From assembly GCA_023133595.1 (NCBI GenBank), contig JAGLWF010000013.1, positions 1-33,581 on the forward strand: a stretch of 33,581 nt of DNA. Direction: 5' to 3'. Source of the DNA: Nanobdellota archaeon. GTDB lineage: Archaea; Nanobdellota; Nanobdellia; Woesearchaeales; WJKV01. Both the position numbers and the translations under genes were made by a program. Of the stretch, positions 1 to 33,581 are shown one piece after another (position 1 is the stretch's first letter; the number at the start of each line of letters is the position of its first letter). The notes under the pieces are model-generated. The model was not told the DNA's origin. It saw only the letters and a list, made by a program, of their open reading frames with translations, and made no database searches.

Positions 1-36
1 CTTTAGATTTTCACCTAAGCCGGGTATGGCAAAAGG

Positions 37-48
37 TTTTTAAATAGC
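37..48 (+). promoter_or_regulatory. TATA box of the tRNA-Asn/tRNA-Ile unit
   Basis: An AT-rich box (core tttttaaata) ends about 22 bases before the first base of tRNA-Asn, the usual archaeal TATA spacing. The second tRNA follows after 7 bases with an oligo-T run between them, so both are probably transcribed from here. Confidence 0.55.
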
Positions 49-69
49 CTATATGTTTACAGATTCAGT

Positions 70-180
70 GCCTCCGTAGCTTAGACGTGTATTTGAGAGT
101 CATGTCTTAAAACGCGGAGCAATAGGTAGAGCGGTCGGCTGTTAACCGACAGGTCACCAGTTCGAGTCTGGTCGGAGGCG
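70..180 (+). tRNA. tRNA-Asn (GTT), interrupted by a D-loop intron
   Basis: The acceptor strands GCCTCCG (70-76) and CGGAGGC (173-179) pair fully, with G180 as discriminator and no encoded CCA. The anticodon stem GTCGG/CCGAC (134-138/146-150) holds loop CTGTTAA with anticodon GTT at 141-143. The T-arm is ACCAG/CTGGT (156-160/168-172). The D-arm is broken by extra sequence. Removing 85-122 restores D-stem GCTT/GAGC (79-82/129-132) and a normal 8-base loop AGTAGGTA. Identity as tRNA-Asn is clear; only the exact splice sites are inferred. Confidence 0.93.
85..122 (+). other. 38-nt tRNA intron with bulge-helix-bulge motif in the D-loop
   Basis: A strict bulge-helix-bulge can be drawn. Exon strand GCTT (79-82) pairs with GAGC (117-120). 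The 3-base bulges are AGA (83-85) and AAT (121-123). An inner helix CGTG/CGCG (86-89/113-116) abuts the central helix. Cleavage after the second base of each bulge gives a 38-base intron and a canonical D-loop. The site, between tRNA positions about 15 and 16, is not the common 37/38 site. The outer helix is weak, so this is a relaxed motif. Confidence 0.8.
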
Positions 181-187
181 CTTTTTT

Positions 188-261
188 GGGCCTGTGGCTT
201 AGTCTGGTAGAGCACTCGACTGATAATCGAGCGGTCCCGCGTTCAAATCGCGGCAGGCCCA
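188..261 (+). tRNA. tRNA-Ile (GAT)
   Basis: Acceptor GGGCCTG/CAGGCCC (188-194/254-260) with A261 as discriminator. The anticodon stem CTCGA/TCGAG encloses loop CTGATAA, so the anticodon is GAT (222-224). The T-loop is TTCAAAT. There is no intron and no encoded CCA. Confidence 0.95.
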
Positions 262-302
262 TTCTCTTCTAAAGCCTTTAAAAGCCTTATTTCAGCAAGT
301 CC

Positions 303-315
303 AAATATTTATATA
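303..315 (+). promoter_or_regulatory. TATA box for the lipoprotein gene
   Basis: The box aaatatttatata sits about 70 bases before the chosen ATG at 385. Transcription would start near 335-340, leaving a leader of about 45 bases that carries the AGGGGG Shine-Dalgarno element at 371-376. Confidence 0.5.
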
Positions 316-384
316 GTAGTTTGTCATTTTCTAGAAAATAACAAGAGATGTTATTATTAAATGACAAATGAGGGGGATGTTATA

Positions 385-1392
385 ATGAAAAGAGCGGTTA
401 TTGTATTGTTGATTCTTGGAATATTTATTTTAAGTTCCTGTAGTGGAATTACTGGAAAAGCTACTGACTCAGATCTTTCTGAGATTGATAAAGAAATCAA
501 GGCTCTTCAGGAAGAACTGAAGAAAAGCGAAGACCTGGCATCAGATGATGTTCCAGAAGATCTGGAAGATGCAGCAAAAGAAGTCTCGAAAGACTCTTTG
601 AAACTGAGCAAAAAAAAGACAACAAAAGATACAACAAAGCTTCCACGGCTTCAGGTCAAGGAGACAGAAGTTGTAAAACTAAAGATCGAAGCAAAAGATG
701 CTGACCGCGATGCAATCTCCTACACATTCAGTAAACCGCTTGATTCACGGGGCCAATGGCACACAACATACGGCGATGCTGGAGAATATGTTGTGACAGT
801 CACTGCGTCTGACAAGAAACTGAAATCCAAGAAGGATGTTCTAGTCGTGGTAACAAAGAAAAATGAACCGCCAGTCATCAAGAATATTCCGGATATTACT
901 GTGACAGAGGGCGAGACAGTCAGGATAAAGCCGCAAGTCACAGACGTGAACAAGGATAAGATTGATGTTACAATCACAAAACCAGTAGGTAATGATGGAG
1001 TTTGGGAAACAAACCATAAGGATGCTGGCAAGCATAAGGTTGTGATCAGGGCGTCTGACGGCGTTCTTACTTCAGAAGATACAGTCCAGATCACTGTAAT
1101 TGACAAGAATGTGCCGCCAGTTATCAAAGGTGTGAAAGACCTTACTGTCCATGAGGGAGAGACAGTAAAGATAAAACCTAAAGTCAGTGATCTGGATGGA
1201 GACAAGATAATTGTCACAATCTCTGATCCTGTTGGTGATGACGGAGTTTGGGAGACCAAATACACTGATCACGGCGAGTACAAGATAACTATCAAGGCAA
1301 GCGACGGCAAGGATACAACAACACAATTGATCAATCTTGTTGTAAAAGATGTCAATCTTGCACCAGAGATAATAAGTATTTCGCTTGAATAA
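385..1392 (+). CDS. Lipoprotein with Ig/PKD/cadherin-like repeats
   Basis: I start at the ATG at 385, eight bases after a strong AGGGGG ribosome site, rather than the in-frame ATG at 361; this gives 335 aa. The N-terminus is a basic hydrophobic signal ending in a lipobox (LSSC), so a lipid-anchored surface protein is likely. A charged, probably helical linker follows (about residues 30-85), then about three repeats of roughly 80 residues. Each repeat carries EGETV.IKP, an Asp-rich D.D.D element, DG.WET and ASDG, a pattern of extracellular beta-sandwich modules that often bind calcium. The protein stops just after a fourth repeat seems to begin (VNLAPEI). The next gene encodes more of the same repeats, so the two probably act together at the cell surface. 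The binding partner is unknown. GITGKA follows the lipobox Cys. Confidence 0.82.
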   Translation: MKRAVIVLLILGIFILSSCSGITGKATDSDLSEIDKEIKALQEELKKSEDLASDDVPEDLEDAAKEVSKDSLKLSKKKTTKDTTKLPRLQVKETEVVKLKIEAKDADRDAISYTFSKPLDSRGQWHTTYGDAGEYVVTVTASDKKLKSKKDVLVVVTKKNEPPVIKNIPDITVTEGETVRIKPQVTDVNKDKIDVTITKPVGNDGVWETNHKDAGKHKVVIRASDGVLTSEDTVQITVIDKNVPPVIKGVKDLTVHEGETVKIKPKVSDLDGDKIIVTISDPVGDDGVWETKYTDHGEYKITIKASDGKDTTTQLINLVVKDVNLAPEIISISLE

Positions 1393-1430
1393 ATTTTTTT
1401 CATATTTTTTATTATAGTTGGGGGAATTGA

Positions 1431-3749
1431 ATGAATAGACGCATACTCATAGGAATCCTAGTAATTCTAATGATTGTTAGTGTTGTCTCTGCTGACAAGG
1501 ATGTGACCTTTGAAGTTGATGAAGGTAAGCTTGTGAAGTTGAAGCTAGAAGCAAGGGATCCGGATGAAGATCAGATCACCTACAAGTTCGAATCCCCATT
1601 GGATAAGAATGGCGAATGGCAGACAACATACAAGGATGCTGGAAAGTATAAGATAAGAGTCACCGCAGAAGATTCCAGTGGCGAGGAAAGTTCTGAATAT
1701 ATCACAATCATTGTTAATGATATCAACAGACTGCCAGATCTGTCAAAGATCAAGGATGAGATCACAATAAACGAAGGGGAATTATTGGACCTGAAACTGC
1801 CTGCAAAGGATATCGACGATGATGTTCTTAAGTATATCATAATTGGGCCTGTTAATGATAATGGTAAATGGCAGACTGATTTTGAGGATGAAGGAGAATA
1901 TTCTATAAGGATAACTGCAAAAGACGGGAAATTAACACCAAAAGGAAAAGAAGCTTCTGCAAAAAAGACTGTTACTATCATTGTGAATAATGTTGATCGT
2001 GCTTCAGATGTTGAGAGCATTGAAAAAACAGTGTTTGAAGGAGAAGAAGTGGAGATCAAGTTTCCGCGAAAGGATCCAGACGGAGACAAGATCAGTTATA
2101 CTGCAGATGTATTGCCAGAAGGTGCTGTTCTTGGCTCACATGAATTCGGGTGGACACCAAGCTATGACACTGTTGTTGAGAGAGATAATTCTGTCTATAT
2201 TGCTTCCTACCGCATCCCGCTCAAAAAAAGAAAGTTTTCAGATGCAAAAAGATTCTTCATTCCAATGACAGCAGTCTCAAATGGCCTGGAAAAACACTTT
2301 AATATCACCATCTATGTAAAAAACCAGAACCGTGCACCTCTTATCTCTGGAATCGATGACCATGTCACAATCCAGGAGACAGAAGAGTTTATACTGAAAG
2401 CTAATATCACAGATCCAGATGAGGATCCTGTCAAGATATCTTACTTTATAGGTGATAAAGAACTAAAGAATAATAAGTTTGTCACAAACTATGATAGTGA
2501 AGGGGAATACACAATCACAATCAGAGCAAGCGATGGAAATCTTACTTCTGATAAAGAGATTGATGTGACAGTGGAAAACAAGAATCGATTGCCGTACTTG
2601 AAAGCAAGCAAAGTCACTGTCAATGAAGGAGAAAAATTCTCAATCCTGATCGAAGCTGTGGATGATGACAGAGACAAAGTCAAGATAAAAGCAAGAGACC
2701 TGCCAGAGAAAGTTACATATGACCAGTCTGAAAGCATGATCGAGTTCGAACCAAGGTTCAACTTTGTCCTGCATAATGATAATTATAGTGCAAATTTCTT
2801 TGATTATTCCTTGAACAACGTGCTGGGAACCAAGCGTTTCCAGAGATGGTTGTTCACAACTTTCGAACTGGACGATGGGGTTGACGAAGTTGATGTGAAT
2901 TTCACAATTGTTGTAAAGGATGTGAACCGCGCGCCTGTACTGGAGGAGATAAAGAAAAAGATCAGGGTGCGGGAAGGGGAAGAATTATTCATTCCATTGA
3001 AAGGTTATGATCCTGATGATGATGAACTATCCTACAAAATAAAAGGTCTTGTGAACAGGAATAACCAGACAATTGGTTTTGACAAGCAGGGAGAGCATAA
3101 CATCATAATTATTGTAACAGACGGCCAATTAGAAGCTTCGACAACAGCTGTGATCGAAGTCATTGACATGAACCAACCGCCAAAGTTCAAGATTGGAAGA
3201 TATAATGTGAAAGAAGGAGAGACACTGCGTGTTCCATTGATTGCAAGAGATCCAGACAATGACGAGATTAAGTTCAAGGTCAAGGATGGTCCTAAAGGTG
3301 CTAAGATTGATAATAACAGTCTAGTATGGGAAGTGCCGTATGATGCTGTCCATCATCTTGTAATAGATGAAAATGGTGCAAAGATTCCAAATCCTAAGAA
3401 TTATAATGAATTTGTGATTGTGCTTGCTGCATCTGATGATGATTATGATACTATTGTTAATACAACTGTCAAGGTAATTGATGTGAATCAACCCCCTATA
3501 TTGAAAGACTGGTACCCTGCTACAAGATTTAGAATCCAAAGAGGAGAGAAGATGGAATTCTTTGTCAATGTCGAAGATCCTGATGGTGACGAATTGACAT
3601 ATACCTGGTATCCTACAAAGTTCAGGAAAATCATTGATGATAAAGCGCATGTTCGAAAACTATTGACTCCTGGTCTGCGGGATTTCAAAGTTGTTGTCTC
3701 TGACAGCAAAGAGGAAGTAGAGAAAGCATGGCAGTTCTATGTCAAGTAA
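1431..3749 (+). CDS. Secreted protein with tandem Ig/PKD/cadherin-like repeats
   Basis: This 772-residue protein opens with a signal peptide (basic MNRR, hydrophobic core, likely cleavage after VVSA at residue 21). The rest is about eight repeats of 80-100 residues with the signature EGE...L.L.A.DPD.D.I.Y and ...GEY.I.I.ASDG, followed by V.D.NR.P linkers. The acidic D-D-D clusters at repeat junctions resemble calcium sites in cadherin- and PKD-like domains. There is no lipobox, C-terminal membrane helix or sortase-type tail, so it is either released or held by the neighbouring lipoprotein, which shares the repeat type. GGGGG lies about 8 bases before the ATG. The 38-base gap to the upstream gene suggests co-transcription. 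Fold assignment is from pattern only. Confidence 0.82.
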   Translation: MNRRILIGILVILMIVSVVSADKDVTFEVDEGKLVKLKLEARDPDEDQITYKFESPLDKNGEWQTTYKDAGKYKIRVTAEDSSGEESSEYITIIVNDINRLPDLSKIKDEITINEGELLDLKLPAKDIDDDVLKYIIIGPVNDNGKWQTDFEDEGEYSIRITAKDGKLTPKGKEASAKKTVTIIVNNVDRASDVESIEKTVFEGEEVEIKFPRKDPDGDKISYTADVLPEGAVLGSHEFGWTPSYDTVVERDNSVYIASYRIPLKKRKFSDAKRFFIPMTAVSNGLEKHFNITIYVKNQNRAPLISGIDDHVTIQETEEFILKANITDPDEDPVKISYFIGDKELKNNKFVTNYDSEGEYTITIRASDGNLTSDKEIDVTVENKNRLPYLKASKVTVNEGEKFSILIEAVDDDRDKVKIKARDLPEKVTYDQSESMIEFEPRFNFVLHNDNYSANFFDYSLNNVLGTKRFQRWLFTTFELDDGVDEVDVNFTIVVKDVNRAPVLEEIKKKIRVREGEELFIPLKGYDPDDDELSYKIKGLVNRNNQTIGFDKQGEHNIIIIVTDGQLEASTTAVIEVIDMNQPPKFKIGRYNVKEGETLRVPLIARDPDNDEIKFKVKDGPKGAKIDNNSLVWEVPYDAVHHLVIDENGAKIPNPKNYNEFVIVLAASDDDYDTIVNTTVKVIDVNQPPILKDWYPATRFRIQRGEKMEFFVNVEDPDGDELTYTWYPTKFRKIIDDKAHVRKLLTPGLRDFKVVVSDSKEEVEKAWQFYVK

Positions 3750-3752
3750 ACC

Positions 3753-3760
3753 TTTATATA
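3753..3760 (+). promoter_or_regulatory. TATA box of the hel308 operon
   Basis: tttatata starts 30 bases before the ATG at 3783, right after the stop codon of the previous gene. Transcription would begin at or next to the ATG, giving a leaderless mRNA. Its placement argues that 3783 is the real start, so the missing RecA1 domain is not an annotation error. Confidence 0.6.
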
Positions 3761-3782
3761 ATCCTCACAATTTTATTTCTTA

Positions 3783-6700
3783 ATGGTCGATCAAGTCACG
3801 AAAAATCCTGCAATAGACCTTGCACTAGATACAATTTCAATGAAAAAGCTGGCTCTTGTCTTTGTCAACAGCAAACGAAGTGCTGAAAAAACAGCAGAAG
3901 ATATTGCAAAAGCGATAAAGCAGACAAAGCCAGAGTACGAGAAATTATCCTACTCTCTTCTTAATGCAATGTCCCGGCCTACAAAACAGTGCGAACGGTT
4001 GGCTTTTTGCGCGAAAAAAGGTGTTGTGTTCCATCATGCAGGCTTGGTTGCAAAACAACGGGAATTGATTGAAGATTCTTTTCGGAAAGGGGTTGTTAAG
4101 ATTATTTGCTGTACACCTACTTTATGCATTTCCGAAGATACCCAAATTTGGCATGGTACTTCTGAAACCGAAGTTTCTAAGTTTAAGAATTCTAAACCCC
4201 TTTTTGCGCTTTCACAAAATAAATTATTTATGATGAAAGCACAAAAAGTCCAAAAGATCAAGAATTTCTCAAAACTTATTAGAATTTCTTCAGTTTCTGG
4301 CCATTCGATTAAGGTTACCCCCAACCATAAGATGCTTGTCAAGAAAAAAAACAGAAAGCTGATTATTCAAGCAAAAGATATAAAGAAAACCGATAAAATC
4401 GCAACAATTGGAAAGTTGGATCTTTCAAAGACAAGAATTCCTTCAATGAAAGATTTTATTATTGATAATCAGACAGATGTTAGAAACTACAAATTGGGAT
4501 CTAAATTATCTTACTTTATTGGTGCCATGTTAGGAGATGGTTATTCAGGGGCAGAAACAAAGGATAATAAGATTAGATATAAAGGCAGCCCTTCTATTGT
4601 AGGGATAGATGAAGAGATATTTTCACAAGTGGCGGAAGTATGTAACACATTAGGATTGACTTGTAGAAAAAATAAGAATTCCTATGGAACACCTCAATTA
4701 ATCCTTGGAAAAAACAAGTGGTTCAGAGAATTCTTAGTAAGATGCGGTATCGAAAAGAGGGGGCGAAAACACATCTCTAATAAATTGATGCAGATGAATC
4801 TAGAAAATACTGCTTCCTTGATAAAGGGTCTTTTTGATACCGATGGTCATGTGGAGAAACATGTGGGTGTGGGATTCTCAAACATTTCTTTAACTCTAAT
4901 CAAACAACTACAAAAAATGCTTCTCAGATTTGGAATCGTTTCTACAATAAGAACGAAAAAGGCAGGTTTTATGACGATTTTTGAAAAAGAGTACAAAACT
5001 GTTCCGTGCTTTGAATTAAATATTCATCAAAAAAGAAGTACACTTGATTTTTATAGATTCATTGGCTTTAATTTAAAAAGAAAACAAAATGACCTTATTG
5101 ATTTGATTGCTAAAATCAGTTCGAATCTCAATTATGTTTCATGTAGTACTTGCAAATATAAGATTTATAAAGATATTTTTTCAGGAAGAACAAAAACCCA
5201 AAAAACTTGGGGTCAGATCAAATTAAAAGTTATCAAATTGCTCGGAGAACATGAAGAATTAGGTTCAAGAGAATTGAAAAAATTCCTCGGTCCCGAACCA
5301 AAAAAGAAAGATAGAAGATTAAATCATCACTATGAATTAATCAAAAAAATGAGGATTGGAAACCGAAGTAATACAGAATGGCTTTGGAGTCTCAACCCGG
5401 TGGGGAAATGGATTTTTAATAATATTATTAGTAAAAATAAGAAAATCACTGATTTTTTTGGTTTGCGAAAATGTCCCTTATGTGGAAAAGAATTAGATTG
5501 GAAAATCAAAAGAGGATGGAGAGATTCTGATTTTGAAGGGGATATCTTTTGGGATAATATCAGAGAAATAAAAGAAGTTGAATCAGAAGAAAATGTTTAT
5601 GATGTAATCTTATCTAATAAGCCACAAAATGACCATATGTTTGTAGCAAATGGCTTTATTGTTCACAATTCCTATGGTATGAATCTGCCTGCGTTCCGCG
5701 CAATTATCAAAGATATCAGACGGTTTTCTGGCCGCGGTATGAATTATATCCCTGTGATGGAATATCACCAGATCTGCGGCAGGTGCGGTCGTCCTGGCAA
5801 GGAAGAGTTCGGTGAAGCTATTACAATCGTAGGTTCTCCAAAAGAGATGGACAAGATTGTTAAAGATTACATCTTTGGTGATCCAGAACCGATACTTTCT
5901 AAACTCGCAGTCGAACCAGTATTGAGATTTTCATTGCTTTCTCTTATCGCAACAGGATTCACGCGAACACTACAAGAGACATTTGATTTTTTCGAGAAAA
6001 CTTTCTGGGCCTACCAGTTCCAGGACATGGGACGGATAGAGGAAATCATATTACGAATGCTTAACGAACTTCACGAGTTTGATTTCATTACAATAGAAGG
6101 AAAAAAGAAAGAAGATAAAACAAAAGAACAAGACGACTTCATCTCTGCAGATGAGCTTTGCGAAGAAGATGTTGGCATGGATGCAAAACTTGGAGCAACT
6201 TTGCTCGGAAAACGCATTGCAGAACTCTACATTGATCCGTTGACAGCGCACAAATATATTATTGACATGAAAAAAGCTGCTAAGCGAAAAAAAGTTACAG
6301 ATCTTGCCTTGGTTTTTATGATCTGCAGTGCTTTAGAGATCCGGCCGATGCTGAATGTCAAACAATCAGAGTTTGATGAAATGTCTGTGCAGTTATCTTC
6401 AAGCGAACAGGAATTGTTCGAAAAATTACCAGAAATATATGAAGATGAATATTATGAATATCTTTCCCGGTTCAAAACAACACTTCTGCTCAAAGCATGG
6501 ATTGATGAGAAGAGCGAAGATTTCATCCTGAAAGCATTCGGTATCCGGCCTGGCGAGTTGCATGTCAAGAAAAATAATGCTGACTGGCTGATCTATTCTG
6601 CAGATGAATTGTGCAGAATCCTCAATCTACAGCCTTTGAAAAAAGAGTTGAAGCGGTTGAGGATGCGGATCAAGTATGGTGCAAAAAAGGAACTGCTTAC

Positions 6701-6911
6701 ATTGATCCAGCTTGAGAATATCGGTCGTGTCAGGGCCAGAAAATTACATCGTGCAGGTTTTACCGACCTTGGCAAACTGAAGAAAACAGATATTGATACT
6801 TTGTCACGGATCCTTGGAAGGAGGATCGCAATAAGTGTCAAGGAACAACTAGGTCAAAAAGTCAAGGAAAACATAAAAGATTATAAAGACGGACAGCAAC
6901 TGCTTGTTTAA
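3783..6911 (+). CDS. hel308: Hel308-type DNA helicase, RecA2-to-C-terminal part only, with intein
   Basis: Hel308 is a superfamily 2, 3'-5' DNA helicase that remodels stalled forks. The precursor is 1042 residues: extein 1-114, intein 115-629, extein 630-1042. The extein begins inside the RecA1-RecA2 linker and contains RecA2 (VFVNSKRSAEKTA, FHHAGL, ICCTPTL then SYGMNLPAFRA), motif VI QICGRCGRPG (663-672), the winged-helix and ratchet regions, and a C-terminal helix-hairpin-helix (LENIGRVRARKLHRAGF). The RecA1 domain with Walker A and DExH is absent. Two in-frame stops lie between the previous gene and this ATG, and no RecA1 sequence is upstream. It therefore needs a RecA1 partner encoded elsewhere, or it is a remnant. 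The extein of 527 residues is about 200 short of a usual Hel308. The next gene overlaps its stop codon (TAATG). Confidence 0.9.
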   Translation: MVDQVTKNPAIDLALDTISMKKLALVFVNSKRSAEKTAEDIAKAIKQTKPEYEKLSYSLLNAMSRPTKQCERLAFCAKKGVVFHHAGLVAKQRELIEDSFRKGVVKIICCTPTLCISEDTQIWHGTSETEVSKFKNSKPLFALSQNKLFMMKAQKVQKIKNFSKLIRISSVSGHSIKVTPNHKMLVKKKNRKLIIQAKDIKKTDKIATIGKLDLSKTRIPSMKDFIIDNQTDVRNYKLGSKLSYFIGAMLGDGYSGAETKDNKIRYKGSPSIVGIDEEIFSQVAEVCNTLGLTCRKNKNSYGTPQLILGKNKWFREFLVRCGIEKRGRKHISNKLMQMNLENTASLIKGLFDTDGHVEKHVGVGFSNISLTLIKQLQKMLLRFGIVSTIRTKKAGFMTIFEKEYKTVPCFELNIHQKRSTLDFYRFIGFNLKRKQNDLIDLIAKISSNLNYVSCSTCKYKIYKDIFSGRTKTQKTWGQIKLKVIKLLGEHEELGSRELKKFLGPEPKKKDRRLNHHYELIKKMRIGNRSNTEWLWSLNPVGKWIFNNIISKNKKITDFFGLRKCPLCGKELDWKIKRGWRDSDFEGDIFWDNIREIKEVESEENVYDVILSNKPQNDHMFVANGFIVHNSYGMNLPAFRAIIKDIRRFSGRGMNYIPVMEYHQICGRCGRPGKEEFGEAITIVGSPKEMDKIVKDYIFGDPEPILSKLAVEPVLRFSLLSLIATGFTRTLQETFDFFEKTFWAYQFQDMGRIEEIILRMLNELHEFDFITIEGKKKEDKTKEQDDFISADELCEEDVGMDAKLGATLLGKRIAELYIDPLTAHKYIIDMKKAAKRKKVTDLALVFMICSALEIRPMLNVKQSEFDEMSVQLSSSEQELFEKLPEIYEDEYYEYLSRFKTTLLLKAWIDEKSEDFILKAFGIRPGELHVKKNNADWLIYSADELCRILNLQPLKKELKRLRMRIKYGAKKELLTLIQLENIGRVRARKLHRAGFTDLGKLKKTDIDTLSRILGRRIAISVKEQLGQKVKENIKDYKDGQQLLV
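4125..5669 (+). mobile_element. Intein with LAGLIDADG (DOD) homing endonuclease in hel308
   Basis: The intein runs from Cys115 to Asn629 (515 residues), with HN at its end and Ser630 as the +1 extein nucleophile. It interrupts TPTL / SYGMNLPAFR, the conserved motif in RecA2 where Hel308 inteins are known. The N-terminal block is CISEDTQIWHG, with a block-B-like GHSIKVTPNHKML. Two dodecapeptides are visible: YFIGAMLGDGYSG (about 244-256) and LIKGLFDTDGHV (346-357). Their Asp residues are kept, so both splicing and cleavage look possible. Two CxxC pairs (454/457 and 564/567) may bind zinc. The segment is visibly more A-rich than the flanking extein, as expected for an invader. Confidence 0.93.
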
Positions 6912-7501
6912 TGAAAAAGTATTTGATTCCATTTCTATGTTATACTCTGATTCCATTAATCCTGAATCCATTTCTAAGTGAAGTGATAACATATACAATC
7001 CGGACTATTGTCCTGGCAGGATTATTAATTTATTTCTACAAGCAATATAATCTGAAATTCAGATTCAGCCTGCTCTCTTTCCTGGTAGGAATATTATTTT
7101 TCCTAGTATGGCTTGTACTGGCGCCAATCCTCCCAATAGGACTATCTGTATATGCCCCCGCAAGCATGTATGCAATAATTATCAAATTACTAGGCTTCAT
7201 CTTGATTGCCCCATTCATCGAGGAATTGTTTGTCCGTGATTTTTTGATAAGAGTATGCCAAGGCGGAAGGCAATGGCATCTTATTCAGATTGGAAATTTC
7301 TGCTGGCCATCATTCATAATCAGTGTTTTATTCTTTGGTTTCTCGCATTCGTTGTGGTTAGCTGGCTTGGTCACTGGTGTTGGCTTTAATCTTCTTCTCT
7401 ATAAGACAAAAAGAATGGATACTTGTATCCAGGCACACATGATAGTAAACTTTATATCGGCGATATATGTGCTGTATACAGGACAATGGATGCTATGGTA
7501 A
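6911..7501 (+). CDS. CPBP/CAAX-type intramembrane protease (Rce1/abortive-infection family)
   Basis: This 196-residue membrane protein has about five to six hydrophobic segments and the three catalytic motifs of the family: EELFVR (E104, E105, R109), FGFSH (H146) and HMIVN (H176, N180). These are the glutamate and histidine residues expected at the active site of a glutamate-type intramembrane endopeptidase. Its start overlaps the hel308 stop (TAATG), so translation is probably coupled. Substrates are unknown; many prokaryotic members act on peptides or in maturation of secreted proteins, and nothing nearby is an obvious partner. Confidence 0.85.
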   Translation: MKKYLIPFLCYTLIPLILNPFLSEVITYTIRTIVLAGLLIYFYKQYNLKFRFSLLSFLVGILFFLVWLVLAPILPIGLSVYAPASMYAIIIKLLGFILIAPFIEELFVRDFLIRVCQGGRQWHLIQIGNFCWPSFIISVLFFGFSHSLWLAGLVTGVGFNLLLYKTKRMDTCIQAHMIVNFISAIYVLYTGQWMLW

Positions 7502-8154
7502 AACAAGTCACTGATGATGGTTCTGTTACTTTTATCTCTAAGAAATATGACGAAGCTTATCATTCTCTGACAGGTGCTAAAGAAGAAGCCTTCAAGAAAT
7601 ATGCAGAACCCTGCTGGATTAAAGAGTTAGCTAAAAAAGGAAACATAAAAATCCTTGATATCTGCTTTGGTCTAGGATATAATTCAGCAGCTGCACTCGA
7701 AGTCGCCTTAAAGGAAAATCCTGATTGCAAAATCTTCATCATTGCACTAGAAAACGATGAAGAAATCCTGGGACAAATAGACAAAATAACTCCGCAAATT
7801 GATCATTATGATATGATTAAAAAACTCGCACAAAAGGAAGGAAAAGTTAAAGAAATAAAAGAAAAGAATCTTCACATAAAACTTCTACTTGATGATGCGA
7901 GAATGACAGTCAATTTAATCAAAGAAGAGTTTGACGCTGTTTTCTTTGATCCGTTCTCGCCCAAAAAATGTCCTGAGCTCTGGACAAAAGAATTCTTTGC
8001 AAAAGTAAACAGACTGATGAGAAAAGATGCAATCCTCGCAACATATAGCTGTGCTGGCGAGGTCAGAAGGAATATGACAAATGCTGGTTTCAAAGTTATT
8101 GACGGCCCGATTGTCCGCAGGTGGAGCCCTGGAACATTGGGGATAAAGGTTTAA
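7486..8154 (+). CDS. MnmC-like SAM-dependent methyltransferase (DUF752/Methyltransf_30)
   Basis: From the ATG at 7486 the product is 222 residues; ATG 7495 is also possible, and an in-frame TTG lies at 7423 but would overlap the membrane protease far more. It has a Rossmann SAM-binding motif (ILDICFGLGYNSAAAL), an acidic residue after the second strand (IALENDEE), and the family signature FDPFSPKKCPELWT...YSCAGEVRRNM followed by RRWSPGTLGIK. In bacteria the related MnmC domain methylates aminomethyl-uridine at the tRNA wobble position. The archaeal single-domain form probably also modifies tRNA, which is inference. It overlaps the preceding gene by 16 bases and is followed by a tRNA gene. Confidence 0.82.
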   Translation: MDAMVKQVTDDGSVTFISKKYDEAYHSLTGAKEEAFKKYAEPCWIKELAKKGNIKILDICFGLGYNSAAALEVALKENPDCKIFIIALENDEEILGQIDKITPQIDHYDMIKKLAQKEGKVKEIKEKNLHIKLLLDDARMTVNLIKEEFDAVFFDPFSPKKCPELWTKEFFAKVNRLMRKDAILATYSCAGEVRRNMTNAGFKVIDGPIVRRWSPGTLGIKV

Positions 8155-8160
8155 ATATAC
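8150..8160 (+). promoter_or_regulatory. TATA box of tRNA-Arg
   Basis: The box (ggtttaaatat) overlaps the last codons of the methyltransferase gene and ends about 22 bases before the first base of tRNA-Arg. Confidence 0.5.
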
Positions 8161-8181
8161 CTTCCAAAACTTTCTCTTTAT

Positions 8182-8255
8182 GCCCCTGTAGTATAGCCTG
8201 GACAGTACATAGGATTGCGGATCCTAAGCCCCGGGTTCAAATCCCGGCAGGGGCA
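8182..8255 (+). tRNA. tRNA-Arg (GCG)
   Basis: Acceptor GCCCCTG/CAGGGGC (8182-8188/8248-8254), discriminator A8255. D-stem GTAT/GTAC. Anticodon stem TAGGA/TCCTA encloses loop TTGCGGA, anticodon GCG (8217-8219). The T-loop is TTCAAAT. No intron and no encoded CCA. Confidence 0.94.
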
Positions 8256-8305
8256 TTTTATTCTGGCCCGTAAGCTTTTTAAACAACTTTAGCATATGAT
8301 ATGGT

Positions 8306-8677
8306 ATGGAATTTTACGATGCAACTCAAAGAAAAGAATTAAGTGACAGAACAGAAGCTCCTGATTACAAGCATTCTTCTTCAGAAGTAACAAGGGAAAG
8401 TTTGAGAAGAGACTTGGCTTCGTTGGATCACTCCAGAGAGCTTGACAGGCAAGATGCCAGAGATGTTACTTATTTTTCGCTTGCTAGCACACTAGCTGCT
8501 GGAGCATTTGAAACAATACATTTAGCAGAAAATGCCCCTCTATTTCATGTAGCATATTGTGCAGCTTTATTATTTTCATTACTATGCGTCTACCGTTCGA
8601 TAGAAGCTATACGAGAATCAAATTTCTTATACAAAAAAAGGGAAGAACTAATCAAAAAAAATCCAGAAATCCTTTGA
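8306..8677 (+). CDS. Small hypothetical membrane protein
   Basis: A 123-residue protein I do not recognise. The first half is hydrophilic and charged (several RE/RD pairs). Two adjacent hydrophobic stretches (about 60-77 and 82-98, FSLASTLAAGAFE and FHVAYCAALLFSLLCVYRS) could form a helical hairpin in the membrane, with a basic tail after them. A TATA-like ctttttaaac about 30 bases before the ATG predicts a leaderless mRNA. It stands alone, separated from the next gene by that gene's own promoter. Confidence 0.65.
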   Translation: MEFYDATQRKELSDRTEAPDYKHSSSEVTRESLRRDLASLDHSRELDRQDARDVTYFSLASTLAAGAFETIHLAENAPLFHVAYCAALLFSLLCVYRSIEAIRESNFLYKKREELIKKNPEIL

Positions 8678-8730
8678 ATCTATGAGAAGTGCAAATCTTT
8701 AAATAATCACACTGAAAACTCTGATTAAAG

Positions 8731-9498
8731 ATGGCTATTCAATTTCGAAACCAACAGGAAGAGATGTTGCTGGCAGAAGTACAGTATTTACATACCAGTG
8801 CTCCATTATTAGTTTTTGTGCATGGTATTTGCGGAAATAAAGATGAAGGCAAATATCTTTTTAAAGAAGCAAAAGACTTTTTTCTGATGAAAGGTATGAA
8901 TACTTTCAGATTTGATATGAGTGGTGTTGGAGAAAGCAAAGGAGATTATTTAGATTCTACTCTAGAAAAACAAACTTCAGATGTAAATTCAGCACTAGAG
9001 TTTATTGCAGATATCGTAAAACCACGGTGTATTGGGTTGATTGGCTTTAGTCTGGGAGCTACAGCAGCTATACTTGCTAACAATCCGTCTGTTGGTGCTT
9101 ACTCTTTTTGGAGTCCTGCATTTTTTCCTGAAAAAGATATGTTTCCAAGATATGATACTCCTGGGGTCAGAAGACAGTTAGAAGAAAAAGGATATATTGT
9201 CAAGAAGGGATTAAAAGTTAGCAAAAAACTTATTGAAGATTTAAGAGATCGCGACCTTGGTTCAGCTCTTCCTAAATTATCAAAACCTGTTCAGATAATC
9301 CACGGAACTCACGACAAGTATATTGATCATCGTAGTTCTATCAAAGCATCAAAAAGTCTGCTGTTTCTTTCTGAGCTCCAGCTAATTGGTGGTGCAGATC
9401 ATGTGTTTATGGACGAATTAAGATATAGAAAAGAGGTTTTTAATTACACTCATTTCTGGTTCGCTAGAAAATTTGATTGTGGCAGGATTGAGGGGTAA
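8731..9498 (+). CDS. Alpha/beta hydrolase (serine hydrolase)
   Basis: A 255-residue alpha/beta-hydrolase-fold enzyme. Visible elements are the oxyanion-side VHGICGNKDEG (about 30-40), FRFDMSGVGESKG, the nucleophile elbow GFSLGA with Ser107, an acid in HGTHDKYID (Asp195) and the catalytic His in GADHVF (His224). Together they make a complete Ser-Asp-His triad. The family includes esterases, lipases and acyl-peptidases; the substrate cannot be told from sequence. A TATA box (aatctttaaa, near 8694-8703) 30 bases before the ATG indicates a leaderless transcript of its own. Confidence 0.85.
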   Translation: MAIQFRNQQEEMLLAEVQYLHTSAPLLVFVHGICGNKDEGKYLFKEAKDFFLMKGMNTFRFDMSGVGESKGDYLDSTLEKQTSDVNSALEFIADIVKPRCIGLIGFSLGATAAILANNPSVGAYSFWSPAFFPEKDMFPRYDTPGVRRQLEEKGYIVKKGLKVSKKLIEDLRDRDLGSALPKLSKPVQIIHGTHDKYIDHRSSIKASKSLLFLSELQLIGGADHVFMDELRYRKEVFNYTHFWFARKFDCGRIEG

Positions 9499-9530
9499 GT
9501 TTTAAAAACAGCCCAAATGCTAATTCTTGT

Positions 9531-10853
9531 ATGGCAAAAACTCAACGAAAGTCAAGATATCCAATATACCCTCTTGCAGAGGATCCACTAGTCCTTGAGA
9601 CTAGGGGCAAGTTCTTTGACCACTATATCAATCTCATGAACGAAGATGAAAGGAATACAGCAGCGCAAATGAGGATTGCTCCTGTCGAACGAAGGTCATG
9701 GAGAGATATGGAGTGGGGAAGCGGTGAATATAATAATTTCATCATTGAAATACGAAGAAAAGTTCCGTTCATGGGCATAGACTATCTTGGCTACAGGTTC
9801 GAGAATGTTGCTGGCATGGGTGGTTCTGGAAACTCTATCTACGTTGGTGTCAGATCACTCCGGAAATTACAATTTGGATATTTGGCAAAAATGATACAGA
9901 GAAAGCAATTAGATATCTCTGCATTAGATCAGGCTCAAACAGGATATCTAGAAAGAGCATTCAAATCAGAAGGAGAGATGAGAAGATTGCACGAACATCT
10001 GTTAAATTTGCCAGAAGGAGAAAAGAAGATCGCAGCAAAAGTCCTGGTCGAGACTCCTGATGTCCACAGCATCTGCCCGCAAACACTGGCTGGAGCATCA
10101 GTCCTTGAGCCAACACTTGAAGACCTTTCCCCTGAAGTTATAAAAAAAGAAAAGCTGCTTGAAAGATTCTTAAGAGAAGGAGATATATTAAGACATCTAG
10201 ATCATCCAAACATTGTCAAAGTTTACGAATGCAGGGAATTTCGAAGAACAATAGCAGAAGATGAAGTTGTGAAGATGTGGTTCTATACAATGGAATTTCT
10301 TCCGAGAAGTTCGGCAGATACTGTCATGTTTCCAAAAGATGAAGCAATTGAATTAGCAACTACAGTTGGAGAAGCTATTGCTGTAATGCACGAACGCGGA
10401 ATCATCCACAGAGATATCAAGCCGCTGAATATTATGTTCAACAAAGATGATGTTCCAAAAGTGACAGATCCTGGAATCGCAAAAAGAACAAGTGTTGCAG
10501 ATTATGAAAGAACTTGTTTATCAGTGACAGAACAAGGTCAGCCTATTGGCACTCCAAACTACATGTCACCAGAACAGATCAGGGATGCAAAAAATATTGA
10601 TTTCAGAGGCGATATATATTCACTTGGAGTGACGTTATACAGGTGGCTGACTGGAAAACTTCCATATAAAGAGACAAGCTCGGTAATGGATACACTAAAC
10701 ACAATCCTTAGAGGAGATCAGATTCCATTAAGACAATTCTTGCAAAAAAGAAACAGGTCATTAGAACGGGCAGTTGAAAAAGCAATCCAGAAAGATCCAA
10801 ACAAAAGATACCAGACAATGGCTGAATTTGTAGATGCTTTAAAAGCATTATAA
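9531..10853 (+). CDS. Ser/Thr protein kinase with DPG in place of DFG
   Basis: A 440-residue Hanks-type kinase. An N-terminal extension (1-88) precedes the Gly loop GMGGSGNS (95-102). The VAIK lysine is K170 (KIAAK). Between them lies a helical insertion of about 60 residues, far longer than the usual beta2-beta3 turn. HPNIVKVYE, the catalytic loop HRDIKPLN (293-300), GTPNYMSPEQ and DIYSLG are intact. The magnesium-binding DFG reads DPG (TDPGIA, 313-315; codons GAT CCT GGA). Asp is kept, but proline should restrict the usual DFG flip. No transmembrane helix is seen. A TATA box near 9502-9512 suggests a leaderless mRNA. The next gene is a tandem paralogue sharing the insertion and N-terminal features. 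Confidence 0.9.
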   Translation: MAKTQRKSRYPIYPLAEDPLVLETRGKFFDHYINLMNEDERNTAAQMRIAPVERRSWRDMEWGSGEYNNFIIEIRRKVPFMGIDYLGYRFENVAGMGGSGNSIYVGVRSLRKLQFGYLAKMIQRKQLDISALDQAQTGYLERAFKSEGEMRRLHEHLLNLPEGEKKIAAKVLVETPDVHSICPQTLAGASVLEPTLEDLSPEVIKKEKLLERFLREGDILRHLDHPNIVKVYECREFRRTIAEDEVVKMWFYTMEFLPRSSADTVMFPKDEAIELATTVGEAIAVMHERGIIHRDIKPLNIMFNKDDVPKVTDPGIAKRTSVADYERTCLSVTEQGQPIGTPNYMSPEQIRDAKNIDFRGDIYSLGVTLYRWLTGKLPYKETSSVMDTLNTILRGDQIPLRQFLQKRNRSLERAVEKAIQKDPNKRYQTMAEFVDALKAL

Positions 10854-10899
10854 AGATATTCTCATAACCTTTTTATATTGCCTGCAATGAGGATTTTAT

Positions 10900-12195
10900 A
10901 TGGCAAAACTTGACAGCACTGGATACAAGTATGAAGATCCTCTGATTCTAGCAGCAGAGAATCATTCTCTTAAAAGGTATTTTGACCAGTCAGAAAGAGA
11001 ACATTTAACTTCTGCTCAAAATATGGGAAGAGAAGAAGATTTTGTTGCTCGTACCCCTATTGATCAGATGAATAAACAGGAATTCGGGATTTTTTTAGGG
11101 GAGGTAAAAAATATATATCCCTTATTCAGAGAGAGATTTCCAGTCGCGGGTCATCCTGTAGAATTCATAGGTCCAATCAGCTCTGGGGGATTTAGCACGA
11201 TTTATCTTGGGGTTAAGTCATTAAGAGAATATCAACAAAAAGATTTTAGTAATGCTTTTCGGAAATATGCTGGTGTTCTTAGAGAGCAGCATCAAAAAAA
11301 GATTGAAGATATTATAAATGCAGTAAAAAGATCTCAAGATCCAAAATTGAAGCTTGTCCATTTATTATCAAAACTTCCATTACATCATAGAGGTGTTGCT
11401 GCAAAGGTGTTGGATACAGATTATAACGCTGGAAGCCCGACCCATCTCAGATTTAAGGACGAGATCAAGATTTTGACCAAGATAAAACATCCAAATATTG
11501 TGCAGATCATTGAAGCGCCGAAAAACTACACTTGTGACAATTTTCAAACTATATTTCTTTATGTCATGGAATATCTTCCTGATGGTTTCGATCGTCAAAA
11601 AGCACATCCGATTAGTGTTGTCATCCCTGTCATACATGCTGTTGCAAAAGCATTAGAAGCAATGCATAATGCCGGAGTGCTACACAGAGATGTCAAACCA
11701 CCAAATATCCGGGTAAGTGCAGATGGTGTGGTGAAACTTACTGATTTCGGCCTGATCAAAAAAACAGAGACCTACCAAACTCAAGCAGAGCGTAGTATAA
11801 CACCAAAAACCCAAAGCGGACAGGTTATTGGAAGCCTTGGTTTTATGTCCCCTGAGCAGGCAAGCGGAAAAGAAATGGATCTTAGAACAGACATATATTC
11901 ACTAGGAACCACTATGTGGACCCTTCTCACTGGTGAAATGCCTTATGATTTTGAAACTGGTGATGATACTATTGTACGCTTATTTAAGACAGTGAGCATA
12001 AAACATCAGAAAAGTCTTGAGGTCTATGCAGATAGAATATTTGTGGATGCAGGCCAAAAGATAAAACCTAAAAAATCTATGCTCAAAGCTTTGAAATGGA
12101 TCCATAGGAGTAGTACAGCCAAAGAACCTAAAAAGAGATACTCAGAAATGGCCCTATTCATATCAGACCTTGAAACCATTCTAAACGAGCTTTAA
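10900..12195 (+). CDS. Ser/Thr protein kinase, tandem paralogue
   Basis: A 431-residue kinase related to the preceding one. It shares an N-terminal extension with YEDPLIL (EDPLVL in the neighbour) and a helical insertion of about 60 residues between the Gly loop (ISSGGFSTIYLG, 93-104) and the VAIK lysine (K169, VAAK). Catalytic residues are complete: likely alphaC Glu188, HRDVKPPN (262-269), DFG (282-284), GSLGFMSPEQ and DIYSLG. It is therefore predicted active, unlike the DPG neighbour whose state is uncertain. It has no membrane helix. A TATA-like tttttatatt and a GAGG ribosome site precede the start, so the two kinases can be transcribed separately. Confidence 0.9.
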   Translation: MAKLDSTGYKYEDPLILAAENHSLKRYFDQSEREHLTSAQNMGREEDFVARTPIDQMNKQEFGIFLGEVKNIYPLFRERFPVAGHPVEFIGPISSGGFSTIYLGVKSLREYQQKDFSNAFRKYAGVLREQHQKKIEDIINAVKRSQDPKLKLVHLLSKLPLHHRGVAAKVLDTDYNAGSPTHLRFKDEIKILTKIKHPNIVQIIEAPKNYTCDNFQTIFLYVMEYLPDGFDRQKAHPISVVIPVIHAVAKALEAMHNAGVLHRDVKPPNIRVSADGVVKLTDFGLIKKTETYQTQAERSITPKTQSGQVIGSLGFMSPEQASGKEMDLRTDIYSLGTTMWTLLTGEMPYDFETGDDTIVRLFKTVSIKHQKSLEVYADRIFVDAGQKIKPKKSMLKALKWIHRSSTAKEPKKRYSEMALFISDLETILNEL

Positions 12196-12214
12196 AAGGG
12201 TTAATTCTGAAGTA

Positions 12215-12268
12215 TTTATAAAGCACCCCTCTTGAGTGGTGACGAAAGCGTAAACTTTATAAATGGCT
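12215..12268 (+). repeat. 54-bp promoter cassette, copy 1 (before PIN gene)
   Basis: First of three near-identical 54-bp copies. It opens with TTTATAAAGCACCCC, has a short inverted repeat CACC...GGTG, then GACGAAAGC and ends with CTTTATAAATGGCT. The second TATA box lies about 27 bases before the ATG at 12287, so it would drive a leaderless mRNA. It differs from copies 2 and 3 at two positions (CTTGAG for CCTGAG, GCGTAAA for GCATAAA). Confidence 0.85.
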
Positions 12269-12286
12269 GATCTGTAAATAATTGTC

Positions 12287-12865
12287 ATGGTATCAAAAAT
12301 CATATGTTCAAATACTTCCCCACTCTGGCATTTAGGAAGTATCAAAGAGAAAAAAGGGGAAGAGATAAACGGTATTAAGATTGCAAAAACGTCAATAGAT
12401 ATCGATGTTCTTGCACAAATATACTCAGAAATAATTATTCCTAAAAAAGTACAAGAAGAGATTTTACAACATAGAAAATCCCCTAAAGCTTCCAAAAGTT
12501 TTGTGCGTAATATTTCTAAAGTAGCTTCTATAAAAGACCAGGCTTTAGTTGATTATCTAATTAAACAATACATGAGAGGAGAGAGCTCTATTAGAAATAG
12601 AGGAGAGTGTGAAACATTTGTACTTGCAACAGAAAAATGTGTTGAAGCATTAGTGGCAAATGAAGGTGCTGAAAAAATGTTTGATTCTGAAAAAAGCAGA
12701 GGAATCTGTGTTGAATATATAAGTTTGATTCCTTTTGGAGAAAAATATTGGCAAGACGGGAATACAACTGAAGATGATTTTAAGAAATTCTTAGAAGCAT
12801 TATACGCATTAGGGTACAGACCAGATTTACATGAAGATTATTTTCAACTATATGGGATAATATAG
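12287..12865 (+). CDS. PIN-domain protein (DUF3368-like putative RNase)
   Basis: A 192-residue protein whose start, SNTSPLWHLGSI, matches the opening strand of DUF3368-type PIN domains (VSNTSPLI..L). Further PIN features are IIIPKKVQEEI, RGECETFVLA with the second acidic position, and VEALVANEGAEKMF, which corresponds to the usual L.tDD..AR strand with weaker acid conservation. PIN domains are metal-dependent ribonucleases, often toxins. No classic antitoxin precedes it. The converging minus-strand gene 3 bases away is a possible but unproven partner. It sits behind copy 1 of the 54-bp promoter cassette. Confidence 0.7.
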   Translation: MVSKIICSNTSPLWHLGSIKEKKGEEINGIKIAKTSIDIDVLAQIYSEIIIPKKVQEEILQHRKSPKASKSFVRNISKVASIKDQALVDYLIKQYMRGESSIRNRGECETFVLATEKCVEALVANEGAEKMFDSEKSRGICVEYISLIPFGEKYWQDGNTTEDDFKKFLEALYALGYRPDLHEDYFQLYGII

Positions 12866-12868
12866 AAA

Positions 12869-13318
12869 CTAAGCAGCTAAATCTTTCATATCTTGAATTA
12901 ATTTCTCTAACTTGATTTCACATGGTAATCTGGTTTGGGATTCTCTAGTAGACATCCTACGTGCCCAAAAGAAGTATTCAAAAGTAAAACCATCCAAACC
13001 TACAGAATTTCCAGCAATACGTCTGGAGCATATTTTTCTTGTTCTGTATGCACGATATGCTTTTAAACCGCGCTCTGTTAAATCTAATAATATTCTATAT
13101 GTTATCTTTTGATCAATGTTATATTTTCTTTTTAAATACTCTACAATTTCTTTTGGATCTTTCCGGATAGTAGGATCAATGAACATATCAATCCCTTCAT
13201 CCAACCCCTTGATTATATTAATATCAACTCCAGTATCTCTTGCGAGCATTTCTATAGTATATTCTGTATTTACATCACCAGAATACAGTTTTTGTGCTAT
13301 ATCCAAGATTTCTTCCAT
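12869..13318 (-). CDS. Hypothetical small protein with HTH-like N-terminus
   Basis: A 149-residue protein I do not recognise. Residues about 15-40 (YTIEMLARDTGVDINIIKGL) look like a helix-turn-helix of the kind found in antitoxins such as UPF0175, but with low similarity. The middle is helical and the C-terminal half is basic (KICSRRIAG, RRMSTRESQTR), which suits nucleic-acid binding. It converges with the PIN gene, leaving 3 bases between the stops. A TATA box (ctttaaata on the minus strand, near 13341-13349) predicts a leaderless mRNA. Its promoter region abuts copy 2 of the 54-bp cassette. Confidence 0.6.
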   Translation of the reverse strand: MEEILDIAQKLYSGDVNTEYTIEMLARDTGVDINIIKGLDEGIDMFIDPTIRKDPKEIVEYLKRKYNIDQKITYRILLDLTERGLKAYRAYRTRKICSRRIAGNSVGLDGFTFEYFFWARRMSTRESQTRLPCEIKLEKLIQDMKDLAA

Positions 13319-13368
13319 TCATAGTATATAGTGTTAGAAATATTTAAAGATTATCTCTTTTGAGGGGG

Positions 13369-13422
13369 TTTATAAAGCACCCCTCCTGAGTGGTGACGAA
13401 AGCATAAACTTTATAAATGGCT
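13369..13422 (+). repeat. 54-bp promoter cassette, copy 2 (before phosphodiesterase gene)
   Basis: Identical to copy 3 over all 54 bases. The distal TATA box (ctttataaat) would start transcription near 13440, giving a leader of about 24 bases that contains AAAGGTAG as a possible ribosome site before the ATG at 13464. Confidence 0.88.
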
Positions 13423-13463
13423 AAAAACCTTCTTTTTATGAACTCTTTAAAAAGGTAGCAAGA

Positions 13464-14756
13464 ATGACAAAAAGACTTGATAGGATAGCACTGATAATTA
13501 TTGATCAATTAAGAGCAGATTATCGGGAATACTTCACAAACTGTGCTCGGGTTCTTAGATATTCTTCTATATGTGATACAAATTCGATTCCAACCTCTAC
13601 TGAGGCAATGCACGCCAACATTTCTACTGGCAAATACCCTAAAGAGCACGGTTTTATTTCAAAATGTTTCAAAGAAAAGGATGGCGATGCTCTTGAAGAG
13701 CTACTTCAAAAGTACTTATCAAAAAAGCTAACTCCAATCAGTTCAATTGGATTCATTAATGGATATAAAACTTTTTGTTTCGGTGGCAAGAGAGAGGTTG
13801 TTCAAAGTATTGCCTCGGCTAGAGACTGTACTTTGATGATACATCCAAACAAAAATAAGTCAACGTTTAAAGCTGATGACGAAGGGGAATCTTTCTGGAA
13901 AGAAATATTTTTTGCGTGGAAAAATAATTATGTTTTGCCCAAAGAAATTCCAAATAAACTAAGTAGACTCGATATAAAATTAATAAATCTCTTTGAAGAG
14001 ATTATTAATACAAGTAAAGATTACGATGATAAGTTTTTTTATTTACTAACACTTCCTTCCTTGGATTTTATTGGTCACAAGCATGGACCGCATTCAGATG
14101 AAGCAATAAGTCATATAAAATGTCTGGATGAAAATATTTCAGAAATTATCAAGTCAAATGAAAACACTTTGTTTATCATTGCTGGAGATCATGGAGCTCG
14201 TAGAACATTAAAATATATTATCGAAGTGAAGAAAAATACTCCCAATGCCCATGTATATCATAGAGAAAGAGATCTGTATAGGCACATCGCTGAAATCCCA
14301 TTTGATTCAGAAGAAAATTTTCAGCATATTTGTTATGATGGAGGCATACTTCGAATCTGGATGAAAAGAAAAAATAATCTCCTGACAAAGAGAGATGCAA
14401 AAATGCTTGCAAAATACGGTACGATTATAGATTTAAGATTAGAAAATAAAAATATTGAGTCGAAATATTTCGAAATAATACAGAATTCAAATCACGAGAA
14501 TCTTGGTGATATTATAGTAGTTGCAAATAAAGATGCAACTTTTTGTAAAAGAAGTTGGATTGATCGTAAAGTTTTGAGAGAAAAAATACCCCGAGGGCAA
14601 AATCTAAGAATTAATGAACTGCCTGTTGGAGAACATGGAACATATTTTGACGAAGATAGACATACGTTGATCCTATCAAATTATGATTTTAGGAAGCACA
14701 TTGTTTCAAATTTGCAAATCCGGGAAGAATTAGAAAAGATAATGGGTTCAACCTAA
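13464..14756 (+). CDS. Alkaline-phosphatase-superfamily phosphodiesterase/pyrophosphatase-like protein
   Basis: A 430-residue protein with the metal-site pattern of the type I phosphodiesterase/nucleotide pyrophosphatase group. Visible elements are LIIIDQLRADY (Asp14), the candidate nucleophile in SIPTSTEAMHANISTGKYP (Thr44), LPSLDFIGHKHG (Asp201, His205), IIAGDHG (Asp242, His243) and a C-terminal GEHGTYFDEDRHT. Two zinc-like sites can be built from these. There is no signal peptide or membrane helix, so it is probably cytosolic. The substrate is unknown. It lies behind copy 2 of the 54-bp cassette and its 3' end overlaps the converging gene by 4 bases. Confidence 0.75.
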   Translation: MTKRLDRIALIIIDQLRADYREYFTNCARVLRYSSICDTNSIPTSTEAMHANISTGKYPKEHGFISKCFKEKDGDALEELLQKYLSKKLTPISSIGFINGYKTFCFGGKREVVQSIASARDCTLMIHPNKNKSTFKADDEGESFWKEIFFAWKNNYVLPKEIPNKLSRLDIKLINLFEEIINTSKDYDDKFFYLLTLPSLDFIGHKHGPHSDEAISHIKCLDENISEIIKSNENTLFIIAGDHGARRTLKYIIEVKKNTPNAHVYHRERDLYRHIAEIPFDSEENFQHICYDGGILRIWMKRKNNLLTKRDAKMLAKYGTIIDLRLENKNIESKYFEIIQNSNHENLGDIIVVANKDATFCKRSWIDRKVLREKIPRGQNLRINELPVGEHGTYFDEDRHTLILSNYDFRKHIVSNLQIREELEKIMGST

Positions 14757-15151
14757 AGATGACCATCAGCAAAAATCGGTTGGAGTTCACGAAGACGTTT
14801 TAATAACTTTTCTTTTTCAACACTAGCCACTCCATTTCTACACATACGTCCGTAGCGCTCATCTAGTTCTTCATATTCTCTATAAAGCTCTCTTTCACTT
14901 TGATTAGCTAACATCACTCGATTGAAATATAATATATCCTTAATTTTGTCAACTAAGCTGCTACCAGCAGTTCCATTCGATCCTAGAAGATCTTGTTTAA
15001 ATACTTTGAGCTCTTCAACTTCTTCAGAAGAAAGAATACTTCTGTTTTCGACAGCCTTGATCCAATAACTAGCAATCTTAGCACTGTATTTAGCATAATT
15101 ATCTTTAGAAGCTCCACATATATCTTCATTTGTCATTTTCAGGATTTCCAT
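14753..15151 (-). CDS. Hypothetical helical protein
   Basis: A 132-residue protein I do not recognise, predicted mostly helical with many E/K/R and no membrane segment. A second in-frame ATG six codons in (MTNEDI) could be the real start. A TATA-like tttatatac on the minus strand near 15171-15179 fits a start at 15151 with almost no leader. The C-terminal part (SERELYREYEELDERYGR...VEKEKLLKRLRELQ) has coiled-coil character. It converges on the phosphodiesterase gene with a 4-base overlap. Confidence 0.6.
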   Translation of the reverse strand: MEILKMTNEDICGASKDNYAKYSAKIASYWIKAVENRSILSSEEVEELKVFKQDLLGSNGTAGSSLVDKIKDILYFNRVMLANQSERELYREYEELDERYGRMCRNGVASVEKEKLLKRLRELQPIFADGHL

Positions 15152-15216
15152 GATATATTATGTAGAACAAAGTATATAAAACTTTCTTGTTTTCAAAATT
15201 ATTAATCTTGAAATCA

Positions 15217-15270
15217 TTTATAAAGCACCCCTCCTGAGTGGTGACGAAAGCATAAACTTTATAAATGGCT
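15217..15270 (+). repeat. 54-bp promoter cassette, copy 3 (before kinase fusion gene)
   Basis: Identical to copy 2. The distal TATA box would start transcription near 15288 and leave about 23 leader bases before the ATG at 15311, including ATAGGTA. Confidence 0.88.
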
Positions 15271-15310
15271 GAAAATCTTCTCTATTTAGCGCTTTATATA
15301 GGTAAATATA

Positions 15311-18300
15311 ATGGCAAATATGAAACTTAAAGATTACTTAGATGGCATTCAGACACCTAAAAATATGAAGGATTTGATGAATCATCCAGATATTCAGATG
15401 GGCATAGTCAAAAGTGCTAAAATTGCACGAAAAGTTCTTGAGCATCCAAATGTTCAATCTATAATTGTAGCAGATTTACAAGGCCAGAAACGACTTGTCA
15501 AAGCTCTTATCCAAAGATTTCCTATTACAAAAGCGATCATTGAAGAATTATTCACTAAAGGCGGTAAAAAGAAAATAGAGACTATTGGCTGTATGGACCT
15601 TGAAGCGCGTATAGGTGAAGGTGGCCTTGGGGTTGTCAGACTAGGAACTTTAAATGAAGGTGTTCTAGGAACATATACTCAGATCAAACTTGCAGAGATG
15701 TGGGCACAGATTTCTGAATGTGCTGGATTCTATCTTCCTGTTAAAACAAATGGAACCGGAAATGGCGAAGAAAAAACAAAAAGAGAAAAGAACAGAGCGA
15801 TTATTGAAGAAATAAGAGATAGTTATAGCAGAGAAGAATTATTTGAAGCTATTGCTGATGAGATGCGTGACAAAAAATATGCTGTTAAATTCTGCAATAT
15901 GAGTAGTCTTAGTTCTTATAGTGCAAATGATGTTGAGGGTGCACGAAGATTCAGACACGAGTTTGAGCTTACAAACAGTATTAATTTAAGTAATGATGAA
16001 GAAACCGGACACGAAAATATTGTTAAAGTTATGTTCGAAGAAGAGGAATCAAGTATAAAAAATCCTGAAGCAAGAGACCGATCAAGACAAGGAAAACTCT
16101 TCTATGTCATGGAATTATTAGAAGGCGGAGACATTTATGAAAAGACTCAAGAAATTGGGCTATGGGGTTTTGATGAAGCACTTGAAGTTATAATGCAAGT
16201 TGCAGATGCACTTGCATATGCTCATGCTCAAGGAATCATCCACAGGGATATCAAACCACAAAATATAATGTTTGACAAAGATGGAAAAGTAAAAGTTACA
16301 GATTTTGGTCTTGGAAAAGATACTACTGACCCAAATCGTACAAATTTGTCTCAAACTGGTGTTGCTATGGGTACTCCAAAATATATGCCCTTGGAACAAG
16401 CCAGAGACGCAAAGCACGCTACTGCAGCTGCTGATATTTATTCTTTAGGTCTGACACTATACGAAATGATCACAGGCGAAATGCCGTTCAAGCTTGACAA
16501 AGCAGGTAATCTTACGCAAATTGTAGAAAGATTACGGAAATATGAAGGACGAGAAGCTGAATTCATCCCATATCCAGATGCAAAACCAGGATCGCAGGAA
16601 GATGCATTGAATAAGGTTTTGCTTAAAGCTCTGCAGATTGATATCATGGAAAATGGCAGGGTCAAGAAAAATCACAGGAGATACTCATCTATGGAAAATT
16701 TCGCAGAAGATCTTGCAAAAGTTTGGACATGGGAAAATGTTTCAGCATCTGAACGATCAATTGATATGCGAAAGATCGAGAAAGATCAAGCAGAAAGAAA
16801 AAAGGCGGCTTTCTGGAAAAAATGGAAACTTCCAATTGTTGCTGGCGGAATAACTGTTTTAGCAGGTCTTGGGATTGCTGGTGCACTTCTTTTTGGTGGA
16901 GGAGATACTTACAGAGATGAAATCAAAGCAACACAAGAGACTTATACTACAAGATTTGCTGCTGCTAAGAAAAGCAAGGACGAGAAAAGATTCTCTGATT
17001 GGTTAGGAAAATTAGAAAAATATAATGATAAGAAAAAATCACCAGAACTTGCTAAGTTTTTAACAAGACATAGAAGAGATTACTCTTCAATGGTCGAATC
17101 TCGATTAGAAAAAGAAATCAAGGCAGATTTTGCAAGAGCAGAAAACTTAGAGAGCCAAGGATTACTAGTCGAAGCACATACAACATATGCTAAAGTTGCT
17201 TCTGCATGGGAAAGCAGAGAAAAAGATGTTAAGAAGAAAAAAGTAAAGAAAGTTTATGAGAGGAATGCAGGAAAATCAGAAGATATCAGAAAGAAAATCT
17301 GGAAACTTGATGGAAAAGATCCAGCATGGAAAACACTACAATTCTGCGTAGAAGATATCAAGAAGCGAGGAGATTATCAGAAAGTTAATGCTGACGAATA
17401 TCATAATATTGCTGTATTGTTAGCAAAAAAGGTTGTAGAACCTCTAGCGCAAGGAGATACTGACAAGGTTCCTGTTGCTGTGAAGAAAGACGGTACATGG
17501 TGGACAGAAAGACCAAGTAAATTAGAATGGGAGACACGAAGAGCTCCAGGAGATTTTGTCGCAACACTATGGGAATGCTACCAGATGTTCAAAGGAACAG
17601 AAGAAGAGCAGAAATGGCTGATGTACGCGCGAAAATGGATGAATGTATTCCAACAAATCAATGAAGACAATGTAGACGCATTTGTCGGAAAAACACTTCT
17701 AGACAATCATTTTGTAGCAATGGAAATAGATCCAGCACGAAGCGAAACCTACAAACGAGAAATCAAACGACTTTGTGATCTGATTGTGAAGAAGAAGTGG
17801 AATGAAGAATTAGGATTCATCACACACTATGTTGCAGATGGAGAAGATGATAAATCAAGAAAATTGTATTCAAACGTTGCGCAGGATGTAGTTGCATTAC
17901 TGCGAGCACACCAACTATTTGGAAATCAAGAATACAAAGATAAAGCTGAAAAAACAATAGCAAATCTTCTAAAATACATCAAAGCAAGTAAGAATCCAAA
18001 ATCAGCACAGATATATAATTTTATCGACCGTACTGAAGGAAAAACAGATGTGCATTATCTATTAGGATCTATAGAGATGTATATTCAATATGCAGAGGCA
18101 CTGCATGAAATACATAGATTAACAAATAATAGTCAGTGTAAAAAGTTTGCAACACAAATCCATAATTGGCTATGTGATAGTGTTGATATGAATGATATCC
18201 CTTATTTTGGGATATTCGCACATGTTGTTCCAGAAAATTCTGGGAGTAAAGATGGGGAATCTCATAGAAAACACGGCAGTAAGAAAACACATAGACTACT

Positions 18301-18568
18301 CCCAGAATTTATTTTGAGCAGGCAAACATTTGGAGATAATAAAGAGAAAGACTCCGAAGCAAGATACACCCTAGTTCGGACACTACAAACAGATAAAAAT
18401 TGGCAAGGAGTATCTGATTCAGATACAGCAAATATTGCTGAAGTCTGTCTTCCAGGAAATATTATCAAGGAAGTGTTGAATCTAGGAATACCAAGTGATG
18501 TTCCGTCTTCAAATACCACAAATGTTTATGAAATGGCTGCTTATTTCAAAGCATTAAGAAAAAAATAA
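15311..18568 (+). CDS. Transmembrane Ser/Thr kinase with large helical C-terminal domain
   Basis: A 1085-residue three-part protein. Residues 1-95 are an N-terminal extension. The kinase domain (about 96-475) has Gly loop GEGGLGVVRLG (102-112), an insertion of about 80 residues, VAIK lysine K193 (YAVK), HRDIKPQN (311-318), DFG (331-333), GTPKYMPLEQ and DIYSLG, so it looks active. A single membrane helix follows (about 507-530), then about 550 residues probably outside the cell. That part begins with a charged coiled region (540-660) and continues as repeated helical hairpins with WECYQMF, GSIEMYIQYAEALHEIH and YEMAAYFKAL, reminiscent of (alpha/alpha) toroid folds of glycosidases and epimerases. 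The layout suggests a receptor kinase sensing a sugar or polymer; that is inference. Copy 3 of the 54-bp cassette is its promoter. Confidence 0.85.
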   Translation: MANMKLKDYLDGIQTPKNMKDLMNHPDIQMGIVKSAKIARKVLEHPNVQSIIVADLQGQKRLVKALIQRFPITKAIIEELFTKGGKKKIETIGCMDLEARIGEGGLGVVRLGTLNEGVLGTYTQIKLAEMWAQISECAGFYLPVKTNGTGNGEEKTKREKNRAIIEEIRDSYSREELFEAIADEMRDKKYAVKFCNMSSLSSYSANDVEGARRFRHEFELTNSINLSNDEETGHENIVKVMFEEEESSIKNPEARDRSRQGKLFYVMELLEGGDIYEKTQEIGLWGFDEALEVIMQVADALAYAHAQGIIHRDIKPQNIMFDKDGKVKVTDFGLGKDTTDPNRTNLSQTGVAMGTPKYMPLEQARDAKHATAAADIYSLGLTLYEMITGEMPFKLDKAGNLTQIVERLRKYEGREAEFIPYPDAKPGSQEDALNKVLLKALQIDIMENGRVKKNHRRYSSMENFAEDLAKVWTWENVSASERSIDMRKIEKDQAERKKAAFWKKWKLPIVAGGITVLAGLGIAGALLFGGGDTYRDEIKATQETYTTRFAAAKKSKDEKRFSDWLGKLEKYNDKKKSPELAKFLTRHRRDYSSMVESRLEKEIKADFARAENLESQGLLVEAHTTYAKVASAWESREKDVKKKKVKKVYERNAGKSEDIRKKIWKLDGKDPAWKTLQFCVEDIKKRGDYQKVNADEYHNIAVLLAKKVVEPLAQGDTDKVPVAVKKDGTWWTERPSKLEWETRRAPGDFVATLWECYQMFKGTEEEQKWLMYARKWMNVFQQINEDNVDAFVGKTLLDNHFVAMEIDPARSETYKREIKRLCDLIVKKKWNEELGFITHYVADGEDDKSRKLYSNVAQDVVALLRAHQLFGNQEYKDKAEKTIANLLKYIKASKNPKSAQIYNFIDRTEGKTDVHYLLGSIEMYIQYAEALHEIHRLTNNSQCKKFATQIHNWLCDSVDMNDIPYFGIFAHVVPENSGSKDGESHRKHGSKKTHRLLPEFILSRQTFGDNKEKDSEARYTLVRTLQTDKNWQGVSDSDTANIAEVCLPGNIIKEVLNLGIPSDVPSSNTTNVYEMAAYFKALRKK

Positions 18569-18573
18569 AGAAA

Positions 18574-18894
18574 TTATTTTTTCTTTCTTCGAATATAGAA
18601 GTAACTAAGTGCGCCTAGTGCACCCATTGCTACTATTCCAAATGTAGAAAATTCTGGACTTGTGCCTATTTCTCCTCCACCACCAGGAGGGGTTGGATCA
18701 TCAGAAGGCCCAGGTACAGGCGGATCTGAAATTGTGCCTCCAGGAGTAACAGGTTTCTCAGGTTCTTGTTCTCCAATGCCGCCAGCTTCACCGCCGCCAT
18801 GTTCGCCAGTTCCAATTTCAATCCCTGCACTAACCATCCCTGCAAGTCCTAATACTAATAGAGAAATAATCAAAAGTATGCAAACCTTCTTCAT
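18574..18894 (-). CDS. Small Gly/Pro-rich secreted protein with PEF-CTERM-like sorting tail
   Basis: I start at MKKVC (18894), which follows GAGGTGAT, rather than an in-frame ATG at 18915; this gives 106 residues. An N-terminal signal peptide ends near MVSA. The mature part is low-complexity Gly/Pro/Glu (several PG, GGG and DP runs). The C-terminus has PEFSTFG, a hydrophobic helix and RRKKK. That three-part tail is the form recognised by archaeosortases in PEF-CTERM proteins. It is probably a surface-anchored spacer or cell-wall protein. A promoter (AACATTTATATACC on the minus strand) lies upstream, so it is transcribed apart from the RiPP operon above it. Its signal-peptide region is duplicated near 25316-25377. 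Confidence 0.8.
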   Translation of the reverse strand: MKKVCILLIISLLVLGLAGMVSAGIEIGTGEHGGGEAGGIGEQEPEKPVTPGGTISDPPVPGPSDDPTPPGGGGEIGTSPEFSTFGIVAMGALGALSYFYIRRKKK

Positions 18895-19029
18895 AAATAT
18901 CACCTCTAAACCCATATATTGAATTCAGGTATATAAATGTTTTTGTTTGTTTGTATAACCCCAGAATCCTCATAGTCACTTTATTATAATTGGATTAAAG
19001 AATCCATTATCAGCCAATTGATTTTGAGT
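18833..19029. repeat. Segmental duplication, copy A (partner 25316-25512)
   Basis: About 195 bases covering the signal-peptide codons of the PEF-CTERM gene, its promoter and the last codons of the HExxH gene at 18976 are matched, with scattered mismatches, by 25316-25512 on the same strand. Copy A has both genes intact. Confidence 0.85.
18928..18941 (-). promoter_or_regulatory. TATA promoter of the PEF-CTERM gene (AACATTTATATACC)
   Basis: Read on the minus strand, AACATTTATATACC lies about 35 bases before the start codon, leaving a short leader with GAGGTGAT. The same 14-base box occurs at 25411 (same orientation), 23659 and 29700. Confidence 0.6.
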
Positions 19030-19815
19030 CAAGGTATAATAAAGTTCTAATTTTGATGCAAATTCATCATCAATTGTTTTAAGAAGCTCTATCATCTTTC
19101 TATCAATATCATCCTTCTCCAAGCCTTGGCTTTCTAGATTCGTATATTGTTCTATGAAATAATCTTCTATTGTCATGATATGACCGTCGTACATAACCTT
19201 TATCTTACCGAATTCTTCATTGCTAACCACTCTGTGTGGAAAAAATTTCCTCATAAGAGGATTGTTTTGTATAATTGGGGCATAGATTTCCTTCAGCCCA
19301 TCAAGGGAGCGTGGATTGACTCCAATGATTTTACTTAAATCCGTTTCTTTGCCAGGAAACAATCTTGCCAATTTTTTAAGATATAGCAAATGTGACAGTT
19401 CATGAACACATACCCGCATAATTTGTGCAGGCTCCACATGACGATTTTTTACCACATTTGCAAGAATTGACAAATTAAAGTAATCTTTTCCATATGGTGA
19501 CATAGGCAGCATTGTTGGATATACATGATAAGCGCTATCAAATTTTTCATTGAGAATAGACTCCATAATAATCCAGAGATTTGGATCAATATTATCAACA
19601 ATAACTCTTATTTCCCTGATTACAGCATCGATTTCAGAACTATGCTTATGATATAATTTTTTCACAAAGTCTTTCATCTGGTCTCTACTATCCACATTTT
19701 CAAGAGCACCATATGATCTAAGCATGAAAGCTTTTAGTGATTTTCTATCACTATCAAAGAAGAAGTGCATAAATTTCTTAATATCTAAATCCAAGTTTTT
19801 TTCGACTTTTAGCAT
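18976..19815 (-). CDS. HExxH putative metallopeptidase of the RiPP locus
   Basis: A protein of 279 residues from the ATG at 19815 (a GTG at 19863 in the same frame would add 16 residues and overlap the upstream gene). The only clear motif is VHELSHLLYL (His138, Glu139, His142), the zinc-binding helix of gluzincin-type peptidases; a possible third ligand lies in IEDYFIEQYTNLE about 70 residues later. There is no signal peptide, so it acts inside the cell. It begins 16 bases after the preceding HExxH gene and is probably the last gene of the precursor/radical SAM operon. Leader removal is the simplest role. Peptide beta-hydroxylation by an alpha-ketoglutarate HExxH enzyme is an alternative. A C-terminal remnant of a second copy lies at 25458-25514. 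Confidence 0.7.
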   Translation of the reverse strand: MLKVEKNLDLDIKKFMHFFFDSDRKSLKAFMLRSYGALENVDSRDQMKDFVKKLYHKHSSEIDAVIREIRVIVDNIDPNLWIIMESILNEKFDSAYHVYPTMLPMSPYGKDYFNLSILANVVKNRHVEPAQIMRVCVHELSHLLYLKKLARLFPGKETDLSKIIGVNPRSLDGLKEIYAPIIQNNPLMRKFFPHRVVSNEEFGKIKVMYDGHIMTIEDYFIEQYTNLESQGLEKDDIDRKMIELLKTIDDEFASKLELYYTLTQNQLADNGFFNPIIIK

Positions 19816-19831
19816 GATTATAGGTATATAT

Positions 19832-20560
19832 TCATTCTTTAAAAAAGTTGTGTGTGAGACCACAAATATATTTCAATCTCATCTCAGGGGAGTTGATATA
19901 TTCTAATTTATTTTTAAAATATATCGCCTTAGAGATATAAATATATTTCGTCTTATTTGTCTCATCTGGACTTACCTGCAAATCATCAAGCCTCCCATTT
20001 ACCCAATGCTCCAAATAAGTAACCAGCCCCTCGTCATATTCCCAAAAATCAGGATTTTGCTTTGCAAAAGATATATTGTTTAAATTTAATAAGACATGGA
20101 TAATTTCATGAAGTAAGATACTTTTCAAAGCCTGCTTCTTTCCATCATAATCGTTTTTCTTTAGTTTTGTAATGACAACAAGATAATTTCCCTCGCATTC
20201 TTTTTGTAATTCTGCAAACAATTTCAGCAATTCATGTTTTAAATCCTCATTTTTTATTTTCTTAATCATATGGATGCCTTCAAGAATTCCTCGTTTGCTT
20301 GTTACAGAGCCTCCAATATTAGATAGTTGTTTTTGAAAATAATCACCTTTCATAAAATCCTCAATAGTATCAGGCACTAAATCAGGATTATTCTGATGAA
20401 AAGGAGAACAGTCTGGTGTTCGACAACAGCTTATGAATTTTCGCAGTAAGATATGTCTTTGAGAGATTTCTATGATTTTAAATTTATCCATATCAAGCTC
20501 TAAATCTAAATACCCAGTAATTTTCTTTATTTTTGGAAAAAATACTTCTTGGTATTTCAT
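19832..20560 (-). CDS. HExxH/DEG putative zinc metallopeptidase of the RiPP locus
   Basis: A 242-residue protein. LLHEIIHVLLN (His151, Glu152, His155) and a downstream DEGLVTYLEHW (Glu177 and Glu184) give the HExxH...E arrangement of peptidase-MA-like gluzincins. A small Cys cluster (SCCRTPDC, 44-51) comes before it. No signal peptide. Its ATG overlaps the stop of the radical SAM gene (ATGA, 4 bases), which indicates translational coupling and so a role in the same pathway, most simply cleavage of the modified precursor. A close paralogue (26268-26981) keeps the motif but sits without a radical SAM gene. The protein is not obviously related to the 18976 gene beyond the HExxH helix. Confidence 0.78.
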   Translation of the reverse strand: MKYQEVFFPKIKKITGYLDLELDMDKFKIIEISQRHILLRKFISCCRTPDCSPFHQNNPDLVPDTIEDFMKGDYFQKQLSNIGGSVTSKRGILEGIHMIKKIKNEDLKHELLKLFAELQKECEGNYLVVITKLKKNDYDGKKQALKSILLHEIIHVLLNLNNISFAKQNPDFWEYDEGLVTYLEHWVNGRLDDLQVSPDETNKTKYIYISKAIYFKNKLEYINSPEMRLKYICGLTHNFFKE

Positions 20561-21954
20561 ATTAAAGCTAAAACTCCTTCAGGATCTTTATATAGTTCCC
20601 AAAATAGATTTTTATACATTATTTTATTATATGTACAATATTCGAATCTGTTAAATAAATTACCACTATTGTGTGCTTTATTTGCACATCCCCCACCACA
20701 AAATTGTTTGATTTCACAAGAGGAACATTCACCGATCGTCTCTGTTGTTCGGCTTCGAAGAGTTTCTAGAGTTTCAGAATCATCAAAGATTTCTTCAAAT
20801 GATGAAATTTCCAAAACATTTCCGATTACAAGGTCATTTTTGCCTATCATCTCATGGCAAGGATATATTTTTCCATCATAACCAACTCCCAACATAGAAA
20901 GTCCAGCGCCACAAGGATTACGTTGACACATATAATTTCTATCTCGAGAGATAATATTCTTAATCATATTAGCAAGATGATTCAATTTAAGACGATTATC
21001 CGGATGTGCTTTATTATGATTAATTATGCGATGCATCAGGGCAATTTCTTTTTCTGCGTATGCTTCTTGATGAGCCTGATTAGATTCTTCCTTAATTGCA
21101 CGTCCTTGATTGAAGTACGGATTCAATTTCATCGAAGGTATTGCATATTCAATCATAAAATCAGATATTCCATCAAGAACATTAATATCACTTACAACAC
21201 AAAGAACTCCAAAAGAGAGTTCGTGTTTTTTTAATAATCCTAGTTTCTCTGTTACGACATCAAATGATCCTTTACCTTTCCGAAATATTCTGTTTTGATC
21301 ATGATACTTTTTGGGGCCATCGAGCGAAGTTCCAATATGGATCTTATTTGTCTTGAAAAATTTAACCATGTCTTCTGTTAATTCAACCAGATTAGTCTGC
21401 AAACTGAATCGGACAGAAATACCTCTCTTTTCCGCCAGACCGTATCCATAATCGACTGCATTTCTAACTCGATCGTAAGCTAATAATGGCTCCCCCCCAT
21501 GAAATTGAAATTCTATTCTATCACGCGGAGGACAAATACCCAAAGAAAGTGTTTTTTTCAATATCTCTTCTGATATTTTGGCACCTGACCCTGCATCGGT
21601 ATAACAATATTTACATCTAAGATTACATGCATTAGTTACTTGAAAGATAATTAACTGCAAGCTTTTTTCTAAATTACATTGAATTATTGATTTCGATTGA
21701 TTTTTTTGACCATTTACTTCAATAAGTCCCGCATCAAAGAGAATAGTCAGGGTTTGCTCAATATTTCCTCCATCTTTTGATCTAAGTTCCCCAATTGTTC
21801 TAGATTGTGTGAGCTGATTTAAAATGCGTTTAGTATCTTGATCAATTACCGCCCAATTTGCATTATATGGTTCTATAATCAACGACATCCCATTTTGTTC
21901 TTCAGAATATAAATTTGAAACTTGCTTTACCCTATCTTGAAGAGATAATACCAT
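20557..21954 (-). CDS. Radical SAM/SPASM peptide-modifying enzyme with N-terminal RRE-like region
   Basis: A 465-residue RiPP maturase. Residues about 15-82 resemble a PqqD-type precursor-recognition element (WAVIDQDTKRILNQL...TLTILFDAGLIEV). The radical SAM core begins with CNLRCKYC (Cys110, Cys114, Cys117), binding the [4Fe-4S] cluster and SAM, and has FHGGEPLL (152-159). The C-terminal SPASM domain has Cys343, 348, 366, 410, 413, 419, 423 and 440 in the canonical spacing (GKIYPCHE, CSSCEIKQFCGGGC), enough for two auxiliary clusters. Such enzymes crosslink or thioether-bridge peptides. The gene starts 17 bases after a Cys-free, Trp-rich peptide gene, so thioethers are excluded and aromatic C-C or C-N crosslinks are expected. 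Its stop is fused to the next start (ATGA). Confidence 0.93.
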   Translation of the reverse strand: MVLSLQDRVKQVSNLYSEEQNGMSLIIEPYNANWAVIDQDTKRILNQLTQSRTIGELRSKDGGNIEQTLTILFDAGLIEVNGQKNQSKSIIQCNLEKSLQLIIFQVTNACNLRCKYCYTDAGSGAKISEEILKKTLSLGICPPRDRIEFQFHGGEPLLAYDRVRNAVDYGYGLAEKRGISVRFSLQTNLVELTEDMVKFFKTNKIHIGTSLDGPKKYHDQNRIFRKGKGSFDVVTEKLGLLKKHELSFGVLCVVSDINVLDGISDFMIEYAIPSMKLNPYFNQGRAIKEESNQAHQEAYAEKEIALMHRIINHNKAHPDNRLKLNHLANMIKNIISRDRNYMCQRNPCGAGLSMLGVGYDGKIYPCHEMIGKNDLVIGNVLEISSFEEIFDDSETLETLRSRTTETIGECSSCEIKQFCGGGCANKAHNSGNLFNRFEYCTYNKIMYKNLFWELYKDPEGVLALI

Positions 21955-21971
21955 TCTAAAAAAAGAAAAAA

Positions 21972-22163
21972 TTATACTCCATCATCCCAATTGGCCCATT
22001 GGTCATTCCATCCGCCATCTGACCAGTCATCCCAACCATCACTCCATTCAGAAGACTTTGGTCTTTTAGAGTTCAATATCTTTTCATCAATCCCACTAGA
22101 ACGAATCTCTTTGCCTTGTTGTGCGATATAGAAAATTTTTGGTGATTCATAATCTTGTCCCAT
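21972..22163 (-). CDS. Candidate RiPP precursor peptide with six W-x-D/N motifs
   Basis: A 63-residue peptide preceded by a strong ribosome site (GGAGGT, 8-9 bases before the ATG). The N-terminal 39 residues are mixed and polar with KIFYIAQQGKEI (9-20), a plausible leader strand. The last 24 residues are a low-complexity core: W40-S-D, W44-D-D, W47-S-D, W52-N-D, W56-A-N and W59-D-D, ending GV. All six Trp are followed two residues later by Asp or Asn, the spacing used in 3-residue cyclophane (triceptide) RiPPs. The peptide has no Cys, Ser/Thr are few in the core, and there is no signal peptide. The radical SAM/SPASM gene follows after 17 bases. No database name is claimed; the precursor role is inferred from composition, motif spacing and context. 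Confidence 0.87.
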   Translation of the reverse strand: MGQDYESPKIFYIAQQGKEIRSSGIDEKILNSKRPKSSEWSDGWDDWSDGGWNDQWANWDDGV

Positions 22164-22240
22164 TTTTAAATACCTCCGATTTAGTTAATATCCATACCTC
22201 CTTCTTAGCCGTTATTATGCTTGAATTTAAGGGTTATGAA

Positions 22241-22250
22241 TATTTAAATG
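22241..22250 (-). promoter_or_regulatory. Proximal TATA box of the precursor gene
   Basis: On the minus strand CATTTAAATA lies about 78 bases before the precursor ATG and would yield a leader of about 55 bases. That leader contains GGAGGTAT twice; the one nearer the ATG is correctly spaced. A second possible TATA (AAATTATATCC, near 22370-22380) lies upstream of the palindrome. Which is used is not known. Confidence 0.45.
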
Positions 22251-22323
22251 TTCCGACTTCCGGAAAGCATTATAATCCATATAGACTTAGAAACGTTTAA
22301 AACTGACGCATAGAGATTCTATT

Positions 22324-22345
22324 GAAGTATATACATATATACTTC
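22324..22345. promoter_or_regulatory. Palindromic operator-like site upstream of the RiPP precursor
   Basis: GAAGTATATA-CA-TATATACTTC: two perfect 10-base arms around a 2-base centre, followed by TGTCAAGCAAA. The same block recurs at 23618, upstream of the ELTH protein gene. It suits a dimeric repressor or activator site. Confidence 0.7.
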
Positions 22346-22408
22346 TGTCAAGCAAAATACGAGTGTTTAGGATATAATTTTTTTTCTTGCTCTGCAAAGC
22401 TTTTGTTT

Positions 22409-22879
22409 TTAAATGACTATTCTTTTTAAAAATCGGCTTTTTATTTGATAGAGCGCCATTGCTATCTCCAACCTTGCTTTTGAAAATATTTTACGTGCTC
22501 TTTCATAATTCATTAGCCTGCTGAAAAATGTTTCTCCCTCTATGTATTCCTGAAAAAATGGGTTGTTTTTCAGTATATCAGTTTTTTCATTGCTCTTATT
22601 TGATTCTTCTATGCTGTGGATTCGAAGATATTGTCTTCTAGCAATATTACCAACGTACCTTGACCAGCCCTCTATTACTCGACTGTATTTGCGATTTAAT
22701 TTAATTACTCTATTTCTAAGTTTAACTTTTCTTCTAGCAAATCTCATTACATCTAACTCTGATCTTTTGAGGTTTTCGTATAGCGTACACAATTTTTTCT
22801 GTGCTTCTTCATCCATCAAAAATCCTTCGAGAGATTCTCCAAAATCACTATCAGATTTACTCAAAGAGTTATGACCCAA
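22409..22879 (-). CDS. Hypothetical helical protein in the RiPP region
   Basis: A 156-residue protein I do not recognise. The start is a TTG at 22879 preceded by AAGGA; an internal ATG at residue 22 is the alternative. It is highly charged and predicted to be nearly all helix, with long basic stretches (FARRKVKLRNRVIKLNRKY, YERARKIFSKARLEI) and no Cys or catalytic motif. It follows the ELTH protein gene by 36 bases on the same strand, so the two are co-transcribed, and it ends about 245 bases upstream of the precursor gene. A role as immunity, scaffold or peptide-binding partner is conceivable but unsupported. Confidence 0.6.
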   Translation of the reverse strand: MGHNSLSKSDSDFGESLEGFLMDEEAQKKLCTLYENLKRSELDVMRFARRKVKLRNRVIKLNRKYSRVIEGWSRYVGNIARRQYLRIHSIEESNKSNEKTDILKNNPFFQEYIEGETFFSRLMNYERARKIFSKARLEIAMALYQIKSRFLKRIVI

Positions 22880-22915
22880 AAGTTCCTTAATCTTTTTTTC
22901 TGATTGAGGAATTAT

Positions 22916-23542
22916 TCAAGATAGATTCAAAGAATAACTTGCACTTCGAGCAGCCAATTGAACTAGTGAAGCAACTTCACAAAAATCTTTAAACGCATCT
23001 GCTGTGGTAACAAAAGGGTATCGCATATATATCAGTTCATCTATTTTTTGAATATCATCCAAAATTTTGTTCATTTGACAACTTTTTTCCTCAATAATTT
23101 TTCCATAGTTGTGATTTTCCTGCAGTAAGCCTCTGTATTTTAGACCAACCACATTATTTTCCCACATCCACACATGAGTTAATTCACAGCAAAGGTTCCC
23201 AATCAGCTTGGCTCGATAAAAGAGATTATCATTACCTTCATCTACAGGTACTTCTATTTTGTAGGCTCGTTTTCCACAGGAATCAATTAATTCAGTGGTC
23301 CCCCCAACTACGGCGCCTTCAGATCTCACCGAATGTAAATATAACTCTGCACAAGGGGTCTCAGAAATTCCCCATACGTTAAGAGCGGATCCCTCATATT
23401 TTTTATCAAACTCTTCTCTGGATAAAAATTCCAGATTAATTCTTTGAGTAGGAATATCTAATCCAAATTTCTTTTTTAGTATTTTGAGACTATCTTCATA
23501 AATACAATACTGTGTTGGATTGCCAATATGAGCTAAATTCAT
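22916..23542 (-). CDS. ELTH-motif protein, metallopeptidase-like with first His replaced by Cys
   Basis: A 208-residue protein with GNLCCELTHVWMWENN (about 116-131). This reads like the gluzincin helix HELTHVW but with Cys where the first zinc ligand His should be. Cys can bind zinc, so it is either a variant metalloenzyme or a non-catalytic homologue. The N-terminal part is mixed alpha/beta and the C-terminal part helical. No signal peptide. The ribosome site AGGAGGT is strong and lies within an inverted repeat that could hide it. The promoter region carries the same palindrome as that of the RiPP precursor, which ties it to the RiPP locus. Confidence 0.7.
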   Translation of the reverse strand: MNLAHIGNPTQYCIYEDSLKILKKKFGLDIPTQRINLEFLSREEFDKKYEGSALNVWGISETPCAELYLHSVRSEGAVVGGTTELIDSCGKRAYKIEVPVDEGNDNLFYRAKLIGNLCCELTHVWMWENNVVGLKYRGLLQENHNYGKIIEEKSCQMNKILDDIQKIDELIYMRYPFVTTADAFKDFCEVASLVQLAARSASYSLNLS

Positions 23543-23545
23543 TTT

Positions 23546-23587
23546 GTTACCTCCTACGAATACAGTTCGTCTCCCTATAGAGGTAAC
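23546..23587 (-). promoter_or_regulatory. Inverted repeat that can sequester the ribosome site
   Basis: On the minus strand GTTACCTC (23587-23580) is perfectly complementary to GAGGTAAC (23553-23546), which contains the Shine-Dalgarno core 3-8 bases before the ATG at 23542. Inside is a second hairpin ACGAA/TTCGT (23570-23566 with 23560-23556). If transcription starts upstream of 23587, the mRNA would fold with its ribosome site masked. If the TATA near 23597-23605 is used, the start would fall inside the repeat and the dyad would act as DNA. Confidence 0.6.
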
Positions 23588-23617
23588 GTGGGACCGTATA
23601 AAGATTATGTCTATTCT

Positions 23618-23633
23618 GTATATACGTATATAC
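23618..23633. promoter_or_regulatory. Palindromic operator-like site, second copy
   Basis: GTATATACGTATATAC is a perfect 16-base palindrome followed by TTCTGTCAAGCAAA, the same block as at 22324-22356. It lies 75 bases upstream of the ELTH protein start and about 130 bases upstream of the divergent gene at 23763. Confidence 0.72.
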
Positions 23634-23654
23634 TTCTGTCAAGCAAATATGGAT

Positions 23655-23728
23655 GTTTTGGTATATAAATGTTATTATCTTTGATATATGTCCCTTTGGA
23701 GTAACAACAGAACGGAAGATTTATAAAC
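23655..23728 (+). promoter_or_regulatory. Promoter module shared with 29696-29770
   Basis: From ttttggtatataaatgttat to the TATA box gatttataaa, about 75 bases align with 29696-29770 with few differences. The distal TATA (gatttataaa, 23719-23728) would serve the gene at 23763; the proximal ggtatataaatgtt reads as a TATA box on the minus strand. Confidence 0.6.
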
Positions 23729-23762
23729 CCGGGCAATTTTAATAGGTTCAGGTGGACTTAGA

Positions 23763-24533
23763 ATGTCAGAACAAATGCCAGCTGAATTCAAGACTATTGA
23801 TTTTAATGACGTTGAATTTAAAGGGATAATACTAAGGGCTAAAGATCTGATTAAAAAAGGGTATTTTACTGGCATAAATTTTTTACAATCAGATTCTATT
23901 CTGCCAGATTCTTCAGTAATTGTTCATTTTCTGCATGATAGTAAAAAACATTTGGAAGCGATTGAAAATGATATTAGTAGGGATCATTTAATTGTTCCGA
24001 GATTTACATATTATATGCTTAAATCAGAATATTTTGAAAAGCCTGATTTTGGAGAAGAGTATGGTACTGCAATGTTTTTTGATTCTGATTTCAACAATAT
24101 TTCTATAGACGAAGCAGTTAAAAATCCACATGGTGTAACAATTTCAAATAAAGAATTAGATTTAATCGTACCAATTGCAGAGATAGTAAATCTAGGACAA
24201 ATTTTAAAAGATATAAGAGAAGCTGATCGCAAAAATCCGAAACAATGGATAGATCCTGTTATAATTGTTAAAACCAAAACTCCAATAAAATCTCTTGAAG
24301 GTTTCGTAAATAAATACTTTGTAAGCATATCACATGAAAGAGAGGAGTTTTATTGTGTGATAACAGATAGGCAAAGGGCAGACGCTTTAGAAAGATACCT
24401 TGATAAATTATGTGAAAGAATTCAGATTGGTAAATTAAGAAGATGTGATATCGTTTTTTCACCAAGTCAAATCAATACCGAATTTGCAGATTATCTCTCC
24501 ACGATTCAGAACCAACTTAGGATTGTTGAATAA
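23763..24533 (+). CDS. Hypothetical protein next to the RiPP region
   Basis: A 256-residue protein I do not recognise. AGGTGG seven bases before the ATG is a good ribosome site. It looks like a soluble mixed alpha/beta protein. The first half has FLHDSKKHLEAIENDISRD and VPRFTYYM; the second half has PVIIVKTKTP and an Arg-rich DRQRADALERYLDKLCERI. No metal-binding or nucleotide-binding motif is evident. It shares its promoter module with the winged-helix gene at 29806, which suggests common control. Its 3' end overlaps the converging gene by 17 bases. Confidence 0.65.
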   Translation: MSEQMPAEFKTIDFNDVEFKGIILRAKDLIKKGYFTGINFLQSDSILPDSSVIVHFLHDSKKHLEAIENDISRDHLIVPRFTYYMLKSEYFEKPDFGEEYGTAMFFDSDFNNISIDEAVKNPHGVTISNKELDLIVPIAEIVNLGQILKDIREADRKNPKQWIDPVIIVKTKTPIKSLEGFVNKYFVSISHEREEFYCVITDRQRADALERYLDKLCERIQIGKLRRCDIVFSPSQINTEFADYLSTIQNQLRIVE

Positions 24534-25188
24534 GAACATCTAATTCCTCTTTTGATCTAACTGAAGTTAATTTACGACTTCCTCCACCCCGAACTCCGTT
24601 CTCAAAAGCACGTTTTATTTGTTCTCCGATTCCATTTCTATGAACATGACATTCGTATTTTATCTCTCCTATCCCATATCGCCACTCACTAATAAAAGTA
24701 TCAGAAGATAAATTTACAAGAGTTATAGCTAATTTGGGATAATTACTTGGGCAAATGCAATCAATACCTTCTAGTATTGGATCTTTCAATGCTCTTAATA
24801 AAATATGTATAGGATTAATTGTGGCAGTTCGCCTTAATCGAAGAACTTCTCTCAGCATACGAAGGTCAGATGTCGAATGTATCTGATATGCCCAACGATT
24901 TGTTCGAACTCCTCTTCTTTTCAACCTCTTCATTTCTTCTTGGTTGTGTTCAAGTTCATTTTTTCGTCCATAAGTATAATCTAAAACTTTTATTGGATCA
25001 TAAGGTCCAATACCATGTGGTCCAACCCAACAAACTAGCTCTTGGCTAGGCCTTTGTTCTAGCTCTGTAATAATTCTTTCTATTTCAGACTCGGTCCAAT
25101 CCTGAAGTTTTTTCTTCCGAACACTTTCTGAAAATGCAACTTTCTCTGCAGATTCATACATTTGCATATATGTTTGTTCGTAGTTCAT
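24517..25188 (-). CDS. Hypothetical protein
   Basis: A 223-residue soluble protein I do not recognise. The N-terminal 60 residues are helical and charged. A conserved-looking core (CWVGPHGIGPYDPIKVLDY) and a basic segment (MKRLKRRGVRTNRWAYQIH) follow, then a C-terminal alpha/beta part ending in a Gly/Arg loop (VRGGGSRKL). The TATA box gctttaaata (minus strand, near 25216-25226) 30 bases before the ATG predicts a leaderless mRNA. It converges with the previous gene, overlapping by 17 bases. Confidence 0.62.
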   Translation of the reverse strand: MNYEQTYMQMYESAEKVAFSESVRKKKLQDWTESEIERIITELEQRPSQELVCWVGPHGIGPYDPIKVLDYTYGRKNELEHNQEEMKRLKRRGVRTNRWAYQIHSTSDLRMLREVLRLRRTATINPIHILLRALKDPILEGIDCICPSNYPKLAITLVNLSSDTFISEWRYGIGEIKYECHVHRNGIGEQIKRAFENGVRGGGSRKLTSVRSKEELDVLIQQS

Positions 25189-25269
25189 TCTAAGTATATT
25201 ATAGATTTTATAATATTTAAAGCTTACTCAAAGAAAACAGTTTTTTTTGACATTCTAAAGAGTATAAAT

Positions 25270-25377
25270 TCAATAGCCACCAACAACTGGTGCTCCAGTA
25301 ACCGCATCTCCACTCACCATCCCTGCGAGTCCTAATACTAATAGAGAAATAATCAAAAGTATGCAAACCTTCTTCAT
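25270..25377 (-). CDS. 35-residue secreted peptide, truncated copy of the PEF-CTERM protein start
   Basis: The first 22 residues (MKKVCILLIISLLVLGLAGM, then VS) are identical to the signal peptide of the protein at 18574-18894. The frame then reads GDAVTGAPVVGGY and stops. Promoter (AACATTTATATACC) and ribosome site (GAGGTGAT) are intact. It may be a decayed duplicate or a real tiny exported peptide. Both the low-complexity region and the sorting tail are gone. Confidence 0.55.
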   Translation of the reverse strand: MKKVCILLIISLLVLGLAGMVSGDAVTGAPVVGGY

Positions 25378-25512
25378 AATATCACCTCTAAGGCAGATAT
25401 TGCTGTTTTGGTATATAAATGTTTTTGTTTATTTGTATAACCCAAGAATCCTCATAGTCACGTAATCATAATCGGATTAAAGAATCCGTTCTCAACCAAG
25501 TGACTTTGAGTT
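25316..25512. repeat. Segmental duplication, copy B (partner 18833-19029)
   Basis: Matches copy A through the signal-peptide codons, promoter, intergenic gap and last codons of the HExxH gene, after which similarity stops. The flanking genes are damaged here, so copy B is the derived one. Confidence 0.85.
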
Positions 25513-25514
25513 CT
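25458..25514 (-). pseudogene. C-terminal remnant of the 18976-type HExxH gene
   Basis: On the minus strand the codons read RTQSHLVENGFFNPIMIT then stop. This aligns with the C-terminus LTQNQLADNGFFNPIIIK of the intact gene. Nothing upstream continues the frame, and a methyltransferase gene occupies the place where the rest would be. Confidence 0.8.
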
Positions 25515-25547
25515 CTATTCTGATATTTATTGAGAAGAAAGATACAA

Positions 25548-25589
25548 TACACAAAGTTCTTGATTTTAGATATTTTAAATTTCATTTTC
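25548..25589. repeat. 42-bp repeat, copy 1 (partner 27936-27977)
   Basis: Forty-one of 42 bases are shared with 27936-27977. In both places the element spans the 3' end of a minus-strand gene: the stop codon of the methyltransferase here and of a small hypothetical gene there. Content is very AT-rich. Confidence 0.8.
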
Positions 25590-26268
25590 GATTTTGTCCA
25601 ACTATGACTAATTCTTCAGCAAAGATCGAAGAAAAAGCTTTAATGATAAAATATTTCTTAATCAATCTTTTTAGATAAAATGGAGTTGGAAGATGCACAT
25701 AGACCTTCACATCATTATCATTATAACTTCTATCCAAAAACTCGCCATTTCTTTGCTTAAAGATATGTAATAAGTGCTCTATCCAAAAAGAAAACCTGTT
25801 ACCAGGATATAGAGCATTATTCGATGTTAAAACACATAATCCTTCAGGTTTCAGAACTCTTTGAACTTCTTTTAATACTTTCAATCTGTTTTTATGAGTT
25901 TGAATTTGGTTTATGAAACATTTGAGCATAAGAACAGCATCAAATGAATTTTTATAAAACTTTAAATTTTTTGCATTCATCTGGATACATTTCACTTTAA
26001 CTTGATTTTCTTTGCTAAATTTGTTTGTAAATTTTACCATTTCAGGGGAAAAGTCGATAGCAGTAACCGTATAACCCATTTTTGTTAACGGTACCACCTC
26101 TCTTCCGCATCCGCAACCAATAACAAGAAGTGTCTTAGCATTCTTTAGATATTTTTTAATTACCTTTTTTTCGAACTCTTTTAACCCCTTTCTTGCTTGT
26201 TCAAAATACAACTTAGAAAAGTCTCTATCAGAGTATCTTTTAAATATTATTTTTTCAGCTGATTTCAT
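25582..26268 (-). CDS. Class I SAM-dependent methyltransferase
   Basis: A 228-residue enzyme with the class I methyltransferase fold: motif I LLVIGCGCGREVVPL (about 48-62), the acidic end of strand 2 in VTAIDFSPEMV, a DAVLMLKCFINQI strand 4 and LKPEGLCVLTSNN. It resembles small-molecule methyltransferases of the UbiE/Methyltransf_11-25 type. Substrate unknown. Its start overlaps the stop of the upstream HExxH paralogue (TAATG), so the two are translationally coupled. It occupies the position where the duplicated block should carry a second 18976-type gene, suggesting replacement. Confidence 0.85.
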   Translation of the reverse strand: MKSAEKIIFKRYSDRDFSKLYFEQARKGLKEFEKKVIKKYLKNAKTLLVIGCGCGREVVPLTKMGYTVTAIDFSPEMVKFTNKFSKENQVKVKCIQMNAKNLKFYKNSFDAVLMLKCFINQIQTHKNRLKVLKEVQRVLKPEGLCVLTSNNALYPGNRFSFWIEHLLHIFKQRNGEFLDRSYNDNDVKVYVHLPTPFYLKRLIKKYFIIKAFSSIFAEELVIVGQNRK

Positions 26269-26981
26269 TATACCCTTAATTGCTGAATAGCTTTCAATCT
26301 CATTTTTGAATATTTTATGTTTTGCAGCTTATTTTTAAAAAAGATTGCCTTAGAAGTATAAATATATTTCGTCTTATTTGTCTCATCTGGACTTATTTGC
26401 AAATCATCAAGCCTACCATTCACCCAATGCTCCAAATAAGTGACTAATCCTTCATCATATTCCCAAAAATCCGGATTTTGCTTTGCAAAAGAGAGATTAT
26501 TTGAATTTAATAAGATATGGATGACTTCATGAAGCAATATATTTTTCAAAGCCTGCTTCTTTTCATCATAATCGTTTTTCTTTAGTTTCGTAATTACAAC
26601 AAGATAATCATCTTCGCATTCTATTTGTAATTCTGCAAATAATTTCAGTAATTCTTGTTTTAAATCCTCATTTTTGATTTTCTGAATTATCTGAATACCT
26701 TCAAGAATTCCTCGTTTGCTTGTTACAGAGCCTCCAATATCAGATAATTTTTTTTGAAAATAATCCCCCTTCATAAAATCCTCAATAGTATCAGGAACTA
26801 AATCAGGATTATTCTGATGAAAAGGAGAACAGTCTGGTGTTCGACAACAGCTTATGAATTTTCGCAGTAAGATATGTCTTTGAGATATCTCGACAAATTT
26901 AAATTTAGATATATTAGAATCTAGATCTAAATACTCGGCAATTTTCTTTATTTTTGGAAAAAATATCTCTTGGTAGTTCAT
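26268..26981 (-). CDS. HExxH/DEG putative zinc metallopeptidase, paralogue of 19832-20560
   Basis: A 237-residue paralogue, near-identical over most of its length to the protein at 19832-20560. It keeps SCCRTPDCS, LLHEVIHILLN and DEGLVTYLEHW. Only the last 25 residues or so diverge, ending KAIQQLRV instead of LTHNFFKE. It has the metal ligands and so should be active. Here the upstream neighbour is a histidine phosphatase (4-base overlap) rather than a radical SAM enzyme, and the downstream neighbour is a methyltransferase. Whether it still serves the RiPP pathway in trans is open. Confidence 0.78.
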   Translation of the reverse strand: MNYQEIFFPKIKKIAEYLDLDSNISKFKFVEISQRHILLRKFISCCRTPDCSPFHQNNPDLVPDTIEDFMKGDYFQKKLSDIGGSVTSKRGILEGIQIIQKIKNEDLKQELLKLFAELQIECEDDYLVVITKLKKNDYDEKKQALKNILLHEVIHILLNSNNLSFAKQNPDFWEYDEGLVTYLEHWVNGRLDDLQISPDETNKTKYIYTSKAIFFKNKLQNIKYSKMRLKAIQQLRV

Positions 26982-27547
26982 ATTATTTGTTGATTACTTT
27001 TAAAATCAACTACATTAAATTCCTCATCCAACTCAAAGTATGTGAGTGTGCAAAAATCAGACTTGTATTTTCTATTCTCTTCTCGAGGTTTGTTCAAGAG
27101 AATTACTGCAACATTCGCAATAAATCCCGAATGGCTGATTATCAGAATGCTCTCAGCAGTCTCCTTTTTTAACTTTGCAACAAATTTCTGTGCCCTCTCA
27201 AAAGCATCGGAGGAGTTTTCACCACCTTCAGGCCTAAAATCTTTTTCTTCAACACCTGCTTCAGCTACTGCTTGTCTCCATTCAACAGCAGTTTTACTTT
27301 GTAAAACTCCAAGACTGTGTTCATTTACTTCATCAGTATATTCAATTTCAATGTTCCCTAAAGCGGTAATAGTTGGTTCGAGTGTTAATCTTGCCCTATT
27401 TGAAGATCCACAGATAATCTTCTTAACATTTAATTTAGATAACGGTTTAACTAACTTTTGTGCTTGATCAAGTCCTTCATCCGTAAGAGTATCTTGTTCT
27501 TCTCCATGTCCTCTTTGTGCATGCCTTATAAAATATATTTTCATCAT
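26978..27547 (-). CDS. Histidine phosphatase family protein (SixA/phosphoglycerate-mutase-like)
   Basis: A 189-residue protein with FIRHAQRG (catalytic His9, Arg8), SSNRAR (Arg51), a Glu in the acidic segment YTDEVNE (about 70-76) and ISHSGF (His139). These are the four phosphate-pocket elements of the branch-1 histidine phosphatases. Length suits SixA or CobC-like phosphatases rather than glycolytic mutase. The substrate is unknown. A second ATG follows directly (MMK). The stop overlaps the next start by 4 bases, making this the first gene of a three-gene operon. Confidence 0.85.
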   Translation of the reverse strand: MMKIYFIRHAQRGHGEEQDTLTDEGLDQAQKLVKPLSKLNVKKIICGSSNRARLTLEPTITALGNIEIEYTDEVNEHSLGVLQSKTAVEWRQAVAEAGVEEKDFRPEGGENSSDAFERAQKFVAKLKKETAESILIISHSGFIANVAVILLNKPREENRKYKSDFCTLTYFELDEEFNVVDFKSNQQII

Positions 27548-27603
27548 TTTATTTTCCCAGAATACCTATTAATTCTTTTTTTGTTCTTTCGATAGTCTGT
27601 CTT

Positions 27604-27626
27604 GGTCTATGCCTCAAAGCATAGCC
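27604..27626. other. Short perfect hairpin
   Basis: CTATGC-CTCAAA-GCATAG forms a 6-bp stem with a 6-base loop and possible GG/CC extension. It lies between the divergent phosphatase promoter and the truncated gene at 27630. There is no U-run, so it is not a convincing terminator. Confidence 0.35.
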
Positions 27627-27629
27627 TAA

Positions 27630-27899
27630 ATCGTAAAGACACCTGTAAAAGATGTGCTTAAAGAGTTTTTTGTTGGCAGATTAGAGAGAATAAAAAAGGG
27701 ATTAAGCGCAGAAAAAACTGATCTTTGCGAAGCATATATACAGCTTAAAATTTTAGATAGTGCCAAGTCTCATTTAGAAGATTCTCCTGAACTCAAAGAA
27801 TTCCAGGATGATTTTTCAAAACTATATTGGCAAGTGTATATAGATATCGAATCGAAATCTCAACAGATATCGTTAAAAAAAAGACATGGCGTAGACTGA
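27630..27899 (+). pseudogene. N-terminally truncated relative of the winged-helix protein at 29806
   Basis: The open frame from 27630 (a stop lies just before it) encodes VKTPVKDVLKEFFVGRLERI..., which aligns with IKSPAVRAALKDYFAGGLERI... of the gene at 29806 and stays similar to its helical C-terminal half (ELKEFQDDFSKLYWQVY against EFSEVDDAFYDLYGEVE). The winged-helix half is missing. No ATG is available; a GTG at 27654 could start an 81-residue protein. A broken gene is more likely than a functional one. Confidence 0.6.
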
Positions 27900-27935
27900 T
27901 AATCCTCTTCAGGTTCATAAACAAATCAAAATATA

Positions 27936-27977
27936 TACACAAAATTCTTGATTTTAGATATTTTAAATTTCATTTTC
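27936..27977. repeat. 42-bp repeat, copy 2 (partner 25548-25589)
   Basis: Differs from copy 1 at a single base. It ends at the stop codon of the minus-strand gene 27976-28275 just as copy 1 ends over the methyltransferase stop. Confidence 0.8.
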
Positions 27978-28275
27978 AATCAAACTTATCAGGATCAAAG
28001 TCTAAATTCCTTGTATATCCCTCAAACTCTTTCCAGCCAATTGTTTTTCTTCTAAAGTTTGGATTTAATCTACAGATTTTAATATCCCCGCTATCAATCA
28101 AATCCTTAAATTCCTTGTGAGTTATCAGTAAATCCTTATTTTGAGATTTGAGTAGCTCAAACTTCTTATAACAATTCATTAATCTTTCATCTTTATTAAA
28201 GCATTTTCTTGTGCAGAAATTACCAAAATACCAGTTTATTACTCTTTGGATAGGGTATCTTTTGATGCTTGGCAT
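27976..28275 (-). CDS. Small hypothetical protein
   Basis: A 99-residue basic protein I do not recognise. It has a Cys pair in FCTRKCF and another Cys shortly after (MNCYKKF), which might bind metal. The C-terminal half (HKEFKDLIDSGDIKICRLNP, then KEFEGYTRNL) is mixed. It is soluble with no signal peptide. It lies 27 bases after the DUF4143 ATPase gene on the same strand and may be its operon partner. Confidence 0.55.
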   Translation of the reverse strand: MPSIKRYPIQRVINWYFGNFCTRKCFNKDERLMNCYKKFELLKSQNKDLLITHKEFKDLIDSGDIKICRLNPNFRRKTIGWKEFEGYTRNLDFDPDKFD

Positions 28276-28302
28276 TGTAAATTAAAGTGAATCATAATGT
28301 AT

Positions 28303-29523
28303 TTATTTTCTTTCTATAGCATTAACCAGCTTTACCAAAGGCAGGAATGCAACAATGCCCCTCTTACCTTCAAAGTCCAATGATACGACATAACCTTTTT
28401 TTGGGCTGTATTTTTTTAAAAAACTAGAAAAGGACCTTGTCAGTTTTGCCTCTTTCAACAAAGATTTTACTTCTACAGGAATTAACTTATTATTTTTTTC
28501 TATTATAAAATCAACTTCAGCTCCGGATTTGGTACGCCAATAATTAGGAAAAATATTGTGCTTTATTAATTCTGTATAAATAAAATTTTCATATATGTTC
28601 CCAAAATCTGCCCTTTCACTGCTGAAATTATCTATGCAGATGTTCCTGAATCCAAGGTCGTAAAAATAAATCTTTGGGCTTTTGACCATTTCAGTCCTCT
28701 TATTAGTATAATATGGTTTTACTAGATTACATATGAAAGTTTTCTCAAGAATATTCAAGTATTTCATCAGGTCATTGTAGGAAAAACTGGTTATTGTTGA
28801 AAGTTCATTATAATTTATAATGTTGCCTATCTGTAAAGAAAGCGCCTTCATAAGCTTGACTAATCTGTAATCCTCACTTAAATCAAGAATCTCCCTAATC
28901 TCCTTCAAGAGATATGTATTGTATATACTTTCAAGGATTTTCTTTTTCTCGTCTGTTGTTTTTGCAAGAGCTACTCTTGGATATCCGCCGTATAAAATAA
29001 ATTCTCTGAGATGCTTATTCAATTCAGATACAATCTCTTTTCCATAGTTTCCGTTCTCATAAAGCGGAACTAGTTTTTGATTTCTTGCCTTCAAAAATTC
29101 CTTAAAGGAGAAAGGAGAAAGAGGAAATATAAATATCCTTCCGGTCAGATATTTTAAGCTCTGGATTGACAGCTCTGCTGCAGATGAACCTGAGATGAAT
29201 ATCTTTGTATCAAAATTGTCATAGAGGTACTTTAATTTTTTTCCGCTGTCTTTTGAATATTGCACTTCATCGATAAAAAGTATATCATACCCTTTTAAAT
29301 GCAAATCTGCAAAAGAATCTATATCCCCTTCAAAAAGCTGGAGAAGCTTTACATCGTCAAAACTTATCCGGTTTATCTTCTTGCCTTTCTTACCAAGCAA
29401 ATTAAGAAAGTTATTGACTAGTGTGGTCTTGCCGCACTGCCTCGCTCCAATTACTGCTATAATTTCCTTTGCTTTAAAATATTTTGAGATTTCCTCTTCA
29501 ATATCTCTCTTTATATATACCAT
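28303..29523 (-). CDS. AAA+ ATPase with C-terminal DUF4143 nuclease-like domain
   Basis: A 406-residue protein of the widespread archaeal/bacterial AAA_14-DUF4143 family. Walker A is GARQCGKTT (26-34), Walker B is DILFIDEVQY, and sensor-like ISGSSAAEL follows. A middle winged-helix-like part (IINYNELSTITSFSYNDLMKYL) leads to the C-terminal domain with AEVDFII...LIPVEVKS, a PD-(D/E)xK-type arrangement. These ATPases are common in DPANN and gut archaea and their role is not settled; links to mobile elements or defence are suspected. A TATA box near 29546-29554 predicts a leaderless mRNA. Confidence 0.9.
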   Translation of the reverse strand: MVYIKRDIEEEISKYFKAKEIIAVIGARQCGKTTLVNNFLNLLGKKGKKINRISFDDVKLLQLFEGDIDSFADLHLKGYDILFIDEVQYSKDSGKKLKYLYDNFDTKIFISGSSAAELSIQSLKYLTGRIFIFPLSPFSFKEFLKARNQKLVPLYENGNYGKEIVSELNKHLREFILYGGYPRVALAKTTDEKKKILESIYNTYLLKEIREILDLSEDYRLVKLMKALSLQIGNIINYNELSTITSFSYNDLMKYLNILEKTFICNLVKPYYTNKRTEMVKSPKIYFYDLGFRNICIDNFSSERADFGNIYENFIYTELIKHNIFPNYWRTKSGAEVDFIIEKNNKLIPVEVKSLLKEAKLTRSFSSFLKKYSPKKGYVVSLDFEGKRGIVAFLPLVKLVNAIERK

Positions 29524-29695
29524 ATATGAAGAATACCCCTGCCATTATTTAAATCTTTCTCTTTTTAGCAGGGTTGTTATTCAATATCCTGAGGCTATAT
29601 TCCAAAAACAATAGAATTCATAAAATGTTCAAAAATGATCAGAAAAAAGCTATTATAGATTATTGTAAATAATATATTTCTGGAACAAGATATTG

Positions 29696-29770
29696 CTATT
29701 TTGGTATATAAATGTTATCATCCCCTAAATATGCCCCTTTATAGTAGCAACAAAAACGAAAGCTTTATAA
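29696..29770 (+). promoter_or_regulatory. Promoter module shared with 23655-23728
   Basis: About 75 bases align with the region before the gene at 23763. It ends with AACGAAAGCTTTATAAA, a strong BRE-TATA pair. Transcription would begin near 29795, about 10 bases before the ATG at 29806. The rest of the 29524-29805 gap holds only the divergent ATPase promoter. Confidence 0.65.
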
Positions 29771-29805
29771 AGTTAGTAAACCATAATACATACGGTAAAA
29801 ATAAA

Positions 29806-30381
29806 ATGGATAAATTTATATCTGATGATTGCCTATTAATAGGTGTGGCAACCGATTCTTCAAAGGGCAAAAAAGAGATAAATGAAGCTAGCAATGGCTC
29901 TGAAACCCTTATAGATAGGTTAGGTGGAGATACTCCAAGAAATAATATTTTTGCATATTTTATCCTAGAAGAAAGTTCTTCTGTTTCTTATGATACTATA
30001 GCTCAAAAGTGTTCTTTACCAGCAAAAAGAGCTAGAAGAATTTTAAATGGGCTTGCCCAAGAAGGAGTTCTGAACAATGGAACCCCTCATATATATTCAT
30101 TAGATATCAAAAGTCCTGCTGTTAGGGCAGCACTCAAAGATTATTTTGCAGGCGGTTTAGAAAGAATAAAAGTAAGACTAAGAAATCCAGACAGCACTGG
30201 TTGGGATGAATATTCGCAAGTAATGCAATTGGAAAGATCTCTGAACAAGTTAGAAAAAGAGCTAGGACCTTCAAAAGAGTTTAGTGAAGTTGATGATGCT
30301 TTCTATGATTTATATGGAGAAGTAGAGATGTTATGCGAGTGCACATGGGAAGCTGCTGATAGAGCAAAAAAGAATCATTAA
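29806..30381 (+). CDS. Winged-helix DNA-binding protein
   Basis: I start at ATG 29806, just after the BRE-TATA box, giving 191 residues; the longer frame back to 29701 would overlap the promoter. Residues about 48-100 (FAYFILEESSSVSYDTIAQ, KRARRILNGLAQEGVL, HIYSL) form a typical winged helix with recognition helix and wing. The C-terminal half is a helical dimerisation-like region. It is likely a transcription regulator. A truncated relative lies at 27630, and its promoter module is shared with 23763, so self-control is possible. It converges with the next gene (4-base overlap). Confidence 0.75.
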   Translation: MDKFISDDCLLIGVATDSSKGKKEINEASNGSETLIDRLGGDTPRNNIFAYFILEESSSVSYDTIAQKCSLPAKRARRILNGLAQEGVLNNGTPHIYSLDIKSPAVRAALKDYFAGGLERIKVRLRNPDSTGWDEYSQVMQLERSLNKLEKELGPSKEFSEVDDAFYDLYGEVEMLCECTWEAADRAKKNH

Positions 30382-31235
30382 ACTTTGTAATCATTTCTCA
30401 AAATATATTCTAATTCCCAATGGATATGGGGTACTTTTGCTAATTTCTTTGGTTCGTTAATTGCTTCAGGATTCACAATTTCATGTGCTGAAATAACCTC
30501 TCCTTTCTTTTTAGCTTTTTTGTTGTAATAATTTTTACTTCTTCCTTTGAGATGCTTTGGACCATATATGACTACTCGGCTACACGTCTCTGAAAAATCT
30601 CTAACTTTTTCTTTCGAATCAATTATGAACAAAGGAACAAATTCACCAGAAAGAATCTTTTCATTCCATTCAACTATCTTGGATAAAGCTTCCCCCCTAA
30701 ATTGACGAAATTCCTCAGGATCTATATACGACTCGAATTCCTCTGAGGTTAATCTTTTCTTCAATTTTGCTTCTAAGTGTTTTTTATATCCATCTGTGAT
30801 CTCCTCACAAATATCATCATAAAATTTCTCAAAAAATACCCTTTTATTCTCTTCCTCACTTAGCTTTGGGTTCCATAAACCATTTACATCATAACCATCT
30901 TTAGCAAGTTTCTTAGCTCTCAACATATCACTCAAAAGTTCCCTTCGGATTTTAACATCTTCAATCTCGGCAAGTCTACGTTCCAAATCTGGATTCTGGT
31001 CTGAATTCGCGACAAATATAATCACAGAAACTAATAATAAAATAAATCCAATAATTGAATTTACTCCGTAAATACCTGGCCCTCCAACTGCTGCACCTGT
31101 AATACTTGATTCGGAAAATATCAGAAAAATTAGGCTTGTCACAAACAATAGCAATCCAAAGTATCTATAATCAAGTTTCTTCATGCAAAGTTTTGATTCA
31201 GATTCATATATAAACTTGTCGAAAAGAGATCTCAT
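30378..31235 (-). CDS. Membrane protein with two helices and large cytosolic domain, unknown function
   Basis: A 285-residue protein I do not recognise. The ATG at 31235 overlaps the stop of the PhoU-like gene (ATGA); an internal MKKLDY at residue 18 is also possible. Two membrane helices (about 26-43 and 62-79) flank a short outside loop, SSITGAAVGGPGIYG. The rest is a charged, mainly helical cytosolic domain (80-285) with a mixed segment (FVPLFIIDSKEKVRDF, RVVIYGPKHLKG) and HEIV and HIHWELEY near the end. No enzyme signature is evident. Translational coupling suggests it works with the AbrB-PhoU protein. Confidence 0.65.
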   Translation of the reverse strand: MRSLFDKFIYESESKLCMKKLDYRYFGLLLFVTSLIFLIFSESSITGAAVGGPGIYGVNSIIGFILLLVSVIIFVANSDQNPDLERRLAEIEDVKIRRELLSDMLRAKKLAKDGYDVNGLWNPKLSEEENKRVFFEKFYDDICEEITDGYKKHLEAKLKKRLTSEEFESYIDPEEFRQFRGEALSKIVEWNEKILSGEFVPLFIIDSKEKVRDFSETCSRVVIYGPKHLKGRSKNYYNKKAKKKGEVISAHEIVNPEAINEPKKLAKVPHIHWELEYILRNDYKV

Positions 31236-32164
31236 TCCAATGACATTCTAGTCTCGCATAAATTCAATACTCTAAGATGTATGTTTGCTAATCTGGAAAG
31301 AAATATATTATCAGAATAATGTTTTTTTGAAAATATATTCACCTTTCCCCAGAAGTCTCTTCTGTTATATAATATCTTGATTAATATATTTTTATCAAAC
31401 TTATAAAAAATCTCATAAAACATACGTAAAGTCGAATTTGTCAATTCTAACAATTTCAAAGACTCTTTATGCAATTTCCATTTGTTTGATATTGCTTCCT
31501 TTGTGCTGAACATAAAAACATCACTGATTTCTTCTAATTCCTGGACAAGGTAGTAATAAAGAGATGTTTTTCTGAAATCCAAATGCCCTTTTCTGTTCAA
31601 TAAACGGACACTATAATTGACAAATTTATCAATAGAATCGTGCTTATTGATTAATATAGAATAATCTTTTTCGCCTCTGGATAGCAATTCGTGAGCCTCC
31701 TCGCCCATTGAAAGAAGCAGGAGAAATATACGTCTCAATATATTTTCAAACTCTTCTGGAGAAACTTCTGAGATCTGTTTGATTTTAACAAAGTTCTTTC
31801 CTTGATCAATAACTTCAACACCCACAAGATTATTGACAATTTCTTGAACATATCTGGAAGTATTTTGGATTTTTCCAGATTTCATATTTTTGACTGTTGT
31901 ATTCTTAAAGCTAATTTCAATCTCCCCACTGCCTTTCTTATACGCGCTTAGGATGTATCTATGAACCAAAGCTGCTGGCAGATCTGTAAGGTCTATCTTG
32001 GATTTTTGGATGTTAAACACCTTCTCAGAGCGCAGAATCAGGTCTCCAGCTCGTTCTTCAACCTCTACTTCATGACCTGCTTTTAGTTTGAACTTATTGA
32101 TCCAAGAGCTTGGAAGGGATACTGTGAGTGTTGTAGATCCTTGTTTTACTAGTTTTCTTTTCAT
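31232..32164 (-). CDS. AbrB/SpoVT N-domain plus PhoU-like protein
   Basis: A 310-residue protein. The first 50 residues form a swapped-hairpin AbrB DNA-binding domain (KLVKQGSTTLTVSLPSSWI...VEVEERAGDLILRSE). The remaining helices resemble PhoU (MGEEAHELLSRGEKDYS, VNYSVRLLNRKG, LVQELEEISDVF). This architecture is typical of archaeal phosphate-uptake regulators. No Pst transporter is nearby, so the target is open. Its promoter has a textbook BRE-TATA (CCGAAAGATTTATATA) and a GGGG ribosome site. The downstream membrane protein gene overlaps by 4 bases. Confidence 0.86.
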   Translation of the reverse strand: MKRKLVKQGSTTLTVSLPSSWINKFKLKAGHEVEVEERAGDLILRSEKVFNIQKSKIDLTDLPAALVHRYILSAYKKGSGEIEISFKNTTVKNMKSGKIQNTSRYVQEIVNNLVGVEVIDQGKNFVKIKQISEVSPEEFENILRRIFLLLLSMGEEAHELLSRGEKDYSILINKHDSIDKFVNYSVRLLNRKGHLDFRKTSLYYYLVQELEEISDVFMFSTKEAISNKWKLHKESLKLLELTNSTLRMFYEIFYKFDKNILIKILYNRRDFWGKVNIFSKKHYSDNIFLSRLANIHLRVLNLCETRMSLE

Positions 32165-32185
32165 AATATATAGTAAGGGGAGAAA

Positions 32186-32202
32186 GTATATAAATCTTTC
32201 GG
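32186..32202 (-). promoter_or_regulatory. BRE-TATA promoter of the AbrB-PhoU operon
   Basis: On the minus strand CCGAAAGATTTATATAC lies 22-38 bases before the ATG at 32164, with AAGGGG near the start as ribosome site. Confidence 0.65.
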
Positions 32203-32291
32203 AAATATATACTAAAACCGTCCAGTATAGACTTCAGAACCAATATATATTCACCCAGATATCGCAGAAATTCTAATTTTTAGACATAGAA

Positions 32292-32315
32292 GGTTTCTTT
32301 CTTTTCAAGAAAACC
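32292..32315 (-). terminator. Possible hairpin after the first tandem paralogue
   Basis: GGTTTCTT and AAGAAAACC pair with one bulge (8-bp stem) about 40 bases past the stop of 32353-32793. No clear T-run follows, so the call is weak. Confidence 0.3.
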
Positions 32316-32352
32316 AGTCATTTTTCTATATAATATATAGTTTTCAAAGTAT

Positions 32353-32793
32353 TTAAACTATTTCTCTCATATCTGCAAGAGTTCTGCCTTTGTCCCCTTT
32401 ATAGAAAAGGGAATCCTTTGGAATTCTTGAAATTTCTGGATCTATCTTAAGATCTATGATTTTATCTGCAAGCCTATTAACAGTTTCAAAAGATTCTCTT
32501 TGCTCCATATAATCAGCAACAGCAACAATGTATTCTCTGACAACAGAAAATTTGTTGGCAGTACGATCTTCAAATTTTTCAAGACTTTCAATAGACTTTC
32601 TGAAGTCGGGGTAGCGTTGCGAAGACTCATCAAATTCAGGCAATGCTTCTGCATGATCGAGCATTTCTAGGAAAGGGATATTGTTACACAAATAATCTAC
32701 AATATAACCAAGATGATCCTGCAATTCTTTACTATCAAGTATAATATCTAACAAAAGCTTTTTCTCATTCTGTTCTGTATTAATATCTGCCAT
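32353..32793 (-). CDS. Tandem-family hypothetical protein, copy 1
   Basis: A 146-residue acidic helical protein of a family I do not recognise. Three copies lie head to tail here. Family features are DHLGYIVDYL near the N-terminus, IPFLEML.HA..LPEF, RYPD, a Leu/Glu-rich helix, and the conserved C-terminus IPKDS.FYKG..G.TLADMR.IV. No signal peptide, membrane helix or catalytic motif. The conserved tail suggests a binding or recognition end. Each copy has its own short promoter (minus-strand GTTTATATATCT at 32819-32830 here). Confidence 0.65.
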   Translation of the reverse strand: MADINTEQNEKKLLLDIILDSKELQDHLGYIVDYLCNNIPFLEMLDHAEALPEFDESSQRYPDFRKSIESLEKFEDRTANKFSVVREYIVAVADYMEQRESFETVNRLADKIIDLKIDPEISRIPKDSLFYKGDKGRTLADMREIV

Positions 32794-32847
32794 TTTCTAA
32801 ATACATTATAGATTTTGAGATATATAAACTTTTCGAAAAGAAATCTG

Positions 32848-33270
32848 CTAAACTATTATTCTCATATCAGCAAGGGTCGTACCCGGTTCTCCTTTATAGA
32901 ATTTAGAATCCTTTGGAATCTTTGCGCTTTCAGGTATGGGTGTAAGATCTATGATCTTGTCTGCAAGCGCATCAACAGGATCAAAAGGAGCTTTACTCAA
33001 ATAGGCCTCAAGAGCAATTAAATATTCTCTGATCACTAGTATTTCTGGATTTGTTAATCGTCTAATTGCAGCTATATGATCAGGATAACGCCGGAGTCCT
33101 CCACTAAATTCTGGCAAACCTTTTGCATGATTCAGCATCTCCATAAATGGCAGGTTACCATGTAAAAAATCTACAACATATCCTAAATGCTCCTTCATTG
33201 CTTCACCATGTAATCTAAGATAATCTACTAAAAACTTTCTGCCATTTTCTGCTGCTTTAGAATCTGTCAT
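32848..33270 (-). CDS. Tandem-family hypothetical protein, copy 2
   Basis: A 140-residue paralogue of copy 1, the most diverged of the three. It keeps EHLGYVVDFL, LPFMEMLNHAKGLPEF, RRYPD and the tail IPKDSKFYKGEPGTTLADMR. The central helix differs (HIAAIRRLTNPEILVIREYL), and the segment LTPIPESAKIPKDS matches copy 3 better than copy 1. The promoter box gtttaaatact on the minus strand lies about 20-30 bases before the start. Confidence 0.65.
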   Translation of the reverse strand: MTDSKAAENGRKFLVDYLRLHGEAMKEHLGYVVDFLHGNLPFMEMLNHAKGLPEFSGGLRRYPDHIAAIRRLTNPEILVIREYLIALEAYLSKAPFDPVDALADKIIDLTPIPESAKIPKDSKFYKGEPGTTLADMRIIV

Positions 33271-33300
33271 TTTCCATATATTATATAGATTTTGAAGTAT

Positions 33301-33581
33301 TTAAACTATTTCTCTCATATCTGCAAGAGTACAGCCTTTGTCCCCTTTATAGAAAAGGGAATCCTTTGGAATCCATGCGCTTTCTGGAATTGGTACCAGT
33401 CGTATGACTTTACTTGCAAGCCTGTTAACAGTTTCAAAAGATCCTCTTTTTTCTATATAATCAGCAATAGCAGTGATATATTCTCTGACAACAGAAAACT
33501 TGTTGGCAGTACGATCTTCAAATCTTTCAAGACGTTCAATAGACTTTCTGAAGTCGGGGTAGCGTTGCGAGGACCCATCAA
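33301..33581 (-). CDS. Tandem-family hypothetical protein, copy 3 (partial at window edge)
   Basis: An open frame of 93 codons with stop at 33301-33303 that runs off the right end, so the N-terminus is not in the window. It reads SSQRYPDFRKSIERLERF, DRTANKFSVVREYI, then VIRLVPIPESAWIPKDS and ends KGCTLADMREIV. Its first and last parts are almost identical to copy 1, while VPIPESA matches copy 2, so it looks mosaic. Confidence 0.8.
   Translation of the reverse strand, partial: DGSSQRYPDFRKSIERLERFEDRTANKFSVVREYITAIADYIEKRGSFETVNRLASKVIRLVPIPESAWIPKDSLFYKGDKGCTLADMREIV

Follow-up and report, generated by a model that had tools for sequence, protein, structure and literature searches.

A candidate archaeal precursor–maturase locus with a repeated Trp-x-Asp/Asn core

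INTRODUCTION

The radical SAM chemistry that crosslinks a tryptophan to the aspartate or asparagine two residues further on, forming a three-residue cyclophane, is known from bacteria, and a Trp-rich reading frame lying next to a radical SAM/SPASM gene in a Nanobdellota archaeon of the order Woesearchaeales (assembly GCA_023133595.1) raises the question of whether such a peptide might be made in an archaeon as well. The original prediction read this locus as a RiPP system yielding up to six Trp-Asp/Asn cyclophanes and considered it unusual in its archaeal setting. A survey of the literature, with subscription papers largely outside it, returned no archaeal triceptide. The present analysis covers positions 1 to 33,581 of contig JAGLWF010000013.1, referred to below as the window.

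LOCUS ORGANIZATION AND HOST

The contig contains one radical SAM gene only, and this gene is the second of four on the minus strand, in the order precursor, maturase, HE1 and HE2. The precursor frame (21972-22163) ends 17 nt before the start of the gene encoding the radical SAM/SPASM peptide maturase (20557-21954; 465 residues), and the latter is joined by an ATGA overlap, at the junction ATATGAAA, to the gene for HE1 (19832-20560; 242 residues), a zincin-like protein with an HEIIH motif. HE2, a protein with an HELSH motif, has its longest frame from a GTG at 19863; its start is more likely the ATG at 19815, so that the gene is taken to extend from 18976 to 19815. The 17-base spacing, the two downstream HExxH genes and the overlap of the first of these had all been noted in the original prediction and are present. 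No exporter was found adjoining the locus, and the PGF-CTERM family is absent. A reading of the locus as a defence system was rejected, the similarity behind it being of a generic, viperin-like radical SAM kind.

Because no archaeal 16S rRNA was found in the assembly, ribosomal protein L21e was taken as the marker of domain. It is present in the genome and is confined, among 14 control genomes, to the four archaea. The host genome is archaeal, as had been assumed.

THE PRECURSOR PEPTIDE

As delimited by its reading frame and sequence, the precursor is a Cys-free peptide of 63 residues with a leader of about residues 1-38 and a core of residues 39-63. Two 12-residue units in tandem, WSDGWDDWSDGG (22011-22046) and WNDQWANWDDGV (21975-22010), make up the core (21975-22046) and contain the six motifs originally listed, W40SD, W44DD, W47SD, W52ND, W56AN and W59DD. 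The aromatic-x-X3 motif of triceptide cores, in which X3 is a residue such as Asn or Asp, is thereby present at every Trp (D, D, D, D, N and D at +2; 6/6), an arrangement with P = 4.1e-4 in shuffled cores, or 0.014 for the wider +2 class of D/E/N/S. Within the core the +2 position is the sole neighbour of Trp that is invariant in kind, and an acidic residue is never observed at +3. Random ORFs of like composition (n = 56,638) hold at most two W-x-[DN] motifs per 24 residues, and six are reached by no further ORF across 2.2 Mb of fetched loci.

In this genome, the two instances of the longer pattern W-x-[DN]-x-W-x-[DN]-W-x-[DN] both lie inside the precursor core. Ten more turned up among 370 further genomes from the phylum, none of them at a locus with a radical SAM motif; similarly, none of 65 W-x-[DN] stretches in viral contigs is accompanied by a radical SAM/SPASM ORF. 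Since W-x-D clusters are present in unrelated phage proteins (L274, L283), the motif by itself is no proof of a RiPP core. The precursor has no family match, and no relative of the peptide was detected. Close relatives were absent from the genomes of the phylum and order, genome contigs, viral contigs and plasmids, and tblastn of the precursor in plasmids gave no match.

THE MATURASE

The maturase carries a radical SAM motif, CX3CX2C, at residues 110-117 and seven SPASM cysteines (residues 348, 366, 410, 413, 419, 423 and 440), and exceeds the Pfam cut-offs for PF04055 and PF13186. By these ligands and Pfam matches, it is a complete radical SAM/SPASM enzyme. In an AlphaFold2 (AF2) model of the protein (pLDDT 86.9), residues 1-87 (21694-21954) form strands at 8-11, 16-20, 23-28 and 33-38 followed by helices at 39-47, 54-61 and 65-74. 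Though no Pfam PqqD match is found in the maturase, this predicted structure bears out the earlier proposal of an RRE-like N-terminus, and the domain is modelled as an RRE fold. Consistent with this, the best solved Foldseek match is CteB (E 1.8e-24, 460 columns), which bears an RRE itself; anSME, TigE and ChlB follow, the last a cyclophane synthase. CteB thus shares the architecture of RRE, radical SAM and SPASM domains. The thioether chemistry of CteB and the PapB ranthipeptide maturases, however, needs Cys, ranthipeptides and sactipeptides alike having a Cys donor in the core, and the Cys-free precursor excludes thioether products, as originally argued.

The original prediction had called for a search of family models; in this search the maturase lies far under the cut-off of all NCBIfam equivalogs and belongs to no named family. 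Its best-scoring model is HxsB (188.4 bits against a cut-off of 370), with PapB second (188 against 340); to our knowledge, neither is an established W-x-D enzyme. The characterised 3-CyFE families, that is, GrrM/OscB (111.8 against 310), FxsB (92.4 against 370), YhhB (101.5 against 445) and AmcB (93.6 against 425), do not include the maturase by cut-off, which leaves it outside every known triceptide family. Likewise, in a tree of 73 rows the maturase branches deeply and alone, and no sister to it has support. A grouping with archaeal H/Y-x-D enzymes (support 91/79) in a tree of 23 rows was lost when more sequences were included and was dropped as evidence. By sequence comparison, then, the maturase reads as an unclassified and very distant relative of bacterial cyclophane enzymes.

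RELATIVES AND THEIR NEIGHBOURING PEPTIDES

Across 371 genomes of the phylum and 353 of the order, partly overlapping sets, the closest relatives of the maturase share 31-33% identity with it. As a single query against genome contigs and viral contigs the maturase returned nothing, and alignment-based scans returned distant radical SAM/SPASM relatives only. The peptides encoded beside such distant maturases have a shared theme, an aromatic residue followed by a polar one at i,i+2. Four archaeal relatives from the same phylum, three of them from the same order, directly adjoin peptides rich in H/Y-x-D/E, with an acid enriched at the aromatic +2 position (L032, P = 0.001; L034, P = 0.018; L035, P = 0.00025; L036, matched by 0 of 20,000 shuffles). 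Peptides at two more loci (L047, L100) look alike, but their +2 enrichment is not significant. The four systems differ from the present one in their DynA-like maturases of about 365-380 residues without an RRE, in their leader, and in relying mainly on His/Tyr rather than Trp.

His-Xaa-Ser peptides of the SHGSHGSH type were found at four other loci (L038, L046, L051, L052), and order-level relatives as a whole include many His-Xaa-Ser systems along with several H/Y-x-D/E peptide–radical SAM pairs. These His-Xaa-Ser systems resemble the present locus in their repeated aromatic-x-polar motif and in an N-terminal extension ahead of the radical SAM domain, and differ from it in that the HxsB cut-off is missed, that His-Ser stands in place of Trp-Asp/Asn, and that HxsC, a second radical SAM protein, is absent beside the maturase here.

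The longest bacterial match, a Paracoccus yeei plasmid gene (28.6% identity over 93%, maturase residues 21-451), lies beside a HVNSGPPGFVNGGGHANFDP-repeat peptide and a TIGR04267 aKG-HExxH protein, and an Acidobacteria contig encodes a peptide of the same HVNSGPPGFVNGGGHANFDP-repeat type. This bacterial 'HVN' family (L053, L054) likewise combines an N-terminally extended maturase, a repeated [HF]-x-N peptide and an HExxH neighbour. Unlike the present system, it has a long precursor with 20-residue repeats and a TIGR04267 HExxH protein, and it stands apart in the tree. The cyanobacterial OscB/GrrM triceptides have in common with this locus a radical SAM/SPASM maturase and W-x-N/D motifs; the archaeal host, the RRE-bearing maturase and the two-unit all-Trp core set the locus apart from them, as do the sub-cut-off model score and the failure of the two maturases to join in the tree.

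Taken together, the +2 Asp/Asn at all six Trp and the similar spacing beside distant relatives agree with the i,i+2 aromatic-x-acid logic that had been proposed. The claim that such a system is unusual for an archaeon holds only in part, since relatives within the order carry His-Xaa-Ser and H/Y-x-D/E systems. The archaeal setting is less isolated than was supposed, and the locus and its relatives' H/Y-x-D/E loci suggest a wider use of aromatic-x-acid crosslinked peptides in small-genome archaea.

PUTATIVE PRODUCT AND ALTERNATIVE READINGS

With a short precursor beside a peptide-modifying radical SAM/SPASM gene, and an RRE, by predicted fold, that may bind the leader, the locus is very probably a RiPP precursor–maturase pair, a proposal supported by the core statistics, the adjacency and the Pfam hits. 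What the maturase does to the peptide is less certain. The preferred reading, to which we assign a probability of roughly 0.6, is that it forms i,i+2 Trp-Asp/Asn cyclophanes on the precursor, by analogy with bacterial OscB. In the OscB product Trp C7 is bonded to the C-beta of Asn or Asp, in that of YxdB Tyr C3 to the C-beta of Asp (PMC11002830). Here, the leader would be bound by the RRE, perhaps with the stretch PKIFYIAQQ as edge strand, and the core would enter the radical SAM site, where the 5'-deoxyadenosyl radical would take a hydrogen from C-beta of the i+2 Asp/Asn; the resulting carbon radical would attack the Trp i indole, with the electron passing to the SPASM clusters. The six motifs could give rise to up to six three-residue cyclophanes, each with a loss of 2 Da (at most 12 Da), laid out as two tricyclic units. 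Removal of the leader by HE1 and/or HE2 would be the weakest step of this scheme.

Speaking for cyclophane formation are the +2 specificity, the complete set of radical SAM/SPASM ligands, the predicted RRE, the CteB and ChlB fold matches, and the aromatic-x-D/E/N/S repeat peptides adjoining distant maturase relatives; against it stand the lone branch, the low equivalog scores, the absence of a homologous precursor from the data and the non-significant enrichment at L047 and L100. The same distance from known cyclophane families would also suit a RiPP pair with another chemistry, be it a Trp-Trp crosslink, a bond from Trp to another residue, or epimerisation or decarboxylation of Asp, given that related radical SAM/SPASM enzymes perform C-C, C-O and C-S reactions and that W-x-x-W (W44-W47 and W56-W59, three apart) is repeated in both units. 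Such a chemistry is nevertheless unlikely, as no neighbour of Trp other than the +2 D/N is invariant and distant relatives keep the aromatic-x-acid spacing with His/Tyr replacing Trp. Far less probable still is that the maturase acts on a larger protein and that the Trp-Asp ORF arose by chance or encodes a structural peptide; the W-x-D clusters of unrelated proteins and a frame conserved in no relative would fit this account, but the strong Shine-Dalgarno sequence, the 17-nt spacing, the two-unit core with its far lower random expectation and the RRE of the maturase model speak against it.

Under the cyclophane reading, the precursor would be a single-enzyme, six-site, all-Trp substrate suited to testing in what order repeated cyclophanes are formed and where the process reaches its limits. 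A bolder extension, which we regard as doubtful, would place the maturase in an archaeal class of its own, multi-site cyclophane synthases that build two tricyclic Trp-Asp/Asn blocks and work with non-aKG zincin peptidases of undescribed fold.

THE HExxH GENES

Neither HE1 nor HE2 reaches the cut-off of any family, and TIGR04267 (aKG-HExxH) gives no match to either at E 0.1. HE1 has no fold match in the PDB or BFVD (AF2 model, pLDDT 86.6). Seven homologues of HE1 occur elsewhere, none with a maturase-related neighbour, and HE2 has weak matches in eight genomes. Within the window an HE1 paralogue (26268-26981; 84% identical) lies between phosphatase and methyltransferase genes with no radical SAM gene: a block of HE1, the HE2 tail and a surface-protein signal peptide is repeated 6.4-6.5 kb away, the methyltransferase gene replacing the body of HE2. 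As HE1 also occurs without a radical SAM gene, it is not specific to the peptide, and adjacency ties both genes weakly to the peptide locus.

These copies and homologues favour the two proteins being passengers, a duplicated zincin block unrelated to maturation, an account that we rate at slightly less than even odds, with the ATGA overlap suggesting coupled translation with the maturase and hence pointing the other way. By its adjacency, HE1 is possibly a leader peptidase, or else such a passenger. An assignment of HE1/HE2 as aKG-dependent beta-hydroxylases that modify Asp of the peptide once the cyclophanes are in place, in the manner of ChlB/ChlH, can draw on the P. yeei relative's pairing of radical SAM and TIGR04267 proteins and on the published precedent of a cyclophane-bearing RiPP whose Asp and His are hydroxylated by aKG-HExxH enzymes (PMC12636437). 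It is nonetheless improbable: besides the lack of TIGR04267 matches and of a fold match for HE1, the HE1 profile overlaps the P. yeei protein in only 17 residues around HExxH, and an O2-dependent reaction would be unlikely in a small-genome archaeon, next to an enzyme that is sensitive to O2. Either account of these genes is compatible with cyclophane formation by the maturase.

EXPRESSION SIGNALS

The best Shine-Dalgarno sequence in the operon, GGAGGT, belongs to the precursor and lies 8 nt 5' of its ATG, while none is visible for the maturase gene. The 17-nt gap between the two (21955-21971, minus strand) contains the tract T6CT7, the sole 13-of-14 T run on both strands of the window (33.6 kb). 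As U-tracts terminate archaeal transcription, this tract may cut maturase expression; it is probably an archaeal partial terminator that would hold the level of precursor above that of the enzyme.

Upstream of the precursor, also on the minus strand, a candidate operator/leader (22287-22344) consists of the palindrome AAGTATATATGTATATACTT followed by AGAATCTCTATGCGTCAGTTTTAAACGTTTCTAA. The palindrome occurs at two places in the window (four strand matches), compared to an expectation of 0.09, and a 34-nt block upstream of the precursor has three mismatch-free copies in the genome. The two copies other than the one here sit upstream of paralogous genes, one of which is full length (about 300 codons), and palindrome and block may together represent a shared regulatory leader. 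The A-rich segment at 22345-22385 (minus strand), containing TTATATCC, is by its sequence the likely promoter region of the precursor, and a block of 41-59 nt resembling it is also present upstream of the gene at 22916-23542.

Sequences upstream of the precursor and related loci

A conserved palindrome together with a 34-nt leader block (22287-22344) lies 5' of the Trp-rich candidate precursor, and the same arrangement is found on two contigs of the source archaeon's genome (G000:C4:1582-1638 and G000:C23:109998-110054), in each case 5' of an unknown gene, the two genes being paralogous and about 300 aa in length. Similarly, gene 22916-23542 is preceded by a palindrome that, like its promoter, resembles that of the precursor; the unknown protein it encodes carries CCELTHVW, a degenerate HExxH.

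In four loci of archaeal relatives (L032, L034, L035, and L036), peptides with repeated H/Y-x-D/E units adjoin DynA-like radical SAM genes, and these peptides share a leader motif around NP-x-x-R/S-x-x-L. Additionally, bacterial peptides with HVNSGPPGFVNGGGHANFDP repeats adjoin an N-terminally extended radical SAM gene on a Paracoccus yeei plasmid (L053:4357-7422) and an Acidobacteria contig (L054:5279-8470); the P. yeei maturase matched no named family over cut-off.

Other features of the window and genome

The window contains a segmental duplication (18825-20560 and 25308-26981), both copies of which carry the HEIIH protein HE1 (84% aa), the tail of the HELSH protein HE2, and the signal peptide of a surface protein. 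In the second, the HE2 body has given way to a methyltransferase, and the gene for the surface protein is truncated. A small secreted protein (18574-18915) combines PEF, a hydrophobic stretch, and a C-terminal RRKKK, and an exosortase/archaeosortase family protein (TIGR04178, over cut-off) is encoded elsewhere in the genome (L245:22-909). Three Ser/Thr protein kinase-like genes with HRDIKP/HRDVKP motifs (9531-10853, 10900-12195, and 15311-18568) lie near one another in this small archaeal genome, and a helicase-like gene (3783-6911) carries, after CCTPTL, an insertion that looks like an intein.
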